A stretch of DNA of 64,000 nucleotides, taken from contig DYKB01000002.1 of NCBI GenBank assembly GCA_020722815.1, positions 62,001 to 126,000 on the forward strand, in the 5' to 3' direction. The notes beneath the pieces are model-generated. The model was not told where the DNA came from. It did not search any database and worked only from the letters and a program-made list of their open reading frames with translations. Made by a program: the position numbers and the translations under genes. Each line of letters opens with the position of its first letter. Within the stretch, counting starts at the first letter, position 1. Below, one piece after another: positions 1 through 64,000 of the stretch. Source of the stretch: Caldithrix sp. Lineage in GTDB: Bacteria; Zhuqueibacterota; Zhuqueibacteria; Thermofontimicrobiales; Sulfurfontimicrobiaceae.

Positions 1-159
1 GGAAAACAGTTTACGCAGGAAAGACTGGAACAGTGTTTCCAAAAGCAATGGGATCATCCCCGTCAATTGATTCAAAATATACTGGAAGAAATCAAATTAT
101 TTTCATCCGGGGCACCACAACATGATGACATGACAATTCTGGCGCTTACGTGGTGGTAA
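1..159 (+). CDS. PP2C/SpoIIE-type serine phosphatase, C-terminal fragment
   Basis: Open from the window edge to TAA at 157-159 (52 codons). The last residues read SSGAPQHDDMTILALTW, the usual end of a SpoIIE/RsbU phosphatase domain: a Gly-x-x-x-Asp-Asp-(M/I)-Thr motif whose aspartates bind the catalytic metal, followed by a final beta strand. Such enzymes dephosphorylate STAS anti-anti-sigma proteins. The genes that follow (kinase at 540, STAS at 956) are exactly its usual partners, which supports the call. The N-terminal sensor part lies outside the window. Confidence 0.75.
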   Translation, partial: GKQFTQERLEQCFQKQWDHPRQLIQNILEEIKLFSSGAPQHDDMTILALTWW

Positions 160-227
160 AATTTTTTTACCGGGCATAATAATTGCGTGATAAAAACAAT
201 TTTGTAAAGACTCCGGCGGGTTAGACG

Positions 228-386
228 ATAAATTTTGTAACCGTTCACAGATTCAACGTTTCATGTTTAAGGATGGATAATTCTGGCGGAATCCGGCGCT
301 ATTCGTAAAGTTGTTTCATCAAAAGCAGCATTAAAAAAATAACCGGGAACGTTGAACGCAGAACCTGTGAAAGGTTACGAAATTTT
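228..386. repeat. Imperfect inverted repeat in the 160-539 gap
   Basis: The 380-base gap between phosphatase and kinase holds no gene. It contains two arms, about 231-262 and 346-386, that are imperfect reverse complements (TTTTGTAACC, TTCACAG and TTCAACGTT on the left; AACGTTGAA, CTGTGAAAGGTTAC on the right). The arms resemble the GTAAC...GGTTC elements at 32.56, 41.2, 53.67 and 60.2 kb. A hairpin here could act as terminator or processing site. Confidence 0.45.
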
Positions 387-539
387 GTACTCAATTAAGC
401 ATTAATAGTGATTTAATATTGTCATTGATAGCCTAAAAATAAATATTGGTAAAAAGGCCACACAATGACAACTTCAAATAAACTTTAATTGCTCTATTTT
501 TTAAATTGGATTTTAATCAACAATTAAATCTGGCGTCCA

Positions 540-959
540 ATGGATGAAACAATTGAAATAAAAATACCGGGAAATCCAAAATTCTTAAAGCTGGTACGAC
601 ATTCAGTGCAAAATTTATGTACCCTGCTGGGATTTTCAACCCGTGAAGCAAATCATATCACGCTGGCGATTGATGAAGCCTGTTCGAATATTATTCGGCA
701 TGCCTACGGTGGAAAAACGAAGAAGCCGATTATTCTGAAAGCGATGATTATGCCGGATCGAATTCGTTTTATGATTTACGATCAGGGTAAACCCGCATCG
801 CCTGAAGCTTTCCAATCGCGGGATCTGGATGATATCCGTCCAGGCGGTTTGGGAGTGCATTTAATAAAAAGTGTCATGGATAAATTTGAGTATCATCATC
901 TTGCAGAAATGAATGAGCTAATACTTGAGAAAAATATTTCGCACCCGGTGGAGGTTTGA
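540..959 (+). CDS. RsbW-like anti-sigma factor / serine kinase
   Basis: A 139-residue single-domain GHKL (HATPase_c_2) protein. The N-box is E46-A-C-S-N50, the G1 box D81-Q-G83 and the G2 box GGLGVHLI at 102-109. Family role: bind a sigma factor and phosphorylate an STAS antagonist with ATP. The gene overlaps the STAS start by four bases (TTGA), so the pair is translationally coupled. No good ribosome site precedes the ATG at 540. No sigma factor gene is visible nearby, so its target is unknown. The Mla-type transporter just downstream makes a non-sigma target (the STAS subunit itself) possible. It is a cytoplasmic protein. Confidence 0.85.
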   Translation: MDETIEIKIPGNPKFLKLVRHSVQNLCTLLGFSTREANHITLAIDEACSNIIRHAYGGKTKKPIILKAMIMPDRIRFMIYDQGKPASPEAFQSRDLDDIRPGGLGVHLIKSVMDKFEYHHLAEMNELILEKNISHPVEV

Positions 960-1300
960 CATTGCAGGTAAATATAAAATCGAATCAAAGTGGAATCACG
1001 ATCATTGAACTATTTGGTGAAATTGACCTGGATAGTTCACCTGACGTCAGAAAACAGATTCTGACAATTACCCAGAAAAAATCACCCAAAATAATTATTA
1101 ATCTCGCGGGGGTGACCTATATGGATAGTTCCGGTGTCGCGACGATGGTTGAAGGCTTGCAACGAACGAATGCTTATAATGGTCTTTTTGTATTGGTCAA
1201 TCTGGGACCTGGCGTTCGTGAAGTATTCGAATTAAGTCGGCTCGATAAGGTCTTTAAAATATATGCAGATATCAATGAAGCGCTTAAAAAATTGGAATAG
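956..1300 (+). CDS. STAS-domain protein (anti-anti-sigma / MlaB-like)
   Basis: 114 residues spanning one STAS domain. The conserved phospho-acceptor loop MDSSGV is at 56-61, with Ser58 aligning with the phosphorylated serine of SpoIIAA/RsbV. The start is TTG at 956, overlapping the kinase stop; a second TTG at 962 is possible. Only six bases separate its stop from the MlaE-like permease gene. STAS proteins serve both as anti-anti-sigma factors and as MlaB, the cytoplasmic subunit that controls MlaF ATPase activity. This one sits between both partner sets, so either or both roles fit. The canonical DSSG loop favours regulation by phosphorylation. Confidence 0.85.
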   Translation: MTLQVNIKSNQSGITIIELFGEIDLDSSPDVRKQILTITQKKSPKIIINLAGVTYMDSSGVATMVEGLQRTNAYNGLFVLVNLGPGVREVFELSRLDKVFKIYADINEALKKLE

Positions 1301-1306
1301 AAGCGA

Positions 1307-2104
1307 ATGATTTATCAATTACTGGGAGATATTGGCAGAAAATCCCTTCTTTTTTTTAAACATATCACCAACTTTACTTACCTGGTAAAAGACGCGTTAT
1401 TTTGGATTTTTATTGCGCCGTTTAAAGGCAAAAATATACCCTGGCAAAATACAGCGAAACAGATGGTCAAAGTTGGGGTGGATTCCATTCCGATTGTGAC
1501 GATAATAACTTTCTTTGTGGGTTTAATTATTGCCATGCAATCCGCCTATCAATTGGAGCGATTTGGCGCACTGATTTATGTCGCGGATCTGGTTGCTGTT
1601 TCAATCACCCGCGAATTGGGACCACTCATCACGGCGATTATTATTACCGGGAGAAGTGGTTCAGCGATTGCTGCTGAGCTGGGAACAATGAAGGTTTATG
1701 AAGAAATTGATGCGTTGAGTACCATGGGTATCAATCCAGTCAAATTCCTGGTGGTGCCGCGATTTCTGGCACTGGCAGTGATGGTTCCCTGCCTGACGTT
1801 GCTGGCGGACTTAATGGGTATTGCCGGTGGTTTCACCCTGGCAACGACGGCTTTGAATCTGGATTTTGTCCGTTTTTTTTATCAAACCGTGAATGCACTG
1901 GCCTTAAAAGATTTGGCGACAGGTTTAACCAAGAGTTTTTTCTTTGCCTTAATCATCGCCGGTATGGGCTGTTATCAGGGCTTTATTGTTAAAGGCGGCG
2001 CTGAAGGCGTTGGAAAAGCCACAACGCAATCGGTTGTCACTTCAATTTTTTTAATAATTATGGCAGATATGGTTTTCACTGCTATTTTCTTTTCAACTTT
2101 TTAA
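1307..2104 (+). CDS. mlaE: MlaE-family ABC transporter permease
   Basis: 265 residues, the usual length of MlaE/YrbE permeases. Hydrophobic segments lie around 60-85, 90-125, 150-185, 205-230 and 240-264. The family signature is present near 103-140 (ELGPL, TGRSGSAIAAELG, V.EEIDAL). MlaE dimers form the inner-membrane core of MCE complexes that move phospholipids or other lipids between inner and outer membrane. Next come the ATPase (38 bases downstream), the MCE protein and a lipoprotein: the full mla order. Start is ATG six bases after the STAS stop. Confidence 0.92.
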   Translation: MIYQLLGDIGRKSLLFFKHITNFTYLVKDALFWIFIAPFKGKNIPWQNTAKQMVKVGVDSIPIVTIITFFVGLIIAMQSAYQLERFGALIYVADLVAVSITRELGPLITAIIITGRSGSAIAAELGTMKVYEEIDALSTMGINPVKFLVVPRFLALAVMVPCLTLLADLMGIAGGFTLATTALNLDFVRFFYQTVNALALKDLATGLTKSFFFALIIAGMGCYQGFIVKGGAEGVGKATTQSVVTSIFLIIMADMVFTAIFFSTF

Positions 2105-2142
2105 TTATGAATGAATATCAAGTTTTTCCTTAAAAACAGAGC

Positions 2143-2928
2143 ATGAAAGAACCAATTATTCAAATACGCGATCTAGTTACTTATTATGGTTCCCGAAAAA
2201 TCCTGGATGGCATATCATTAGATATTTTTCCGGGCGAGACCATCGTTATTTTAGGCCGTTCCGGCTGCGGGAAAAGTACATTATTGCGGCATATGATCGG
2301 TCTTTCACGCCCAACTTCCGGCCAAATTATTATCAAAGGACAGGATATCACGAGTAAACAAGAGGATGAACTGATTCATATTTTGAAACGAATTGGCATG
2401 CTGTTTCAAAGTGCTGCCCTTTTTAATTCGATGACCATTGGGCAGAATGTCGCATTACCGCTTAAGGAGCATACCCAACTGGAAGATTCGACGATTCGTA
2501 TTATGACGCGCATGAAACTGGAACAGGTAGGATTATCTGGTTTTGAAGATTTTATGCCCTCCCAACTGTCTGGCGGGATGCGCAAACGCGCCGGTCTGGC
2601 ACGAGCGATTGCGATGGACCCTGAAATCTTGTTCTGTGATGAACCTTCGGCGGGTCTTGATCCCGTGGTCGCGATTGGAATCGATCAGTTGTTAATCAAT
2701 CTTAAAAAAGCCTTTAAAATGACGCTGGTCGTGGTAACCCATGAACTGGAATCAGTTAAATTAATTGCAGATCGGGTTGCCATGCTGCATGAGGGTAAAT
2801 TAATCGCCTGTGATACATTGGATAACGTAATGCATTCGGATAATATCCAGATACAAAACTTTTTTAATCGGGTGCCGGAAACTGAATTTAAAGACCCTGA
2901 TCTATATTTAAAGTCCTTGTTTGAATGA
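2143..2928 (+). CDS. mlaF: MlaF-family ABC transporter ATPase
   Basis: 261 residues. Walker A GRSGCGKST at 38-46, Q-loop FQSA near 88, signature LSGGMRKR at 142-149, Walker B ILFCDEP at 162-168, switch His in VTHE near 199. The Met in the signature (SGGMRKR) is typical of MlaF/Ttg2A. It powers the lipid transporter with the upstream permease and the downstream MCE protein. Its TGA overlaps an ATG of the next frame (ATGA at 2925), showing tight operon packing. Confidence 0.93.
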   Translation: MKEPIIQIRDLVTYYGSRKILDGISLDIFPGETIVILGRSGCGKSTLLRHMIGLSRPTSGQIIIKGQDITSKQEDELIHILKRIGMLFQSAALFNSMTIGQNVALPLKEHTQLEDSTIRIMTRMKLEQVGLSGFEDFMPSQLSGGMRKRAGLARAIAMDPEILFCDEPSAGLDPVVAIGIDQLLINLKKAFKMTLVVVTHELESVKLIADRVAMLHEGKLIACDTLDNVMHSDNIQIQNFFNRVPETEFKDPDLYLKSLFE

Positions 2929-2939
2929 GGTGTTTTTGC

Positions 2940-3839
2940 ATGACAAATTATACAACAGATGAAGTAAAAGCGGGTTTAATGGTGGTCATCAGTGGATTTA
3001 TTCTGGTCGTTTTCATATTTTTTATTTCAGGATTGAATCTTGGAAAAAAGACGAAAATCTATGCTGTTAAATTAAAACATACCGGCGGGGTTGTGGTTGG
3101 TTCTTTGGTCCGCTATGGGGGCATGGAAGTCGGAAAAATAACTGAAGTCCAGATTTCTGAACCAGATAACACCTATCTTGAAATGAAAATCGAGGTTGAT
3201 GATAAAACCCCGATAAAAGTTGATTCAAAAGCTTTTTTATCAGCTTTGGGACTTTTAGGGGATTATTACATCGAAATTTCACCGGGAACGCTGACGGCGC
3301 CCGAATTACCGCCCGGAAGTCCCATTCCCAGTCAGGAAACCACGCAATTTACGCAATTGACCGAGCCTTTTGAAGATATGAGTGTAAAATTGCAGGATTT
3401 AATTGATCGGATCAATGACTTATTAAATGATAACAGTCGGGAACATGTTTCCTCGATGTTATCGAGTATGGATTCGATACTGGCTGGGAATGTCGGTAAT
3501 ATTAACGGGATTATGTCTAATTTAAAAGAAACCACTGCGAATTTTCAACGCATCAGTCAGCAACTGGATCTAATGATAAATAACGATAATATTCAGATTG
3601 AGGAAACCTGGAAAACTTTAAACAGGACGATTGAAGAGGTTCATTTATTGACGCAGGAATTGCAGAAAACAACTGGTAATCTGAATCAGATGGTTGTTTC
3701 CAGTGATCAGAATTTGACGACCATTTTAAACGATCTGGAACAAACCACGCGCAATCTCAATCAATTCAGCCAGCAAATAAAAGAACAGCCCTGGAGTTTA
3801 ATTAGAAAATCGTCACCCAAACCGCGTGAATTGCCCTGA
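2940..3839 (+). CDS. mlaD: MlaD-type MCE substrate-binding protein
   Basis: One N-terminal membrane helix (about 12-34, rich in V, I, F) anchors a periplasmic MCE domain (about 40-120, with GGVVVGSLVRYGGMEVG and a DYYIEI-like strand), followed by a long helical, coiled-coil-prone tail (about 145-290) rich in Asn, Gln and Leu. I chose ATG 2940 (MTNYTTDEVKAGL) because GAGG lies nine bases upstream; ATG 2925, overlapping mlaF, would add five residues. MCE rings carry lipids across the periplasm. The tail is longer than in E. coli MlaD and resembles Mce4/LetB-like or plant TGD2-like proteins that may span further toward the outer membrane. Confidence 0.9.
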   Translation: MTNYTTDEVKAGLMVVISGFILVVFIFFISGLNLGKKTKIYAVKLKHTGGVVVGSLVRYGGMEVGKITEVQISEPDNTYLEMKIEVDDKTPIKVDSKAFLSALGLLGDYYIEISPGTLTAPELPPGSPIPSQETTQFTQLTEPFEDMSVKLQDLIDRINDLLNDNSREHVSSMLSSMDSILAGNVGNINGIMSNLKETTANFQRISQQLDLMINNDNIQIEETWKTLNRTIEEVHLLTQELQKTTGNLNQMVVSSDQNLTTILNDLEQTTRNLNQFSQQIKEQPWSLIRKSSPKPRELP

Positions 3840-3884
3840 TAATTTTGTAAATAACTTTAAAATCATAAAGAGTTTGAGGAGTTT

Positions 3885-4484
3885 ATGGATATTAAATATC
3901 TGATAATCGTATTATTTTCGTTTCTTATCATAAGTTGCGGCAAACCGCCTGATATTCATTATTATATACTGGACGTTTCTTCGAAAACCGAAAGTAAACT
4001 CAATTCAAAATTTGATGGGGTGATTGCGATTGCCCCGGTTACTGCTGATGAGGCGTACACCGATGATCGGTTGATTTATCGCGATTCACCATATCAGATT
4101 AAATTTTACCATTATCATCGCTGGGTAACGTCACCTGTCACATTAATAGAATCAAAACTATATACGAAAATTAAAAAAAGTGGTTTGGCGACCTCTGTCC
4201 TCCGACAACCCTATTCTATTGCGCCGGATTTGCTATTAAATACCCATCTCATCGCGCTCCAGGAAAAAGACGAAAATGAAAAATGGTATGGTGAAATAAT
4301 TTTAATGTTCTCGCTGGTTGATCTAAAAAACAATACCACGGTCTGGCAGCAAGAATTCGCTAATCGTGTACCAGTTTCGGAACGAAAACCTGAAGCTGTG
4401 GTGGAAGCCATCAATTTAGCTTTTGACAAATGTCTCGATGAACTGATTGTGGCTTTAGATGCGCAGCTTGCCAGGGTCAACTAA
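3885..4484 (+). CDS. PqiC/DUF330-like ABC transport auxiliary lipoprotein
   Basis: 199 residues. A signal peptide with lipobox (LIIS-C18) is followed by PDIHYYILD, the typical opening of the ABC-type transport auxiliary lipoprotein family (PqiC, YajI-like), which starts with a Y-x-L strand and ends in an amphipathic helix. Ribosome site GAGGAG sits five bases before the ATG. Members sit at the end of MCE operons and are thought to link the MCE tube to the outer membrane. Position 45 bases after the MCE gene agrees. The predicted location is outer-membrane lipoprotein facing the periplasm. Confidence 0.8.
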   Translation: MDIKYLIIVLFSFLIISCGKPPDIHYYILDVSSKTESKLNSKFDGVIAIAPVTADEAYTDDRLIYRDSPYQIKFYHYHRWVTSPVTLIESKLYTKIKKSGLATSVLRQPYSIAPDLLLNTHLIALQEKDENEKWYGEIILMFSLVDLKNNTTVWQQEFANRVPVSERKPEAVVEAINLAFDKCLDELIVALDAQLARVN

Positions 4485-4568
4485 AATTCGCCGAATTTCA
4501 ATCCCGCTTTCCTGATTTCGTCATCCACTGCGATCCCGCTATCCTGTTGCAAAAACTTAATTTTCTAG

Positions 4569-4596
4569 TTGAATTTTAAAAAAAATTTACTATATT
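4569..4596 (+). promoter_or_regulatory. Candidate sigma70-type promoter for the parvulin gene
   Basis: TTGAAT (4569-4574) and TATATT (4591-4596) with a 16-base spacer, about 55 bases before the ATG at 4651. The gap after the lipoprotein gene supports a separate transcript. Judged by eye only. Confidence 0.4.
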
Positions 4597-4650
4597 AAGC
4601 ACGTATTTTGAAATCATTTCCTATTATTTGACTAAAAGAAGGGGAATCCC

Positions 4651-5691
4651 ATGCGGCGAATGACGGTTTATCTTCTTATTTTAACAACAATTTACTTCCT
4701 GAGTTGCGGAAAAAGCCTTGAACCACTCCAGGAAATTGCAAAAGATTCAGCACAATACCAATATTTTAAAGAATTATCGAAAAATATCCCGCTGGTTGAT
4801 CCCGATCGGGATGTGCTGTTATTGGAAACCACTGAATTTAAGATATCCACAAAGAATATTTTATTGATGATTTATCAAAATTTATATGATGCGACCGGTG
4901 GCGATGTTCAAAGGATTAAAAATGAACCAACAGAGCGAATTAAAGCCTTTATTCTGGATGGTGCCCAGCGGATTGCCGAAAACCGGCTCCTTCTGCTCGA
5001 AGCCATTAAAGCAGGTTATAAGGTGAGTGAGGATACGGTTAAAAAGACCCTGGATTCACTCATTTTGAAAGCAAAAGGAGCGGAACAATTCAACAACGAA
5101 TTGAAAAAAAGAAATATGACCCTGGAAGATGTCAAACGCGATATTGCTGATTCCTATATTTTAAACAAATATGTTAAGGAATATATTCTGGCCAGCGTAA
5201 AAGTTTCTGACAGCGAAGTTATGGCCGTTTATAGCCAGGATAAAAAAGCAACCGTGCGACACATCGTGAAAATTACCAAAGACAGGGGAGAGGCTGATAA
5301 AGCCGCTATTCGTCAACAAATCGAGGGAATACTGGGACAACTTCGTGGTGGCGCTGATTTCGCCAAAATTGCTGAAAAATATTCGGATGATCCCGGCGGA
5401 CGCAAAAATGGTGGATTGATTAAAAATATTGAACGCGGTGAACTCTTCCCGAATTTGGACAATGCTATTTTCACCACACCCGTCGGTGAAACGAGTGAAA
5501 TCGTCGAAACCGAATTGGGTTATCATATTGTTAAAATTATCGAACGTCAACGCGATTCACGGCCATTTGAAGAAGCCAAGAAGCAAATCATCGAAGAACT
5601 CTCCCAGCCAATGCGCCAGAAAGCCCTCCAGGACAAAATCGATGAATTGAAACAAAAATATCAGATGAAGATTGTGGCGCTGCCTTCCTGA
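4651..5691 (+). CDS. Lipoprotein parvulin-type peptidyl-prolyl isomerase (PpiC/SurA/PrsA-like)
   Basis: 346 residues. The signal peptide ends in a lipobox (YFLS-C19). Residues 50-195 form a helical SurA_N-like chaperone region with a disordered charged linker; about 200-305 is a rotamase domain (RHIVK at its start, then FAKIAEKYSDDPGG, GGLI, and ELGYHIVKI near its end). The C-terminal helix is Lys/Gln rich. It would catalyse prolyl isomerisation and help fold exported or outer-membrane proteins. AGAAGGGG lies seven bases before the ATG. It is close to an MCE operon, and both serve envelope biogenesis. Confidence 0.9.
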   Translation: MRRMTVYLLILTTIYFLSCGKSLEPLQEIAKDSAQYQYFKELSKNIPLVDPDRDVLLLETTEFKISTKNILLMIYQNLYDATGGDVQRIKNEPTERIKAFILDGAQRIAENRLLLLEAIKAGYKVSEDTVKKTLDSLILKAKGAEQFNNELKKRNMTLEDVKRDIADSYILNKYVKEYILASVKVSDSEVMAVYSQDKKATVRHIVKITKDRGEADKAAIRQQIEGILGQLRGGADFAKIAEKYSDDPGGRKNGGLIKNIERGELFPNLDNAIFTTPVGETSEIVETELGYHIVKIIERQRDSRPFEEAKKQIIEELSQPMRQKALQDKIDELKQKYQMKIVALPS

Positions 5692-5812
5692 TTTGCACTG
5701 TTTTTGAATTGCTGCGAGCTTCGGAGCGCGTCCGGGAACTGACTTGGCGAAGGTTTGAGAATCAAGCAAACCCAACATATTGATAAATATTTTTATCTAT
5801 ATCTAATTCTTG

Positions 5813-5950
5813 TATCTGAAATTCTAAATTGAAATTTATTTATCAGCAATTTTGAAACAATCAACTTATTGGTTCAATATATGTTATTTTAGAATTTTAG
5901 GTAATAACCAAATTTTGACCCCCTCTGTATCTCATAGTCGTCAGGCTAAG
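5813..5950. repeat. Family A repeat (with family G end) at the 5' end of the ImmA gene
   Basis: Begins TATCTGAAATTCTAAA and contains TTTTAGAATTTTAGGTAAT, the two end motifs of family A seen at 22.3, 41.3, 41.8 and 60.3 kb. It then runs into GACCCCCTCTGTATCTC and the family G end ATAG(T)CGTCAGG. It directly abuts coding sequence for the XRE part of the next gene and appears to have replaced its first codons. Confidence 0.65.
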
Positions 5951-7056
5951 ATAAGAGCCCGTTTGGAAATCGAGAACCTGCTCAATCAATTTCCAAAATT
6001 AAACGATTGGGAGCAAGGAATAACGCAGCCGACATTAAAGCAACTGGAAGCCTTTGCCAGCAAAACGTATCAGCCTCTGGGTGTTTTTTCCTGCCGGAAC
6101 CACCACAACAGGACCTACCTATCCCGGATTTTCGCACCATGGGCGCAATACCCTTTGAACAACCTAGTCCAAATTTGCTGGAAACAATTTATATCTGCCA
6201 GCAACGGCAGGAATGGTATCGGGAATACATGCAGCTACACAAAATAGATCCACCTGGTTTTATTGCTCGGGCTGCCATTAATGATGACATCCGCAGCACT
6301 GCTGATGATATTCGAAAGACGTTGAAATTTGCTCTGGAGCAGCGTCGGCAGGTGCGTACCTGGACCGATGCTTTGCGTCTGTTTGTCGAACAGGTGGAAA
6401 ATCTGGGGATATTGGTAATGGCCAGCGGTGTCGTGGGTTGTAATAACTACCGCAAGCTTGATCTGGAAGAATTTCGTGGTTTGGTGCTGGTGGATAAATT
6501 TGCCCCATTGATTTTTATTAATGCCAATGATACGAAAGCCGCTAAAATGTTTACGCTGGCACATGAACTGGCGCATGTGTGGTTGGGAGAGAGTGGCGTT
6601 TCCAATATCGTCACCGAGCGAATTCCGGATCAAAAAACTGAACGCTGGTGTAACCAGGTAGCTGCTGAAATACTGGTTCCGTTTCATGATTTGCAAAAAC
6701 TCTATAATACACGTAATGACATGCGTTCCGAGATGGAGCGACTGGCACACCGATATAAGGTCAGTACGCTGGTGATACTACGCCGAATTTTTGATATGGG
6801 AGCAATTCGTCAGGAAACATTTTGGGAAATGTGGTATAAAGAGCTCGAATGGCTTAAATCTTTTGAACGTCAGCAAGGCGATGGCGGCGATTTTTACCGG
6901 ACTTTGGGTGTTCGCATTAGCAAGCGTTTTGCCAGTGCTTTGGTGGGGAGTACTCTTGAAGGACATACCTTATTTCGGGATGCTTTTAAAATGCTTGGTA
7001 TCAAAAAGCAGGCGACTTTTAATGAAATTGTATATAAACTCGGATATCAAAAATGA
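5945..7056 (+). pseudogene. XRE-ImmA/IrrE metallopeptidase regulator, 5' truncated and frameshifted
   Basis: Frame 2 from about 5945 encodes the end of a helix-turn-helix region (FPKLNDWEQGITQPTLKQLEAFA). The rest of the protein continues in frame 1: FFLPEPPQQDLPIPDFRT, then the zinc peptidase motif LAHELAHVWLG. The switch falls in a run of six T at 6084-6089; one more T would join PLGV to FFLPEPP. The first 10-15 residues of the HTH are missing where the family A repeat abuts. Family role: a regulator-protease paired with a DUF4411 (PIN-like) gene, which indeed starts in an ATGA overlap at 7053. The open part could still yield a peptidase fragment from 6007. Confidence 0.85.
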
Positions 7057-7229
7057 GTTATTTTCTGGATGCGAATGTATTTAGTGTCTGTCCGCAAAAG
7101 CCGCCGGTACTGTCATCGCGAGGAGCGTTTTTTGCAACGAAGCAATCTCAGCCGTTTATGAGGGGATTGCTGCGGCAAAAAACGCCTCGCAATGACAGGT
7201 CGTGGTATTTTCGGACAGACACTAATTAG
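7053..7229 (+). pseudogene. DUF4411/PIN-like toxin gene, only the first codons left
   Basis: ATGA overlaps the ImmA stop, and the first ten codons read MSYFLDANVF, the hallmark start of DUF4411 proteins (PIN-like; the Asp is the first metal ligand). After codon 10 the sequence is the palindromic family C repeat, which runs in frame to TAG at 7227-7229. No remainder of the gene is found after the repeat, so the toxin was cut and its 3' part lost. The family is known to follow XRE-ImmA genes, which makes this a destroyed toxin-antitoxin-like pair. Confidence 0.75.
7083..7223. repeat. Family C palindromic repeat, copy 1
   Basis: 141 bp with ends AGTGTCTGTCCG and CGGACAGACACT (12-bp perfect inverted ends). 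The centre holds GTCATCGCGAGGAGCG and CGCCTCGCAATGACAG arms around a GAAGCAATC...GGATTGCT loop. Inserted ten codons into the DUF4411 gene. Copies 2-5 are at 10.6, 12.3, 23.7 and 55.4 kb. Confidence 0.85.
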
Positions 7230-7452
7230 CGTCAAAATTATTAAAAACCATTTGTCTAATCGTCTTGTCGCTATCACTCAATATCTGTCAAAATCAGTTC
7301 GATTCGTTCAATCTACATTTTATTTTGGCTGTTTTCGGAATAATCATCGTTTCAAATCTGTTTCTGTAACTTCTTCATTCAGTGGCGAAATTTATTTTCC
7401 TTTTTTTCGATTCAATTGAAACGATTTCTCTAAAAATCTGTTTAATACTTTT

Positions 7453-10422
7453 ATGAAAATTCATTCTAAAAATTTACTGCTGGCCATCATGATTTTGGGC
7501 CTGACTAACAGCAACTTATTAACACAAAATCACCATCCACGCCTCTATATCAATGAATTCATGGCCGCGAATGAAAGCACCCTCTATTCACCTGATTATC
7601 AGGAATATGCCGACTGGCTGGAGATTCACAATGCTGAAGACACCATCATCGACATCAGTGGATTTTACCTGACCGATGATTTGTCTAAACCCACGAAATG
7701 GCAGATTCCACCAGCTACCAGTATTCGCCCCGGCTGGAAATTACTTTTCTGGGCCGATGGGAAAAATGAAGGCCGGCATACCAGTTTCAGTCTTTCGAAG
7801 GATGGGGAAGAAGTCGGACTTTTCACACCCGATGGAAAATTAATTGATTCCATTCATTATCCGGCCCAACTCGCCGATATTTCATTCGGCCGCTTTCCTG
7901 ATAGCGGTGACATCTGGTATTTGTTCGATCAACCCACGCCTGCTACAGCAAATAAAAATGCCGGCTATTTGGGCATTACCGGCGCCCCCGAATTTTCTGT
8001 TTCGGGTGGTTTTTATGCCGGAGGTGTCTCTGTCGCACTCGTAAAGCAAAATCCAGATGAAAGTATTCGATACACTCTTGATGGTTCGCTCCCCGATCAA
8101 AAATCTTTCACCTATCGCATTCCAATTCAACTTTCTGCGACAACCGTTATTCGGGCGCAAACCGTCCGGCAGGATTATCTCCCCGGTCCCGTGATAACGC
8201 ACACCTATTTCATCGATGAAACGACTAGCCTGCCCGTCATTTCCATTGCCACCAACCCGGCCAATTTGTGGGACGATCAAATCGGCATTTATGTCATTGG
8301 GACCAATGGCATTGCCGGCTATTGCACCAGTGAACCCAGAAACTGGAATCAGCCCTGGGAGCGTCCTGTCAGTCTGGAGCTTTATGAGGCAAATCGGGAA
8401 TTGGGTTTTAAAATTAATGCCGGCATGCAAATCGGTGGCGGCTGCACACGTCTGTATCCGCAAAAGCCGTTGGCCATCTTCGCGCGGGGAAAGTATGGGG
8501 CATCCAAAATCAATTATCAGGTCTTTCCCGATAAACTCATCAACAGTTTTAACAATTTGCTAATCCGAAACAGCGGTCAGGATTGGTGGCGCGCCATGTT
8601 TCGCGATGGTTTCATGCACACGCTGGTGAAAAACCGCATGGACATCGATTGGATAGCATACCGGCCCGCGATTCTCTTTCTCAATGGCGAATACTGGGGC
8701 ATTCATGAAATTCGCGAAAAACACAATGAACACTATCTGGCTGCCAATTATAATATCGATCCGGCTGCAATTGATATTCTGGGTGGAAATGCCGAGGTGC
8801 AGCAAGGTTCTGCCAAAAACTATCAGGAGTTGATAAAATTTATCCAAACGAACGATCTGGCGGTTCCGGCGCACTTTGAGTGGGTCAAAACGCAGATGGA
8901 TGTGAACGAATACCTCGATTATGTAATCGCCGAAATCTATTTTGCCAATATCGACTGGCCCGGCGGAAATATCGAATACTGGCGGCAGCAGGGCGAAAAT
9001 TATAAATGGCGCTGGATTCTTTTCGATACCGATCTGGGATTTGGCGCGCACCAGCAGGGACAATTTCACAGCAATACGCTTGAAAATGCCACGGCCGAAA
9101 CCGCGACCTATTACGCCAATCCTCCCTGGGCAACGCTGCTGCTGCGAAAACTGCTGGAAAATGCCGATTTCAAAAGCCAATTTATTCAGCGATTTGCCAG
9201 CCATCTGAATACCACCTTCCATCCGCAGCGGGTGTTGCATATTATGGACAGTCTGAAAGCACAAATCGAACCTGAAATGCCGCGCCATATTCAAAAATGG
9301 GAGAAATCCACCTCCTTTAATGGCGGCTGGAATTATCATCTCGCGGTCATGCGCGAATTTGCGAATGAAAGACCCCAAAATATCATGAATCATCTAATAC
9401 AAAAATTCGGTCTGAGTGGGACAGCGAAACTCACTGTTTCAGCCAATGCGCCAGCCAGCGGACACATTTTCATCAATCGTGTCAAATTGCCGGACGAAAA
9501 CTTTTGCGGCACATATTTCAAAGATATTCCCATTCAGTGTCAGGCCGTGCCCAATCCTGGCTATCACTTTGCCGGCTGGCAGGGGATTGCCAATTCCAGC
9601 AGCGATTCCATCGGCCTTATCTTAACAAAAGATGGTACTTTAACCGCGCACTTTGAAACCGACGATGTAAATAAATTTGCCGGCCTGCGTATCAACGAAA
9701 TCCTGGCGCTGAATCGTCAGACCCGTGCTGATGAAAATAATGAATTTGACGACTGGATCGAGCTTTACAATGCCAGTGAAAATGCCATCGATTTATGCGG
9801 ACTTTATCTCACCGATGATTTAAATCAGCCCGAAATGTGGCAGATTCCCGCGTCCGCGCCGGATTTGACCACCATTCAGCCCGGTAAATTCCTCCTGCTC
9901 TGGGCCGATGAAGATATCCAGCAAGGCATTTTGCATCTGAATTTTAAACTCAGCGGCGACGGTGAAGTCGTGGGACTGGCACAAAAAACCGCTACTGGCT
10001 TTGCCTGGGTTGATACTCTCGTTTTTGGTTCGCAAACCATCGATGTTTCCTATGGCCGCTCCCCGGATGGCGCCGATAATTTTGTAAATTTCACAATTCC
10101 CACGCCGGGTTTGCCTAATATTTATACTGCCATTTTAAATAACGGCACCGTATTGCCAAATACGCCCCGGCTTGACCAAAATTATCCCAATCCCTTCAAC
10201 GCCATCACCACCCTTCGTTACCAATTAGTCAGCGAAAGCCACGTCAAACTCATTATCTATGACATCTCCGGCCGCGAACTCCAGACCATTATCAACCTTC
10301 GCCAGTCCGCCGGCGAACACACTGCCATTTTCGATGCCGCGCATCTCACCAGTGGCATCTATTTTTACAAACTTTCCACCACCACCTTTACGCAATGCCG
10401 TAAGATGCTCATCCTGAAATAA
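7453..10422 (+). CDS. Secreted CotH kinase-family protein with lamin-tail domains and T9SS sorting domain
   Basis: 989 residues. Signal peptide 1-25; lamin-tail domain about 33-170; chitobiase-like beta domain about 180-255 (YTLDGS); CotH-like kinase region about 265-640 (LNGEYWGIHEIREKHNEHYL and the later WILFDTDLGFG, matching the CotH catalytic blocks); a beta domain with GYHFAGWQG near 700; second lamin-tail domain about 745-885; C-terminal sorting domain about 905-989 starting NYPNPFN. CotH proteins phosphorylate serines of secreted or coat proteins; in this clade they are cell-surface proteins exported by T9SS. The protein is complete and has a close relative at 45.1 kb in the same window. 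Confidence 0.9.
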   Translation: MKIHSKNLLLAIMILGLTNSNLLTQNHHPRLYINEFMAANESTLYSPDYQEYADWLEIHNAEDTIIDISGFYLTDDLSKPTKWQIPPATSIRPGWKLLFWADGKNEGRHTSFSLSKDGEEVGLFTPDGKLIDSIHYPAQLADISFGRFPDSGDIWYLFDQPTPATANKNAGYLGITGAPEFSVSGGFYAGGVSVALVKQNPDESIRYTLDGSLPDQKSFTYRIPIQLSATTVIRAQTVRQDYLPGPVITHTYFIDETTSLPVISIATNPANLWDDQIGIYVIGTNGIAGYCTSEPRNWNQPWERPVSLELYEANRELGFKINAGMQIGGGCTRLYPQKPLAIFARGKYGASKINYQVFPDKLINSFNNLLIRNSGQDWWRAMFRDGFMHTLVKNRMDIDWIAYRPAILFLNGEYWGIHEIREKHNEHYLAANYNIDPAAIDILGGNAEVQQGSAKNYQELIKFIQTNDLAVPAHFEWVKTQMDVNEYLDYVIAEIYFANIDWPGGNIEYWRQQGENYKWRWILFDTDLGFGAHQQGQFHSNTLENATAETATYYANPPWATLLLRKLLENADFKSQFIQRFASHLNTTFHPQRVLHIMDSLKAQIEPEMPRHIQKWEKSTSFNGGWNYHLAVMREFANERPQNIMNHLIQKFGLSGTAKLTVSANAPASGHIFINRVKLPDENFCGTYFKDIPIQCQAVPNPGYHFAGWQGIANSSSDSIGLILTKDGTLTAHFETDDVNKFAGLRINEILALNRQTRADENNEFDDWIELYNASENAIDLCGLYLTDDLNQPEMWQIPASAPDLTTIQPGKFLLLWADEDIQQGILHLNFKLSGDGEVVGLAQKTATGFAWVDTLVFGSQTIDVSYGRSPDGADNFVNFTIPTPGLPNIYTAILNNGTVLPNTPRLDQNYPNPFNAITTLRYQLVSESHVKLIIYDISGRELQTIINLRQSAGEHTAIFDAAHLTSGIYFYKLSTTTFTQCRKMLILK

Positions 10423-10608
10423 AAGAATCACGTTTCATGCATCACATATTACGCCTCTGTGTTTGAACGCGCCTCATCTTTTCAGATAGACTATAGATTC
10501 CACCGTTTCCATAAGTTTTTATCAGCAGATTAAAATACTTTCTGTCGGTCTTAAATCATTTTGACCCAAATAATTTTGACATCAAATCTTTTGCATTAAA
10601 TTACTTAG

Positions 10609-10747
10609 AGTCTGTCCGAAAATACCCAATTCTGTCATTGCGAGGCGTTTTTTGCCGAAGCAATCCCCTTATATAATGATGGAGATTGCTTCGTCGCACA
10701 AAACGCTCCTCGAAATGACAAAATCGGGTCATTTACGGACAGACACT
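10609..10747. repeat. Family C palindromic repeat, copy 2
   Basis: 139 bp, AGTCTGTCCG to CGGACAGACACT, same interior arms (GTCATTGCGAGGCG / CGAAATGACA) as copy 1. It lies 12 bases left of the IS element's target duplication; copy 3 abuts the right end, so the IS is bracketed by two like-oriented copies. The rest of the gap 10423-10608 shows no gene. Confidence 0.85.
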
Positions 10748-10791
10748 TTTTAGAATTTCAAATAATTCTACTTAGTCAGATAAAAAAAAGC

Positions 10792-10821
10792 TTGCTAATT
10801 AATTAAAAAAAACAGTATATT
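10792..10821 (+). promoter_or_regulatory. Candidate transposase promoter
   Basis: TTGCTA (10792-10797) and TATATT (10816-10821), 18-base spacer, just inside the left IS end. Confidence 0.4.
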
Positions 10822-10893
10822 AGGTTATGAAAAATAATCGACAGCCAAAATTTCCCAAATTGTATTCACCCTAAAACAGGAGAATCACGAGCC

Positions 10894-12336
10894 ATGAGTC
10901 TGGCTGGGCCCTTCGGGGCCTGGCACAAGAGTTTCTTAATTTTCATCAACGCTATCATCATATTTTTCAAGTACATAACAAGTCAGTTGCCTTGCAATCA
11001 CAGCAATATATCGCTGGTTTAATGCAGGCCAAACGGCACAATCTGGAGCGGATGGTCGAAAAGGTGCCAGACACCGATTGGCAAGTTCTGCAAAATTTTA
11101 TTAGCCATTCGCCTTGGGACGCCCAATCCCTGACCAAACCAATTGCCACGGCGGCCAATGCGGCTATCGGGGGCGATGTGGACAGTTGTTTGCTGCTCGA
11201 CGAGAGTGGTTTCAGCAAAAAAGGTCAGCACTCGGTGGGCGTTTCGCGACAATATAATGGTCGGTTGGGTAAAGTTGACCACTGTCAGGTGGCTGTCTCT
11301 GCGGCGTTATGTCGTCGCAAACGCGTGACGTTAATCGATACGCGCCTTTATTTACCAGAAAATTGGACCGCCGCCAAAGACCGTTGTCGGGCCGCGGGGG
11401 TTCCTGCCACGCGGCAGAAATTTCAGAAAAAGGCCGAATTAGCCCTGGAAATGGTCCAACAAGCCCGCGAAAACGGGGTGGTCTTCGAATGGGTGGGCGG
11501 TGACGCTTTTGATGGGGATGATCCCACGTTGTTACGCCAATTAGACCAACAAGGCGAAAGGTTCATGTTAGATGTCCATCAAGATCAACGGGTCTATTTG
11601 GAAGACCCCCAGCCCTATGTACCTAAACGTCAGGGTAAATTCGGGTGCCATCCCCACTGCTATCACACCGATCAACCCGCCGTGGAAGTGCGCACCTGGG
11701 CGGCGGAACAACCCGAGAGTGCTTGGCACAAAATCGGGCTGCGCAGCCGGACCAAAGGCGACCATCACGCTCACGCCTTGCACCGCCGGCTTTGGCTCTG
11801 GAACGGCCTTGAGGCGCAGGCGCATCAATGGCATTCACTGGTTACGAGATTTTTTTCAAAATGAGAACAAATCACCAATGCTTGAGGCGCAGGCGCATCA
11901 ATGGCATTCGCTGGTCACCCGAACCCCCTCGTCGCCCGGGAAACTTAAATATAGTCTGCGCAATGCGCCATTCGACACGCCCCTACCGCGCCTGGTCTTC
12001 ATGCAAGGCCAGCGCTATTGGATTGAACGGGCACTCGAAGATGCCAAAAGTGAACTCGGCATGGCTGATTATCAAGTCCGGGGCGGGACGGCCTGGCATC
12101 ATCACCTGGCGCTGATGTTGTTAGCGCAATTATTTTGCTTGGAAATCCGCTTGAAATATAAAACCGACCATCCCTTACTGAGTTGTCATGATGTCCGGGA
12201 AGTCTTGCCCTTTCTGGTCCCGCAACGACAAACCACCGTCGAGGAGGTGCTTCGCCAACTACTTTTTCGACATCAACAACGGGCTGATTCTATCAAGTAT
12301 TATCTTAAAAAACAACTACTTAACAAATCTGACTAA
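10894..12336 (+). pseudogene. IS701-like DDE transposase, frame broken
   Basis: The main frame (codons from 10896) reads an IS701/DDE_5-type transposase: LDESGFSKKGQHSVGVSRQY contains the first catalytic Asp, and GRLGKVDHCQVAVS and WVGGDAFDG follow (second Asp region). The only ATG, 10894, is out of frame; no in-frame ATG precedes 10992. At 11808-11847 and 11881-11920 a near-identical segment (CTTGAGGCGCAGGCGCATCA...) occurs twice, 73 bp apart, so the reading frame shifts by one. The C-terminal part (WIERALEDAKSELGMADYQVRG, with the catalytic Glu region) continues in frame 1 to 12336. Not active as read. Confidence 0.85.
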
Positions 12337-12340
12337 GTAG

Positions 12341-12480
12341 AGTCTGTCCGAAAATTCAAAACCCTGTCATGGCGAGGCGTTTTTTGCCGCAGCAATCCCC
12401 TTATATAATGATGGAGATTGCTTCGTCGCCAAAAACGCGCCTCGCAATGACAGTACCGGATGCATTTGTGGACAGACACT
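12341..12480. repeat. Family C palindromic repeat, copy 3
   Basis: 140 bp, AGTCTGTCCG to GGACAGACACT. It is flanked directly by AAGTAG on both sides (12335-12340 inside the IS end, and 12481-12486). This direct repeat looks like a target duplication and shows that the short element moved into the IS end after the IS had landed. Confidence 0.85.
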
Positions 12481-12571
12481 AAGTAGAAATAATTTTTTTT
12501 AACTGTATAAACTTAACGCTGTCGTACTTATTAAGGCACAATTTTACACTTATTCTTGAAAGGGATGTCTC

Positions 12572-15565
12572 ATGAAAAAACGAATTTTACTCTTGCTTTG
12601 TTGTTTTACGATTTCAAATCATCTTTCTGCCCAGTATCTGAAAAATTTTACCCTTACCAATCGCTGGCCGGTGGGTGGTTGTACAACGGTTGCTGCGAAC
12701 GATTCACTCGGATTCGCGGGCAGCGGTGGCATGTTGACCATTTTCCGTCTGGATGATCAGCGACGGCTGGCGGACTGGCAATCGCCCGGTATTGTCAATC
12801 AAATTGCCATTTATCAAAACTATCTTTATATCGCAAATGGCTTTGCCGGTTTACAGGTGATCAATAGTAAACAGCCGGCCAAACCGCAAGTGGTTACTTC
12901 CGTGGCGGGTAATTTTCAATATATCACCGGTTCAGGAAATTATGTCATTGCTGCCCCCTGGGATGGAACGCTCCGTGTTTTCAATATCCAGAATCCTGCG
13001 CTCCCACAGGATGTCGGTGGATACAAAGCGCAGGTGGATGATATGGTGGCGACCGGCACGCTCCTTTACATCGCCGCCAATACGACAGGGCTGCAAATTC
13101 TTGATTTTTCAAATCCGGCAGCGATTACCATGATTGGCGCTTTGACAACCATAAAACCCACGCGTTGTGTTCTGGCTGGCAATTATCTCTATCTCAAGGA
13201 GGGATCAAAAACATATATTGTCAATGTGAGTGACCCGCGTAATCCGGCCATTGCAGCGACGCTCACAACGTTGAACTGGGAACAGGCAGCAGCTTCGGGA
13301 GCGCGGCTTTATACAGCGGATTTTTCCAAATTGCGCACTTATGATATCCGCCAGCCGCTGATACCATCGGAGTTGGAAGCGATATCACAGGATGCGCCAA
13401 AGTTTCTGACAGCAACCTCGCAACATCTGGTTATTGCTCAGGGAGATCGGGGCCTTTCGGTATTTCGGATGGATGATGCCGGTATTCCGAACAGCGCATA
13501 TACTTACGAAATACCGGGTCAACCATCCACAGTCCATGCGGTTTCAACCCACTATCTCTATGTCAAAAATGGTGCTTCAGATAATGAAAAAGTGGATATT
13601 CTCGATGTAACGGATCCGGGCCGGATTCAAAAAGTCAGTGAATGGAAAGTTTATCCGGAAGTGTTAGCCATTACCGGTGATGTAGCCTGTTATACAAGCG
13701 GCAATAAATTTTTCATCGTTTCGCTGGCAGATCCCATCGCGCCAAAAGAAACGGGACAACTGACACTCGATGCGTATAATAATACCGTTGCGGTCTGGAA
13801 TGATATGGCGTTTGTTTCCGTAATCGGCCTGACGCAAAAGAAGAAGGGGGTGACGATAATCGATATCCGTGAGCGGACCAAACCCAAATCACTTAAATTT
13901 ATTGATTCATCACCATATCGTGCTCGCGTGGAAGCAAAGTTTGGAAATTATATTTATTTGATTGACGAAAATGGCCTTTATGCCATGGATATCACCGATC
14001 CCGCCAATCCAGTCAAAAAAGACTATTTGACGCGTGAAGATGTCCTCTGGTTTGATATTATCGACCATTATGGCTGGGCACGAACCGATAATGACACGCT
14101 TAAGATTTTTGATCTCGCCAATCCCAATCAACCCAAAATAGTACACACCTCGGTGCAGCCAATTATCAGTCAACCTTCGCAGCAGTATCAGGGCTTTCTT
14201 TATGTGGTCAGTTATGATGGCGTGCATATTTTTGATGTTACCGACCCATCAATTGTCCGCAAAACAGGCCGGATTTCCGGTGGCGTTAGTTATGTCGCTG
14301 GCAGCGCGATTCAGTCGGGACATCTCTTTGCCAGCACTTATACCATGGAGCAAAAGCTTTATATTTATAATTTACCTGAACCGGGTATGCCAGTTAAGCA
14401 GGGAATCCTCAACACCTGGCATCCGGTGCTCGATATTGGTATGGATAACCACGGGGTTTACGTGGCCAATGGCGTTGATGGACTCCAAATTCTGGATACG
14501 AAAATAACAAATCAATCTCCCCGTGTTGGTCACTGGCCGGCCTTTTCCAGTATGAGCGGCGTGGCTGGTAACGGCCACTTTGTATTTGCGGGGGAGACTG
14601 AAGCGGGTGTTCATACACTCGATGTTTCCAACCTGAACCCGATTCGATATCTGGGAACCTTTCAGCAACTGAAAGCAACCGAGGTGACGAATCGAATGGC
14701 GGCATCGGGCAATTATTTTTATTGGAATAGTCTGCAAAATGGTTTTCAAATTTTTGATATCACAAATCCGGCACAATGGCAACTTCGGAGTACGACGCCA
14801 ATGGGCAAGGCGCAGGGAGTACCACTGATTAAGGGGACAACGGCATATATTCCGGATGGAACCAATGGACTCAAGGTGATAAACATTAGTAATGCGGATG
14901 CGCCGCAGGTGTTGGGCTCGTGGAGTGGACAGGTTTATGACATCGCGCTTTACGATACGCTCGCTTTTATCGCCGGCCAGTATAGTGGTTTACGGTTGTT
15001 AAATATCAAGAATCCAGCACAAATTCGCGAAATCGGCAAAATCACGCCCTATTCCACCGTGATGAGCCTGGAATTGGTGGGAAATACGCTCTATCTGGCG
15101 GCGGGCTATTTAGGCGTGGTGATGTTTGATGTGACCGATCCATTTAATCCTGTTGAAACCGGCCGTCTCTTTTTTGATGATTGTCAATTCACGGCCATTG
15201 CGGTAGTTGGCGCCAATTTAGCAGCACTGGACCCGGCATCCGGCGTCTATCTCCTGCGAAATAATTTAATCAGCAGCATAACTGAGAATTCAATAAAGCC
15301 GAAACAATTTACTTTGGCGCAAAATTATCCCAATCCTTTCAATAGCGAAACGGAGATCAGCTATGTGCTCGCCCAAAAAGCAGTGGTCGCGCTGGAACTC
15401 TTCAATACGCGCGGGCAGCGGGTGGCCTGTCTGGTAAACGGAATCCAGGAGTCAGGTGAATATCGCCTTCACTATAAAGCCGATCATCTCCCCACCGGAC
15501 TCTATTTTTACCGGCTAAAAAGTGGCGATCAGATACAGACCCGCAAGATGATGTTAGTCAAATAG
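12572..15565 (+). CDS. Secreted LVIVD beta-propeller protein with T9SS sorting domain
   Basis: 997 residues. Signal peptide 1-20. Residues 25-895 consist of about 18-20 repeats of roughly 40-45 residues, each with a strand like LYIANGxxGLQVINxxxPxxP (LVIVD repeats), which fold as propeller blades. The C-terminal sorting domain starts NYPNPFNSETEISY near 917 and ends GLYFYRLKSGDQIQTRKMMLVK-like. Such proteins are outer-surface or secreted and probably bind other proteins or glycans; no catalytic motif is seen. Start chosen at ATG 12572 behind AAAGGGA. Complete. Confidence 0.88.
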   Translation: MKKRILLLLCCFTISNHLSAQYLKNFTLTNRWPVGGCTTVAANDSLGFAGSGGMLTIFRLDDQRRLADWQSPGIVNQIAIYQNYLYIANGFAGLQVINSKQPAKPQVVTSVAGNFQYITGSGNYVIAAPWDGTLRVFNIQNPALPQDVGGYKAQVDDMVATGTLLYIAANTTGLQILDFSNPAAITMIGALTTIKPTRCVLAGNYLYLKEGSKTYIVNVSDPRNPAIAATLTTLNWEQAAASGARLYTADFSKLRTYDIRQPLIPSELEAISQDAPKFLTATSQHLVIAQGDRGLSVFRMDDAGIPNSAYTYEIPGQPSTVHAVSTHYLYVKNGASDNEKVDILDVTDPGRIQKVSEWKVYPEVLAITGDVACYTSGNKFFIVSLADPIAPKETGQLTLDAYNNTVAVWNDMAFVSVIGLTQKKKGVTIIDIRERTKPKSLKFIDSSPYRARVEAKFGNYIYLIDENGLYAMDITDPANPVKKDYLTREDVLWFDIIDHYGWARTDNDTLKIFDLANPNQPKIVHTSVQPIISQPSQQYQGFLYVVSYDGVHIFDVTDPSIVRKTGRISGGVSYVAGSAIQSGHLFASTYTMEQKLYIYNLPEPGMPVKQGILNTWHPVLDIGMDNHGVYVANGVDGLQILDTKITNQSPRVGHWPAFSSMSGVAGNGHFVFAGETEAGVHTLDVSNLNPIRYLGTFQQLKATEVTNRMAASGNYFYWNSLQNGFQIFDITNPAQWQLRSTTPMGKAQGVPLIKGTTAYIPDGTNGLKVINISNADAPQVLGSWSGQVYDIALYDTLAFIAGQYSGLRLLNIKNPAQIREIGKITPYSTVMSLELVGNTLYLAAGYLGVVMFDVTDPFNPVETGRLFFDDCQFTAIAVVGANLAALDPASGVYLLRNNLISSITENSIKPKQFTLAQNYPNPFNSETEISYVLAQKAVVALELFNTRGQRVACLVNGIQESGEYRLHYKADHLPTGLYFYRLKSGDQIQTRKMMLVK

Positions 15566-15566
15566 G

Positions 15567-15712
15567 GCGCAGAGGGCATAGCGTAGAACATCAGGGCAGT
15601 AATCGTGTAATCATGCGAGCTTTACGGTTTGATCTACGCACTCCGCGCTATGCAATCCGCATTTTGCTCTACGCGCTACACGCTATGCGCTTTGCTCTAT
15701 GCGCGCTGCGTA
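15567..15712. repeat. Family F repeat (CGCTATGCGC-type)
   Basis: Alternating GCATAGCG / CGCTATGC and GCTCTATGCGC words, partly tandem, partly palindromic. It separates two convergent genes and could form the terminator for both. Its lower end supplies the last codons and stop of the RelA-like gene. Second copy at 19.40 kb. Confidence 0.65.
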
Positions 15713-16935
15713 AAGATTTTCTGATTAATCATATTCTTTAATCGAATTGCTGGTTCGAAATCTGGCTTCAGATTCAAAGTCTTTTCACAATTCTCCAATG
15801 CTGTTGTGTAGTCGTGCAAATCGAAATAGGTAAGTGCCTGGATATAATATCCATCAGTTTGATAGGCGTTAAGGTGGAGTGAGTGTTCAAAGTCTGCCAA
15901 TGCATCCCGATACTGGTGGAGCATCCGATAGGCGATGCCGCGGTTATTAAAAGCGCGAAAATAGTCCGGTTTTAATTTGAGCGCACTGGTGAAATCCTCA
16001 ATCGCCTTCTGATATTCACCCATCACAAAATGAGCCATCCCGCGGTGATTATAAACAATCGATTGGACCGTGGTGTTTGTTCGCAGACGTAAAATACGGG
16101 TGTAAAGTTTAATCGCTCTTGGCAGATGATTTTGACTATGAGCTTCCAGCGCTTCCAGAAGTAATTGCTGTTGTTTTCCACCCGGTCTAATATCGACATC
16201 ATGAACTGGCAAAGCTGACAATTTTGCATCATTGAGTGTTGGGAGAATGGAGATTTGCTCGAATTGTTCAATTTTTTCCAGTAAATTTCTGCGCCGTTTG
16301 GCATCGGAAGCGTGAATTGCCCGCTGATATTCGCGGATTTCCTGAAAGATGATATCAGAAAGGGTGAGTGTTGCATTTAATGCTGCCAATTTGCGTTTAA
16401 TTGGCTCGCTCAGGAGTGAAAAGCCGGCTTTATAAACCAGTTCATGTTCAACTTCAGCCCAGGCCTCCTGTAAAATGGTTCGTAATTGTATTTCGAAAAC
16501 AGGCCGCGTGTAGGGCAAACATTCAGTGTGAATATTTTCAGGTAAATTGATCAGTAAATGCAGTGATTGATAACCAAATTCGCTTAGTGTTAAATGTTCT
16601 CCCTTGCGTTCGCACTCAATGACTTCCAGGTGGTGCCGAAGAATCTGCTCGACCTTATCCGCATCTTCCAGAAAGGGACAAATGATCCGTAGTCCCAACA
16701 AGTCATTGATAACCGGCGATTGCTTGTTCTGCTTTAATAATCGAATGGTTTTACTAAAATAGCTTTCAAAAGATTTTATCCGATAGGTAACAGTCGCATT
16801 GATGTTATATTGATTAATTAATTTTTGAATTTGTTGTTCGAGGTCAATAATAATCTGTTCATAACCTGCGAGATGCGAATTATAAAGGCTATGGAGCTCT
16901 TTTCGCAAGGGAATTTTTGATTTAATTTTCTCCAA
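15697..16935 (-). CDS. RelA/SpoT-type (p)ppGpp synthetase fused to TPR repeats
   Basis: 412 residues. The synthetase domain (about 25-205) has all expected motifs: RIKSFESYFSK, DLLGLRIICPF, FGYQSLHLLI and EIQLRTILQEAWAEVEHE. No HD hydrolase or TGS/ACT domain is present, so it is a standalone synthetase. Residues about 255-405 are four to five tetratricopeptide repeats (e.g. YNHRGMAHFVMGEYQKAIEDF, AFNNRGIAYRMLHQYRDALADF) that bind a protein partner. It would make (p)ppGpp from ATP and GDP/GTP under control of that partner. TTG start with AAAGGA seven bases upstream. The final codons (TQRA, stop) lie in a family F repeat, so the natural C-terminus may have been altered. Confidence 0.9.
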   Translation of the reverse strand: MEKIKSKIPLRKELHSLYNSHLAGYEQIIIDLEQQIQKLINQYNINATVTYRIKSFESYFSKTIRLLKQNKQSPVINDLLGLRIICPFLEDADKVEQILRHHLEVIECERKGEHLTLSEFGYQSLHLLINLPENIHTECLPYTRPVFEIQLRTILQEAWAEVEHELVYKAGFSLLSEPIKRKLAALNATLTLSDIIFQEIREYQRAIHASDAKRRRNLLEKIEQFEQISILPTLNDAKLSALPVHDVDIRPGGKQQQLLLEALEAHSQNHLPRAIKLYTRILRLRTNTTVQSIVYNHRGMAHFVMGEYQKAIEDFTSALKLKPDYFRAFNNRGIAYRMLHQYRDALADFEHSLHLNAYQTDGYYIQALTYFDLHDYTTALENCEKTLNLKPDFEPAIRLKNMINQKIFTQRA

Positions 16936-17222
16936 AGTAAATTCCTTTTAAAAATCAAAGTATTCAGGTTGTGGGGATCTAAATCCGAAAAGTTTAAAAT
17001 ATAAAAATCGATTGAATGGTCTTGAGTATTATTTTATGGAATATGATGTAAAAAAAATTCAATCTGTTATACTGGATTAGCATAAATAATGAAATTGTAT
17101 CCATTCAATATTGAATGTGAATCCGATCCGTCCGGGTTATAATTGGTCCAAAATTATCCGTCACTATTTTGATTTCAGAACAAGGAATAACGATTTATGA
17201 TTTTTGAAGTTTTTAGGAATTT

Positions 17223-17381
17223 CACTACCGTACATTTTTTTATCGGCCATTGTTAAACCAAACCTCTGACCCTCACCCCAACCCTCTCCCAAAGGGAGAG
17301 GGCGTAGCTATTCCCTCTCCCTTTGGGAGAGGGTTAGGGTGAGGGGGCTGGTTTGGCGATATTAAAAAGTGGACATTAGCG
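17223..17381. repeat. Family B palindromic repeat, copy 1
   Basis: CACTACCGTACATTTT on the left and AAAAAGTGGACATTAGCG on the right enclose CCCTCACCCCAACCCTCTCCC and its mirror. The 16936-17478 gap between two minus-strand genes otherwise shows no gene. Confidence 0.8.
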
Positions 17382-17478
17382 AATCGGGGATTGCTTTCTT
17401 CCGGGATCAAAAATCAGTATTCGTCAATCAGTTTTCGAATTTAAGAAGTGTTTCATCCTGATTTAATGAGCGGATATT

Positions 17479-18906
17479 TTAAATTTCTCCAATCTTCTTT
17501 ATCCTCATAAAATTAGTACTCCCCTGCAACGGAACGGTTCCACTCAAAATGACCACTAAATCGGATGGATTGACAAAATTTCCAGTTAATAACTTTTCTT
17601 CAGCCAATGAAATTAACTTGACCAGATTTTCTTCAAACGGAACATGAAATGCCCGAATATTCCAGGCGAGGGCTAATTGCGAGACAATATGGGCATCCGG
17701 TGAGAAAGCATAAATCGGGGCTTGTGGGCGTATTTTCGAAAGATACCAGGCTGTTTCACCAGATATTGTAAAAACCAGAATCGGAATATAATTCAAATCC
17801 TGACTGGCCCAGGCCGCGGCTTCACACATTGCATGCGCCGGTAAATGGGGCTCCAGCTTCAGATTTCGCATTTCGCGCGGGAAATAAGAACTCGTTTCGG
17901 CCACTTCAATTATCCGACGCATGGTTGCAACCGTCTGGACGGGATAGCGACCAGCAGCAGTTTCGCCAGATAGCATCACGGTATCAGTCCCATCCAGAAT
18001 AGCATTGGCGACATCGGTGGCTTCTGCACGGGTAGGGAAGGGCTTTTCAATCATCGATTCGAGCATCTGCGTGGCCACGATGACAGATTTCCCCTGTTGA
18101 TTGGCCGTTTGAATAAGATTTTTCTGAATAATGGGGACATCCTGAAGCGGAACTTCAACACCTAAATCACCGCGTGCCACCATGATCCCGTCACATTTTT
18201 TCAAAATCGCATCAATTTGCAGGGCAGCTTCCGGCTTTTCGATCTTCGCAATGATTCGGATCTTTCGCGGATTCGGCGCAATAAGTTGCTGAAGTTCATC
18301 CAAATCCGATGGTTGACGCACGAATGAAAGGGCAATAAAATGAAAATTTTCCTGTAGAATAAAAGCAATATCCTCGCGATCCTTTTCGGTGATGGCAGAG
18401 ATACGTAATCTGGCGTCAGGAAAATTGACCCCCTTTCGCGAGGAATAACTCCCTGAATTTAATATTTCACACTCCAGAAAGTCTTTTCCAACTGGTTTTG
18501 CAATAACTTTCAAACTGACCGCACCATCATTTAACAGGAAAATATTTCCAACCGCCAGATCAGCTAATAGATGTGGATAGCTAATTGAAATCATTTCCGA
18601 AGTACACAACATGGGATTAGGAGTTATTTTGATTTTTTGCCCGGCTTCCAGAAAAACCGGGGCATCGTTCAGGGTTTTGCCCGTTCGAATCTTTGGTCCC
18701 TGTAAATCAGCCAGAATGGCTGGCTGATAGCCAATTCGTTCGGCCGCAGTCTCAATTAATTGAATTGTATTGTGGTGGGTCTCATGATCACCATGTGAAA
18801 AATTCAGTCGAAATACATTTACCCCATTCCGGATGAGTGATTCAATTATCTCCAGACGTTGCGAAGCCGGCCCCAGGGTGGCCATAATTTTGGATTTCTT
18901 GCGCAA
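17479..18906 (-). CDS. pyk: Pyruvate kinase
   Basis: 475 residues, the normal length for the short (no extra PEP-utiliser domain) type. N-terminal KIMATLGPAS and NVFRLNFSHGDH; substrate and metal site KIEKPEA (Lys), GIMVARGDLGVEV and ATQMLESMIEKPFPTRAEATDVANAILDG-type block; C-terminal allosteric domain from about 345 with VFTISGETAWYLSKIRP. Converts phosphoenolpyruvate and ADP to pyruvate and ATP in glycolysis. Start is TTG at 18906 because it gives the expected RKKSKIMATLGP opening; AAAGGA lies upstream. Sole glycolytic gene here. Confidence 0.96.
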   Translation of the reverse strand: MRKKSKIMATLGPASQRLEIIESLIRNGVNVFRLNFSHGDHETHHNTIQLIETAAERIGYQPAILADLQGPKIRTGKTLNDAPVFLEAGQKIKITPNPMLCTSEMISISYPHLLADLAVGNIFLLNDGAVSLKVIAKPVGKDFLECEILNSGSYSSRKGVNFPDARLRISAITEKDREDIAFILQENFHFIALSFVRQPSDLDELQQLIAPNPRKIRIIAKIEKPEAALQIDAILKKCDGIMVARGDLGVEVPLQDVPIIQKNLIQTANQQGKSVIVATQMLESMIEKPFPTRAEATDVANAILDGTDTVMLSGETAAGRYPVQTVATMRRIIEVAETSSYFPREMRNLKLEPHLPAHAMCEAAAWASQDLNYIPILVFTISGETAWYLSKIRPQAPIYAFSPDAHIVSQLALAWNIRAFHVPFEENLVKLISLAEEKLLTGNFVNPSDLVVILSGTVPLQGSTNFMRIKKIGEI

Positions 18907-19140
18907 TTGTTTTATTTATCCTTTCAAATAATGAGCTAATTCTAAAAAAGTTGTTTATGTCAGTAATATTCAGCACGTGAGTTTCCATTATCATCTCAGG
19001 CTATATCCAGCCATGCCTGTTCGTTTGCTAACGGGTTATCAGGCATCCATCGCTTTTTAAAAATGGGTTTCCGCCAAAAACATGCGGGAATGACTCAATG
19101 CGCGATTCAGATTGATTGGTATTTATTCTATTGAGTTCTT

Positions 19141-19300
19141 GCTACCGTACACTTTTTGATTTTGCCAGATCTGACCCCTCACCCTAACCCTCTCCCCCAA
19201 GAGGAGAGGGAATAGCTACGCCTCTCCACTTGGGAGAAGGTTGGGGTGAGGGTTACAAGTGTGGTTTAAAGAGGAATCATGAAAAAGTGTACGATAGTGA
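19141..19300. repeat. Family B palindromic repeat, copy 2
   Basis: GCTACCGTACACTTTTTGATTTTGCC on the left side mirrored by GAAAAAGTGTACGATAGTG on the right; centre CCCTCACCCTAACCCTCTCCC. Lies in the gene-free interval 18907-19564, together with a GGGTTTCCGCC / CATGCGGGAA hairpin near 19065-19095. Confidence 0.8.
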
Positions 19301-19399
19301 AATTGAGTTAATGAATCCCAGACTCCGGAATAAAAAAAAGTATCCGCGCAAAATGTGTTGGTAGATTAAAAATTAGTTTTTCAAATATGTTGATTTTTA

Positions 19400-19468
19400 A
19401 GCATAGCGCATGGAGCAGCGGGCATCGCAATATTGGTTTTCGCTATGCGCCATGCTCTATGCGCTTTG
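19400..19468. repeat. Family F repeat, copy 2
   Basis: AGCATAGCGCATGGAGC and its mirror GCCATGCTCTATGCGC around a short centre; sits 97 bases past the end of the DUF2252 gene on the minus strand and may terminate it. Confidence 0.6.
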
Positions 19469-19564
19469 TATCTTAAATTACCCTCCTTTTTTGAGCGGAT
19501 ATAAAAAAACATACTGAACGCGATTGGATTTTTATTCTCAAATCCGGAATCATTTTCAATTTCA

Positions 19565-20782
19565 TTATTTCGCGTTTCGAAATTGATTCCAGGCATCAAA
19601 ATACATTTTGGCATATTGAGTCGAAGCTGTTTTTATTTCAACCTGATGCTTTTTTAAAGTCTGAAGCAACTCCTGGCGCAATAGATCATCATGAGGGGAT
19701 GCAATGAATTTAACATGCCCTTTTCCCAGTTGAATGCCAGCTTCGAAGACGACCCCTTTCATATCATTTACAGATTTGAATGATTGGGTGACTTTTAACT
19801 CCTTATAAAGCCTTCCCCAGGCGTGAACCCAGAAATATTTATCACGGAATTTAAAATAGCCCAGATGCGTAAATGGTTTATCCGCAATTCGTGATTCAGC
19901 CATGAGAATTCGCAAGGGATTGAATACGGGTTGCTGCTGAATGCAATCAATCCCTGCTAAATCTTTCACCTCCTTTAACTCAAGTATGACATCATCGTTC
20001 AATTCTGTCGATTTTCCCGTTACCTGCATTAAATATTTTTGATCCCGCGCGCTTCCAACGCCCATTTGCGATGCGCCGCACTTGACAATATTAAAATATG
20101 TTGGCGGTAGATTGGTGTTTTTTTGAAATTGATAGTGAAAATAGTCTTGCATCGCCTGAATAAGTGAATCTTGTTCCGCGGCGCGAATCGGTAACATTAA
20201 TTGATGAATCCCGTTGAAATATGATTCAGGTTCAAATTTAAATTCACTTCGGATGGATTTTACGATTGGAAGCTCCGTCCGATTCAAATTCTCATGATCA
20301 AGTGCAACCGCATAGCCTTTTAAAAAGATTTGAATCAGGCTGTCAGCATCGGCTTCCCAATGCAGCATTTGGCAGGTCAGGCGAATGGAAACCGCAAAGC
20401 GCATCCAATCGATTATGGGTGGTCCGGTTGCCGCATCATCAAAATCAGTTAAGCCGCATCCGGAATCAGTGACAGCATACTGCTCCAGATGGGCATCACC
20501 ATGTAAATTGACCCAGGGAATTTGCTGTAGCGCTTCGGCAAAATTTTTACAAACAGCTTGTGAAAATTGATGATTAACATAACGAAAGTAATGATAAACA
20601 TTTGACCGCAGCTTTTCTTTTATTGCTGGATTTTGTATAAATTCTTGCCTGGCTGGACTCAGATAAAATGGATTTTCCACAAAAACATTTGATTGGTCTT
20701 GTTTCACAAATTTCTGAGTCGAACAACCAGAAAATAGTCCAAAATAACAAAGCAATGTAATGATAAATACTTTATTCAACAT
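19565..20782 (-). CDS. DUF2252-family lipoprotein
   Basis: 405 residues. Signal peptide with lipobox (GLFSG-C20). The body matches DUF2252: WVNLHGDAHLEQY near 95 and GLTDFDDAATGPPIIDWMRFAVS near 113-135, motifs that resemble the HGD...DxD loops of aminoglycoside-phosphotransferase/protein-kinase folds. No function is established that I can name. A lipoprotein version would lie in the periplasm, where ATP is absent, so a kinase reaction there is doubtful. RBS GAGGGG precedes ATG 20782. It follows the broken esterase gene by 16 bases and may share its transcript. Confidence 0.8.
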   Translation of the reverse strand: MLNKVFIITLLCYFGLFSGCSTQKFVKQDQSNVFVENPFYLSPARQEFIQNPAIKEKLRSNVYHYFRYVNHQFSQAVCKNFAEALQQIPWVNLHGDAHLEQYAVTDSGCGLTDFDDAATGPPIIDWMRFAVSIRLTCQMLHWEADADSLIQIFLKGYAVALDHENLNRTELPIVKSIRSEFKFEPESYFNGIHQLMLPIRAAEQDSLIQAMQDYFHYQFQKNTNLPPTYFNIVKCGASQMGVGSARDQKYLMQVTGKSTELNDDVILELKEVKDLAGIDCIQQQPVFNPLRILMAESRIADKPFTHLGYFKFRDKYFWVHAWGRLYKELKVTQSFKSVNDMKGVVFEAGIQLGKGHVKFIASPHDDLLRQELLQTLKKHQVEIKTASTQYAKMYFDAWNQFRNAK

Positions 20783-20798
20783 GTTCCCCTCGCCTTTT

Positions 20799-22252
20799 TT
20801 AATCCAATAAAATCATTTTACGTGTTAAAACTTCTTGTTTCGTCTTTAATTGATAAAAATAGATACCACTTGCCACATGTCGCGATTGATAATCTGTCCC
20901 CTCCCAGAACGCGACATGATTTCCCGCCAATTTATCATCATCGACAACTTTTTGTACCAGACGACCCGAAAGATCGTAAACTGATAATTCGACTTTCATC
21001 GCATCCAAAAGTTGATATTCAATGCGCGTATGAGGATTAAAAGGATTCGGAAAATTCTGATTTAAATGAGAATTTAATTCTGGCTTTCTGGTATCATTGA
21101 TTTTCATGGGACTGGCTGAAAAAAAAATGTCAGGGCATCGTCGAGATGTGCCCGCCAGTTTCCCCAGCTATGCCCTTCATGAAATGCCAGGTAATGATAG
21201 GGATAGCCTTTTGCAGCGATTATCTTTTCAAAATCCCTTACCATGGGCACTAAAAGTGGAATATCGTAAGTACCAATATCTAAATAAATCCTCAAATTTT
21301 TCTTCGTCTCATTTTCAAAACGAGTGAAAATTGATGGTTGAACATAACTCGATTGCGCGGCGATATTGCCAAATTGTTCCGGATGGTTTAATCCCAGCCA
21401 TAGCGCAATATTTCCACCGTTTGAAGCCCCTAAAGTAGCTCGAAAATCAGGGTTGCGGTGGGTACGATAATTTTGGTCCACCCAGGGCATCAGTTCAGAG
21501 ACAATAAAAGCGGTAAACTTCATTTGCAAGCCGCCGGCGTATTCTTCGGTGCGTTTAACCGGGGGCACAAATATAGCAATCACTGGCATTATTTTTTGAT
21601 CCGCTATCAAATTATCCAGTACATTTTGCGCACTGGCTAACGGCAAATATTCCAGGCCGTCATGAAAAAGAATCAAGCCCAAACTATCGGTATTCGTTTC
21701 ATACCCCGGTGGGGTATAAATCCGAATGGTTCGCGAATTGCCCAATTGCGCACTTTGAAAGGTCGTCGTGAGGACTTTTCCAGGCGGAATTTCCGGACGA
21801 TTTTCTATTTCCGGTGGCATCACATAGTCCGGCATACGTAATTCAGAATTTGGACCATATCCACCAGAAACTTTGTGCGGATTGAGCGGATCCAGAATCC
21901 AGGTACTTCCATTAATAATGAACTTATAATCCAGCCGGGCGTCGCGCTCAAATATTTTTGTCAAGTACCATAGATTTGTCCCATAAATTTTGGAGAGAGA
22001 ATTCGCCTCCGGATTTCAGTTGTTAAAATCACTGTCAACAGTTACCTTCCGGGCATTTTGCTTCAAAATAAAATGCGCCAGCGTATCTTCGAGAAAAGGA
22101 AAGGCTGGTACCGCCTTTAAAAAACTATCGGCCAACGAGGCTTTCAATCCTTCCGGTGCCGAATTGATGCGTGACAAAAATTTCGGGAATGATTGGGCTG
22201 AAATAATTTGTACTGATATCAAAATCAATACGACAATGAGATATTTTTTCAT
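20799..22252 (-). pseudogene. Secreted esterase (enterochelin-esterase-like) with T9SS domain; nonsense codon and frameshift
   Basis: Three open pieces form one gene. 22252-22019: signal peptide and start of a glycogen-binding-like beta domain. TGA at 22018-22016 sits where this fold has Trp (DFN-x-W-NP); the same frame continues NPEANSLSKIYGTNLWY. 21964-21104: esterase core with HDG near 70 and the nucleophile elbow LGASNGG; an Asp and the late HEGHSWGNW histidine complete a triad. Near 21119-21127 a run of nine A (T on the coding strand) precedes the stop; one extra base would join FFFSASP to the sorting domain at 21107-20799 (NFPNPFNPHTRIEYQL). As read, the esterase lacks both a signal peptide and a sorting domain. 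Confidence 0.85.
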
Positions 22253-22267
22253 GAGGCCTCAGGTTTT

Positions 22268-22485
22268 ATGATGACTGAAATTCTAAAATGAAATTTTTTC
22301 TCCGGTGTGACCATTTCCGGCAGGATAATGAATCCCTCGGTATCTCCCAGTTTTCAAAAAGCAAAAACGGGGAAGAGAACCAGGATTCCTCTCCCCTAAA
22401 TTCCGTTTTTTGGAATTTTAGGGATGCAAAAGGGGGGCCTATGGAATCAGAACACTAATCAACTTTAGAATTTCTGGTTATAAAT
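22268..22485. repeat. Family A repeat, copy 2
   Basis: CTGAAATTCTAAAATGAAAT at one end, TTTAGAATTTCTGGTTAT at the other; inside, GTATCTCCCAGTTTTCAAAAAGC and the short hairpin AAATTCCGTTTTTTGGAATTT. Lies between two co-directional minus-strand genes. Confidence 0.75.
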
Positions 22486-22509
22486 AAAGAACTTATTAAA
22501 TTTATCGGC

Positions 22510-23424
22510 TTAGAAATTAAAAACGAAATCCAGATAGGGAATACCTGGGAAAATGGCATCCTGATTCAGGATATTCACCAGCGCTAAATCGACACTCAGC
22601 TTTTCATTAAAAAAACGCACGCCATAGGAAATAAGCGGATCAATTTCACCCGGAATAAGCCAATTTTCAGTTACCAGCGCCAGCCTTCTGCTAATTCGAT
22701 GTTCACCACCGAGCATGATCATCGGTTTTTTTGAAAATTCGCCTTCAACAAAACCAAAGCCAAATCCTGCAGTGAAGTTGGAATTTGTCGAGCCAAAGGT
22801 GGTAACACCATAGATGATACCTATCAGTGGATTTGGATTATTTTTATCCTTACCTTCATCATCCATTTCAGGAATACGAATGACTAATGCGCCAGCCGCA
22901 AGGTTAAAAGATTCAGAGCGTTTAAGGCCGATTTTGGGAGTCAAGTAAAACATCTGTTTATCAATTCCCAACCCCGGGAAAATGGACATTCCGCCGCCAA
23001 TGGTAAATTTATCCGTTAAACCATACGCAAAACCTGGAAAGAAGATATAATAGTCAGAAAAATACCCCTCGCCCTTCTTCAGTTGCCGGCCTGTTGGCGC
23101 AAAATAAAGCCGGGTGGCATTGGGATTGGGAAACCAGTATTGACCCGCGGTAAAAGCGTCTTTTTTGATATTTTCAATGCCATCAATAATGGATACCGGT
23201 AGTTTCAGGGCACCAAATTCTGTTAAATAGTGAACCGTATCATTTTTTACCGAGGTAATTGTGCCAATTATTTTATCACCTCTGGAAGTCGAAATGATTT
23301 GAAGTTCTGTAGCTGCCGGTACAACAAGCTTCGATCTCAAATCTTTATCAGCAGCAATTAGAAAAGAAGCAATAAAGAGAAAACAGAACGACACAACACC
23401 CAAATGGAGAAATTTTGAGCTCAT
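22510..23424 (-). CDS. Probable outer-membrane beta-barrel protein, function unknown
   Basis: 304 residues. Signal peptide 1-24 (hydrophobic, ends LIAA-D). Residues 40-90 form a small SH3-like beta domain (IISTSRGDKIIGTITSVKND). From about 100 onward short alternating strands with aromatic ends repeat (YFSDYYIFFPGFAYGL, FTIGGGMSIFP, MFYLTPKIGL, LAAGALVIRIP), ending in a C-terminal Phe (YLDFVFNF), as in bacterial outer-membrane barrels. AAGGAG precedes the ATG. I do not recognise the family. Possibly regulated on its own, since it is flanked by repeats. Confidence 0.65.
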   Translation of the reverse strand: MSSKFLHLGVVSFCFLFIASFLIAADKDLRSKLVVPAATELQIISTSRGDKIIGTITSVKNDTVHYLTEFGALKLPVSIIDGIENIKKDAFTAGQYWFPNPNATRLYFAPTGRQLKKGEGYFSDYYIFFPGFAYGLTDKFTIGGGMSIFPGLGIDKQMFYLTPKIGLKRSESFNLAAGALVIRIPEMDDEGKDKNNPNPLIGIIYGVTTFGSTNSNFTAGFGFGFVEGEFSKKPMIMLGGEHRISRRLALVTENWLIPGEIDPLISYGVRFFNEKLSVDLALVNILNQDAIFPGIPYLDFVFNF

Positions 23425-23670
23425 TTTAAGCTCCTTTCGTCATCATATTGACCCCTCAAAGGACCAATGATAACTTGTTCTTCAATGAGAATAGCGATCG
23501 GGATTATTAATGGTCCTCGAATTGTATTTTGAGTCGCCCCATCAAGTTAATTTCGTCTGTTTATTGAACAAAGTGAATATACCATTCAATCGGGAAATTC
23601 CTGTCGAATACATATTATAAATAAATTGGTTAATATTCAAGCAGAATTTTTATGATTTTAATAATTTGTC

Positions 23671-23875
23671 CATGTCCGAAAAAGTTACCGTCTTGTCATT
23701 ACATACAGCGTTTCTTTCAACAAAAGCTCAGGACAAGTTTTCTGCCAATGCAATCGCTGCTGTTTTATAATGAGGTGATTGCAAGCCTAAAAAACAGGCG
23801 TCAGCAAAACTTGTCCTGAACACAGTCGAAAGAAACGCTTCGCAATGACAGTCTTTTGGTATTTTCGGACAGACT
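23671..23875. repeat. Family C repeat, copy 4 (long form)
   Basis: Ends TGTCCGAAAAAGTTACC and TTTTCGGACAGACT with GTCTTGTCATT / AATGACAGTC arms as in the other copies, but a longer, different centre (AGCTCAGGACAAG and CTTGTCCTGAAC arms), 205 bp in all. The gap 23425-23945 shows no gene. Confidence 0.7.
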
Positions 23876-23945
23876 CAAATTAACTTGATAGAGATAAGGA
23901 TGAAAAAGGAAAATAGTGGCAGGGGCGCAAAATTCCTGTCAGCGT

Positions 23946-25097
23946 TCATTTTATCAATCGTTGAAAAATACGTCCAAGCATTGGTCTTTCGAGGGTAATA
24001 GCGTTTTCAGGACAGACTTCCTGGCAGCAATAGCAGCGGATACAGGTAGTGTAATTATGGATTGGTGGGCGATTTTTATCACCATTTAAAAAATCAACAG
24101 CCTTCGGCGTGGTAGGGCAGACCTTGACACAGGAACCGCACTTTGTACAGCGGCTTTCCTGAATAACGGGTTTTGCCAATACCTGGTTTTTAAAAATTTT
24201 TGAGATGCGCTGATGTTTTGTCGACAAACTGCCCCGTTCAACCTTAAAATCGGGTTGATAAAAAGCTTCAATCGAATCGCCAACCAGTTTTATCTGTTCG
24301 AAATTTGAATTACCCAATCCAAATATTGTGCCCCATTTATTGGTCGGGACCGTGTCAGCAGGGACTTCGAAAAGTTCGCAGGCGACTGTATCCATTGCGA
24401 CGGGATCACTTGAAATGAGAAGAACCGACATTTGCACCGGATCGCCATTCCCCGGGCCATTTCCTTCCATGGCGATAATCGCATCCATAATATAAAGCCG
24501 GGGCTTCAAACATAAAGTTAAATCAACCAGCATTTGGGAAAAGTGATCGGCATCGGGAAATTTGATATGATACTCGGATTTAGTCAGGCCGGGAATACAG
24601 CCAAATTGATTTTTCACCGCGCCTGTCATTCGCGTGAGACCATGGGTTTTTAATTTCGGGAGGGAGATCAATCCGTCAGCGCTTCGCACACCTTTTGCGA
24701 TTGGAAAATGTTTTACCAGATTTCCGGCTGGAAATGAGGTGAGGATACTGTTTTCAAAATCATCAAATTTAAGATGTAATTTTTCGGCGACAGCGGCAAG
24801 ACCAGCCCGATGTGCAACGGTCAATGGATTTCCAAAGGCGGGAGAATCGCCATAGGTTATTTTTAAACCAAAATCCAGTCCCAATTCAGCGGCAGCTTTA
24901 AAAACAGCCGGATGTGTGGTTACTGCCTTTTCCACCGGCCGGCCTGAAAGTAAATTCGGCTTCAGGAGGATTGATTCACCAGACTGAAAAAAATGACGCA
25001 TTCCGCCCAGTAAAGAAATCCCGCGTTCGATAGCTGATTTGACGTTATCCGGTTCGTAATTTTCACAATGAATCAGAGCGACAGTTGAAGGTGGCAA
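23946..25097 (-). CDS. DUF362 protein with two 4Fe-4S ferredoxin clusters
   Basis: 383 residues. The DUF362 domain spans about 35-245 (ILLKPNLLSGRP, TYGDSPAFG, ISLPKLKTHGLTRMTGAVKNQFG). The C-terminal part (about 315-375) has two CxxCxxCxxxC motifs: CTKCGSCVKVC and CIRCYCCQEVC, i.e. bacterial 2x[4Fe-4S] ferredoxin. The second has an additional Cys in place of the usual residue between ligands. Family members are iron-sulfur proteins of unknown exact reaction; electron transfer is likely. The start is TTG at 25097 with AGGAG eight bases upstream. It is the only gene between two repeats. Confidence 0.9.
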   Translation of the reverse strand: MPPSTVALIHCENYEPDNVKSAIERGISLLGGMRHFFQSGESILLKPNLLSGRPVEKAVTTHPAVFKAAAELGLDFGLKITYGDSPAFGNPLTVAHRAGLAAVAEKLHLKFDDFENSILTSFPAGNLVKHFPIAKGVRSADGLISLPKLKTHGLTRMTGAVKNQFGCIPGLTKSEYHIKFPDADHFSQMLVDLTLCLKPRLYIMDAIIAMEGNGPGNGDPVQMSVLLISSDPVAMDTVACELFEVPADTVPTNKWGTIFGLGNSNFEQIKLVGDSIEAFYQPDFKVERGSLSTKHQRISKIFKNQVLAKPVIQESRCTKCGSCVKVCPTTPKAVDFLNGDKNRPPIHNYTTCIRCYCCQEVCPENAITLERPMLGRIFQRLIK

Positions 25098-25223
25098 GAT
25101 GTTTTCTCCTGATTAATGGATGTGAAACTTTTTGAGTAAAAAGTGAGGGGGGCGTGATGCATGAAGGGAAATCTAGAAAAATGAAATCAACTGGTTATAA
25201 AAAGCTATTCCCCAATCCTGTAA

Positions 25224-25271
25224 ATCACGTATTCCGCATCACGGATTACGCATTACGCATCACGAATCACG
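25224..25271. repeat. Family E repeat (ACGTAATGCGTGAT-type)
   Basis: CACGTATTCCGCATCACGGATTACGCATTACGCATCACG-type alternation; a mix of direct and inverted copies of GCATTACGC/GCGTAATGC words. Found at the 3' ends of the E1, sulfatase, serS-upstream and GNAT genes in this window. Confidence 0.6.
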
Positions 25272-25313
25272 CCCCCACCCGAACAAAAATACTACCTGAA
25301 AAGCACCATTTTC

Positions 25314-27596
25314 TCAACTTTTCTTTAATAAATTCAGTACCGAATCCACAATTCGCTGCACTGATGGAATATTATCATTTTCCAGCGGGGCGGCCATTGG
25401 CGGTGGTACCGCTCGCGCACAGATAATTTCAACCGGTTTGTGAAGCAAGGCGAACGCCTGACGTTGAACTTGAAAAGCGACATGTTCAGCAAAACTACAG
25501 GTCTGCGGGGATTGCACCACGACCGCACAGCGTCCTGTTCGTTTGACTGACTGAAGAATCGTTTCCTCATCCAGCGGAACCAGCGTGCGTAAATCAATGA
25601 CTTCGGCCTGGATACCTTCTTTTTCAGCCAATACTTCAGCCGCCTGAAGCGTATTTTTCATTAAATTGGAATAACTCACCAAGGTAATGTCTTTTCCAGC
25701 ACGTGCGAAAGAGGCACTTCCCATCGGCAACAGATATTCCTCTTCGGGAACTTCTCCCAGATCGGCATAAAGCATTTGATGCTCGATGAAAACGACCGGA
25801 TTATCATCGCGTATTGCCGTTTTTAACAAGCCTTTCACATCATACGCTGTGGATGGGGCGACAACTTTCAATCCCGGAAAATGGGCGATAATTGCCTCCA
25901 GGCTTTGGGAGTGTTGTCCGGCATAACCTTTTCCACCACCAATCGTGGTTCGTAATACCATGGGAATTTTGGCTTTACCACCAAACATATAACGCGCTTT
26001 TGCGACCTGATTTCCCAGTTGATCCAGTGTCAAGGGGATGAAATCGATGTACATGATTTCAGCTACCGGGCGTAAACCCGCCATCGCCGCACCACAGGCA
26101 GTACCGACGATGGCCGCTTCTGAAATTGGTGCATTAAAAACGCGTTGTCGGCCAAAGGTTTCCATTAATCCCATGGTCACACCGAAAGCGCCACCGTAGT
26201 CCGCCACATCTTCACCATAAAGCACCACGCGCTTATCACGAACCATCTCTTCAGCCAGCGCCTCCCAGACAGCGTGACGATACAGAATTTGACCTTCCTT
26301 CATTCGTTTGATCTGTCGAACCGGTTTTAAAAGCTGAATGGTTTTCCATTTTTCTTCAACGTTATCGGAAGAAGTTTCCGCGAAGAGTCCTTCATAAATT
26401 TGTTCAGGAATTGGATCCGCGGCTAATGCAGCCTGGGTCGTAATTTCCGCGATCATTTTACGAATTTTTTCTTCAAAAGCCTGGATTTGGGTTTCGGAAA
26501 GTACATTCGCCTCGACAAGCTGATTTTTGAAATTGATAATGGCATCTTTGGCTTGCCAGGCTTCTTCTTCCGCTTTGCTCCGATAAGAAGTCCGTTTATC
26601 GCTGAGTGAGTGCCCCATATAACGATAGGTCATACATTCAAGTAAAACCGGCCCTTCACCGGCGCGACATTTTTCCGCTCCCCGTTGAACTGCATCATAA
26701 ACCGCCATTGCGTCCATACCGTTTACGACTTCCGCATGCATATTATCCTGGCGATAACCCGCGCCGCGTTGGGCGAGATAATACACATCAGTGACTTCAT
26801 TACATTGCTGACCGGTCATGCCATATTGATTATTTTCAATCAGAAAAATAACGGGTAAACCCTTACCAAATTGCGCCTGAACAGCGAAATTCATGGCTTC
26901 ATGCGCAATGCCATTATTCGTTGCACCATCTCCAACGAGACAGACGACAATATCACCGGTTTCGAGAAGATGCTGCGCCAGCGCCGCACCCGTCGCAATT
27001 GCATAACTTCCCCCCACGATAGCGTTGGCGCCCAAATGCCGGGCATTGAAATCGGCAATGTGCATCCCGCCGCCGCGACCGTGGCAATAGCCATCTTCTT
27101 TACCGAGCAATTCGCACATGGTTTTATAAAGATGGTGTTTCATCGTTCGTTCGAGTAATTCCTCATCCGGCAGCTGGCTTAAATCATCTTTTGTCTCGAG
27201 AAAAGCAATCTGTTCGGCACGTGTCATAGCGAAGATGCGATAGGCACCTTTGGCCAGTGAATGACCGTGTCCCCGATGCGTGGAGGTGATATAATCTGAC
27301 CATTTAATTGCGGACATCACGCCGCTCGCCACTGCTTCCTGGCCGATGGAAAGATGCGTGGCACCAATAAAATTAAAATTTTCAAAGGGAACGAATTTGC
27401 CCTGTTTTAAATCGATAATCATCTCCTCGAAAAAGCGATTGATCAACATCACCTGGAATATTTGAAGGGCATCTTTGGTAGTTAATCGCTGCTGTTCAAT
27501 TTCTGATTTTAAATTTCCCTGAAATTGATAAAGCGGAATTGGTTGAAAAGTTATTTGACCGGGTTTAAAATCCGGTAAAACATCATATTCTTTCAT
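25314..27596 (-). CDS. Fused E1 alpha-beta subunit of a 2-oxo acid dehydrogenase (pyruvate/branched-chain/acetoin type)
   Basis: 760 residues. About 40-400 is the alpha part with the thiamine-diphosphate motif GDG (222-224) ... N228; HRGHGHSLAKG and GRGGGMHI lie before it. About 430-755 is the beta part (YGEDVADYGGAFGVTMGL, EAAIVGTACGAAMAGLRPVAEIMYIDF). The two are normally separate genes; fused forms exist in FCB bacteria. It decarboxylates a 2-oxo acid and passes the acyl group to a lipoyl E2, but no E2 or E3 gene is in the window. AGGAGACAGA precedes the ATG. The cupin isomerase gene ends 26 bases upstream on the same strand, so they are probably co-transcribed. Confidence 0.93.
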   Translation of the reverse strand: MKEYDVLPDFKPGQITFQPIPLYQFQGNLKSEIEQQRLTTKDALQIFQVMLINRFFEEMIIDLKQGKFVPFENFNFIGATHLSIGQEAVASGVMSAIKWSDYITSTHRGHGHSLAKGAYRIFAMTRAEQIAFLETKDDLSQLPDEELLERTMKHHLYKTMCELLGKEDGYCHGRGGGMHIADFNARHLGANAIVGGSYAIATGAALAQHLLETGDIVVCLVGDGATNNGIAHEAMNFAVQAQFGKGLPVIFLIENNQYGMTGQQCNEVTDVYYLAQRGAGYRQDNMHAEVVNGMDAMAVYDAVQRGAEKCRAGEGPVLLECMTYRYMGHSLSDKRTSYRSKAEEEAWQAKDAIINFKNQLVEANVLSETQIQAFEEKIRKMIAEITTQAALAADPIPEQIYEGLFAETSSDNVEEKWKTIQLLKPVRQIKRMKEGQILYRHAVWEALAEEMVRDKRVVLYGEDVADYGGAFGVTMGLMETFGRQRVFNAPISEAAIVGTACGAAMAGLRPVAEIMYIDFIPLTLDQLGNQVAKARYMFGGKAKIPMVLRTTIGGGKGYAGQHSQSLEAIIAHFPGLKVVAPSTAYDVKGLLKTAIRDDNPVVFIEHQMLYADLGEVPEEEYLLPMGSASFARAGKDITLVSYSNLMKNTLQAAEVLAEKEGIQAEVIDLRTLVPLDEETILQSVKRTGRCAVVVQSPQTCSFAEHVAFQVQRQAFALLHKPVEIICARAVPPPMAAPLENDNIPSVQRIVDSVLNLLKKS

Positions 27597-27622
27597 TCTG
27601 TCTCCTGCTCCGTTGTAATCAA

Positions 27623-28300
27623 TTAAGCCGCTGGATATTCAGCACATAGTAGATATAAAGGCGCTTCATCTTCCTCAATTGCTGGAAAGCGCCCGCATTT
27701 TTCATAGAAAATATTGTCGGTAGTATCATCATTGATGGCAGATACTTCGCCAACCAGTACGGTTCCTTTGCCTTTTTCACCCCAGAATTTATGATATAGT
27801 TTTTGCGGGAGGGAGATACTTTCGCCTGGTTTGAGGATGATAATTTCCCCGGCTAAAAAGGTACGAATGATTCCATCAATGGAAATCAAACCGGGTGCCT
27901 CCGAAAATGTATTTTCATTCGTTGCATTATAGAGTTGAATACATAAATTTCCGCCGCCCCGATTGATAATATCCTCCATTTTTGAATGGTGGAAATGCAT
28001 GGGGGTGACCTGTTCTTCCCGCACCATCATGATTTTTTCACAATAGGTTTTTAAATTATTGGGATTTTTCAGATTTCCATTGCGGATGGTAAAAAGTAAT
28101 AGTCCGGTTTTATAAAAGTCATTCAAACCAAAATCAGTAATATCCCACCCGAGCCTATTCTGGCGAATTTCATCGGCTTCATGCCCTAATTGCTGCCATT
28201 GCTGAACCGATAAATAAGCCCAGGGTGGCAATGCAAAATGCTGTTTTGTAAAAAAATCAACAGCTTCACGCATCAGTTGATTGATTTCAGAACGTTTCAT
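27623..28300 (-). CDS. D-lyxose isomerase-like cupin sugar isomerase
   Basis: 225 residues from ATG 28300 (MKRSEINQLM), preceded by GATGAGG; the frame stays open to 28399, but the upstream part has no ribosome site. Two beta halves form a cupin: metal-ligand motif TPMHFHHSKMEDIINRGGG (His, His and Glu), then ISLPQKLYHKFWG with the last His. This matches D-lyxose/D-mannose ketol-isomerases (YdaE-like), which interconvert lyxose-xylulose or mannose-fructose. Directly followed by the fused E1 gene, a link from sugar to central carbon that is only positional. Confidence 0.85.
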   Translation of the reverse strand: MKRSEINQLMREAVDFFTKQHFALPPWAYLSVQQWQQLGHEADEIRQNRLGWDITDFGLNDFYKTGLLLFTIRNGNLKNPNNLKTYCEKIMMVREEQVTPMHFHHSKMEDIINRGGGNLCIQLYNATNENTFSEAPGLISIDGIIRTFLAGEIIILKPGESISLPQKLYHKFWGEKGKGTVLVGEVSAINDDTTDNIFYEKCGRFPAIEEDEAPLYLLCAEYPAA

Positions 28301-28618
28301 GGGCGCCTCATCTTTTAATTTATGATGGTAATTGAATTTTTGATAAATTTTAATATGGCCATTCATCTGCTTCGCCAGTTCAAACATGAAAACAGACAAA
28401 AAATCCAGCGAGGACGTGGATTCCGGTTACTGAATAGCTCGTTTTCTCTTTTCGATAAAGCCTCATCTGATGAAAGAAAAATTTTAGTTGATTTTTCCGG
28501 CAGGAAAAAGAGGTAGATAGTATACCAATTTATTTGATAATTAGCAAGTAATTTTTAAATATTCATCTCTCTGATCAAAAAAAAAGCTTGCATCTCGAAT
28601 GATTTTTGTTTATCTACT

Positions 28619-29460
28619 TGCTATCGTGCACTTTTTGATTTTGCCAGATCTGACCCCTCACCCTAACCCTCTCCCCCAAGGGGAAAGGGAATAGCTACGC
28701 CCTCTCCCTTTGGGCTGATCGTGTCCCATATCTTCTACTGGACACGGGGAGATGACGAATTCCCCTTCCCTATTTTGTTAGGGAAGGGGCCAGGGGATGG
28801 GTAAAAAAGGATGCTGACATAACAAAGAAATATTTTTTTAATTAAGTTTCATCGTGACAAAGATAAAAGTTAAATTTTATTTTTATCAACACGATTTTCT
28901 AACCCATCCCCCAACCCCTTCCCTCAAATCAGGGAAGGGGAGTGGCCACTTCCCCGGGTCCCGTAACGAGATGGGGGTCAGGAAGGGGCCAGGGGATGGG
29001 TAAAAAGGATACTAACGTAACAAAGAGATATTCTTTTAAAAAAATTTGATGGCAACGATAAGCAAAAGTTCAATTTTGTACTTATCAACACGATTTTCTA
29101 ACCCATCCCCCAACCCCTTCCCTCAAATCAGGGAAGGGGAGTGGCCACTTCCCCGGGTCCCGTAACGAGATGGGGGTCAGGAAGGGGCCAGGGGATGGGT
29201 AAAAAGGATACTAACGTAACAAAGAGATATTCTTTTAAAAAAATTTGATGGCAACGATAAGCAAAAGTTCAATTTTGTACTTATCAACACGATTTTCTAA
29301 CCCATCCCCCAACCCCTTCCCTCAAATCAGGGAAGGGGAGTGGCCACTTCCCCGGGTCCCGTAACGAGATGGGGGTCAAGATCAGCCCAAAAGGAGAAGG
29401 TTGGGGTGAGGGTCACCAGTGTGGTATAAAGAGGAATTATGAAAAAGTGTACGGTAGTGA
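28619..29460. repeat. Family B repeat, copy 3, split by a nested repeat array
   Basis: Outer ends are family B: CTATCGTGCACTTTTTGATTTTGCC and GAAAAAGTGTACGGTAGTGA. At 28712 the B interior is interrupted by GGGCTGATC and resumes after GATCAGCCC at 29380-29388. Inside, units of 198-199 bp recur (ACACGATTTTC at 28890, 29088 and 29287), each with CCATCCCCCAACCCCTTCCC and its mirror. The last two units are nearly identical. The interval 28301-29618 shows no gene. Confidence 0.85.
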
Positions 29461-29504
29461 TTTTATCTAAGTATCTTTTCAACTTTACCGTTAGTGGAGT
29501 CAAA

Positions 29505-29594
29505 ATTGATAATTGATAATTGAGAATTGATAATTGATAATTGATAATTCACAATTCATAATTCATAATTCATAATTCATAATTCACCATTCAT
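29505..29594. repeat. Short tandem AATTGATAATT / AATTCATAATT tract
   Basis: About six TTGATAA-type units followed by about six TTCATAA-type units; the two halves are near reverse complements (AATTGATAATT versus AATT[C]ATAATT), giving a long, weak hairpin right before the C1 peptidase gene. Confidence 0.75.
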
Positions 29595-29618
29595 CATTTC
29601 CAAATCAAAGGACACTTA

Positions 29619-30740
29619 ATGAAACGGTTATGGATACTGTTTTTTTTAATGCTGCTGGTTGGCTGTTTCTCTATTGATTCCTATTTTAATAATAGAAATG
29701 AAATTATTCCCCCGGCCGAAATCAGCTATCTCGTTCCCCATACAACTCCTATCTGCCAGGGGCAAACCAATACCTGCTGGGATTTTGCCACATTGTCATT
29801 GCTTGAATCTGAAGTGTTGCGAACAACAGGACAGGCGTTTCGATTCTCTCCAATGTGGGTGGTTTATTACACTTTCCTTGAAAAAACCAAAAATTATCTG
29901 GCACAGGATGGGAAAGCCCGATTGGCTGGTGGTGGCCTGTCGGAAGACGTTTTTCTGGTCGTTCGAAATTACGGGTTGGTACGTTACGAGGATTATCCCG
30001 GCCGATCAAATGATGATGAGGAGTATAATCATCGAAAAATGGACCAGTTAATCAAAAATTCAGTTGATCAGCAACGCACGGAAGGACTTTCGACTGATGA
30101 GATCATACAAAATGTACAAAAAATTCTCATTGAAAATATGGGAATCCCGCCGGTCCGGATTGTTGTCGATTCCCGTGAAATTTCACCGCAGGAATTTGTT
30201 GAAAAGGTATTAAAATTAAACCTTTCTGATTATATTCAGGTGACTTCTTTTTTATCCATGCCCTTTTATACATTTGGTGAGCTTGAAATCATGGATAATT
30301 GGCAGCATTATGACCGGTATTTTAATGTTCCATTGGATGTCTTTGTGGCAATCATCCCGAACGCGCTTAAAAACGGTTATTCTTTGACAATTGATATGGA
30401 TTTAACCGAAAAAGGCTATCAAACCCGTCGTTCCGTTGCTGCACTCACCCCAAAATGGCTCTCTGCTGATTCGATTACCCAGGAGATGCGTGAAAAATTA
30501 TTCCTAGGAAAGATGACGTCCGATGATCATCTGCAGCATCTGGTCGGTTATGCTCCCGGCGCACCGGATGAAAATTGGTACTATATCAAAGATACATTGT
30601 CGTCAAGTCATCGAAGTGCGACAAAAGGTTATATTTATATGCGGGAAGATTATCTGAAAATGAAAGTCCTCTCGTACCTGGTGAACAAAGCGGCCCTGAA
30701 AGGGATTGTGAATGATAGTGTTTTTTCGCAAGTATTATAA
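29619..30740 (+). CDS. Lipoprotein C1-family cysteine peptidase (bleomycin-hydrolase-like)
   Basis: 373 residues. Lipobox MLLVG-C16. Catalytic region: Q47 (oxyanion hole) and C53 in QGQTNTCWDFATLS, as in papain-type peptidase C1B. Then FSPMWVVYYTFLEK. The distal His lies in DDHLQHLVGYAPG (about 302). The third residue, usually Asn in a NSWG motif, appears as Asp in YYIKDTLSSS (about 320), so activity may be modified. Probably an outer-membrane-anchored aminopeptidase or protease in the periplasm. RBS AAAGGA six bases before ATG. Stands alone between a repeat array and purB. Confidence 0.85.
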   Translation: MKRLWILFFLMLLVGCFSIDSYFNNRNEIIPPAEISYLVPHTTPICQGQTNTCWDFATLSLLESEVLRTTGQAFRFSPMWVVYYTFLEKTKNYLAQDGKARLAGGGLSEDVFLVVRNYGLVRYEDYPGRSNDDEEYNHRKMDQLIKNSVDQQRTEGLSTDEIIQNVQKILIENMGIPPVRIVVDSREISPQEFVEKVLKLNLSDYIQVTSFLSMPFYTFGELEIMDNWQHYDRYFNVPLDVFVAIIPNALKNGYSLTIDMDLTEKGYQTRRSVAALTPKWLSADSITQEMREKLFLGKMTSDDHLQHLVGYAPGAPDENWYYIKDTLSSSHRSATKGYIYMREDYLKMKVLSYLVNKAALKGIVNDSVFSQVL

Positions 30741-31025
30741 ATGGAATTGGCTTTTGGCATCTGGCTTTTGATTTTTTATTGTGAGTTTATATTAAAAAGG
30801 TCGGATTTGTCAGGTTGAAGCCTTTGGCTGGCGCAGGAGAAACTTTCTAAGAGAAGAATTGATATTTTTCAATGACATCAGCGCTGCTTCGCTTCGGTCA
30901 GCACGACTGGTGCATATTTTCGTGTGCGCTCATTTATAATGATGCATATTTTTATGGGATTGTCTCGTTCGAAAATCATTAATGGGTATTCATCAATCAC
31001 TTATTTATTATAGAACAGGTATAAA

Positions 31026-32459
31026 ATGGCAGGAAAAACGATTATACAAAATGTTCTGGCCAGTCGGTATGCCAGTTCGGGCATTATTCAATACTGGTCG
31101 GAGGAAGGAAAAATCATTCTGGAACGTGAGTTCTGGATTGCCGTAATGAAAGCCCAACGGGAATTAGGGCTGGATATTCCGTCGGAAGCAATTGAAGCTT
31201 ATGAAAAAGTTCGCAATCAGGTGGATTTAGCCCGAATTCGAAGCCGGGAAGAAAAACTTCGCCATGATGTGAAAGCGCGAATCGAGGAGTTTTGTGAATT
31301 GGCAGGTTATGAACATATTCACAAGGGCCTCACCAGTCGCGATTTGACGGATAACATCGAGCAATTGCAAATTTTTCGTTCGCTTCAACTGATTGAAGTG
31401 AAATATGCTGCCTGTCTGTATCAATTAGCCCAACAGGCGGCGGCCAATAAAGATATTTTACTCACCGGGCGCACCCACAACGTCCCGGCCCAATTGACCA
31501 CCTGGGGCAAACGCCTAGCCATGTTTGGACAGGATATGCTTATTGCTTTTCAAAATTTTTCTGCTATTCTCGCCAAATATCCTTTACGGGGAATTAAAGG
31601 TGCGGTTGGAACCCAATTGGATCAACTGACGCTTTTCGAAGGGGATAAAAGGAAAGTTCGACGATTGGAAGAAAAAATCGCTGCGTTTTTGGGCTTTCAA
31701 CAGCTGCTTTTCGCCGTGGGACAGGTCTATCCCCGCAGTCTTGACTTTGAAGTCATCGCCGCTTTGTTCCAGTTGAGCGCCGGAATCAGCAGTTTTGCCC
31801 GAACGATTCGTTTGATGGCCGGACAGGAATTGGTGTCGGAGGGATTTAAGCAAGGCCAGATCGGTTCGTCTTCCATGCCGCATAAAATGAATTCAAGAAG
31901 CTGCGAGCGTATTAATGGACTGCAGGTAGTCTTGAAAGGCTTGGTTGAGATGGCCATGGGACTTTCGGGTGAACAGTGGAATGAGGGCGATGTCTCCTGT
32001 TCCGTGGTCCGTCGGGTGGCCATACCAGATGCGCTTTTCGCCATTGATGGGATTATGGAAACCTTTTTGACCATTCTGCAGGAAATGGGCATCTTTCCGG
32101 CGATGATTACCAATGATTTAAATCGTAATTTTCCATTTCTCGCCACCACAACTATTTTAATGGAAGCGATCAAACATGGCGCGGGTCGCGAAGAAGCCCA
32201 TGCTGCCATCAAGGAGCATTCAATCGCGGTGCTCCAGGAGATGCGGCAGCAAGGGAAAACTGAAAATGAGCTATTTAAGCGGCTGGCGGCCGATGAAAGA
32301 ATTCCGTATTCACTGGAAGAAATGAATGCGCTGCTCAATGAACACGAAAAATTCATTGGCAATGCCGTCATGCAAACTGAACAGTTTGTCTCAACGGTTA
32401 GCGAATTGGTGAAGCGTTTTCCGCAGGCACTTAAAATTAAACCGGAGCCGCTGCTTTAG
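31026..32459 (+). CDS. purB: Adenylosuccinate lyase
   Basis: 477 residues. Fumarase/aspartase superfamily: HKGLTSRDLTDN near 95, TGRTHNVPAQLTTWGKR near 150, signature GSSSMPHKMNSRSCERI near 283. The order and the early W and EREFWIAVMKAQ segment fit PurB. It splits adenylosuccinate (and SAICAR) with fumarate release, in purine synthesis. ACAGGT is a weak ribosome site. No other pur gene is adjacent. Confidence 0.95.
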   Translation: MAGKTIIQNVLASRYASSGIIQYWSEEGKIILEREFWIAVMKAQRELGLDIPSEAIEAYEKVRNQVDLARIRSREEKLRHDVKARIEEFCELAGYEHIHKGLTSRDLTDNIEQLQIFRSLQLIEVKYAACLYQLAQQAAANKDILLTGRTHNVPAQLTTWGKRLAMFGQDMLIAFQNFSAILAKYPLRGIKGAVGTQLDQLTLFEGDKRKVRRLEEKIAAFLGFQQLLFAVGQVYPRSLDFEVIAALFQLSAGISSFARTIRLMAGQELVSEGFKQGQIGSSSMPHKMNSRSCERINGLQVVLKGLVEMAMGLSGEQWNEGDVSCSVVRRVAIPDALFAIDGIMETFLTILQEMGIFPAMITNDLNRNFPFLATTTILMEAIKHGAGREEAHAAIKEHSIAVLQEMRQQGKTENELFKRLAADERIPYSLEEMNALLNEHEKFIGNAVMQTEQFVSTVSELVKRFPQALKIKPEPLL

Positions 32460-32558
32460 TGAGGCGTTAAGCATAATGCGTGATGCGGAATTCATAATTC
32501 ATGTTCTTTTTGACACATAATTGGTGCGAAAAGATTTATGCGTTATGATTAAAAAATC

Positions 32559-32673
32559 GTAACTACTCAGGTTCAGGGCTCAATTGTTCCCGGTTCAGCG
32601 TTCAGAAATACAAAAAAAGAAGCGTATCAAACCGTGATTCGTGAACCCCGAACCCACCAACCTGAGTCGTTAC
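32559..32673. repeat. Family D inverted repeat (GTAAC..CTCAGGTTC)
   Basis: GTAACTACTCAGGTTCAGGG on the left; CCCCGAACCCACCAACCTGAGTCGTTAC on the right; TTCCCGGTTCAGCGTTC in between. Related pieces at 0.23, 41.2-42.4, 53.7 and 60.2 kb. Lies in the 352-base gap between purB and the fucosidase. Confidence 0.7.
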
Positions 32674-32676
32674 AAA

Positions 32677-32762
32677 AATTAGCCAGAAGCCAGAAGCCAA
32701 TAGCCAGAAGCCAGAAGCCAATAGCCAGAAGCTAAAAGCCAGTAGCCAAACGCCAAAAGCCC
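32677..32762. repeat. Short tandem repeat AGCCAGAAGCCAAT
   Basis: About eight imperfect copies of a 9-14 base word (AGCCAGAAGCC(AAT)) in a row, on the 5' side of the fucosidase gene. Similar words occur at 48770-48800 (TTGGCTTTTGGCG). Confidence 0.7.
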
Positions 32763-32811
32763 ATTTTAGCTAATAAATTAAATCCTGAACGTTTTATTCA
32801 ACGGAGTTTTT

Positions 32812-33843
32812 ATGAGAAATGTCAAAAACCTATTGTTCCTGCCTGTTATGATCCTTTTAATCATTTCTTTAACAAATGCTGCTGAAAAAAATTATACCCC
32901 AACAAAAGAGAATCTTGATGCCCGAACCTGGTTTCAGGATGCCAAATTTGGTCTCTTTGTGCACTGGGGCGTTTACTGTCTGCTCGGAGATGGGGAATGG
33001 GTGATGCAACATCAAACAATTCCCCTCAAAACGTATGAAAAATTGCCAGCATTCTTTAATCCCATTGATTTTAATCCTGCTGAATGGGTACAGATGGTCA
33101 AAGATGCCGGCATGAAGTACATTACCATCACTTCCAAACATCACGATGGATTTGCCATGTTCGATTCAAAGGTCTCCGATTGGGATATCGTGGATCGAAC
33201 GCCCTATAAGAAGGATGTTCTCAAAATGCTGGCGGATGAATGTCATCAACAGGGCATCAAGCTTTTCTTTTATCATTCACAACTGGACTGGCATCATCCG
33301 GACTATTTTCCCCGTGGCCGGACTGGAACATTGTTGGGGCGTCCGGAATCGGGTAATTGGCAAAATTACATCAAGTACCAGAACGATCAATTAACCGAGC
33401 TATTGACCAACTATGGGCCGATTGGCGGCATCTGGTTCGATGGCTGGTGGGATAAAAAGTGGGATAAAGCCTGGGATCTTGAGACCACCTATGCACTGAT
33501 CCACAAACTGCAACCCGCGACGCTGATTGGAAATAATCACCCTGTTCTGCCATTTCCAGGCGAAGATTTTCAGATGTTTGAAAAGGATTTGCCAGGCCGT
33601 AGCACGCAGGGTTTCAATGCTGAAGCAAAAGTGGGTGATCTTCCACTGGAAACCTGCGAAACCATGAATCACTCCTGGGGCTTTAATTTACAGGACAATC
33701 GTTATAAATCATCGAAAGAGCTGATTCAATATCTGATTAAAGCGGCGGGTAACAACGCCAATTTTCTGCTCAATGTCGGCCCCATGCCCAATGGCAAAAT
33801 TCAACGTGAGGGTCACAAGTGGGCTTTAGCAATGATTTATTAA
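32812..33843 (+). CDS. Alpha-L-fucosidase (GH29), C-terminally truncated by a repeat
   Basis: 343 residues; GH29 enzymes usually exceed 430. Signal peptide 1-23. WFQDAKFGLFVHWG (40-53), SKHHDGFAMFDS (109-119) and nucleophile Asp210 in GGIWFDGWW are present, as is the closing motif LLNVGPMPNGKIQ (about 321-333). The last residues REGHKWALAMIY and the stop are encoded by the right arm of a family B repeat, so the natural C-terminal beta domain is missing. The barrel domain is complete, so activity is possible. GGAG precedes the ATG. Probably cuts fucose from sulfated or plain fucans, together with the sulfatase 40 bases downstream. Confidence 0.88.
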   Translation: MRNVKNLLFLPVMILLIISLTNAAEKNYTPTKENLDARTWFQDAKFGLFVHWGVYCLLGDGEWVMQHQTIPLKTYEKLPAFFNPIDFNPAEWVQMVKDAGMKYITITSKHHDGFAMFDSKVSDWDIVDRTPYKKDVLKMLADECHQQGIKLFFYHSQLDWHHPDYFPRGRTGTLLGRPESGNWQNYIKYQNDQLTELLTNYGPIGGIWFDGWWDKKWDKAWDLETTYALIHKLQPATLIGNNHPVLPFPGEDFQMFEKDLPGRSTQGFNAEAKVGDLPLETCETMNHSWGFNLQDNRYKSSKELIQYLIKAAGNNANFLLNVGPMPNGKIQREGHKWALAMIY

Positions 33844-33860
33844 AAAGTGTACATTAGTGA
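33805..33860. repeat. Family B repeat, right arm only (copy 4)
   Basis: GTGAGGGTCACAAGTGGGCTTTAGC ... AAAAAGTGTACATTAGTGAAA aligns to the right arm of the copies at 37.8 and 57.5 kb base for base apart from a few changes. No left arm exists upstream; the coding sequence of the fucosidase runs straight into it. Confidence 0.8.
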
Positions 33861-33883
33861 AACATCATATTCATGAGATGCTT

Positions 33884-35440
33884 ATGTCAACAAAATCCCG
33901 ACGCCAGTTTCTTAAACACGCGACGTCGCTTGCTGCGGCAGGACTCGCCACTTCACTATTCAGTCAGCAATCTACCAAAGAAAAAATTACGTCACGGCTC
34001 ATTAAAAATGTCATCTTCATTCTGGGGGACGATCATTCGGCTGAAATTCTTGGCTGTTATGGCAATCAAATTGTCCGAACGCCAAATCTTGACCGAATGG
34101 CCTATAAGGGCGTGCGTTTCTCCAATTTCTTTGTCAATGCACCCTTATGCAGTGCCTCTCGGCAATCGCTTCTCACGGGAAAATATCCCCATGCGACCGG
34201 CGTGACACTGCTCCAGACTTCTTTTCCCGAAGAACAACTTACCCTGGCGGAACATTTAAAAAATTTCGGCTTTAAAACCGGCATCATCGGTAAAACCCAT
34301 TTTAATAATAATCTTCCCCATGGATTTGACTATCAAGTTTCCCATGCTGACTGGCAAAAGCATCTCCGGGAAAATCCACCACAACAGCCCCCAGCCGAGG
34401 TGAAAATCCGTCCGCAATGGAAACCATTTCAGGATCATGCGCGCACCTGGCTCAATTCCGAAGTCCTTCCGTCACAATATTTCGATGCTGACGAAACAGC
34501 CACTTTTTATACCAACAAGGCCATTGAATTTATACGCGCGAATAAAGAGAATCGCTTCTGCCTCTGGGTGGGTTTTCAGGAGCCGCATTCGCCTTTTAAT
34601 TTCCCCATTGAATTTGCCGGCAAATATAAACCCGAAGACATGCCCCTGCCGAAAGGTAGCCCGGAAGATGATCGCTGGATTCCGACAGTTTTCAAAGATT
34701 TAACCGATGAAGAGAAAAAAGGGATTGTCGCCGCCTATTATACGTCCGTGGAATATCTGGATCGCAAGATTGGCCAAATACTCCGGGAATTGGAGCGGCA
34801 GCAATTGACGCCTGAGACTTTGGTTGTCTATGTCGGCGATAATGGCTATCTGCTGGGTGATCATAAGCGCTTTGAAAAATATACAATGTGGGAACAGTCC
34901 GTTCGCGTTCCCTGTATTTTGCAAGTGTGCAATCGGTATGGACAGGGACGAAAAATTGAGCTTCTCGCAGAAGGCGTTGATCTTGTTCCAACTGTTCTCG
35001 ATATTCTCAATGTCGAACAAATGCCGGATATTCAGGGCAAAAGTCTTTTTCCGCTCCTGACCGGTCGCACCACGACCCATAAAGACTATGTTTTTTCCGA
35101 ATATCTGGTGGATAATATGGTGATGATTCGTAATAAAGAGTGGAAATATGTCTTTACTTCAGGTCAACACGATCTCGGGCAGGGTTATGCCACCGGCCTG
35201 CCGCCATCCGGAATTTTTCATCGCCTGTATAATTTGCGAACTGATCCCGGTGAAACCACCAATTTAGCCGCGAATCCCAATTACCAGCCCGTCCTGGAAA
35301 AATTGCAGGCTGAATTGCTTCATATATTTCAGAAAACACATCCCCGCGCCAAAGAACTTCCCGAGGGTCTATCGGTAGAAGAGCAACTGGTATGGTTTTG
35401 CGAACCGACGGATAAGGGGGCGAATTTGGAGGCGAAATAG
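33884..35440 (+). CDS. Exported sulfatase (formylglycine type)
   Basis: 518 residues from ATG 33884 (MSTKSRRQFLKHATS), which places a Tat-like SRRQFLK signal at the N-terminus; the frame is open to a GTG at 33857 inside the repeat. Metal ligands DDH (about 49-51) and the maturation motif C89-S-A-S-R (formylglycine cysteine) with LLTGKYPHATG follow; later HKRFEKYTMWEQSVRVP and DNGYLLGDH. Hydrolyses sulfate esters, most likely of polysaccharides, given the fucosidase partner. A Tat signal implies folded export. No anaerobic or FGE maturase gene is seen in the window. Confidence 0.93.
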   Translation: MSTKSRRQFLKHATSLAAAGLATSLFSQQSTKEKITSRLIKNVIFILGDDHSAEILGCYGNQIVRTPNLDRMAYKGVRFSNFFVNAPLCSASRQSLLTGKYPHATGVTLLQTSFPEEQLTLAEHLKNFGFKTGIIGKTHFNNNLPHGFDYQVSHADWQKHLRENPPQQPPAEVKIRPQWKPFQDHARTWLNSEVLPSQYFDADETATFYTNKAIEFIRANKENRFCLWVGFQEPHSPFNFPIEFAGKYKPEDMPLPKGSPEDDRWIPTVFKDLTDEEKKGIVAAYYTSVEYLDRKIGQILRELERQQLTPETLVVYVGDNGYLLGDHKRFEKYTMWEQSVRVPCILQVCNRYGQGRKIELLAEGVDLVPTVLDILNVEQMPDIQGKSLFPLLTGRTTTHKDYVFSEYLVDNMVMIRNKEWKYVFTSGQHDLGQGYATGLPPSGIFHRLYNLRTDPGETTNLAANPNYQPVLEKLQAELLHIFQKTHPRAKELPEGLSVEEQLVWFCEPTDKGANLEAK

Positions 35441-35454
35441 GGGAGAGGGGGGAC

Positions 35455-35545
35455 GTGAGGCGTGATGGGTGAGGCGTGATGTGGGGGGTATGATACGTAA
35501 TGCGTGATTTTAAGTATGTTACACTTTACGCATTACGCATCACGA
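35455..35545. repeat. Family E repeat, copy 2
   Basis: GTGAGGCGTGATGGGTGAGGCGTGATG then ATACGTAATGCGTGAT and TTTACGCATTACGCATCACGAT: direct copies and one clean inverted pair (ACGTAATGCGTGAT / ATTACGCATCACG). Between two convergent genes, so a bidirectional terminator is plausible. Confidence 0.65.
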
Positions 35546-36208
35546 TCCCCCTTTTTTCACAATTTTCCCCAACTGTTCCAGTAACTGTGGATTATTGGCC
35601 AGCGCGACTTCGGCAATTTTTAAAAAGTCATTGCGCCATTTTCGAAACACTTTCGCGGCCTGATCCCGATCCTGAGTGGCCTGTTGGGACTGGGCTTTTA
35701 TGGCTTCCTGTTTGGCCACGATGCTGACAATTTCATCGCTTTTTAATAATGACTGCTGTAAAATCTCCCGTGTCAAACCAACTTTCTCCAGAAGACCGGA
35801 TAATGTTGCATCGTTGAGTGGTTCCTGGTAAAATCGTCGATAGAGATTAATCCAGGACTCGTAGCCGGACGGAATATCACCATTTAATCCTAACTGGGTC
35901 ATTAAGGTCGGTTGATCAATCAGTAATGCCCGCGAAATCTTTCGATGCAGGGCAAAAGTTTTATTTAATACTGCCCGCGCCTGATTAAAACTGGCCGTCG
36001 CCTTTTTCTTTTCGGCATTTAAATGTACCTGCTTGTCCTGATTCAAAATCAATTCCTGTAGTAATTTTTTACCGGTTTCCAATAATCCCGCGCCGCCATA
36101 AGGCTGTAATTGCATGGAAATTTCAGGTGAATTTTGGGCATTTTCACAGGTTAATCGCCCCTGTTCGATTAGTTCATCAACATCTTTTCTGCCAGTGTTA
36201 CTCATCAA
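35540..36208 (-). CDS. Unknown helical protein (222 aa)
   Basis: 222 residues, no signal peptide or membrane segment, rich in Gln, Lys, Leu and Ala. Two likely coiled coils: about 50-95 (LLQELILNQDKQVHLNAEKKKATASF) and about 165-200 (AKQEAIKAQSQQATQDRDQAAK). The middle (110-155) has GYESWINLYRRFYQEPL. I recognise no family. A strong ribosome site (AGGAGG) lies about seven bases before the ATG. It is converging with the sulfatase gene, and a long gene-poor interval follows on its 5' side. Confidence 0.6.
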   Translation of the reverse strand: MMSNTGRKDVDELIEQGRLTCENAQNSPEISMQLQPYGGAGLLETGKKLLQELILNQDKQVHLNAEKKKATASFNQARAVLNKTFALHRKISRALLIDQPTLMTQLGLNGDIPSGYESWINLYRRFYQEPLNDATLSGLLEKVGLTREILQQSLLKSDEIVSIVAKQEAIKAQSQQATQDRDQAAKVFRKWRNDFLKIAEVALANNPQLLEQLGKIVKKGGS

Positions 36209-36349
36209 TCCTCCTGTTTTTTAATAGTCAGATGAAAAGGTTTTTGCATTTAAGAAAAAAGAATAATCAGTTGTTTATATACGAAAGCCAAAGTGATTTT
36301 CAAATTTTGTTAATAAAAAAAAATGAATAATAAACCCACCCCTGGCCCC

Positions 36350-36592
36350 ATAGCTGTCAGGTTACGGCGATAGCTCATTAATAAATAAATGAATTGCCAT
36401 GAGCTTTAGCTCGTGGATCATCATGCTCCCCCAATATTTAAGTGGGTTCTAACCCACAAGCGTTTAAGGACTCGGGCTTAAAAGCCCGGTAATTATCGTG
36501 AGGCGTTCATGGAACCACGAGCTAAAGCTCGTGGCAATTCAATTATAATTTATTGAAATTCAGATTATTATCACCTTAACCTGACGGCTATT
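36350..36592. repeat. Family G palindromic repeat, copy 1
   Basis: ATAGCTGTCAGGTTA and TTAACCTGACGGCTAT are inverted ends; inside, CATGAGCTTTAGCTCGTGG and CCACGAGCTAAAGCTCGTGG form a second long stem, with GTGGGTTCTAACCCAC and GGGCTTAAAAGCCC hairpins at the tip. Confidence 0.8.
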
Positions 36593-37677
36593 TCCCTGAT
36601 CCCTCCCTGGAGAGAATTCAGGGGTGGGTCAAATTGGCAGAAATTCAAAACCCATTTCGTCATGCGTCTATTATTTTAGTGTCAATTGTTTTAACATCAT
36701 CCGCATCCAGGCGATAATTTCCTGTCTCCAAAAATGCAAAATTCCGCCCTTTTATCATTTTTTCGCAATAAAAAACGATAACAAGCTGCGCCTGAATGAT
36801 ATTTTTCCTGAAAAAATCAGCTCCAGGCAACCAATCTTCATCTTGTGAATATAAAAAATCACCTATTTGCACCGATTTCGCAAATTTCTACCAAAAAAAT
36901 GTGATCCAGCTCCCCATATTTAATCTTCTGAATAAATAAAATAACTATGGCAGCCTAAAGCCTATTTTATCTGTCTGAATTTTATAAAAAAGCTGCCAAT
37001 AGTTAATTTATTTGCGATAGAAATAAAATATTGGTGCCCCTGATTGATTTATTCCGCAAGAAAATGCGACCTGGCCAGGCAAATTAAATTTTTATTATTC
37101 CATAAAATGAACATCGGCTAGGCAAGCTTGCTTTATTTTCATAAAAAATTTTAAATGCCCGGGTAAATTGAATGATTTTTATTATCCAAATCAATCCCGA
37201 ACAATCATTACACATTATCAAAAAAGATCATTTCATTTATCAGCTTCTATTTTAAAGATAAATCCATTAAAATTTTCTATTGATAAGACTGATTTCTTTT
37301 CAAAAATAAATAACATTGAAAAGATATAACGATTTAAGATGAATAGCGCTTTATTTGATTGCTAAATTAACGCCATGAAAACAGGATTATTGAGCACAGG
37401 GTAATTAACAGATTGCCAATCGTATCAGCAGTAGCGAAGAGAGCAAGCACGAATCAGTTTGAGTTTCAATCGTCATTCAGAATCAGGAAATAATGCCCAA
37501 TAATGAAATATTAAGTCAGATAAATGATCAAATAATTGTTTAATATCAATTGGATTATTAATTCGATCATGAAATGATATTATTTTAAGAAATATCACTT
37601 GATCTAATATAAAATAAAATGAAGAAATTGTCAAGTAAAAAAATGAAAAATATTGATTGCGGAGCCTGAAAATTTTT
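36593..37677. other. Gene-free AT-rich interval
   Basis: About 1.1 kb, roughly 70% A+T. Only short frames (under 75 codons) with no ribosome sites occur. Weak symmetric words exist (GGCAGCC...GGCTGCC-like near 36950-37000). I see no conserved gene, RNA or repeat unit here. Confidence 0.5.
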
Positions 37678-37838
37678 GCTACCGAACACTTTTTCAAATC
37701 GCCAAATCTGACCCCTCACCCCAACCCTCTCCCCAAAGGGGAGAGGGAATAGCTACGCCCTCTCCCTTTGGGAGAGGGTTGGGGTGAGGGTCACAAGTGT
37801 GGTTTAACGATAATTTATAAAAAAGTGTACGGTAGTGA
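37678..37838. repeat. Family B palindromic repeat, copy 5
   Basis: GCTACCGAACACTTTTTCAAAT on the left, AAAAAGTGTACGGTAGTGAA on the right, CCCTCACCCCAACCCTCTCCC / GGGAGAGGGTTGGGGTGAGGG in the middle. Confidence 0.85.
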
Positions 37839-38538
37839 AAAAATTTTAAAAAACATCCGGAGGCAATAATTTTTAGTATCCCCTCAATATACAATGGTAA
37901 AACCTTGCGAAGGTGGTACCGTGTTTTCATCAAATGACGGTTGTGAAGGTTAATATCGAGGTTTCAACAAGATCTCAGCAAACCTTTGCAAGGATTCACC
38001 CTCCTTTTTTTGAGAGGTTACAATTTTTATTCAGTTTGCTTCTGATAAAAAATTCATTCGCTGTGTTAAATCCGCGAACTATATTCATTATAACCTGTCG
38101 GTTATAGAATATTCTTGTAACCGTTTATCTAAAAAGGGATGGATTCCCGCCAAACTTGTACTCGAAAGTTTTGGTCGAGTAAACATGCGGGAAATAACAG
38201 ATTCGATCCTCCCTGTGAACGGATACATATTTTTTTCGGATCCGACTTTCAATAGCCTTTCAGATTTTTGAAAGGTTTTTCAGAAATCTGATACTTTTTT
38301 CCAAATATTAGATCGCCAGGTGCTCCCAAGGCCGGTTTTCAGTTCATGAATTGATTGATTTGGCTGCTTTGAATATCCCTGGCGCCTCTTTAAAGCGTTT
38401 CTTCCGCAGGAAACGATTGTTTCGCTGCGATATCGTAAAGCTGATATTATTTATTATAAAATTGCAACAACTGGCATTCAAATTGCATTTAATCAATTGA
38501 AAGATACTTTATTCAATTTAACTTGATGCGAGGAGATC
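37839..38538. other. Gene-free interval upstream of the 890-aa secreted protein
   Basis: Holds ACCTTGCGAAGGT (37894-37917) and an AACCTTTGCAAGGAT mirror near 37980 (words also present at 41.26 and 41.71 kb), a GGATTCCCGCC / CATGCGGGAA hairpin at 38133-38190 like that near 19.07 kb, and the leader of the next gene (GAGGAGATC before ATG). No gene seen. Confidence 0.5.
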
Positions 38539-41211
38539 ATGAAAACTCATCACTACTTTTCATTGTTTATCGCCTTGGTTCTTATTTTTGCCCCGTCTCT
38601 TATTTCTCAGGAGATTCTATTTGAATTTTCCACCGAACCAGAACCAGTTTCACTGGCGATTGATAGCAAAGGCGAGGTGTATGTTGCCAATGCCAGTTTG
38701 GAAACGCCGCCTGATAATTGTAAAATTCAAAAATACACCAGCGAGGGGATTTTTCTCAGGACCTTTATTGATTATTTGCAGCCGGTTCAACATAAATTCA
38801 ATCGATATGCACCGCTGGATTTGACACTGGATGATGAAAATCAGCTCTATGTACTGGCGAAACCATTTTTCGAGGCAACTCCCGGAAAATGGACAGCCTA
38901 TAATGGATTTTCTATCCTGCAATACGATTCGACCGGCTCTCTGGTACGCGAACATAGCCGATTCATGAATCGTCGACCGACCAGCCTTTTTTATCATAAC
39001 AAATCCATTTTTATGTTGAGTGAAAAGATTCTGCAGTTTCATCCGGACACCGGTTATTTGACGGAACATCATTATTATACTGAAGCCGGCGGCAGTTTTG
39101 TACTGGATGAAATTGCTGATTTTGTTATCGATTCAAATCACAATTTCTGGGCAACTGGCTGTCGTGAAGAAAGTGATGGGTTTGCCAGCTTTATTTTGAA
39201 AATAAGAGCCGATGGTCTTCATTTAATGCAATTCCAGATACCGGGACGCGATTCATCGATCATCTATCCCCGAATCGCCATCAATAATACGGATGATATT
39301 TATCTGACCATCGATGAAATTGGCGAAGTCCAAAAATTCAATTCGACTGGCCATATTCTGGGCCGGGTCGATCTTCGGCCGGATTCCACGACCTCGGTCG
39401 CGCTGAAGTCCATTGCGGTGAGTCCGAACAATAATCTTTATATTCTCGATGCAAAAAATCAGGTAGTCCGGGTCCTGAAAGCATTTGCGACAAATGGTGC
39501 GTCAATTTCCGGCAAAGTGCTGGGTTCCCAACAGCCGCCGAGACAGGCAACGATTCACTATTCAGTCCGGGGAAGCAATGAACATAATGAAACCTTTACT
39601 GATGAAAATGGATTTTACTTCATTGGTGGATTGAAGGCGGGTGAATACAATTTATGGGCGTACACCGATAACAATTATTTAATCCGCAATGAATCGCGGC
39701 GCATTCAGGTTGCGGAAAATGAAGCGGTGGGTGATGTTAATTTTGAATATTTGATACCCGCTTCTGTTTCGGGACAGGTTGTGGGAACCGTCAATTTATA
39801 TAATATTCGCGAAAGTTTTCTTCAATACATTAATTTTGAAAATTATGACTATAATAATGCTTTGCTTGAAAATGATGGTCGATTTTCTTTTACTAATTTA
39901 TGGCCGGGCGCGGGAGAGATTTATATTATTCCGCCAGCCTCCACTGGTTGTGCCGGAACTTCTTTAAAAATAACACTTCAGGAAGGTGAGTGTGTCTCTG
40001 ATTTAGTAATTGTTATGCCAAAGGGAGCACTGATTTCAGGTTATTTAAAAAGTGATGATGCCCATTCTTTTCCTTTAAACTGCCTTGGCGTATCTGCCAT
40101 CAGATTACCAGAAATGGATAATAAAAATTCAGTAACGCCCTATTGTATCTGGCCAGCGCAGGTCGATGAAAATGGTTTTTACGAACTTCGGTTGGTGCCG
40201 GGAAGATATTTTTTGAATGTGGTACAAGGTTATTTTTGCTGCATGGGCATTCCATTTTTTAGCAAACCGAATCCCTATAGTTTAATTATTGTCGATGAAA
40301 ATCAATATGTCAGATGTGATTTTAAAATTAATTTTGAATATTTTCTGGCACGGGGAACAATAACCGATCAAACCGGTCAGTTTTTGGCACAAAGGGGGAC
40401 GATATTAGCAATGTCTGATAATTACATAATGGATTTTTACTGGAATTCATTTCCGTTTAGCGGTCCGGAGATTAACCCGGATGGAACTTATTCATTGCCG
40501 GTTTATCAATCGACTGATGAAATCTATTCGCTTTATGCGGTGACCTTTGATTCAACAGGGAATGGAATGTCGGTCTGGGGACGGCTTGATAATTTAAAAG
40601 GTCCCACTTCATCCGCAAATTTCAATTTAACGGATGTTGGCGGAAAAGTGCAGGGGAAAGTAGTCAATGTTCCTGTTGGTTCACATATTAAGGTTCGGAT
40701 CCTGGATACAGGAAAGAAACTGGCCGGAGAAGTGGACAGACATTTTGTCGCCGGTGATTTTAGATTCGGTTTTAATCACATTCAGCCGGGCCAATATGAA
40801 ATTATGGCCTATTCATCGGCTCATCCGGCGATTCCCAAACATCATTTTGTCATCCAATCCGGTGAATCCATTGAAATTCCACCACTCGATTTTCAGGTAA
40901 CCTCGGTGGAGATAAGCAGGCAGCCTGTTGGCTTTGAACTTTACAAAAATTTTCCCAATCCGTTTAATACTTATACGCAAATTACGTTTCATTTATCAAC
41001 CGCCAGTCAGATTGAGCTCACCATCTATAATCTCGCAGGCCAGCCAATTCGCAATTTATTCAAAGGGAAACTTTTTTCAGGTGAACATTTGCTCACCTGG
41101 GACGGTTCGGATAATTCGGGACGAAGCGTTGCGAGCGGGATTTATTTTTATCAATTAAAAGTCGATGATGGCAATTTGCGAAGGACAGCGAAGATGGTTT
41201 TGATTAAATGA
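38539..41211 (+). CDS. Secreted NHL-like/carboxypeptidase-regulatory-domain protein with T9SS sorting domain
   Basis: 890 residues. Signal peptide 1-22. About 25-315 is an NHL-type propeller (PVSLAIDSKGEVYVANAS, LDLTLDDENQLYVLA, IAVSPNNNLYILDAKNQVVRV). About 320-400 is a carboxypeptidase regulatory-like beta sandwich (ASISGKVLGS ... GFYFIGGLKAGEYNLWAY); further beta-sandwich units about 405-500, 600-690 and 705-785. The sorting domain runs from FPNPFNTYTQITF (about 810) to GIYFYQLKVDD...TAKMVLIK. No catalytic motif seen; likely a surface binding or adhesion protein. GAGGAG precedes ATG 38539. Confidence 0.85.
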   Translation: MKTHHYFSLFIALVLIFAPSLISQEILFEFSTEPEPVSLAIDSKGEVYVANASLETPPDNCKIQKYTSEGIFLRTFIDYLQPVQHKFNRYAPLDLTLDDENQLYVLAKPFFEATPGKWTAYNGFSILQYDSTGSLVREHSRFMNRRPTSLFYHNKSIFMLSEKILQFHPDTGYLTEHHYYTEAGGSFVLDEIADFVIDSNHNFWATGCREESDGFASFILKIRADGLHLMQFQIPGRDSSIIYPRIAINNTDDIYLTIDEIGEVQKFNSTGHILGRVDLRPDSTTSVALKSIAVSPNNNLYILDAKNQVVRVLKAFATNGASISGKVLGSQQPPRQATIHYSVRGSNEHNETFTDENGFYFIGGLKAGEYNLWAYTDNNYLIRNESRRIQVAENEAVGDVNFEYLIPASVSGQVVGTVNLYNIRESFLQYINFENYDYNNALLENDGRFSFTNLWPGAGEIYIIPPASTGCAGTSLKITLQEGECVSDLVIVMPKGALISGYLKSDDAHSFPLNCLGVSAIRLPEMDNKNSVTPYCIWPAQVDENGFYELRLVPGRYFLNVVQGYFCCMGIPFFSKPNPYSLIIVDENQYVRCDFKINFEYFLARGTITDQTGQFLAQRGTILAMSDNYIMDFYWNSFPFSGPEINPDGTYSLPVYQSTDEIYSLYAVTFDSTGNGMSVWGRLDNLKGPTSSANFNLTDVGGKVQGKVVNVPVGSHIKVRILDTGKKLAGEVDRHFVAGDFRFGFNHIQPGQYEIMAYSSAHPAIPKHHFVIQSGESIEIPPLDFQVTSVEISRQPVGFELYKNFPNPFNTYTQITFHLSTASQIELTIYNLAGQPIRNLFKGKLFSGEHLLTWDGSDNSGRSVASGIYFYQLKVDDGNLRRTAKMVLIK

Positions 41212-41534
41212 ATTGGTAACTTCTCAGGTTCAGGGCTTCATTGCGGCTGTCCGGGGTACTAACCCTGCGAAGGTTTTTGAACAGATACAGGGTTATATAT
41301 TGATTAATACCTGAAATTCTAAAATGAAATGTTTTTTTTGGTGAATTTGTTTCAAATAGAAAATTGACCCCTTCTGTATTTCCCGGTTTTCAAAAAGCAA
41401 AAATGGGGGAGAGAACCTGGTTTCCTCTCTCCAAATTCCGTTTTTTGGAATTTTGAGGGAGGCAGGAGGGGGTCACGAATTGATTCATAACCTCATAAAT
41501 TTCCATTTTAGAATTTTAGGTAATATTATAATAC

Positions 41535-41684
41535 TATTTAGTCAGATTAACTCCAACATCCCCCTAAATTCCCCTTCAAAGGGGGACTTTTCGCGATTCC
41601 CCCCTTTGAAGGGGGGCCAAGGGGGGATGTTAGTGAGCTTGAAATTACAAAATTAATATCGCTTAATGCAATCTGACTAAGTAG
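41535..41684. mobile_element. 150-bp MITE sharing the ends of the IS701-like element
   Basis: Left end CTATTTAGTCAGAT differs by one base from the IS left end; right end ATCTGACTAAGTAG (41671-41684) is identical to the IS right end. TAATA flanks both sides (41530-41534 and 41685-41689) as a target duplication. The interior is the CATCCCCCTAAATTCCCC / GGGGGGATG palindrome and carries no transposase. Confidence 0.8.
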
Positions 41685-41907
41685 TAATAATTATGAATTA
41701 TATATTGTGTTATTCTTAACCTTCGCAAGGTTATTATTGGCTAATTCTCTGGTTCCCGGACACCATCCGTTGTTCGCGGTTCAGGGTCAATAGTGTTCGG
41801 CACCGTTAATGAATTATGGCTTAATAAATTAATATCTGAAATTCTAAAAGGAGATGTTTTTTCGCTGGCACAGTCGTTTTCGGTAGAATTGTGCCCCCCT
41901 CTGTATC

Positions 41908-42129
41908 ATAACCGTCAGGTTAAGCCCCTAATTTATTTGAAAAAAAGGTTTTGGATATACAACAAAAATATTAGAAATATCAGACATTTGACCCTCACCC
42001 CAACCCTCTCCCGGAGGGAGAGGGCGTAGCTATCCCCTCTCCCTCCGGGAGAGGGTTAGGGTGAGGGCCGTTTTTAATTTAACGTAATGTTTAATTTTCA
42101 ATTAGTTATCACCTTAACCTGACGGCTAT
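41908..42129. repeat. Family G palindromic repeat, copy 2, inside a family A copy
   Basis: ATAACCGTCAGGTTAAG to TTAACCTGACGGCTAT. GCCCC(CC)TCTGT occurs on both sides (41892-41903 and 42130-42139), as a target duplication would. Its centre carries the CCCTCACCCCAACCCTCTCCCGG palindrome also used by family B. Confidence 0.75.
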
Positions 42130-42406
42130 GCCCCTCTGTCTCTCCCAGTTTTCAAAAAGCGAAAATGGGGGAGAGAACCTGGTTTCCTCTCCCCAAATTC
42201 CGTTTTTTGGAATTTTGAGGAAGGCAGGAGGGGGTCCTGAATTGGTTCAGAACATTATCAATTTTAGAATTTTTGGAAACGTATTTTTATGAGTGCCAAA
42301 CACTATTCGTTCACGGTCCCATTGTTCCCGGTTCAGAGTTTAGAAACAGTAAAATTCAATGATTTAAAGAAATTGAAGTCCGGCAACCTGAGTTATAACT
42401 TAAAAT

Positions 42407-44974
42407 TCATTTCCCAATCGTCACTTTTACATTTGGCTTTGGAATTGAAATGATCAAATGTTCATAATTTTCATCTGCATCTTCCGCTAGCTGATACGCT
42501 ATTTCGGATGAAGCTTGTATCGCCGGTTTACCATTTTCTTTCTTCCATAAAACATCCTGCCACCCCGGTGCGCCATTGACATAAGTTAGTTGGGTTAAAT
42601 TTGTCAATTCCACTGCATCCAGCCAGCAGGTGGAGGCAACAATTGAAATGCCGGCACCTTCATTGGGTAAAATGAACGCTTCACGGGTGGCATCGGGCAT
42701 GGGGAAATCAAAGGCAAAGCACAAAGAATCATTTTTCAATTGATAAGCATGATTGAGGACAGCCAGGAGCCTATTTTTATCTATCGCAACACAATGCTTG
42801 AAATTTAATGCCTGCCCGCTGAAGGCGATAATCTGTCCCGCAGCCGCTTTTTGATTCACCTGCGTATAGATTTCGGGTGAAGCCCCGACTTTGCCGATTA
42901 TCTGTGGCGTTACATCAGCGATGTAAGGCAGAACTCGCTTTGATTTGGTAACGATTTTACCGACGCGCATTCGTTCCTGTTGATTCATCAATTGCAAAGC
43001 GCCCCAGAATCCGTGCCCGGCGATAAGCGAGGTGTTGACGTTGTATCGCTGGTTCTTGAGATCATCGTGGGGATAATTGGCGAAGGTGAAAAGTTCAAGC
43101 GGAATGATACCCGCGAATTGATTGGGAATGGTTCGCATGGATTTGGCACGATAGGCACTATAATCATTATAGGCACTGGCGCCATTGTTCATCCAGAAAT
43201 ATTTGCCCGCGCTCAATACTGCCAGCCCGGTCATCACCCTTCTGGCTTCGGTTAAGTCAATTTCGATTATCAATTCCGGCTCATAATCGGTCAACTCTTT
43301 CATGGCACGCGTGATGTAAATTGGCAACAGGTATTCATAGCGCGCCCGGCGTTCTTCAGCCGTGTACCGGTCACTCCCGTGATGCAAATTGGGAAGCGTG
43401 CTGAAAAAAGTATTGATGGCATCCCATTTAAAGAACCGCACGCCCTGATCGATCAACTTTTTGCAATCTTCAATGAAAAGATAATAAAAATCACTCACGA
43501 AATCGAACGCGGGATGATTCCATTGCGCCAGAATTGGTTTCCCTTGGGAGTCTAAAATAACCCATTCCCGATGTTCTTTATAGCGTGGCGTGGAACTGTC
43601 GATTCCCATAGGCGAGAACCAAACGCCCAGCTTGATGCCCTGTTTATCCAGCGCTGCTTTAATTGGTGCCAATCCATTGGGTAATCGCTGCGGATGCGGC
43701 GTCCAGATGCCATGCGTCTGCTGCCAGCCATCATCCAGCACGAAAATGTCGATTCCCAATTCCGCGGCATATTCGATTTCCTGCAAAATTTGCTTTTCGG
43801 TGAAAAGACCGCGAATATCCGCTCCCTGTGAACTTAATTTTCGCTGCATGCCCCAGGTATTATAATAAAACTCCGGTTGGCGCGAAGCCGGTCTTTCACA
43901 AATACAGCGCCAGAGATAATCCCGCAGGATTTCCAGACCTTTCTCCGTTTCCGAACCTGGATAGAGTCCTGAACCACACCAGACCGAAGAATAGGGATGG
44001 AATTTATCGATAACTTCGCCATCCAGATAACCGCCACGCAAAATATCAACCGAGACATCGATATTTTTATGCATCAAATGATGCGAAAATCCCAGAAAAT
44101 GAAAATCGCTATCATTTGCTTTGAAATTGAACGTTCCTGATATCCCCTACAATCCATCCCGTAAAAGGCTTTCTTCATCGCGTTTGCTCTCTTTTACCAT
44201 GCCTTTTAAATTATCCTGTGAGGCGTGTTCATAGGTGGAAATCCAGCCGAGACCGTCCAGATGAATCATATCAATTGGTCCTTTGGTGAGCAGGGATTTG
44301 TTGTCGATTAACGGATATTCATTGATTTGAGGATGATACATGTAACAATTTGCCAGATTATGGGCATCTTCGGCATTTTTAAAAAAGCGTTCATCATACG
44401 TCGCGTTTTGATCTATCTGGATAAGCTCATTTGCCCAGGTTGCGAGGCGTATTTCAGTGACTTTGCCGGTGGTACCGCGTTGCAAACTATATTGAGGAAA
44501 TTTAAAATGCAACTTTTTATTTAACTTATTGAGCCGATAAGCCCGATTGAATGAAGTATGAAGTTCCAGCCTTTCCCGAATAAGCGTCATGTTTGGAAAA
44601 ATTTGCTGATAAAGCCTGATTTCCAGTCCATTGACGGGATTTTTCTTCCCTTGAAAAATGTAAATGAACTCCTGACCTCCATTTTCCATCTGGCGGAAGG
44701 ACTGTTGTTGATACTGCCAGATTTTATCATTGGCCGTAACCAGCTTATTATCGATGATAAACTCGAAATAGGGCTGTAAGTCGGATTGAGCCAATAGTTC
44801 GGTTTTTTTTTCTTTGGAAAATATTGAAGTGACGCGGATTTGATCGGGAAATTGCCGTGAACAGGTGATGACTTTTTTTACTAAATTATTTTCAAGCGTG
44901 ATTTGCTCAGCGAATAGTAAAGAATGAAACATTGCGGTCAGGAGCAGACTGGTGATAATGGTTTTACAATGCAT
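42407..44974 (-). pseudogene. GH36-like alpha-galactosidase with in-frame amber codon
   Basis: One reading frame of 856 codons with a single internal TAG (44149-44147). The N-terminal part (275 residues, signal peptide MHCKTIITSLLLTAMFHSLLFA) is the beta supersandwich domain; the frame continues GISGTFNFKANDSDFHFLGF and then the catalytic barrel: YNTWGMQRK, IFVLDDGWQQTHG, nucleophile region RFFKWDAINTF, and ELIIEIDLTEARR. Family role: hydrolyse alpha-galactosides. The likely original codon is CAG (C to T). As read, two separate pieces are made and only the second has the catalytic residues but no signal peptide. Ends in a carbohydrate-like beta domain. No ribosome site was seen for a restart at 44077. 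Confidence 0.85.
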
Positions 44975-45094
44975 TGATGGTTACCTTATTTTTGAGTTGG
45001 CTTAATTGTTACGATACTCGACATAATAATTGTAGGACAAATTGCCAATTTGTCCTACAAATAAATTCAAAATTCATCATTCAACATTCCCCTC

Positions 45095-47458
45095 TTACCT
45101 GAGTAACAGCATTTTGTGAATTTGACTGAATTCGCCACCGCTCAACTGATAGAAATAAACCCCTGAACTGACATCCAGACCAGCCGAATCTTTACCATCC
45201 CATTCGATAGCGACTTGACCGGCGTCCTGAGTCGCCGAAATCAGTTCCGTTATTTGTTCGCCAAGTAAATTATAAATCACCAGCCGGACAAAAGAACGTT
45301 CCGGTAATTGATAATGAATCATCGTTCTTTGATTAAAAGGATTGGGATAGTTTTGGAACAGGATAAATTCTTTCGGTTGAGAATCTTCTTTGGCAATAGT
45401 TGATGTGGTGTTGGATTTTCCGGGAGTTGGTATCGTATAATTCACCCATGCTCTTCCCCCATCAGGATTGCGACCGAAGGAAATATTACTTTGCTGTGGT
45501 CCAAATGTCAACGAATCAATGATCGTCACCCCATCCGGTGCGATTAGACCGATAAATTCGCCTGCTGCGCCAAGATTAAAACTGGCGTGCAATTCGGCGT
45601 CATCTGTTTCGCCATCACACCAGACGAGCAGATAGCTGTTCGCCTGAATCGTTACATTACTGGGAAATTGCCACTTTGTCAAATTATCCGGATTATCCGT
45701 CAGATAAAATCCGCCAAGTGCCACATCTTTTGAAGTGAGGTTGTAGAGCTCCAGCCAGTCCGCATAATCACCGGCTTTATCTTTATTCACCGCATTATTT
45801 TTCGCCAGAAATTCATTCATGACAATTTGAATCGTATCAGCGGCGGACACCTGAACAAGGATTGGCGCGGCGCCTGGAAACAACATCTTTTGATTTTGCA
45901 AATCCTCAGCCTGCACCAGGAAACGACCAAATCCTTTCGATCCAATCGGATGAATCACGCCTTCCCATCTATCAGCATTTTCAACCCGCTTGGTCTTTTC
46001 AACCGGCCTGAATTTCATGGGTATTTTTTCTGTCTGCGCTAAATTTCCCGGTCGATATTGAATGGTTACACTTTTTAATCCAGCCTGACCGAAGACTGAA
46101 GCGATGACATGAATGCTATCAGTGGATCGCGGTGATTTGGGCCACCAATCAAGTGAATAAACAATTGGCCCGGCGGTCACCCATTTCAGTTGCCGGCCCA
46201 GGCTTAAATTTCGTAAATTGACAAACTCTTTTATGCCCCGTTTGACATGCTGATTCGAATAGCTCATATCGGTATATGAATTATGAAAATCATCCATGGT
46301 GAATCCATATCCCTGTATCCGAAAAGTATCGATGGCTGCCCAGGGTGCAATCAGATTTTTCAAACTGTCCAGATGTTTTTCCCACAGCGAAAGTTTATAG
46401 ACATTTTTGCGATAAAAAACCAGAAAGTGAGTGTAAAGATTTCGATACGGCGGATGTTTCATCACTCTTTCTGCCAGCGGACGTGGTCCATAACCCTGTC
46501 CCTGTACTTTTTCCATATTTTCAAATTTATAAGGATCAACCGCACTCCAATCGACGCCAAACCAGTCGATGCCGAAAGTATTATCATAATCATACGGAAT
46601 CCAGTGAAATTTATCGATGCCAGGTTCATGATACAGATAATAATTATTTTTCAGGAACCAATAATCATCCCAACTCCCCACCAGCACATTCATGGCCAGA
46701 TATTTGAGAAATGTTGGGACGATGAGCACCTGTTCCAGCGAATCAGCAAATAAGTTATCTGGCGTGTTGTTGATAATCCGAATCAATCGGGCAAGGGGTT
46801 TATAATTATTTTCAGTGGTATTGGTAATTAGTTCATAGGGACGTTCGGGATTGAAATATGGGTAGTAATCATCTGGCGCATTCCCGCGGAAGGTGAGGTC
46901 CGCCGGCCAGAGACACTTCCAAAGATTGCCAGCGGGGTCTGAAAAATGATTTTTTAGGAATTCATCATCGATATGTTCGACCGAAATGTAAAGCCCGTAG
47001 TAAATTCCGTTAATATAAACTGCCGTATGCGCCGCCCGACTCGCTATCAGGCCAATTTGTTGAAAGAGATCGGCACATATTTTACTTCGGACGATAGATG
47101 GATCATTTTGCTGGGCATTTAAATTCAATTTATCCACGCCATAAAATTGTCGTCCAGGCACAAAAGTGTTAAAAGACAATTTAAAGCTCTTCTTTACAGA
47201 ACCGCGCGAGGTATTGCCGCGTATCCGAAAGCCAACTGAATCGACTTTTTCATCAATCCAGGCATTTTTAAAATGAATTGAAGCCGGATACAACGTGTCG
47301 CTTTCCGAATGCCGATAGATATATTCCAATATCAACGGATCAATCGTAATTTTAACCACTGCGACCTGGGAGTCATCGTAGAGCTGCCAGGTTTTGCTTC
47401 CGAATAAAAAAATGGGGAAGAAGATGATGAAAAACAAAATGAATTTTCCGGTACGCAT
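45095..47458 (-). CDS. Secreted CotH kinase-family protein with lamin-tail and T9SS sorting domains
   Basis: 787 residues. Signal peptide 1-20. CotH region about 25-420 with AVYINGIYYGLYISVEHIDDEFL (near 145) and the later WIPYDYDNTFGIDWFG (near 295), matching the catalytic blocks of the CotH family; a beta domain about 430-550; lamin-tail domain about 555-685 (GDYADWLELYN, VALGGFYLTDN); sorting domain from NYPNPFNQRTMIHY (about 702) to GVYFYQLSGG. The overall build is close to the 989-residue protein at 7.45 kb, but with one lamin-tail domain. AAGGA precedes the ATG. Complete. Confidence 0.9.
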   Translation of the reverse strand: MRTGKFILFFIIFFPIFLFGSKTWQLYDDSQVAVVKITIDPLILEYIYRHSESDTLYPASIHFKNAWIDEKVDSVGFRIRGNTSRGSVKKSFKLSFNTFVPGRQFYGVDKLNLNAQQNDPSIVRSKICADLFQQIGLIASRAAHTAVYINGIYYGLYISVEHIDDEFLKNHFSDPAGNLWKCLWPADLTFRGNAPDDYYPYFNPERPYELITNTTENNYKPLARLIRIINNTPDNLFADSLEQVLIVPTFLKYLAMNVLVGSWDDYWFLKNNYYLYHEPGIDKFHWIPYDYDNTFGIDWFGVDWSAVDPYKFENMEKVQGQGYGPRPLAERVMKHPPYRNLYTHFLVFYRKNVYKLSLWEKHLDSLKNLIAPWAAIDTFRIQGYGFTMDDFHNSYTDMSYSNQHVKRGIKEFVNLRNLSLGRQLKWVTAGPIVYSLDWWPKSPRSTDSIHVIASVFGQAGLKSVTIQYRPGNLAQTEKIPMKFRPVEKTKRVENADRWEGVIHPIGSKGFGRFLVQAEDLQNQKMLFPGAAPILVQVSAADTIQIVMNEFLAKNNAVNKDKAGDYADWLELYNLTSKDVALGGFYLTDNPDNLTKWQFPSNVTIQANSYLLVWCDGETDDAELHASFNLGAAGEFIGLIAPDGVTIIDSLTFGPQQSNISFGRNPDGGRAWVNYTIPTPGKSNTTSTIAKEDSQPKEFILFQNYPNPFNQRTMIHYQLPERSFVRLVIYNLLGEQITELISATQDAGQVAIEWDGKDSAGLDVSSGVYFYQLSGGEFSQIHKMLLLR

Positions 47459-47532
47459 ATATCGTTATCCTTGAAAAAAGTTCCTTTTTAGCGAACATGG
47501 ATTATCAAGTTACAAACGAATGATGAAATAAT

Positions 47533-48670
47533 TCAGTATGAATACCGCCCATAACTCCTCGCCGTCTCAACCATTGCTTTCAGATTCTCAAAAGGCGTAT
47601 CCCGACCGCATTGATCACCGGTGGACAGAATAAACCTGCCATTTTCAGCCGCGGCATCGATTGCCACCTTGCTGGCCTGAATAACATCGTCAACAGTTCC
47701 ATTAAGCATCACATCCGTGGTGTGCAGATTGCCCTTCAGGATAATTTTATCGCCATAAAGCGCTTTTATCTTTGCCAGATCGCAATCGCCCATTGGTGGC
47801 ATTTCAAGCGGATCAATCATGGTCAAGTCTGTTTCTTTGGCAAATATTTTCACCAATTCTGCTTCCGGACCGCAGGAGTGGACATGCGTGGGCATTCCGA
47901 CCGCCGAGGCCAGTTCGATAACACGTTTTACGGCCGGAAAAGCCAGTTGACGAAAAATATCAACAGTTTGAAAGACCAGCGTGCCTGAACCACCGACACA
48001 GAGAAAATCCGGTTTAACCTCCATTTGCATGATCTGGTGAAATCGTTTTTCCGCTTCTTCAACCTGATTTTGTGCCCATTTTTCATGTAACTCCGGATGA
48101 TCATAATAATAATAAATATCCTCCGCATTTGCCAGCACACAACTGGAAGTCACGAAAATACCGATTAATCCCTGATCGCCCATCATTTTTTTGATTCGTT
48201 TATATCCTTCAAGACCCAGATCAACGGGGTTAACCCCTTCCAGCGGCTCATAATACCGGGGAATGGGAGGCAAATTTAATTTTTCAGGTGAAAGTCCCGT
48301 CGTTGGGGGGATCTGCCACATAATAAACATCCACTGTATTTTGCCAGTAACGCTGGTTCGCAATCACCTGGGATTTCTGAATGACGATACGCTCACTATC
48401 TTTAAACACGATAAAAGGCTGCCATTCAGCATCGGCTTTGTCTGTTTCGAAAGTCAGCGGAAAATAGCCATCCATGACAGCATCGATATCAAAGTATTTT
48501 GCACAATCAATATAAGCCTCCCAGATGGGCGGATCATTGTAAAGATATAAATCCCAGAAAGGTTTGCCCGTTAATTTTGCGGGAATCATATTCGAAAAAT
48601 CAGGAGCCACCGGTACAAAATCAGGAATTTTTCCCTGAATCAGCGTCAATAAGCGTTCGCGATTGGTCAT
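47533..48670 (-). pseudogene. Uroporphyrinogen decarboxylase-family protein, frameshifted
   Basis: Two frames join to one UroD/MtaA-like protein of about 378 residues. 48670 to about 48320: TNRERLLTLIQGKIPDFVPVAPDFSNM...; then a run of six C on the coding strand (six G at 48315-48320). Removing one C gives VADPPTTGLSPEKLNLPP and continues to 47533 in the other frame. Motifs of the second half: HVHSCGPEAELV (HxC zinc motif of corrinoid-methyltransferase-like members), ILKGNLHTTDVML, STGDQCGRDTP. Family members decarboxylate uroporphyrinogen or move methyl groups; the HxC motif points to the methyltransferase type. A sister gene lies at 49.9 kb. Confidence 0.8.
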
Positions 48671-48867
48671 GTTAAGTTGCCTTTGTTAAATTTAATGTAA
48701 CAAGTGAATAATTCTCAAATATAATCAACTTGAATTGAACGCGCAAGCTAAATTTAATTGTTACCTGAAATGAGCGTTTGGCTTTTGGCGTTCGGCCATT
48801 GGCTAAAATAAATTTGTGCGAATCAGGAAAATCAAATTTTTGTAACAGTTCACCATAATAGCGTCAT

Positions 48868-49612
48868 TAAAAACCTTATTTTCGCTTTTCCCACCTTAGT
48901 AGCCCGGACATCCCCCCACCAACAACCTTATTGCCTTATTAAAATCTGAGATGAATTCAAAAATTGCATTTAATAAGGTAATAAGGTTGTGATTTAGTGG
49001 TTTCCAGGGCTACTAAGGTTTAAGAACTGAAAATAAGGTTTAAAGACCGTTTTTTCCCCAATCCGTGATGTAAAACCAACCAATGCGATTCAAAAACAGT
49101 CTTTAAAAAACCTTATTTTCGCTTTTCCCACCTTAGTAGCCCGGACATCCCCCCACCAACAACCTTATTGCCTTATTAAAATCTGAGATGAATTCAAAAA
49201 TTGCATTTAATAAGGTAATAAGGTTGTGATTTAGTGGTTTCCAGGGCTACTAAGGTTTAAGAACTGAAAATAAGGTTTAAAGACCGTTTTTTCCCCAATC
49301 CGTGATGTAAAACCAACCAATGCGATTCAAAAACAGTCTTTAAAAAACCTTATTTTCGCTTTTCCCACCTTAGTAGCCCGGACATCCCCCCACCAACAAC
49401 CTTATTACCTTATTAAAATCTGAGATGAATTCAAAAATTGCATTTAATAAGGTAATAAAATTGTGATTTTGTGGTTATCAGGGCTACTAAGGTTTAAGAA
49501 CTGAAAATAAGGTTTAAAAGACAGTTTTTTCCCAAATCCGTAATGCAAAACTGACCAATGTGATCAAAAACGGTCGCTAAAAAACCTTATTTTCGTTTTT
49601 CCCACCTTAATA
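48868..49612. repeat. Array of 237-bp direct repeats (3 units plus a partial)
   Basis: AAACCTTATTTTCG recurs at 48871, 49108, 49345 and 49582: a constant 237-bp step. Units 1 and 2 are nearly identical, unit 3 has diverged slightly. Each unit is itself palindromic: CCTTAGTAGCCCGGA / TCCAGGGCTACTAAGG outside, ACAACCTTATT.CCTTATTAA / TTAATAAGGTAATAAGGTTGT inside. The same unit occurs in opposite orientation at 53.1-53.65 kb. Confidence 0.9.
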
Positions 49613-49659
49613 ACCAACGAACTCCTTACAGCAACAACCAATATCATTGTCATCCCAAA

Positions 49660-49765
49660 GCCCTCACCCTAACCCTCTCCTGGAGGGAGAGGGAATAGCG
49701 ACGCCATCTCCCCCCGGAAGAGGGTTGGGGTGAGGGCCAGAAAAACCGAAAACCACTTTGGCTCA
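49660..49765. repeat. GAGGG-type palindrome (family B/G core)
   Basis: CCCTCACCCTAACCCTCTCCTGGAGGG and GGAAGAGGGTTGGGGTGAGGGCC, followed by AAAAACCGAAAACCACTTTGGCT. The same flank (AAAACCTAAAAAAACTTCGGCT) follows the similar element at 63.78 kb, so the pair forms its own subfamily. Confidence 0.65.
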
Positions 49766-49884
49766 AGTATAATACAAATTTTTTAATCTATTTCTACAAA
49801 ATTATCTTGATTCTCTCCCCATATTTTCATAATCTAATAAAAATTCCAGTGGATAATGGAATCAAATTGGGAGAGAGAAGCAAA

Positions 49885-50868
49885 ATGACCAGTCGTGAAC
49901 TTGTTATCAGGACCGTTCGGTTTGAAAATCCCGAACGATTGCCATTCGATTTACCTGAGAAGTACGGAACCGATTTTGAATGGATTGAAATGGAGCCATC
50001 ACCGGACGCGCGCCCTAGATTAGGCGTAGATGAATGGGGGGCGGTTTGGCAAAATATTGGCAAAATGAATTTGGGGGAAGTGAAAGACTTTCCGCTGAAG
50101 GACTGGAAAGATTTTGATCATCTGGAGGTGCCGGATGTTCATGATCCCCGTCGCTGGGAGGGGCTGGAAGGCATTCGGGAAAAGGCCGGCGATAAATTTT
50201 TGCTGGCTTCGGGGATTTCAATTTACGAGCGCGTGCATTTTATTCGGGGATTGGAAAATACCTGGATGGATATTTATGATAATCCCGGGAAGCTTGGAGA
50301 TTTAATTGATATTCTGGTTGAAATGAATCTGGAGGCAATTGGTCGTTATGCCGATCTGGGGGCTGATGGTTACATTTTTCCGGATGATTGGGGCTTGCAA
50401 AAAAAATTGATGATAGCACCGGAAGCCTGGCGCAAAATCTGGAAGCCGCGCTATGCCCAAATTTTTAGCGCCGCCCATGAAGCCGGCCTGTTGACTTTTC
50501 TCCATAGCTGCGGTTATATTGTGGACATCCTCGATGACCTGATTGAAATTGGCCTGGATGTGGTTCACATGGATCAGCAGGAGAATATGGGACTGGATGT
50601 ACTGGGAGAACAATTTGGTGGACGGTTGACATTTTTTGCACCGGTGGATATTCAGCAAACCATGGTTCACGGCTCGCTGGATGAAATAAAAGCTTATTGT
50701 CGTCAACTGGCAAGAAAATTAGGACGTCCTGAGGGCGGATTCATCCCCCGATGGTACAGCGATCCCATTGGCGCCGGTCATCGCGAGGAGGCAATTCAGG
50801 TGATGGCGGAGGAATTTGTCTGGCTGAGTAAACATTGGCAGGAATTGTTTAATCATCCACCTGAATAA
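49885..50868 (+). CDS. Uroporphyrinogen decarboxylase-family (MtaA-like) protein
   Basis: 327 residues from ATG 49885 (MTSRELVIRTVRFENPERLP), chosen because GGAGAGAGAAG lies directly before it; the frame is open to 49807. TIM-barrel family; motif FLHSCGYIVDIL (HxCG, about 225) suggests the zinc-dependent methyltransferase-like branch. The substrate is unknown; in many environmental genomes these proteins lie near sugar-degradation genes, which agrees with the surroundings. Its stop is 20 bases inside the extended 3' end of the convergent propeller gene. It is flanked upstream by the 237-bp array. Confidence 0.85.
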   Translation: MTSRELVIRTVRFENPERLPFDLPEKYGTDFEWIEMEPSPDARPRLGVDEWGAVWQNIGKMNLGEVKDFPLKDWKDFDHLEVPDVHDPRRWEGLEGIREKAGDKFLLASGISIYERVHFIRGLENTWMDIYDNPGKLGDLIDILVEMNLEAIGRYADLGADGYIFPDDWGLQKKLMIAPEAWRKIWKPRYAQIFSAAHEAGLLTFLHSCGYIVDILDDLIEIGLDVVHMDQQENMGLDVLGEQFGGRLTFFAPVDIQQTMVHGSLDEIKAYCRQLARKLGRPEGGFIPRWYSDPIGAGHREEAIQVMAEEFVWLSKHWQELFNHPPE

Positions 50869-53071
50869 ATCCAAGATACCTCCCCATCCAGTAGGGCAGC
50901 AGCCACCAGACGCCGTCACTTTCGGTATGCCCCCCATCGCCCTGAACGGCTGCAAACGGATTGTTATCTCACCGAATAATACCGCGTTCATCCGGCGGCA
51001 ATAACCGGCTCGTCTGAATTTGCTCAAACTCAGGTGTATGAACGAGCTTTAAATCCTCACGCCAGGAGTTATCGATGCGCCAGTTAATCAAATCAAGCGG
51101 CGCATCCCGAAGATATTCGACGGCAGCATTCAAATCCGGCATTTTTCCCGTGCAAAGCGCATAACTAAAAATAAAATAGGGACTTTGATCATCTTTTACG
51201 GCATCATACAATCTTTCAATGCTTTGCTGATACACCTGTAAAATCGCCGGGTCTTTTTCATAAAGAAATAAACAGGGAAAAGCCAGCGACAACAGCTCGT
51301 CATCGATATGCGTGCGCCAGGAAGAATTGAGACTTTTCGCTTCCAGGACGTTTTGTAAATAGTGATGCTCATATCGCAGTTTTGTATATTCATCCTGATA
51401 ACGGGGATGATTCGAAACGTGATGGGCTAATTTCAAATAAGAGAGAATTTCCACCGAATTAATCCCGCGTTCCGTTGCCCAATTGGGGTCATCATTCAGT
51501 TTTTCAGGTGACCAGACGCCCCATCGTGTTTGGCGACCATCAATATCCTTTAAAACATAGCCGCCATCGATGATATAATCCACAATTTTGCAGACATGGT
51601 TCCGAACCGTGATTTTTTCCAGTGAATCGGCGACCAGATCGTAATAAAAGAGATAGCCAGCCATGTGACCGGTGATTTCATCGCTGCTGGTGTCCCCTTT
51701 CCAGCGCCATTTCCCATCTTTGGAGAGCCGCCAGCGATTTTCCATGCGCTTTTCCCGGGGATCCTGAATCCGGCGATAAGCCCACTCAGCATCAGCAATC
51801 TTTTCATTGGGATCAGCCATGTTTTTCCACGTGACCGGAATAACGGTTCGGGCCACAAATCCAGGCGTTTCGGTAACAGTTTGCAAAAAATGGAGGGCAG
51901 CAAAGGCTTTCCGGGCATTCTCTTTCGCCTGGGCGGATTTGGACGCGGCATAACGAAAAGATTCCATGGCCAGATACCTGCTCGTATACTGTCCATCATT
52001 GTCATCATCGCGTGGCGGCCAGCTTGAAGTATCGCCGGGGGTTTGCAGCAGGCACTTTTCCACCAGATAAGGCGGACGAACGTGCCGGTTCCGGCAAATT
52101 CGTAAATAATGATTAGCCTTTTGCGCCAGCGTCATAGGCTTTTGCAAAATGGCACTTACCCCTTTTGCTGTCGCAATCCAGGCGGTTCCGCTCCGATCAA
52201 AGGCAATATCCCGGACATTATCCTCCATGAGCCAGCGCTGACTGTGGCGAAGGGACCAGGTTATGCCGTCAAAGCGCACCAGCCCTTTTGGCGTCCCAAT
52301 CCACATCCGGCCATCATGACCGCGATTCAGACACTGAATGAAAATCGTTGGCAGGCCATTTTCAGGCGTAAAATATGTTTTAATTTTTTGATTTTGATAA
52401 ACCGAGATGCCGCCAAGACCGCCGATCCACAGCTTTTGTTGATTATCATAAGCCAGCGCCCGCACATCCGCGCTGAGTACATCGGGTGGATGGCAAAATA
52501 ATTGAACCGAATCCGCCATTTGATAATACAATCCCATCCCCGTGGCAATCCAGAAATTCCCTGCTGAGTCCATTAGAACATCTTTAATCGATGCGGCACA
52601 TTTTAATGCATGGAATTCCCAATTTTTGCCCGATAAAATCCAGTAACCATCCGGCCCAAAAGCCGCGGCATGGGATTTATGAATAGAAATTTTCGCAATA
52701 GGGAGCGCGATATTTTCTGTTTTTTCAATTTTATCCGACGCATAGTGATAAAGTCCGTTCCACGCGCCTATCCAGACTGTATTATTCGCATCAACGGCAA
52801 TATCAAAGGCCGGACCAATTTGATTAACAGGCAATTTTTGACTCCAGACCTTCGTATGTTGGGTTAAAAGAAATGCCCCCGCCCGGCTGGCCGCCCAGAT
52901 TCTCTGCGTACTATCCACGGCAATTGCCAAAATATCATTTTCAGCCGGCGATTTCCCAACCGGGTATGGCTGGTGGTATTCCTGTTGGAAAGGGAGGTCG
53001 TTGGCAATTTGACCATAAATATGACTCAGAATTATCATTGCGAAGCAAAAAAGTAAGCTGAGATATTTCAT
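50849..53071 (-). pseudogene. Exported propeller / alpha-toroid protein with an in-frame TGA
   Basis: From ATG 53071 (MKYLSLLFCFAMIILSHIYG, AAGGAG upstream) 700 residues run to TGA at 50971-50969. The same frame then goes on for 39 more codons with coding character (DNNPFAAVQGDGG, WWLLPYWMGRYLGF) to TAA at 50851-50849. The TGA stands where a Trp (IIR-W-DNNPF) is plausible. Domains: signal peptide 1-20; two-component-regulator-type propeller blades about 30-325 (WIGAWNGLYHY, WIGGLGGISVYQNQ); a helical part about 340-740 resembling six-hairpin glycosidases. As read, the last 40 residues are missing. Function unknown; a glycan-handling periplasmic protein is likely. Confidence 0.75.
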
Positions 53072-53109
53072 GATGGGCTCCTTTGTGTGTTTTGGAAGCA
53101 TTAAATTGG

Positions 53110-53655
53110 GCAATCAGGTTGTTGTTATAAGGTTACACGGGCTACTGAGGTGGAAAATGCGAAAATAAGGTTTTCTAAAAATATTTTTAATCACAAACTG
53201 CTCTTTTAACCTCGGTTGCTCTGGTATATTCCTGTTTTTAAACCTTATTTTATGTTTTTAAACCTGAGTAGCCATGGAAACCACTAAATCACAACCTTAT
53301 TACCTTATTAAATGCGATATTTGATGATATCGCCAGATTTTAATAAGGTAATAAGGTTGTTGCTGGGGGGATATCCGGGCTACTGAGGTGGGAAATGCGA
53401 AAATAAGGTTTTTTAGCGACCGTTTTTGATCGCATTGGTCGGTTTTGCATCATGGATTTGGGAAAAAATTGTTTTTAAACCTTATTTTATGTTTTTAAAC
53501 CTGAGTAGCCATGGAAACCACTAAATCACAACCTTATTACCTTATTAAATGCGATATTTGATGATATCGCCAGATTTTAATAAGGTAATAAGGTTGTTGC
53601 TGGGGGGATATCCGGGCTACTGAGGTGGGAAATGCAAAAATAAGGTTTTTTTTAA
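53110..53655. repeat. Second array of the 237-bp repeat, inverted
   Basis: AAACCTTATTTTATG at 53240 and 53477 again shows a 237-bp step. Units hold CACAACCTTATTACCTTATTAAA and TTTTAATAAGGTAATAAGGTTGT, then TCCGGGCTACTGAGG. They are the reverse complement of the units at 48.9-49.6 kb. The two arrays face each other across 3.5 kb. Confidence 0.9.
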
Positions 53656-53669
53656 AACAGTTTTACGAC

Positions 53670-53768
53670 TCGGATTAGCTGGTTCAGAGTTCACAGTTCC
53701 CGGTTAGCCTCTTCTCGTTTTATTGCTTCTTAACCCTGAACCGGGAACGATTGAACCTTGAATCGGTG
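53670..53768. repeat. Family D-like inverted repeat
   Basis: GGTTCAGAGTTCACAGTTCCCGGTT on one side and AACCCTGAACCGGGAACGATTGAACC on the other. Lies between the inverted array and the 3' end of serS. Confidence 0.6.
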
Positions 53769-53858
53769 TAGTGACTTAATTTTAATGTATAATCCCCATA
53801 CCAAATTGTTATCTTTGTGTCTTGGAGCCTTTGTGGCAAGATTAATGAATAATCCCGG

Positions 53859-55142
53859 TCAAATGCGTTTTTTAATCACCTCAAACCCGAGATATGGCAC
53901 CAGATTTTTGGGAATTTTAACTGAGCCATCTTTTTGCTGATGGCATTCGAGGAGGGCAATCAGCGCACGGGAAATTGCCACGGCGGTGCCATTGAGCATG
54001 TGGACATACTCTTTCTTTTTTCCGTCCCGGCTGCGATAGCGAATCTCCAGCCGACGCGATTGATAATCGGTGCAATTCGACGTGCTGGTGACTTCACCCC
54101 ATTTATTTTCTACTTCACGTCCCGGCATCCAGGCTTCCAGATCGTATTTGCGGTAGGCGGGGCCTCCCAGATCGCCCGTGCAGATATCGACGACACGGAA
54201 GGGAATTTCCAGTCCTTTGAAGATTTTTTCCTCAATGGAGACCAGTTGTTCATGCATCTGATCGGATTGTTCCGGCAAAGTATAGGCAAACATTTCCACT
54301 TTCGTGAATTGATGCACCCGATACAAACCTTTGGAAACCTTGCCATGTGCGCCGGCTTCAGTTCGAAAACAGTGCGAAATGCCGGCTAATTTAAGCGGCA
54401 GATCGACTTCATCCAGCAAGGTATTGGCATAAAGTCCACCGAGGGTGATTTCGGCGGTTCCGACGAGGCATAAATTGGCGTTTTCCACCGAATAGACCTG
54501 TGTTTCCTCGCCGCGGGGATTAAATCCGATACCCGCCAGCACTTCCGGTTTGGCGAGATCAGGGGTAATAAATGGCTTGAATCCTTCCTGGAGCAGAATA
54601 TCCAGCGCATACCGAATCAGACCTAATTCCAGCAGCACGGCTTCATTTTTCAGATAGTAAAAAGCCCGGCCGGCTACCTTTGCGCCGCTCTCAAAATCAA
54701 TTAAATCCAAATCGTGACCCAATTGCACATGATCTTTAGGCGTGAAATCGAAATGAATCGGCTCGCCAAATTGTCGAATCGGCTTGTTCTCTTCTTCGGT
54801 CGCCCCATGTGGCGAATCCGGATGAGTCATATTGGGAATTTTGCTGGCTTCTTCATTGAGTTGAACCAGCAAACTATCCAGCGCGGCTGATTTTTCCTTT
54901 TCCTGCTGTTTTAATTCTGCACCGGTTTGAATCAATGGCTGCCGTTCTGCCTGGGTTTTGCATTCTTTTATCTTACGGGCATTTTCATTCTGCAACCGTC
55001 GCAATTCATCCACTTCCGCAATGAGCTGCATCCGACGATCAATTAGTTCAACGACTTTTGCGATATCTACCTTGACATTTCGAATGCGTGCATTTTCAAC
55101 TATCTTTTCCCGGTTTTCTTTAATGAATTTAAAATCGAGCAT
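53859..55142 (-). CDS. serS: Seryl-tRNA synthetase
   Basis: 427 residues from ATG 55142 (MLDFKFIKENREKIVENARIRN), with AAAGGG seven bases upstream; ATG 55148 would add two residues but sits too close to that site. N-terminal coiled coil about 30-100 that grips the long tRNA arm; class II motif 2 around HCFRTEAGAHGKVSKGLYRVHQF (about 255-280) and motif 3 near SRALIALLECHQQKDGSV (about 395). Attaches serine to tRNA-Ser (and tRNA-Sec). Complete and intact. Confidence 0.97.
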   Translation of the reverse strand: MLDFKFIKENREKIVENARIRNVKVDIAKVVELIDRRMQLIAEVDELRRLQNENARKIKECKTQAERQPLIQTGAELKQQEKEKSAALDSLLVQLNEEASKIPNMTHPDSPHGATEEENKPIRQFGEPIHFDFTPKDHVQLGHDLDLIDFESGAKVAGRAFYYLKNEAVLLELGLIRYALDILLQEGFKPFITPDLAKPEVLAGIGFNPRGEETQVYSVENANLCLVGTAEITLGGLYANTLLDEVDLPLKLAGISHCFRTEAGAHGKVSKGLYRVHQFTKVEMFAYTLPEQSDQMHEQLVSIEEKIFKGLEIPFRVVDICTGDLGGPAYRKYDLEAWMPGREVENKWGEVTSTSNCTDYQSRRLEIRYRSRDGKKKEYVHMLNGTAVAISRALIALLECHQQKDGSVKIPKNLVPYLGFEVIKKRI

Positions 55143-55244
55143 TTTCATTCCCTTTATAAAAATCGCATTGATGCTTTTTGAAAGAAAGCTGAAGTTACGA
55201 AAAAATAGGCTTTAACGCAAGTAAAATTATTGAGAAATTGGGGA

Positions 55245-55335
55245 AGGGTGTGATACGTGCTGCGGAAAACGTAATGCGTAAAACGTGATTCGTGATTTTT
55301 CCGTATACTACGCATCACGGATTATGCATTAAGCG
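55245..55335. repeat. Family E repeat, copy 3
   Basis: GTGATACGTGCTGCGG, ACGTAATGCGTAAAACGTGATTCGTGAT and the mirror TACGCATCACGGATTATGCATT. Lies upstream of serS and before the family C copy. Confidence 0.6.
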
Positions 55336-55438
55336 CTTTACCATCAGTGTCATTTTGATACATAGCAAACATTTGTTAATCCATCGCCGTTTTTAAGTTT
55401 ATTTCCTTGTATTTTTAGATTCATTTTAGTATATTTTC

Positions 55439-55590
55439 GTGTCCGCTCAATAAATGAGGGTAATGCTACATCCTGTCATGGCGAGGAGCGCTTTTGGCGA
55501 CGAAGCAATCCCCTTACAGTGCCGCAGGAGATTGCTTCGGCAAAAAGCGCCTCGCAATGACAGGTCTTTTCACCCTCAATTAATGATGGG
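55439..55590. repeat. Family C palindromic repeat, copy 5
   Basis: Interior arms CTGTCATGGCGAGGAGCG and CGCCTCGCAATGACAGG as in copies 1-3, but the ends differ (GTCCGCTCAATAAATGAGGGTAA / CACCCTCAATTAATGATGGG), so it may be a relative that lost or swapped its ends. Confidence 0.7.
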
Positions 55591-55657
55591 ATACATATTT
55601 TCTATCGATAAAATGTAATGCTCTTTTCTGAAAGATTCTACGGAGGATTATCAATAC

Positions 55658-56605
55658 ATGATTATTAATTTCAAAAAGAATCTATTCATTTATATCCTGA
55701 TATTTTTCACTTTGATCAACTGGATATCCTGTGAAAAAAATACGAACGGAAAATTGTCGGTTTTTGTGAGCATTTTACCCCAAAAATATTTTGTGGAACG
55801 AATTGGGGGCGATCGGGTGGATGTTTCGGTGCTGGTCGGTCCTGGTCAGAATCCACATGCGTATGAACCTTTACCGCAGCAGATGTTGGCGCTCTCATCT
55901 GCCCAAATCTATTTTCGAATCGGCGTATCATTTGAGGATAGCTGGATTCACCGCATCGAAGCTAATAATCCTAAATTGAAAATTGTTGATACCCGACTGG
56001 GAATTCAATTGGTACCGCTTGATTCTTTTGAGGATATTACTCTACCGTCAGATACCGCAGAAGCGCATCATGAAGTGGATGAATCACCTCAACATACTGA
56101 ACATGAGGGACTGGATCCCCATATCTGGTTAAGTCCCGATCTCGTTAAGATTCAGGCGGAAACGATTTGTGAAACGTTGTGTCAATTCGATTCTGGGAAT
56201 GCACCTTTTTATCAGGAAAATCTCCGCCAATTTTGTCAGGAACTGGATGCGCTTAGTCAGGAGATTCAGCAGGTATTTATCAATATGCCATCAAAAAAAA
56301 TACTGGTTTTTCATCCCGCCTGGGGCTATTTTTCCCGTCAGTTTGGACTGCGACAAATTCCCATTGAGATTGAAGGCAAATCACCCGGTCCAAAACAATT
56401 AGCAGCTATCATTGATTTTGCGCGAAAAGAACGAATTTCGATTATTTTTGTTCAATCACAAATGAGTACACATAGTGCCATGGCGATTGCAAATGAACTG
56501 GATGCACAGGTGGTAACGATTGACCCGCTGGGGGAAGATTATATGACAAATTTAAAGCAAATTGCCACCACCATTGCTAAAAATGTTCAATCAACTGGAA
56601 ATTAA
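55658..56605 (+). CDS. znuA: Zinc/manganese ABC importer, substrate-binding lipoprotein
   Basis: 315 residues. Lipobox NWIS-C26. Cluster 9 binding-protein fold: SILPQKYFVERIGG, VLVGPGQNPHAYEP (first His ligand, about 71), a His/acid-rich loop (AHHEVDESPQHTEHEG, about 148-163), LDPHIWLSPD (second His), VFHPAWGYFSRQFGL (third His) and a late Asp (IDPLGEDYM). The His-rich loop is typical of zinc rather than manganese proteins. GGAGG precedes the ATG. First gene of the importer; the ATPase follows after three bases. Confidence 0.92.
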   Translation: MIINFKKNLFIYILIFFTLINWISCEKNTNGKLSVFVSILPQKYFVERIGGDRVDVSVLVGPGQNPHAYEPLPQQMLALSSAQIYFRIGVSFEDSWIHRIEANNPKLKIVDTRLGIQLVPLDSFEDITLPSDTAEAHHEVDESPQHTEHEGLDPHIWLSPDLVKIQAETICETLCQFDSGNAPFYQENLRQFCQELDALSQEIQQVFINMPSKKILVFHPAWGYFSRQFGLRQIPIEIEGKSPGPKQLAAIIDFARKERISIIFVQSQMSTHSAMAIANELDAQVVTIDPLGEDYMTNLKQIATTIAKNVQSTGN

Positions 56606-56608
56606 TTT

Positions 56609-57343
56609 ATGCGGTCGGTTATTCGAATTGAGAATGTAAATTTTGCTTATGACAATCAATTGATTTTAGAAAATATCAATTTTGAGATTTATGAAAATGA
56701 TTTTGTCGGCGTGATAGGCCCTAATGGTGGTGGAAAAACCACGCTTTTACGACTCATCCTTGGCTTTTTAAAACCTTTAACCGGGAACATCGAGATTTTT
56801 AATAAAGCGCCTGAAAAAATTCGACGGCGAATTGGTTATGTCCCGCAATATAGTGAAATTGATAAGCATTTTCCGATAACTGTTCGGGACATTGTGGCGC
56901 TGGGAAGCCTGCCATCGGGTTCCTATTTTCCATGGTTTAAACAGGAAGCCCTTCAACGGGCCGCGCAGGCCATGGAATTTGTTAAAATTGGAAATTTAGC
57001 GCGAAAAACATTTGGGGAATTATCCGGTGGCCAGCGACAACGGTGTCTCATCGCCCGGGCGTTGGCAGCCCAACCTGAGATTTTGCTCCTCGATGAACCC
57101 ACGGCCAGTGTGGATATGTCCGTGGAGGAAGACATTTTCGAACTTTTAAAGACTTTAAATGAAAAAATGACCATTGTTCTGGTTTCGCATGATCTGGGAT
57201 TTATTTCCTCATACGTGAAACGCGTCGCGTGCGTGAATCGGCACCTGGCCTGTCATCCCATCGAGAAAATCAGCCGGGAAATGGTGCTGGAGGAAGCCTA
57301 TCATGGTAATATAGCAATGATTCGGCATGAATGTAAACTATAG
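56609..57343 (+). CDS. znuC: Zinc/manganese ABC importer, ATPase
   Basis: 244 residues. Walker A GPNGGGKTT at 37-45, LSGGQRQR at about 139-146, Walker B ILLLDEP at about 158-165, VSHDLGF with the switch His. Starts three bases after the binding-protein stop, so it is co-translated. Length and the GPNGGGKTT form are as in ZnuC/MntB proteins. The permease gene, expected next, is pushed 240 bases away by a repeat. Confidence 0.93.
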   Translation: MRSVIRIENVNFAYDNQLILENINFEIYENDFVGVIGPNGGGKTTLLRLILGFLKPLTGNIEIFNKAPEKIRRRIGYVPQYSEIDKHFPITVRDIVALGSLPSGSYFPWFKQEALQRAAQAMEFVKIGNLARKTFGELSGGQRQRCLIARALAAQPEILLLDEPTASVDMSVEEDIFELLKTLNEKMTIVLVSHDLGFISSYVKRVACVNRHLACHPIEKISREMVLEEAYHGNIAMIRHECKL

Positions 57344-57396
57344 GAGCATAATAATTGTTAATTCTCAATTAATAACTTTAAATTAACCATTTATCA

Positions 57397-57556
57397 GCTA
57401 CCGTATACGTTTTGATTTCGCCAGACCTGACCCCTCACCCTAACCCTCTCCCCCGGGGGGAGAGCGAATGGCTACACTATCTCCCTTTGGGAGAGGGTTG
57501 GGGTGAGGGTCACAAGTGACATTTAAAAAGATTTATAAAAAAATGTACGGTAGTGA
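57397..57556. repeat. Family B palindromic repeat, copy 6, inside the metal-importer operon
   Basis: GCTACCGTATACGTTTTGATTTCGCC on the left and AAAAAATGTACGGTAGTGAAA on the right around CCCTCACCCTAACCCTCTCCC. It separates the ATPase and permease genes and ends 29 bases before the chosen permease start. Confidence 0.85.
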
Positions 57557-57584
57557 AATTAACCATTTAAAACTATCTAAATCA

Positions 57585-58448
57585 ATGCAAGATTTTATTA
57601 CTTCAATTTTTCAGCATACCTTTATTCAGCATGCTGTTTTGGCGGGCTTGCTCTCCAGTTTTGCTTGTGGCATAACGGGGACTTATGTGGTTGTCAAAAA
57701 AATTTCCTATCTTGGCGGTGGCATTGCGCACGCGGTGATGGGAGGTTTGGGGATAGCCTATTTTTTGGGAATTAACCCTTTACTGGGCGCATTGGTATTT
57801 GCCATTGTCGCGGCAGTTGTCATCGGCCTGGTCAAATTAAAATTTCATCAAAATGAAGATACAGTGATTGGCGCCCTCTGGGCAATGGGAATGGCCTTGG
57901 GAATTATTTTTGCCTATTTGACACCTGGCTACAACGTTGATCTTCTCTCATTTTTGTTCGGAAATATTCTCATGGTCTCCCGGAACAGCCTGCACATTCT
58001 TGTCATCCTGGATGTTGTCATCTTTACCATTGTTTTTATTTTCTATCATCAATTTATTTATATCAGTTTTGATGAAGAATCAGCCCGACTTCGCGGTATT
58101 CCGGTGGACTTTACGTACCTGATGTTACTCTGCCTTATCGCCCTGACTATTGTCATTCTGATTCAGACTGTCGGTCTGGTGCTGGTTATTGCCCTGTTGA
58201 CGCTCCCGGCATCCATTGCCAATATGTTCTCCCGAAGTATTACCAGAATGATGTTTCTGGCAGTCATTTTCAGCATTTTCTTTACCATGTCGGGTTTATC
58301 ACTTTCGTTCTCTCTGAATATGCCTTCTGGTGCGTTGATTATTATGGTGGCCGGTTTAAGTTATTTATTCGCTTTCGCTATTCGATTTCTTATTCGGTTT
58401 TTGCAGATGAAGAATTTTGGGTTGAAAAAAAGCGCTATTGATAAATGA
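57585..58448 (+). CDS. znuB: Zinc/manganese ABC importer, permease
   Basis: 287 residues from ATG 57585 (MQDFITSIFQHTFIQHAVLAG). The open frame extends to 57516 but that part is the right arm of the family B repeat. Eight to nine hydrophobic segments; family marks GITGTYVVVKKISYLGGGIAHAVMGGLG and IQTVGLVLVIALLTLPASIANMFS. Works with the two genes before it. No clear ribosome site is visible before 57585, so the repeat may weaken or relocate initiation. Confidence 0.9.
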   Translation: MQDFITSIFQHTFIQHAVLAGLLSSFACGITGTYVVVKKISYLGGGIAHAVMGGLGIAYFLGINPLLGALVFAIVAAVVIGLVKLKFHQNEDTVIGALWAMGMALGIIFAYLTPGYNVDLLSFLFGNILMVSRNSLHILVILDVVIFTIVFIFYHQFIYISFDEESARLRGIPVDFTYLMLLCLIALTIVILIQTVGLVLVIALLTLPASIANMFSRSITRMMFLAVIFSIFFTMSGLSLSFSLNMPSGALIIMVAGLSYLFAFAIRFLIRFLQMKNFGLKKSAIDK

Positions 58449-58732
58449 TGCGACAACGCGACCTGAAAAAAAATGATAAAAATATGGAAACGCAGTGTCC
58501 GTACAGAAAAAAATCAAGTAATGATAATAAATGATTATCGTTCCATCATTTTTGCATCCGGTTCGAAGATTAACAAATTTATATTTTTTTAATAAACTTC
58601 CGCTGCAAGCCTTGGCGGGAGCTGCCTCTTTGCATTTAATCGTTATTCATTTTTGAAGAATGAGGTTGTTTGCGGTTTTTTCAGAAAAAACAGATCAATT
58701 TTTACCAAATTTTCCTAAATTCTGGAGGTTGC

Positions 58733-59965
58733 ATGTTTCCCGGGAATCCCCTTCGCGCGATAAAGACCGAAATCATTCATTTTAATCAATTTTCTTCAGA
58801 TGTCAAGAGGCTGTTAATGGCTAATTTTATCTATTCATTCGCCATTGCCTTTTTAAACTATTTTGTAAACGCCTATATTTATTCAAAAACCAACAATGCG
58901 ACGGTTGTTATTTATAATTTTGGATTATATACGGGATTACCGATTATTTTTGCGTTAAATGGATTCCTGCTGAGAAAGATCAGCATTAAAGTGTTATATT
59001 CACTTGGAATGGTGGCCAGCGCGGGGACGATTTTCTATATGATGCTGCTTCAGGAGCCAACTGCACTGATTTTTTTTCTCTCCGGGCTGTTAATTGGCCT
59101 GTGTTATGGACTCCACTGGGCAAACCGGAATTATCTCATTCTGGATTCAACAACCAATGAAAATCGTAACTATTACACCGGCAGTGAATTCTTCCTGATT
59201 CAGATTGCCTTTTTACTGACACCTGTTTTTAGTGGATGGTTTATCAGTCATGGTCCGGAAAGTGGTCTTTATACCAAAGATTTTGCTTACCAGACGGTGA
59301 TGGGTATTATATTTACCTTTTGTGCCATTGCGGCCTGGGTTCTCATGAGTGGCTCATTCCGAACGCCTTCGATCCCGCCTTTTTTCCATTTTAAATTTCA
59401 GGAGGTGTGGAATCGCATGCGGATTTTTACCTTTTTAAAAGGGAATATTCAGGGGGTTCAGATCATGTTGCCTTCTTTATTAATCATGAATCTGGTAGGG
59501 GAGGAGCGTGAACTTGGAATTATCGCTTCAATCTGTTCTATTTTATCAGCGATTACAGTTTATATCGTGGGGCGCGTGGCCAAACCGAAAGATCGCATCG
59601 TTGTGTTAGCCATCTCTGTGATTATTTTCTGTGTTAGTGGATTTTTGCATAGCTTTCTTTATAGTGCGCTCTCAGTCCTGATCTGGCAGCTTCTTCAAAC
59701 CATTTCTGATCCGCTTTCTTACGCGGCGTATAATCCAATTTACTATCGGGCGGTGAATGTTGCTGCACAAACCGAAAATCGACCAGAATATACGTATGTG
59801 GTGGATAATGAGATTTTCATCAATGCCGGCCGCATCCTGGGATGTTTAATCTTCCTGGGCTTCATTTATTATATTTCCGATGCATTCGCCTTACGACATT
59901 TTTTAACCATTGTAAGTTTTATCCAGATTTTGACCGTCTACATTGTAAAAAAGCTGCCGAGTTAG
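58733..59965 (+). CDS. MFS transporter (YqgE-like)
   Basis: 410 residues from ATG 58733 (MFPGNPLRAIKTE), because GGAGG lies five bases upstream; the frame opens earlier at 58670. About twelve membrane segments (e.g. 30-52, 62-85, 93-113, 118-138, 164-186, 204-224, and six more). Resembles putative YqgE-family sugar/unknown transporters of the major facilitator superfamily, with the KYYTGSEF-like NENRNYYTGSEFFLIQIAF loop. Substrate unknown. Set 284 bases after the metal importer, so probably its own unit. Confidence 0.75.
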   Translation: MFPGNPLRAIKTEIIHFNQFSSDVKRLLMANFIYSFAIAFLNYFVNAYIYSKTNNATVVIYNFGLYTGLPIIFALNGFLLRKISIKVLYSLGMVASAGTIFYMMLLQEPTALIFFLSGLLIGLCYGLHWANRNYLILDSTTNENRNYYTGSEFFLIQIAFLLTPVFSGWFISHGPESGLYTKDFAYQTVMGIIFTFCAIAAWVLMSGSFRTPSIPPFFHFKFQEVWNRMRIFTFLKGNIQGVQIMLPSLLIMNLVGEERELGIIASICSILSAITVYIVGRVAKPKDRIVVLAISVIIFCVSGFLHSFLYSALSVLIWQLLQTISDPLSYAAYNPIYYRAVNVAAQTENRPEYTYVVDNEIFINAGRILGCLIFLGFIYYISDAFALRHFLTIVSFIQILTVYIVKKLPS

Positions 59966-60280
59966 GAATTGTGAGGTTTTTGATAGTATTACAACGTTAA
60001 ATTGAAAAAAATGATAAAAATTATTTAACGCAGAGACGCAGCGGTCACCGCGAAGAAAATTGGTCGTAGATTTCACCGATGGATTTTGAATTTTCCATCC
60101 GTCTTTAATTATTTTGACTCTAATTATTTTGACATTCAATTTTTGCTTTGAATCACTCAGAAAAAATAATGTCAAGATGATTATGTTACGGTTCTGCAGA
60201 TAACATGAAGCCGGAACCGTGAATCCTGAACTCATTGACGAGGCTGATTTTCCCCAAATTATGTCCCTAATTTTGTTTAC

Positions 60281-60483
60281 TACCTAAAATTCTAAAATGG
60301 AAATTTTTGATGTTCAGAATCAATGGAGTACCCCCTCCTGCCTCCCCCAAATTCCAAAAAGCGGAATTTGGGGGAGATAAAGCGGGATTCTCTCCCCCAT
60401 TTTCGTTTTTTAAAAATGAGGGAGAGACAGAGGGGGTCAAGACTTCAGAGAAAACGATTCATTTTAGAATTTCAGGTACTAAA
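60281..60483. repeat. Family A repeat, copy with opposite orientation
   Basis: ACCTAAAATTCTAAAATGGAAA and TTTTAGAATTTCAGGTACTAAA are inverted ends; inside CCCCCTCCTGCCTCCCCCAAATTCC and its mirror GAGGGAGAGACAGAGGGGGTC. The gap 59966-60509 shows no gene. Confidence 0.8.
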
Positions 60484-60509
60484 CAACGTTTGGGTGTCAT
60501 CGCGTAAAC

Positions 60510-62660
60510 TTATCGATTTCGGGATCGCTTCCAATATGCCCAGACCAGTTTAATTTCGTCATAGGAATAAGCCGGTCCGAGGGCATCTTTTACAGCTTTA
60601 AAACCGCCCATCAGATGTTTATTCAAGGCATCAAGGATTCGGTTTATCTTGTGTGATTCCATAAATTGATTGATATCGATTTCATAGCCAGAAAGAATCA
60701 GTCTTTCAAGATGACTATTGATGGTGGAGGTCGCCAGTTGTCGTTCGCGGGCGATTTCAGAGAGACTTAATCCTTTTTGAACAAATTGATAGGTGATTAA
60801 TTCACTGGCAAGCCCCTTATCCCGCTGGTTCTGAAACTGAGTTCGTGGTTTCATATTCTGGCTGAGCGAAATTTCCTGAATACCATGCATCTGGCAAAAA
60901 GCAATAATTTCTTTTAAAAATTTTGGACCAAATTTTTTTAGCTTGCTTTCACCCATGCCGGGAATTCGTTTTAAGGCTTCCCATGATTGGGGAAAGGTAC
61001 TGGCCATTTGTTCCAGGGTCGAATCGTGGAAAATGATGTATGCAGCGATATTTTGCTCATCAGCAATAGTTTTTCGAAGAACACGAAGTCTGTCAAAAAG
61101 TTCACGATTTACCGGTATTGCGGCGGCTGGTTCAACCTTTTGAATTTTTTCTTTAATAGATGGCAGCATGACATGCGCATCATTAAAGAGAACTTCCTTA
61201 CTCTGCGGTGAGAGGCGAATGATAGGGTAATCCAGTCCTGCAACAACGAGGTAACCCAACTGTATCAAATGCCGAAAGACTACCTGCCATTCTTTTTTGG
61301 TAAATTCCTTCCCGATGCCATAAGTTGTTAAATTCTGATGTCCGTTATGAATAATTCTTTCATTTTTGGAGCCGGTTAAAATATCAATGATATAATTCAT
61401 CCCGAAGCGTTCCTTAACTCGCGCAATGCAGGAGAAAATTTTTTGCGCAGGGATGGTTGCATCGAAAAGATTTTTTTCTTTGAGACAGTTATCACAATTT
61501 TTACAATTCGGTTCGGTAAATTTTTCACCAAAATATTTCAGAATTTCAACCCGTCGGCATTGAATGCTTTCGGCATAGCGAATCATTTCATTCAGTTTTT
61601 GAGTGGCAATTTTAAGCTCATTTTCATCGGTAATACCCTGAAAAAAATATTCAATTTTGCGACGATCGCCATAGCTATAAAATAAAATACAATCACTTTT
61701 TAGGCCATCACGGCCGGCGCGGCCAGTTTCCTGATAATATCCTTCAATATTTTTGGGTAAATCAAAATGAATGACGAATCGTACATTTGGTTTGTCAATC
61801 CCCATCCCGAAGGCAATGGTGGCCACAATAATATCGACATCATCCCGAGTGAATTTTTCCTGATTGCGACGACGGTCTTCATTATCCATACCCGCATGAT
61901 AGGGAAGAGCCCGGAAACCATCAGCCTGAAGTTTGAATGCCAGTTCTTCAACTCGCTGGCGACTCATGCAGTAGATAATTCCAGAATCGCCGTGATGTTC
62001 GTTTAAATAGCTGACAATTTGCGAATAGGTATTAGTTTTGGAACGGACTTCATAGTATAAATTGGGACGATTAAAACTGGCGATGAAAATTGGCGGTTGA
62101 CTGAGTCTTAACTGTTCAACAATATCAGTTTGCACCCGTGGCGTAGCTGTTGCTGTGAGAGCAATCACCGGAATTTCACTAAAAAGCGTTTTTAATGCCT
62201 GAAGTTGTCGATATTCCGGCCGAAAATCGTGTCCCCATTCAGAGATGCAATGCGCTTCATCTACTGCAAATAATTTTACCGGGAAATTGCTGAGAAAATT
62301 TAGAAAATTGGGTAACATCAGGCGTTCAGGCGCCAGATAAAGCAATTTCAATTTTCCAGCACTTAGACTCGCTTTAACCGATTGAACTTCATCCGGTCTG
62401 AGACTGCTATTCCAGCAAGCGGCCGCAATCCCATAAGTTCTGAGACTATCGACCTGGTCTTTCATCAACGAGATGAGCGGTGAAATGACCACAGTCAGTC
62501 CGTCCAGCATGATTGCCGGCAATTGATAACAAAGTGATTTCCCACCCCCCGTCGGCATAACCACCAGCACATCCTTCTTTGCCATTACGGATTCAATGAT
62601 CTCTTGCTGGAGTGGCCGAAATTCTGTGTAGCCGAAATATTTTTTTAAGAGTTGATGCAT
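60510..62660 (-). CDS. recQ: ATP-dependent DNA helicase RecQ
   Basis: 716 residues. Walker A MPTGGGKSL at about 35-43, DEAH box (AVDEAHCISEWGHDFRPEYRQL), motif III TATATPRV, motif VI QETGRAGRDG near 315. Zinc-binding Cys cluster C..CKNCDNC near 380-403, winged-helix RQC region about 410-510, HRDC domain about 535-610 (LRKTIADEQNIAAYIIFHDSTLEQMA). The extra C-terminal helix-turn-helix (LSLSEIARERQLATSTINSHL) is as in long RecQ proteins of this clade. Unwinds 3'-tailed duplexes in recombination and fork repair. Intact. Confidence 0.96.
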   Translation of the reverse strand: MHQLLKKYFGYTEFRPLQQEIIESVMAKKDVLVVMPTGGGKSLCYQLPAIMLDGLTVVISPLISLMKDQVDSLRTYGIAAACWNSSLRPDEVQSVKASLSAGKLKLLYLAPERLMLPNFLNFLSNFPVKLFAVDEAHCISEWGHDFRPEYRQLQALKTLFSEIPVIALTATATPRVQTDIVEQLRLSQPPIFIASFNRPNLYYEVRSKTNTYSQIVSYLNEHHGDSGIIYCMSRQRVEELAFKLQADGFRALPYHAGMDNEDRRRNQEKFTRDDVDIIVATIAFGMGIDKPNVRFVIHFDLPKNIEGYYQETGRAGRDGLKSDCILFYSYGDRRKIEYFFQGITDENELKIATQKLNEMIRYAESIQCRRVEILKYFGEKFTEPNCKNCDNCLKEKNLFDATIPAQKIFSCIARVKERFGMNYIIDILTGSKNERIIHNGHQNLTTYGIGKEFTKKEWQVVFRHLIQLGYLVVAGLDYPIIRLSPQSKEVLFNDAHVMLPSIKEKIQKVEPAAAIPVNRELFDRLRVLRKTIADEQNIAAYIIFHDSTLEQMASTFPQSWEALKRIPGMGESKLKKFGPKFLKEIIAFCQMHGIQEISLSQNMKPRTQFQNQRDKGLASELITYQFVQKGLSLSEIARERQLATSTINSHLERLILSGYEIDINQFMESHKINRILDALNKHLMGGFKAVKDALGPAYSYDEIKLVWAYWKRSRNR

Positions 62661-62705
62661 AGGTTTATGAAATTGATGTTCTGAATTTTGATTGACGAAA
62701 TTTAT

Positions 62706-62772
62706 TAAAACTGGGATACGTAATGCGTGCTACGTGATACGTAAAGCCACTTACGCATCATGCATTACACTC
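62706..62772. repeat. Family E repeat, copy 4
   Basis: ATACGTAATGCGTGCTACGTGATACGTAAAGCC with the mirror TTACGCATCATGCATTAC. The last bases overlap the stop codon of the GNAT gene. Confidence 0.6.
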
Positions 62773-63298
62773 TTGATGAGAAAACCATCATCTCCAACGT
62801 CTTTTCAATTTGTTTCCAGATAGATTTATCTTTTTCCTCATAGATTATTGGTTTAAAACCAAATTTCAAATAAAGCTGAATTGCTGCAATCCGCCCACTT
62901 GAAGTTGATAAATAAGCGCGGGGATGCCCCAATTCTGCCATCCGTTTCAGCGTCATGCTCATCAGCGGTTTAGCCAGGCCCTTTCCCTGAAATTCAGGAA
63001 TAATCGCTACCCAGTGAACCCGTCCGATAGATTGGCCATGATAATCATCATTAAACCAGGCCGTTGAAGTGCCAATGGCCTGCTTATTCTGCCCCATTAT
63101 AAATACCTGTCGTTGTTGGAGCAGTTCCAAAGGGTTGAATTGTTCGTGGTAAAGTTTCAGATCCATGGCGGGGATATATTTTTCGGCTAATGCATGTATA
63201 TCAAGCCATAATTTTTCATTACCTGGTTCATACCATTTGAAATAGAAATTTTCGGGTAAATCATAATGGGGGATCGCTTTGAGCGTTTCTAAAATCAT
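62765..63298 (-). CDS. GNAT-family N-acetyltransferase
   Basis: 177 residues. GNAT core about 25-155: a beta strand near VHWVAIIPEFQGKGLAKPLMSMTLKRMAELG with the pyrophosphate-binding Q/G-x-G-x-A/G loop (QGKGLA), and GRIAAIQLYLKFGF near its end. Transfers an acetyl group from acetyl-CoA to an unknown amine. No signal peptide. Its stop and 3' untranslated part lie in a family E repeat. Start ATG 63298, weak ribosome site. Confidence 0.85.
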   Translation of the reverse strand: MILETLKAIPHYDLPENFYFKWYEPGNEKLWLDIHALAEKYIPAMDLKLYHEQFNPLELLQQRQVFIMGQNKQAIGTSTAWFNDDYHGQSIGRVHWVAIIPEFQGKGLAKPLMSMTLKRMAELGHPRAYLSTSSGRIAAIQLYLKFGFKPIIYEEKDKSIWKQIEKTLEMMVFSSRV

Positions 63299-63443
63299 TT
63301 CTACTGGTATATTTTTTTTTGATTATATCCATTATGCGTGCCTTTTAATTTAATGATATTATGTAACATACAAATTTAAGTCCTGATTTGCAATGTCTTT
63401 TTTTTTAAGCGGAAATATTTTTAGGTCATCTGATAAAATTTTC

Positions 63444-63472
63444 TTGATTATTTATTAAAATAAAGCTATATT
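63444..63472 (+). promoter_or_regulatory. Sigma70-type promoter
   Basis: TTGATT (63444-63449), 17-base spacer, TATATT (63467-63472). It faces the gene starting at 63945. The first operator-like site overlaps the expected transcription start. Confidence 0.55.
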
Positions 63473-63480
63473 ATCGCTTT

Positions 63481-63648
63481 ACGAAAACGATTTAGTGCTT
63501 TATCAGGTAACCTGAATGTTAATAATTTGTAATAATAGTGAAAAAATTGGATGTTTTGAGGTTGACTTCCATAGAAATGGCTTTAATTTAATCATTAAAA
63601 GGGCAAATTGGGGTAACTTATGGTAAAAATTACCTAAACCGTTTTCGT
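63481..63648 (+). promoter_or_regulatory. Pair of LacI-type operator-like sites
   Basis: ACGAAAACGATTTAG (63481-63495) and, inverted, CTAAACCGTTTTCGT (63634-63648): 14 of 15 bases agree after reverse complement. The core AAAACG(A/G)TTT has the central CG typical of LacI/GalR-family operators. The first starts nine bases after the -10 box, so a bound repressor would block initiation; the second could serve looping. No LacI-type gene is in the window. Confidence 0.45.
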
Positions 63649-63773
63649 TAATTGTACCTTGAGAAACTTTTCAATCCTGAAAATTGGTGTGGAAGCTTTT
63701 GTGCGCAATTTCAGTTCTCTTCAAGTTTTTATATACTCAGGCCGAAATGGTTTTCGGATATTATTATCATCTA

Positions 63774-63866
63774 AAAGCCCTCACCTTAACCCTTTCCCGG
63801 AGGGAGAGGGAATAGCTACGTTCCCTCGGGGGGGAGGGCAATAAAAACCTAAAAAAACTTCGGCTT
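63774..63866. repeat. GAGGG-type palindrome between operator pair and gene
   Basis: AGCCCTCACCTTAACCCTTTCCCGGAGGG and CCCTCGGGGGGGAGGGC, then AAAACCTAAAAAAACTTCGGCT. Sister of the element at 49.66 kb. It sits between the promoter (63.45 kb) and the start codon at 63945. Confidence 0.65.
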
Positions 63867-63944
63867 TAATATATCCAAATGGCCATGAGCTAATTCGGTT
63901 GAAATACAAAATATCTGTTTAAATGCCAGGAAACCAAAAATCTT

Positions 63945-64000
63945 ATGGAAATTCAAAAAATAGCAATAGAAATTAATCAAAATTGGCAATTTCGTCAGGT
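63945..64000 (+). CDS. Start of a probable GH2-type glycosidase (partial)
   Basis: Open from ATG 63945 to the window edge: MEIQKIAIEINQNWQFRQ. The opening pattern (basic or hydrophobic start, then L/I-N-x-x-WxFRQ) is that of beta-mannosidase / beta-galactosidase-like GH2 enzymes with an N-terminal jelly roll. Only 18 residues are seen, so the family is uncertain. CAGGAAA lies upstream, about 12 bases away. The long 5' region holds a promoter and two LacI-like sites, as for sugar-induced glycosidases. Confidence 0.4.
   Translation, partial: MEIQKIAIEINQNWQFRQ

Follow-up and report, generated by a model that had tools for sequence, protein, structure and literature searches.

The window, a 64,000-nt stretch of a Caldithrix sp. 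genome (contig DYKB01000002.1), opens with a run of genes on the forward strand that encode a GAF-SpoIIE phosphatase, an RsbW/SpoIIAB-type kinase, a STAS protein, MlaE, MlaF, an MCE protein, and a PqiC-like lipoprotein. Only the C-terminal end of the RsbU-like serine phosphatase lies within the window (positions 1–159). Its full-length gene starts 1169 bases upstream (G000:C153:60831-62159; L004:10831-12159) and encodes 442 aa, with whole-gene Pfam matches to SpoIIE (1e-48) and GAF (3.8e-22). After a gap of 380 bases comes the serine kinase (HATPase_c_2, 139 aa, 540–959, Pfam 1.9e-25), whose end at 959 overlaps by 4 bases the gene of the 114-aa STAS switch protein, which begins with a TTG at 956 (956–1300, Pfam STAS 6.4e-22, TIGR00377 above cut-off). 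Six bases further lies the gene for the MlaE-family permease (265 aa, 1307–2104, Pfam 8.9e-81, TIGR00056 above cut-off), followed by those for the MlaF-type ABC ATPase (261 aa, 2143–2928, Pfam ABC_tran 8.3e-35), an MlaD-like MCE-domain substrate-binding protein (304 aa, 2925–3839, Pfam MlaD 8.9e-16), and the PqiC-like lipoprotein with its N-terminal lipobox LIISC (199 aa, 3885–4484, Pfam ABC_trans_aux 6.8e-13). The Pfam matches from kinase to lipoprotein all exceed the Pfam cut-offs. Downstream, a PpiC-type peptidyl-prolyl isomerase gene (4651–5691, forward strand, Pfam Rotamase 4e-24) is probably transcribed in the operon's direction and is a putative member of it.

These coordinates and domain matches agree with the gene order, the 4-base overlap, and the 6-base gap given in a first-pass annotation of this DNA, and the phosphatase end described there is the terminus of a complete gene. 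The same annotation spoke of an MCE/Mla operon. MlaE, MlaF, and an MCE protein are indeed encoded together, as in an MlaFEDB-type transporter; no MlaC gene was seen, however, and the transporter, with its PqiC-type lipoprotein, belongs to the MlaE/MlaF/MCE class rather than to the canonical Mla systems. The best NCBIfam model for the ATPase is MlaF, at a score below that model's cut-off, and MlaF structures of several species are among its best PDB matches.

Upstream of the transporter genes, the components of a partner switch are present: a HATPase_c_2 kinase, a STAS protein with a serine and a contact aspartate, and a SpoIIE-type phosphatase with a sensor domain, its GAF domain being the only sensor seen. 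Phosphatase/kinase/STAS sets of this type normally control sigma factors. The kinase has an intact N-box and G-box, with no variation at Glu46, Asn50, Asp81, or the GGxG box in 86/86 sequences; its Arg20 and the metal-binding Asp residues of the phosphatase are essentially invariant among relatives. Its closest solved structure is RsbW (6m36, 6e-14), and a kinase-STAS read-through model (pTM 0.77) has SpoIIAB/RsbW-like and SpoIIAA-like halves. The set is like the SpoIIE-SpoIIAB-SpoIIAA and RsbU-RsbW-RsbV switches of Bacillus in its three protein types, gene overlap style, STAS Asp/Ser/Ser triad, kinase catalytic residues, and closest solved structures. In contrast to the Bacillus switches, the gene order here is kinase then STAS, no sigma factor gene is present, and the genes that follow the switch are those of a lipid ABC transporter operon.

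This arrangement is highly conserved. A kinase-STAS pair directly precedes mlaE in all 57 genomes of the window's phylum that hold an mlaE orthologue (one further genome shows the same synteny on a fragment under the cut-off and is not counted), and the module recurs in Acidobacteriota, Hydrogenedentota, Auribacterota, Thermodesulfobacteriota, Nitrospinota, and Methylomirabilota. Because the synteny spans all 57 genomes and other phyla, chance adjacency of kinase-STAS and mlaE can be ruled out. The collection comprised under 100 distinct paired operons. Searching Acidobacteriota with the MlaE of one locus (L131) at E ≤ 1e-75 gave matches in 2 of 247; this threshold is too strict for estimating prevalence. 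Recent hitchhiking with polA was considered as well and rejected: outside the class the neighbors are different, and inside it the transporter block and SpoIIE can each be lost on their own. The phosphatase gene is present at 38/52 loci of our first set; its absence from part of the relatives counts against our preferred explanation.

The genes that recur around the pair are polA on the upstream side, SpoIIE, and ppiC or others unrelated to sigma factors, with no sigma factor gene among the recurrent neighbor families of the kinase/STAS/transporter loci, in line with the earlier remark that no classic target is seen. This bears on a classical switch, in which the kinase would act as an anti-sigma factor on a sigma factor whose gene lies elsewhere, the STAS protein would antagonize the kinase, and their location would be explained by sigma control of the operon or by shared ancestry. 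Such a switch would suit the classification of the STAS protein as an anti-sigma-factor antagonist (TIGR00377), SpoIIAA-like in sequence and fold, and also the persistence of an intact kinase in one genus (G026 and G047) that has lost the STAS and transporter genes from that place. Beyond the missing sigma genes, two features of the STAS protein make the classical switch unlikely. It stays before mlaE after the kinase has been lost, something not to be expected of an anti-sigma antagonist, and it carries Ala62 and Glu66, unlike 25 other STAS domains from three genomes, the same and related ones. The kinase of G026 and G047 may nonetheless have another target, because it remains intact after loss of STAS and transporter, and this orphan counts against a single target.

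Loci with and without a kinase separate two sets of conserved STAS residues. The first set follows the kinase: the triad of Asp24 (codon 1025–1027), the predicted kinase-contact residue, with Ser58, phospho-acceptor by homology, and Ser59 (codons 1127–1132) is complete in 85/85 loci with a kinase and in 0/37 without, and four phylogenetically independent pairs all agree. The position of Ser58 is numbered identically in SpoIIAA, and the residue equivalent to Asp24 aids kinase binding in SpoIIAA, RsbV, and SypA (PMC10120452). Each of the three residues is present in 86/86 sequences with a kinase; without one, aspartate is found at position 24 in 0/11 discrete and 4/26 fused STAS, Ser58 in 5/11 and 18/26, and Ser59 in 5/11 and 3/26. 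That Ser58, Ser59, and the ATP-binding and catalytic residues are invariant wherever the kinase is found, and that a phosphatase gene accompanies most loci, argues against a merely structural MlaB subunit that the kinase would chaperone or store but not regulate by phosphorylation. We regard this as very improbable, even though the genes overlap or nearly overlap in most loci and kinase and STAS share a single ORF at one, both of which would fit co-folding.

The second set of residues outlasts the kinase. At no fewer than three places on the MlaE tree, including repeated losses within Acidobacteriota, the kinase is missing while STAS still precedes mlaE, and six of these genomes contain no matching kinase anywhere. 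Arg32, Ala62, and Glu66 are kept in 11/11 loci where the kinase was lost and a separate STAS retained. This retention, together with the absence of Ala62 and Glu66 from the 25 other STAS domains, suggests that a second partner constrains the protein, which looks from these patterns as if it had evolved to serve both kinase and transporter.

Is this STAS protein the MlaB subunit, as the first-pass annotation proposed? Its sequence is SpoIIAA/RsbV-like and its position in the operon MlaB-like. The closest structures are SpoIIAA (1th8) and TM1442; a PDB search up to E 10 brings up no MlaB, and the curated MlaB model NF033618 (mlaB_1) does not match it, whereas TIGR00377 does. This SpoIIAA-like character counts against an MlaB-type role. 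The proposal is supported by the loci themselves: neither the operon nor its counterparts in relatives showed a second or separate MlaB, and the pair does not lie beside sigma factors. Like E. coli MlaB, the STAS protein occurs once per operon, encoded beside mlaE and mlaF, and has an alanine four positions after the phospho-site; E. coli MlaB, by contrast, is 97 aa long, has Thr52, lacks a kinase or phosphatase gene beside it, and shows no sequence match to the window protein in the PDB search.

The partner proteins are also alike. The C-terminal extension of the window's MlaF (...DPDLYLKSLFE, 2866–2925) corresponds by alignment to the handshake extension of E. coli MlaF (...GDYHADLLPGS), which docks at the MlaF-MlaB interface. 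It is present at loci with a separate STAS gene and is missing or different at fused and STAS-less loci. A contact between STAS and MlaF may be inferred from this extension together with the STAS residues kept after kinase loss; in a read-through model of a natural in-frame STAS-MlaE-MlaF stretch (L137, two stop codons read as Ser) the domains are confident and their arrangement is not (pTM 0.54). Elsewhere in this genome STAS and MlaE are paired only once, in a second transporter (C21) whose STAS domain is fused to MlaE; this locus has no kinase or phosphatase nearby, a relaxed triad, and an MlaF without the extension.

Taken together, the order of the genes, the conservation of this order, catalytic residues left intact, and the separate kinase- and transporter-linked conservation of STAS suggest with a probability of roughly 0.7 that the STAS protein is an MlaB-type subunit and that the kinase/phosphatase partner switch has the lipid transporter itself as its output. 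Because STAS appears fitted to both kinase and transporter, lipid traffic is probably switched by phosphorylation. STAS would bind MlaF and let the MlaFE ATPase work; phosphorylation of Ser58 by the kinase would break this binding and turn the transporter off, or the kinase might instead hold unphosphorylated STAS in a complex. A signal at the GAF domain would lead the SpoIIE phosphatase to strip the phosphate and turn the transporter on. We infer both the phosphorylation and the signal, and calling the signal stress-type, as was done earlier, is a guess.

Given the rest, this on/off polarity is reasonably likely. In E. coli, the phosphomimetic MlaB T52E (equivalent to Ser58) shows reduced MlaF binding, and without MlaB, MlaF is not retained on the complex (PMC7367683). 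The polarity could be opposite or different: STAS might be active as a subunit in its phosphorylated form, or the transporter might be bound by the kinase itself. E. coli MlaB T52A abolishes ATPase activity with MlaB still bound (PMC5016091), so residue 52/58 may do more than carry a phosphate, and activity may depend on its hydroxyl or on a modification of it. In Bordetella, the binding of BtrV to BtrW is favored by BtrV phosphorylation (PMC8256260). We nevertheless consider another polarity fairly unlikely, given T52E and the kinase-less STAS proteins. The latter have Ser, Thr, or Ala at position 58 and often lack Ser59, so the basic role as a subunit does not require phosphorylation.

STAS proteins acting downstream of a kinase or outside sigma control are known from SypE-SypA of Vibrio fischeri (PMC10120452) and BtrU/V/W of Bordetella (PMC8256260), which act on biofilm polysaccharide control and on type III secretion, respectively, rather than on a lipid ABC transporter. 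Among open-access papers we found no publication combining RsbW or partner switching with MlaE, though such absence is not proof. Two studies of the E. coli transporter, structural and biochemical, suggested that phosphorylation of Thr52 might control MlaB, without naming a kinase or settling the question (PMC7367683, PMC5016091). In the operon described here, the STAS subunit is accompanied by genes for a kinase and a phosphatase, and sequence evidence indicates that it serves two partners. Partner switches with an ABC transporter as direct output might, tentatively, be widespread, and the kinase-less STAS proteins of MlaFE systems might be remnants of switches that lost kinase and phosphatase; extending this to proteobacterial MlaB, possibly including that of E. 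coli, is conjecture. If the proposed switch is real, envelope lipid traffic would be under post-translational on/off control, partner switches would extend from transcription to transport, and this operon would offer a ready system for in vitro tests of MlaB phosphorylation.

The genes named in the first-pass annotation (the end of a phosphatase gene, then kinase, STAS, MlaE, MlaF, MCE and lipoprotein genes) all proved real as open reading frames with domain matches, within a genome of 7.29 Mb (window, G000:C153:62001-126000). Upstream DNA completes the set with a GAF-SpoIIE phosphatase of 442 aa that ends at window position 159. After a 380-base gap, the same (+) strand carries an HATPase_c_2 kinase (540-959), STAS (956-1300), MlaE (1307-2104), MlaF (2143-2928), MCE (2925-3839) and a PqiC-like lipoprotein (3885-4484), with PpiC, also on +, 166 bases later. 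A consensus scan found no excess of terminator-like sites over chance across the operon. Upstream of the window, a divergent cluster (L004:836-9337) encodes a PEGA-domain Ser/Thr kinase together with FHA/FG-GAP, PP2C and TPR proteins; this Ser/Thr kinase-FHA-PP2C cluster is possibly a second phospho-signalling unit. Of 52 loci in the closest MlaE group, 12 have the divergent Ser/Thr kinase upstream and 9 have the FHA protein there.

Some MlaE is found in all 60 relatives. The first-pass annotation had proposed counting how often a STAS-HATPase pair precedes mlaE; in the closest MlaE group it does so in 52/52 loci, on the same strand and directly adjoining. Likewise, in a phylum sample of 82 genomes, kinase-STAS stands in front of mlaE in every one of the 57 with an orthologue of that gene (E <= 1e-84). 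SpoIIE lies upstream of this kinase-STAS module in 38/52 loci. In 12 of the 14 without it, the gene immediately upstream of the kinase is polA, so this one site either holds the phosphatase gene or cleanly lacks it. Scanning 84,980 species and taking the best 80 MlaE loci, we also find the module, in many cases with SpoIIE, in Acidobacteriota, Hydrogenedentota, Auribacterota, Syntrophobacteraceae (Thermodesulfobacteriota), Nitrospinaceae and Methylomirabilota; other loci lack the kinase but have a STAS gene, encode STAS fused to MlaE, or have no STAS at all. Genes recurring next to the module are polA, those for the divergent Ser/Thr kinase and FHA protein, and those for a lytic transglycosylase, a PAS/response-regulator sensor protein and PpiC, with no sigma factor gene among them, in line with its absence from the initial reading.

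The STAS alignment comprises 86 sequences from distinct kinase-bearing loci, 11 separate STAS without an adjoining kinase and 26 fused STAS, with E. coli MlaB added. Asp24, Ser58 and Ser59 are each present in 86/86 STAS with kinase. Without kinase, they are found in 0/11, 5/11 and 5/11 separate STAS and in 4/26, 18/26 and 3/26 fused STAS, respectively. In the SypA-SypE and SpoIIAA-SpoIIAB comparison, the equivalents of these residues bind kinase arginines, are phosphorylated, and stabilise an arginine contacting the ATP gamma-phosphate, in that order (PMC10120452). The complete triad occurs in 85/85 MlaE-tree members with kinase versus 0/37 without; four of four phylogenetically independent pairs agree (sign test p 0.125, significance being out of reach at n=4). 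By contrast with this triad, Arg32, Ala62 and Glu66 are kept both with kinase (86/86) and in separate STAS without it (11/11). By our alignment they fall on helices 1 and 2, which make up the MlaF-binding face of MlaB (PMC7367683). Ala62 is shared by E. coli MlaB and by 23/26 fused STAS; in 25 STAS domains unlinked to mlaE (three genomes), its position holds Gly in 23, Ser in 2 and Ala in none, and that of Glu66, read by eye, never holds Glu (0/25). The STAS sequence reads as if it bears constraints from two partners, kinase and transporter.

Kinase Glu46, Asn50, Asp81 and the GGxG box are invariant across distinct loci (86/86), as is Arg20 (85/85), and the metal-binding Asp residues are kept in the SpoIIE phosphatase of aligned relatives. 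The closest solved structures are RsbW for the kinase, and SpoIIAA and TM1442 for STAS. A kinase-STAS read-through model (L083; pTM 0.77, linker disordered) suggests packing of its two halves against each other, and these match SpoIIAB/RsbW and SpoIIAA/RsbV, respectively. A STAS-MlaE-MlaF read-through model (L137) has good domains but reaches only pTM 0.54, their arrangement not being confident, and so speaks neither for nor against a STAS-MlaF contact. In both models, the STAS domain carries an additional strand and helix at its C-terminus, as SpoIIAA does and MlaB does not. In Hydrogenedentota, a single 230-aa open frame spans kinase and STAS (L116:6288-6980, JACRLJ010000003.1), which reflects either fusion of the genes or an indel in the assembly.

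The window MlaF ends in a segment matching the E. coli MlaF C-terminal extension, which in that species sits at the interface with MlaB, and so do all MlaF aligned from the group (47/47). Matching ends occur in other phyla, closely E. coli-like in L119 and L139-L141. The extension is missing from fused-STAS paralogues of the window's class and from STAS-less loci, and some fused loci outside this class have different tails. A second same-class transporter in the window's genome (L005, G000:C21:64000-82000) comprises MCE and PqiC-like genes, another gene, then a STAS-MlaE fusion gene and one for an MlaF lacking the extension; it has no kinase or phosphatase. Elsewhere, L006:1225-2025 (G000:C221) pairs an MlaE-like start with a segment that looks like the C-terminal half of the ORF next to it (L006:2748-3830), and is a chimera, a rearrangement or a misassembly. 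Several phylum genomes also carry another partner-switch unit without mlaE (L226, G000:C183:8000-22000; L214, L215, L228), in which a STAS gene with an ISSAGLG or YISSAG motif accompanies a kinase gene, with as many as two SpoIIE genes on either side.

Presence of the kinase on the MlaE tree requires seven gains or losses, at least five of them forced by well-supported branches, and in Acidobacteriota separate-STAS loci without kinase are nested among kinase-bearing ones. Searching seven genomes with kinase-less separate STAS for kinases resembling the L131 one (E <= 1e-6) found none in six; the seventh (L163) carries a complete module on a different contig, and its STAS retains DSSG. G012 has lost the STAS-to-PqiC block and retains a kinase remnant with a degraded GGLG box, a natural deletion. 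The remnant (L213, G012:C38:20000-30000) is flanked by polA and a SurA/PpiC-like gene, at the site that in sister genomes holds the entire STAS-transporter block. In genus g23 (G026 and G047; L217, G026:C63; L218, G047:C187), however, an intact kinase orthologue has no adjoining STAS or mlaE, the main evidence against a kinase with a single target.

We propose as most likely that unphosphorylated STAS would bind MlaF as MlaB does and hold the ATPase assembled and active, that phosphorylation of Ser58 by the kinase would release STAS from MlaF, and that the GAF-SpoIIE phosphatase, on signal, would restore it. Work in E. coli lends support: MlaF needs MlaB to remain on the complex, and MlaB T52E weakens MlaF binding (PMC7367683). 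MlaB T52A still binds yet is inactive (PMC5016091), so the on/off polarity is our inference and calls for caution. The MlaB papers leave phosphorylation of MlaB as an open possibility (PMC7367683, PMC5016091). The partner-switch half and the transporter half are each already known; the open-access literature we searched held no match for a partner switch joined to this transporter class. Judged by position and constraint, STAS most likely works like MlaB, yet it falls outside the curated MlaB family. By its parts the system is a partner switch, but by its setting it is not a sigma-factor switch.
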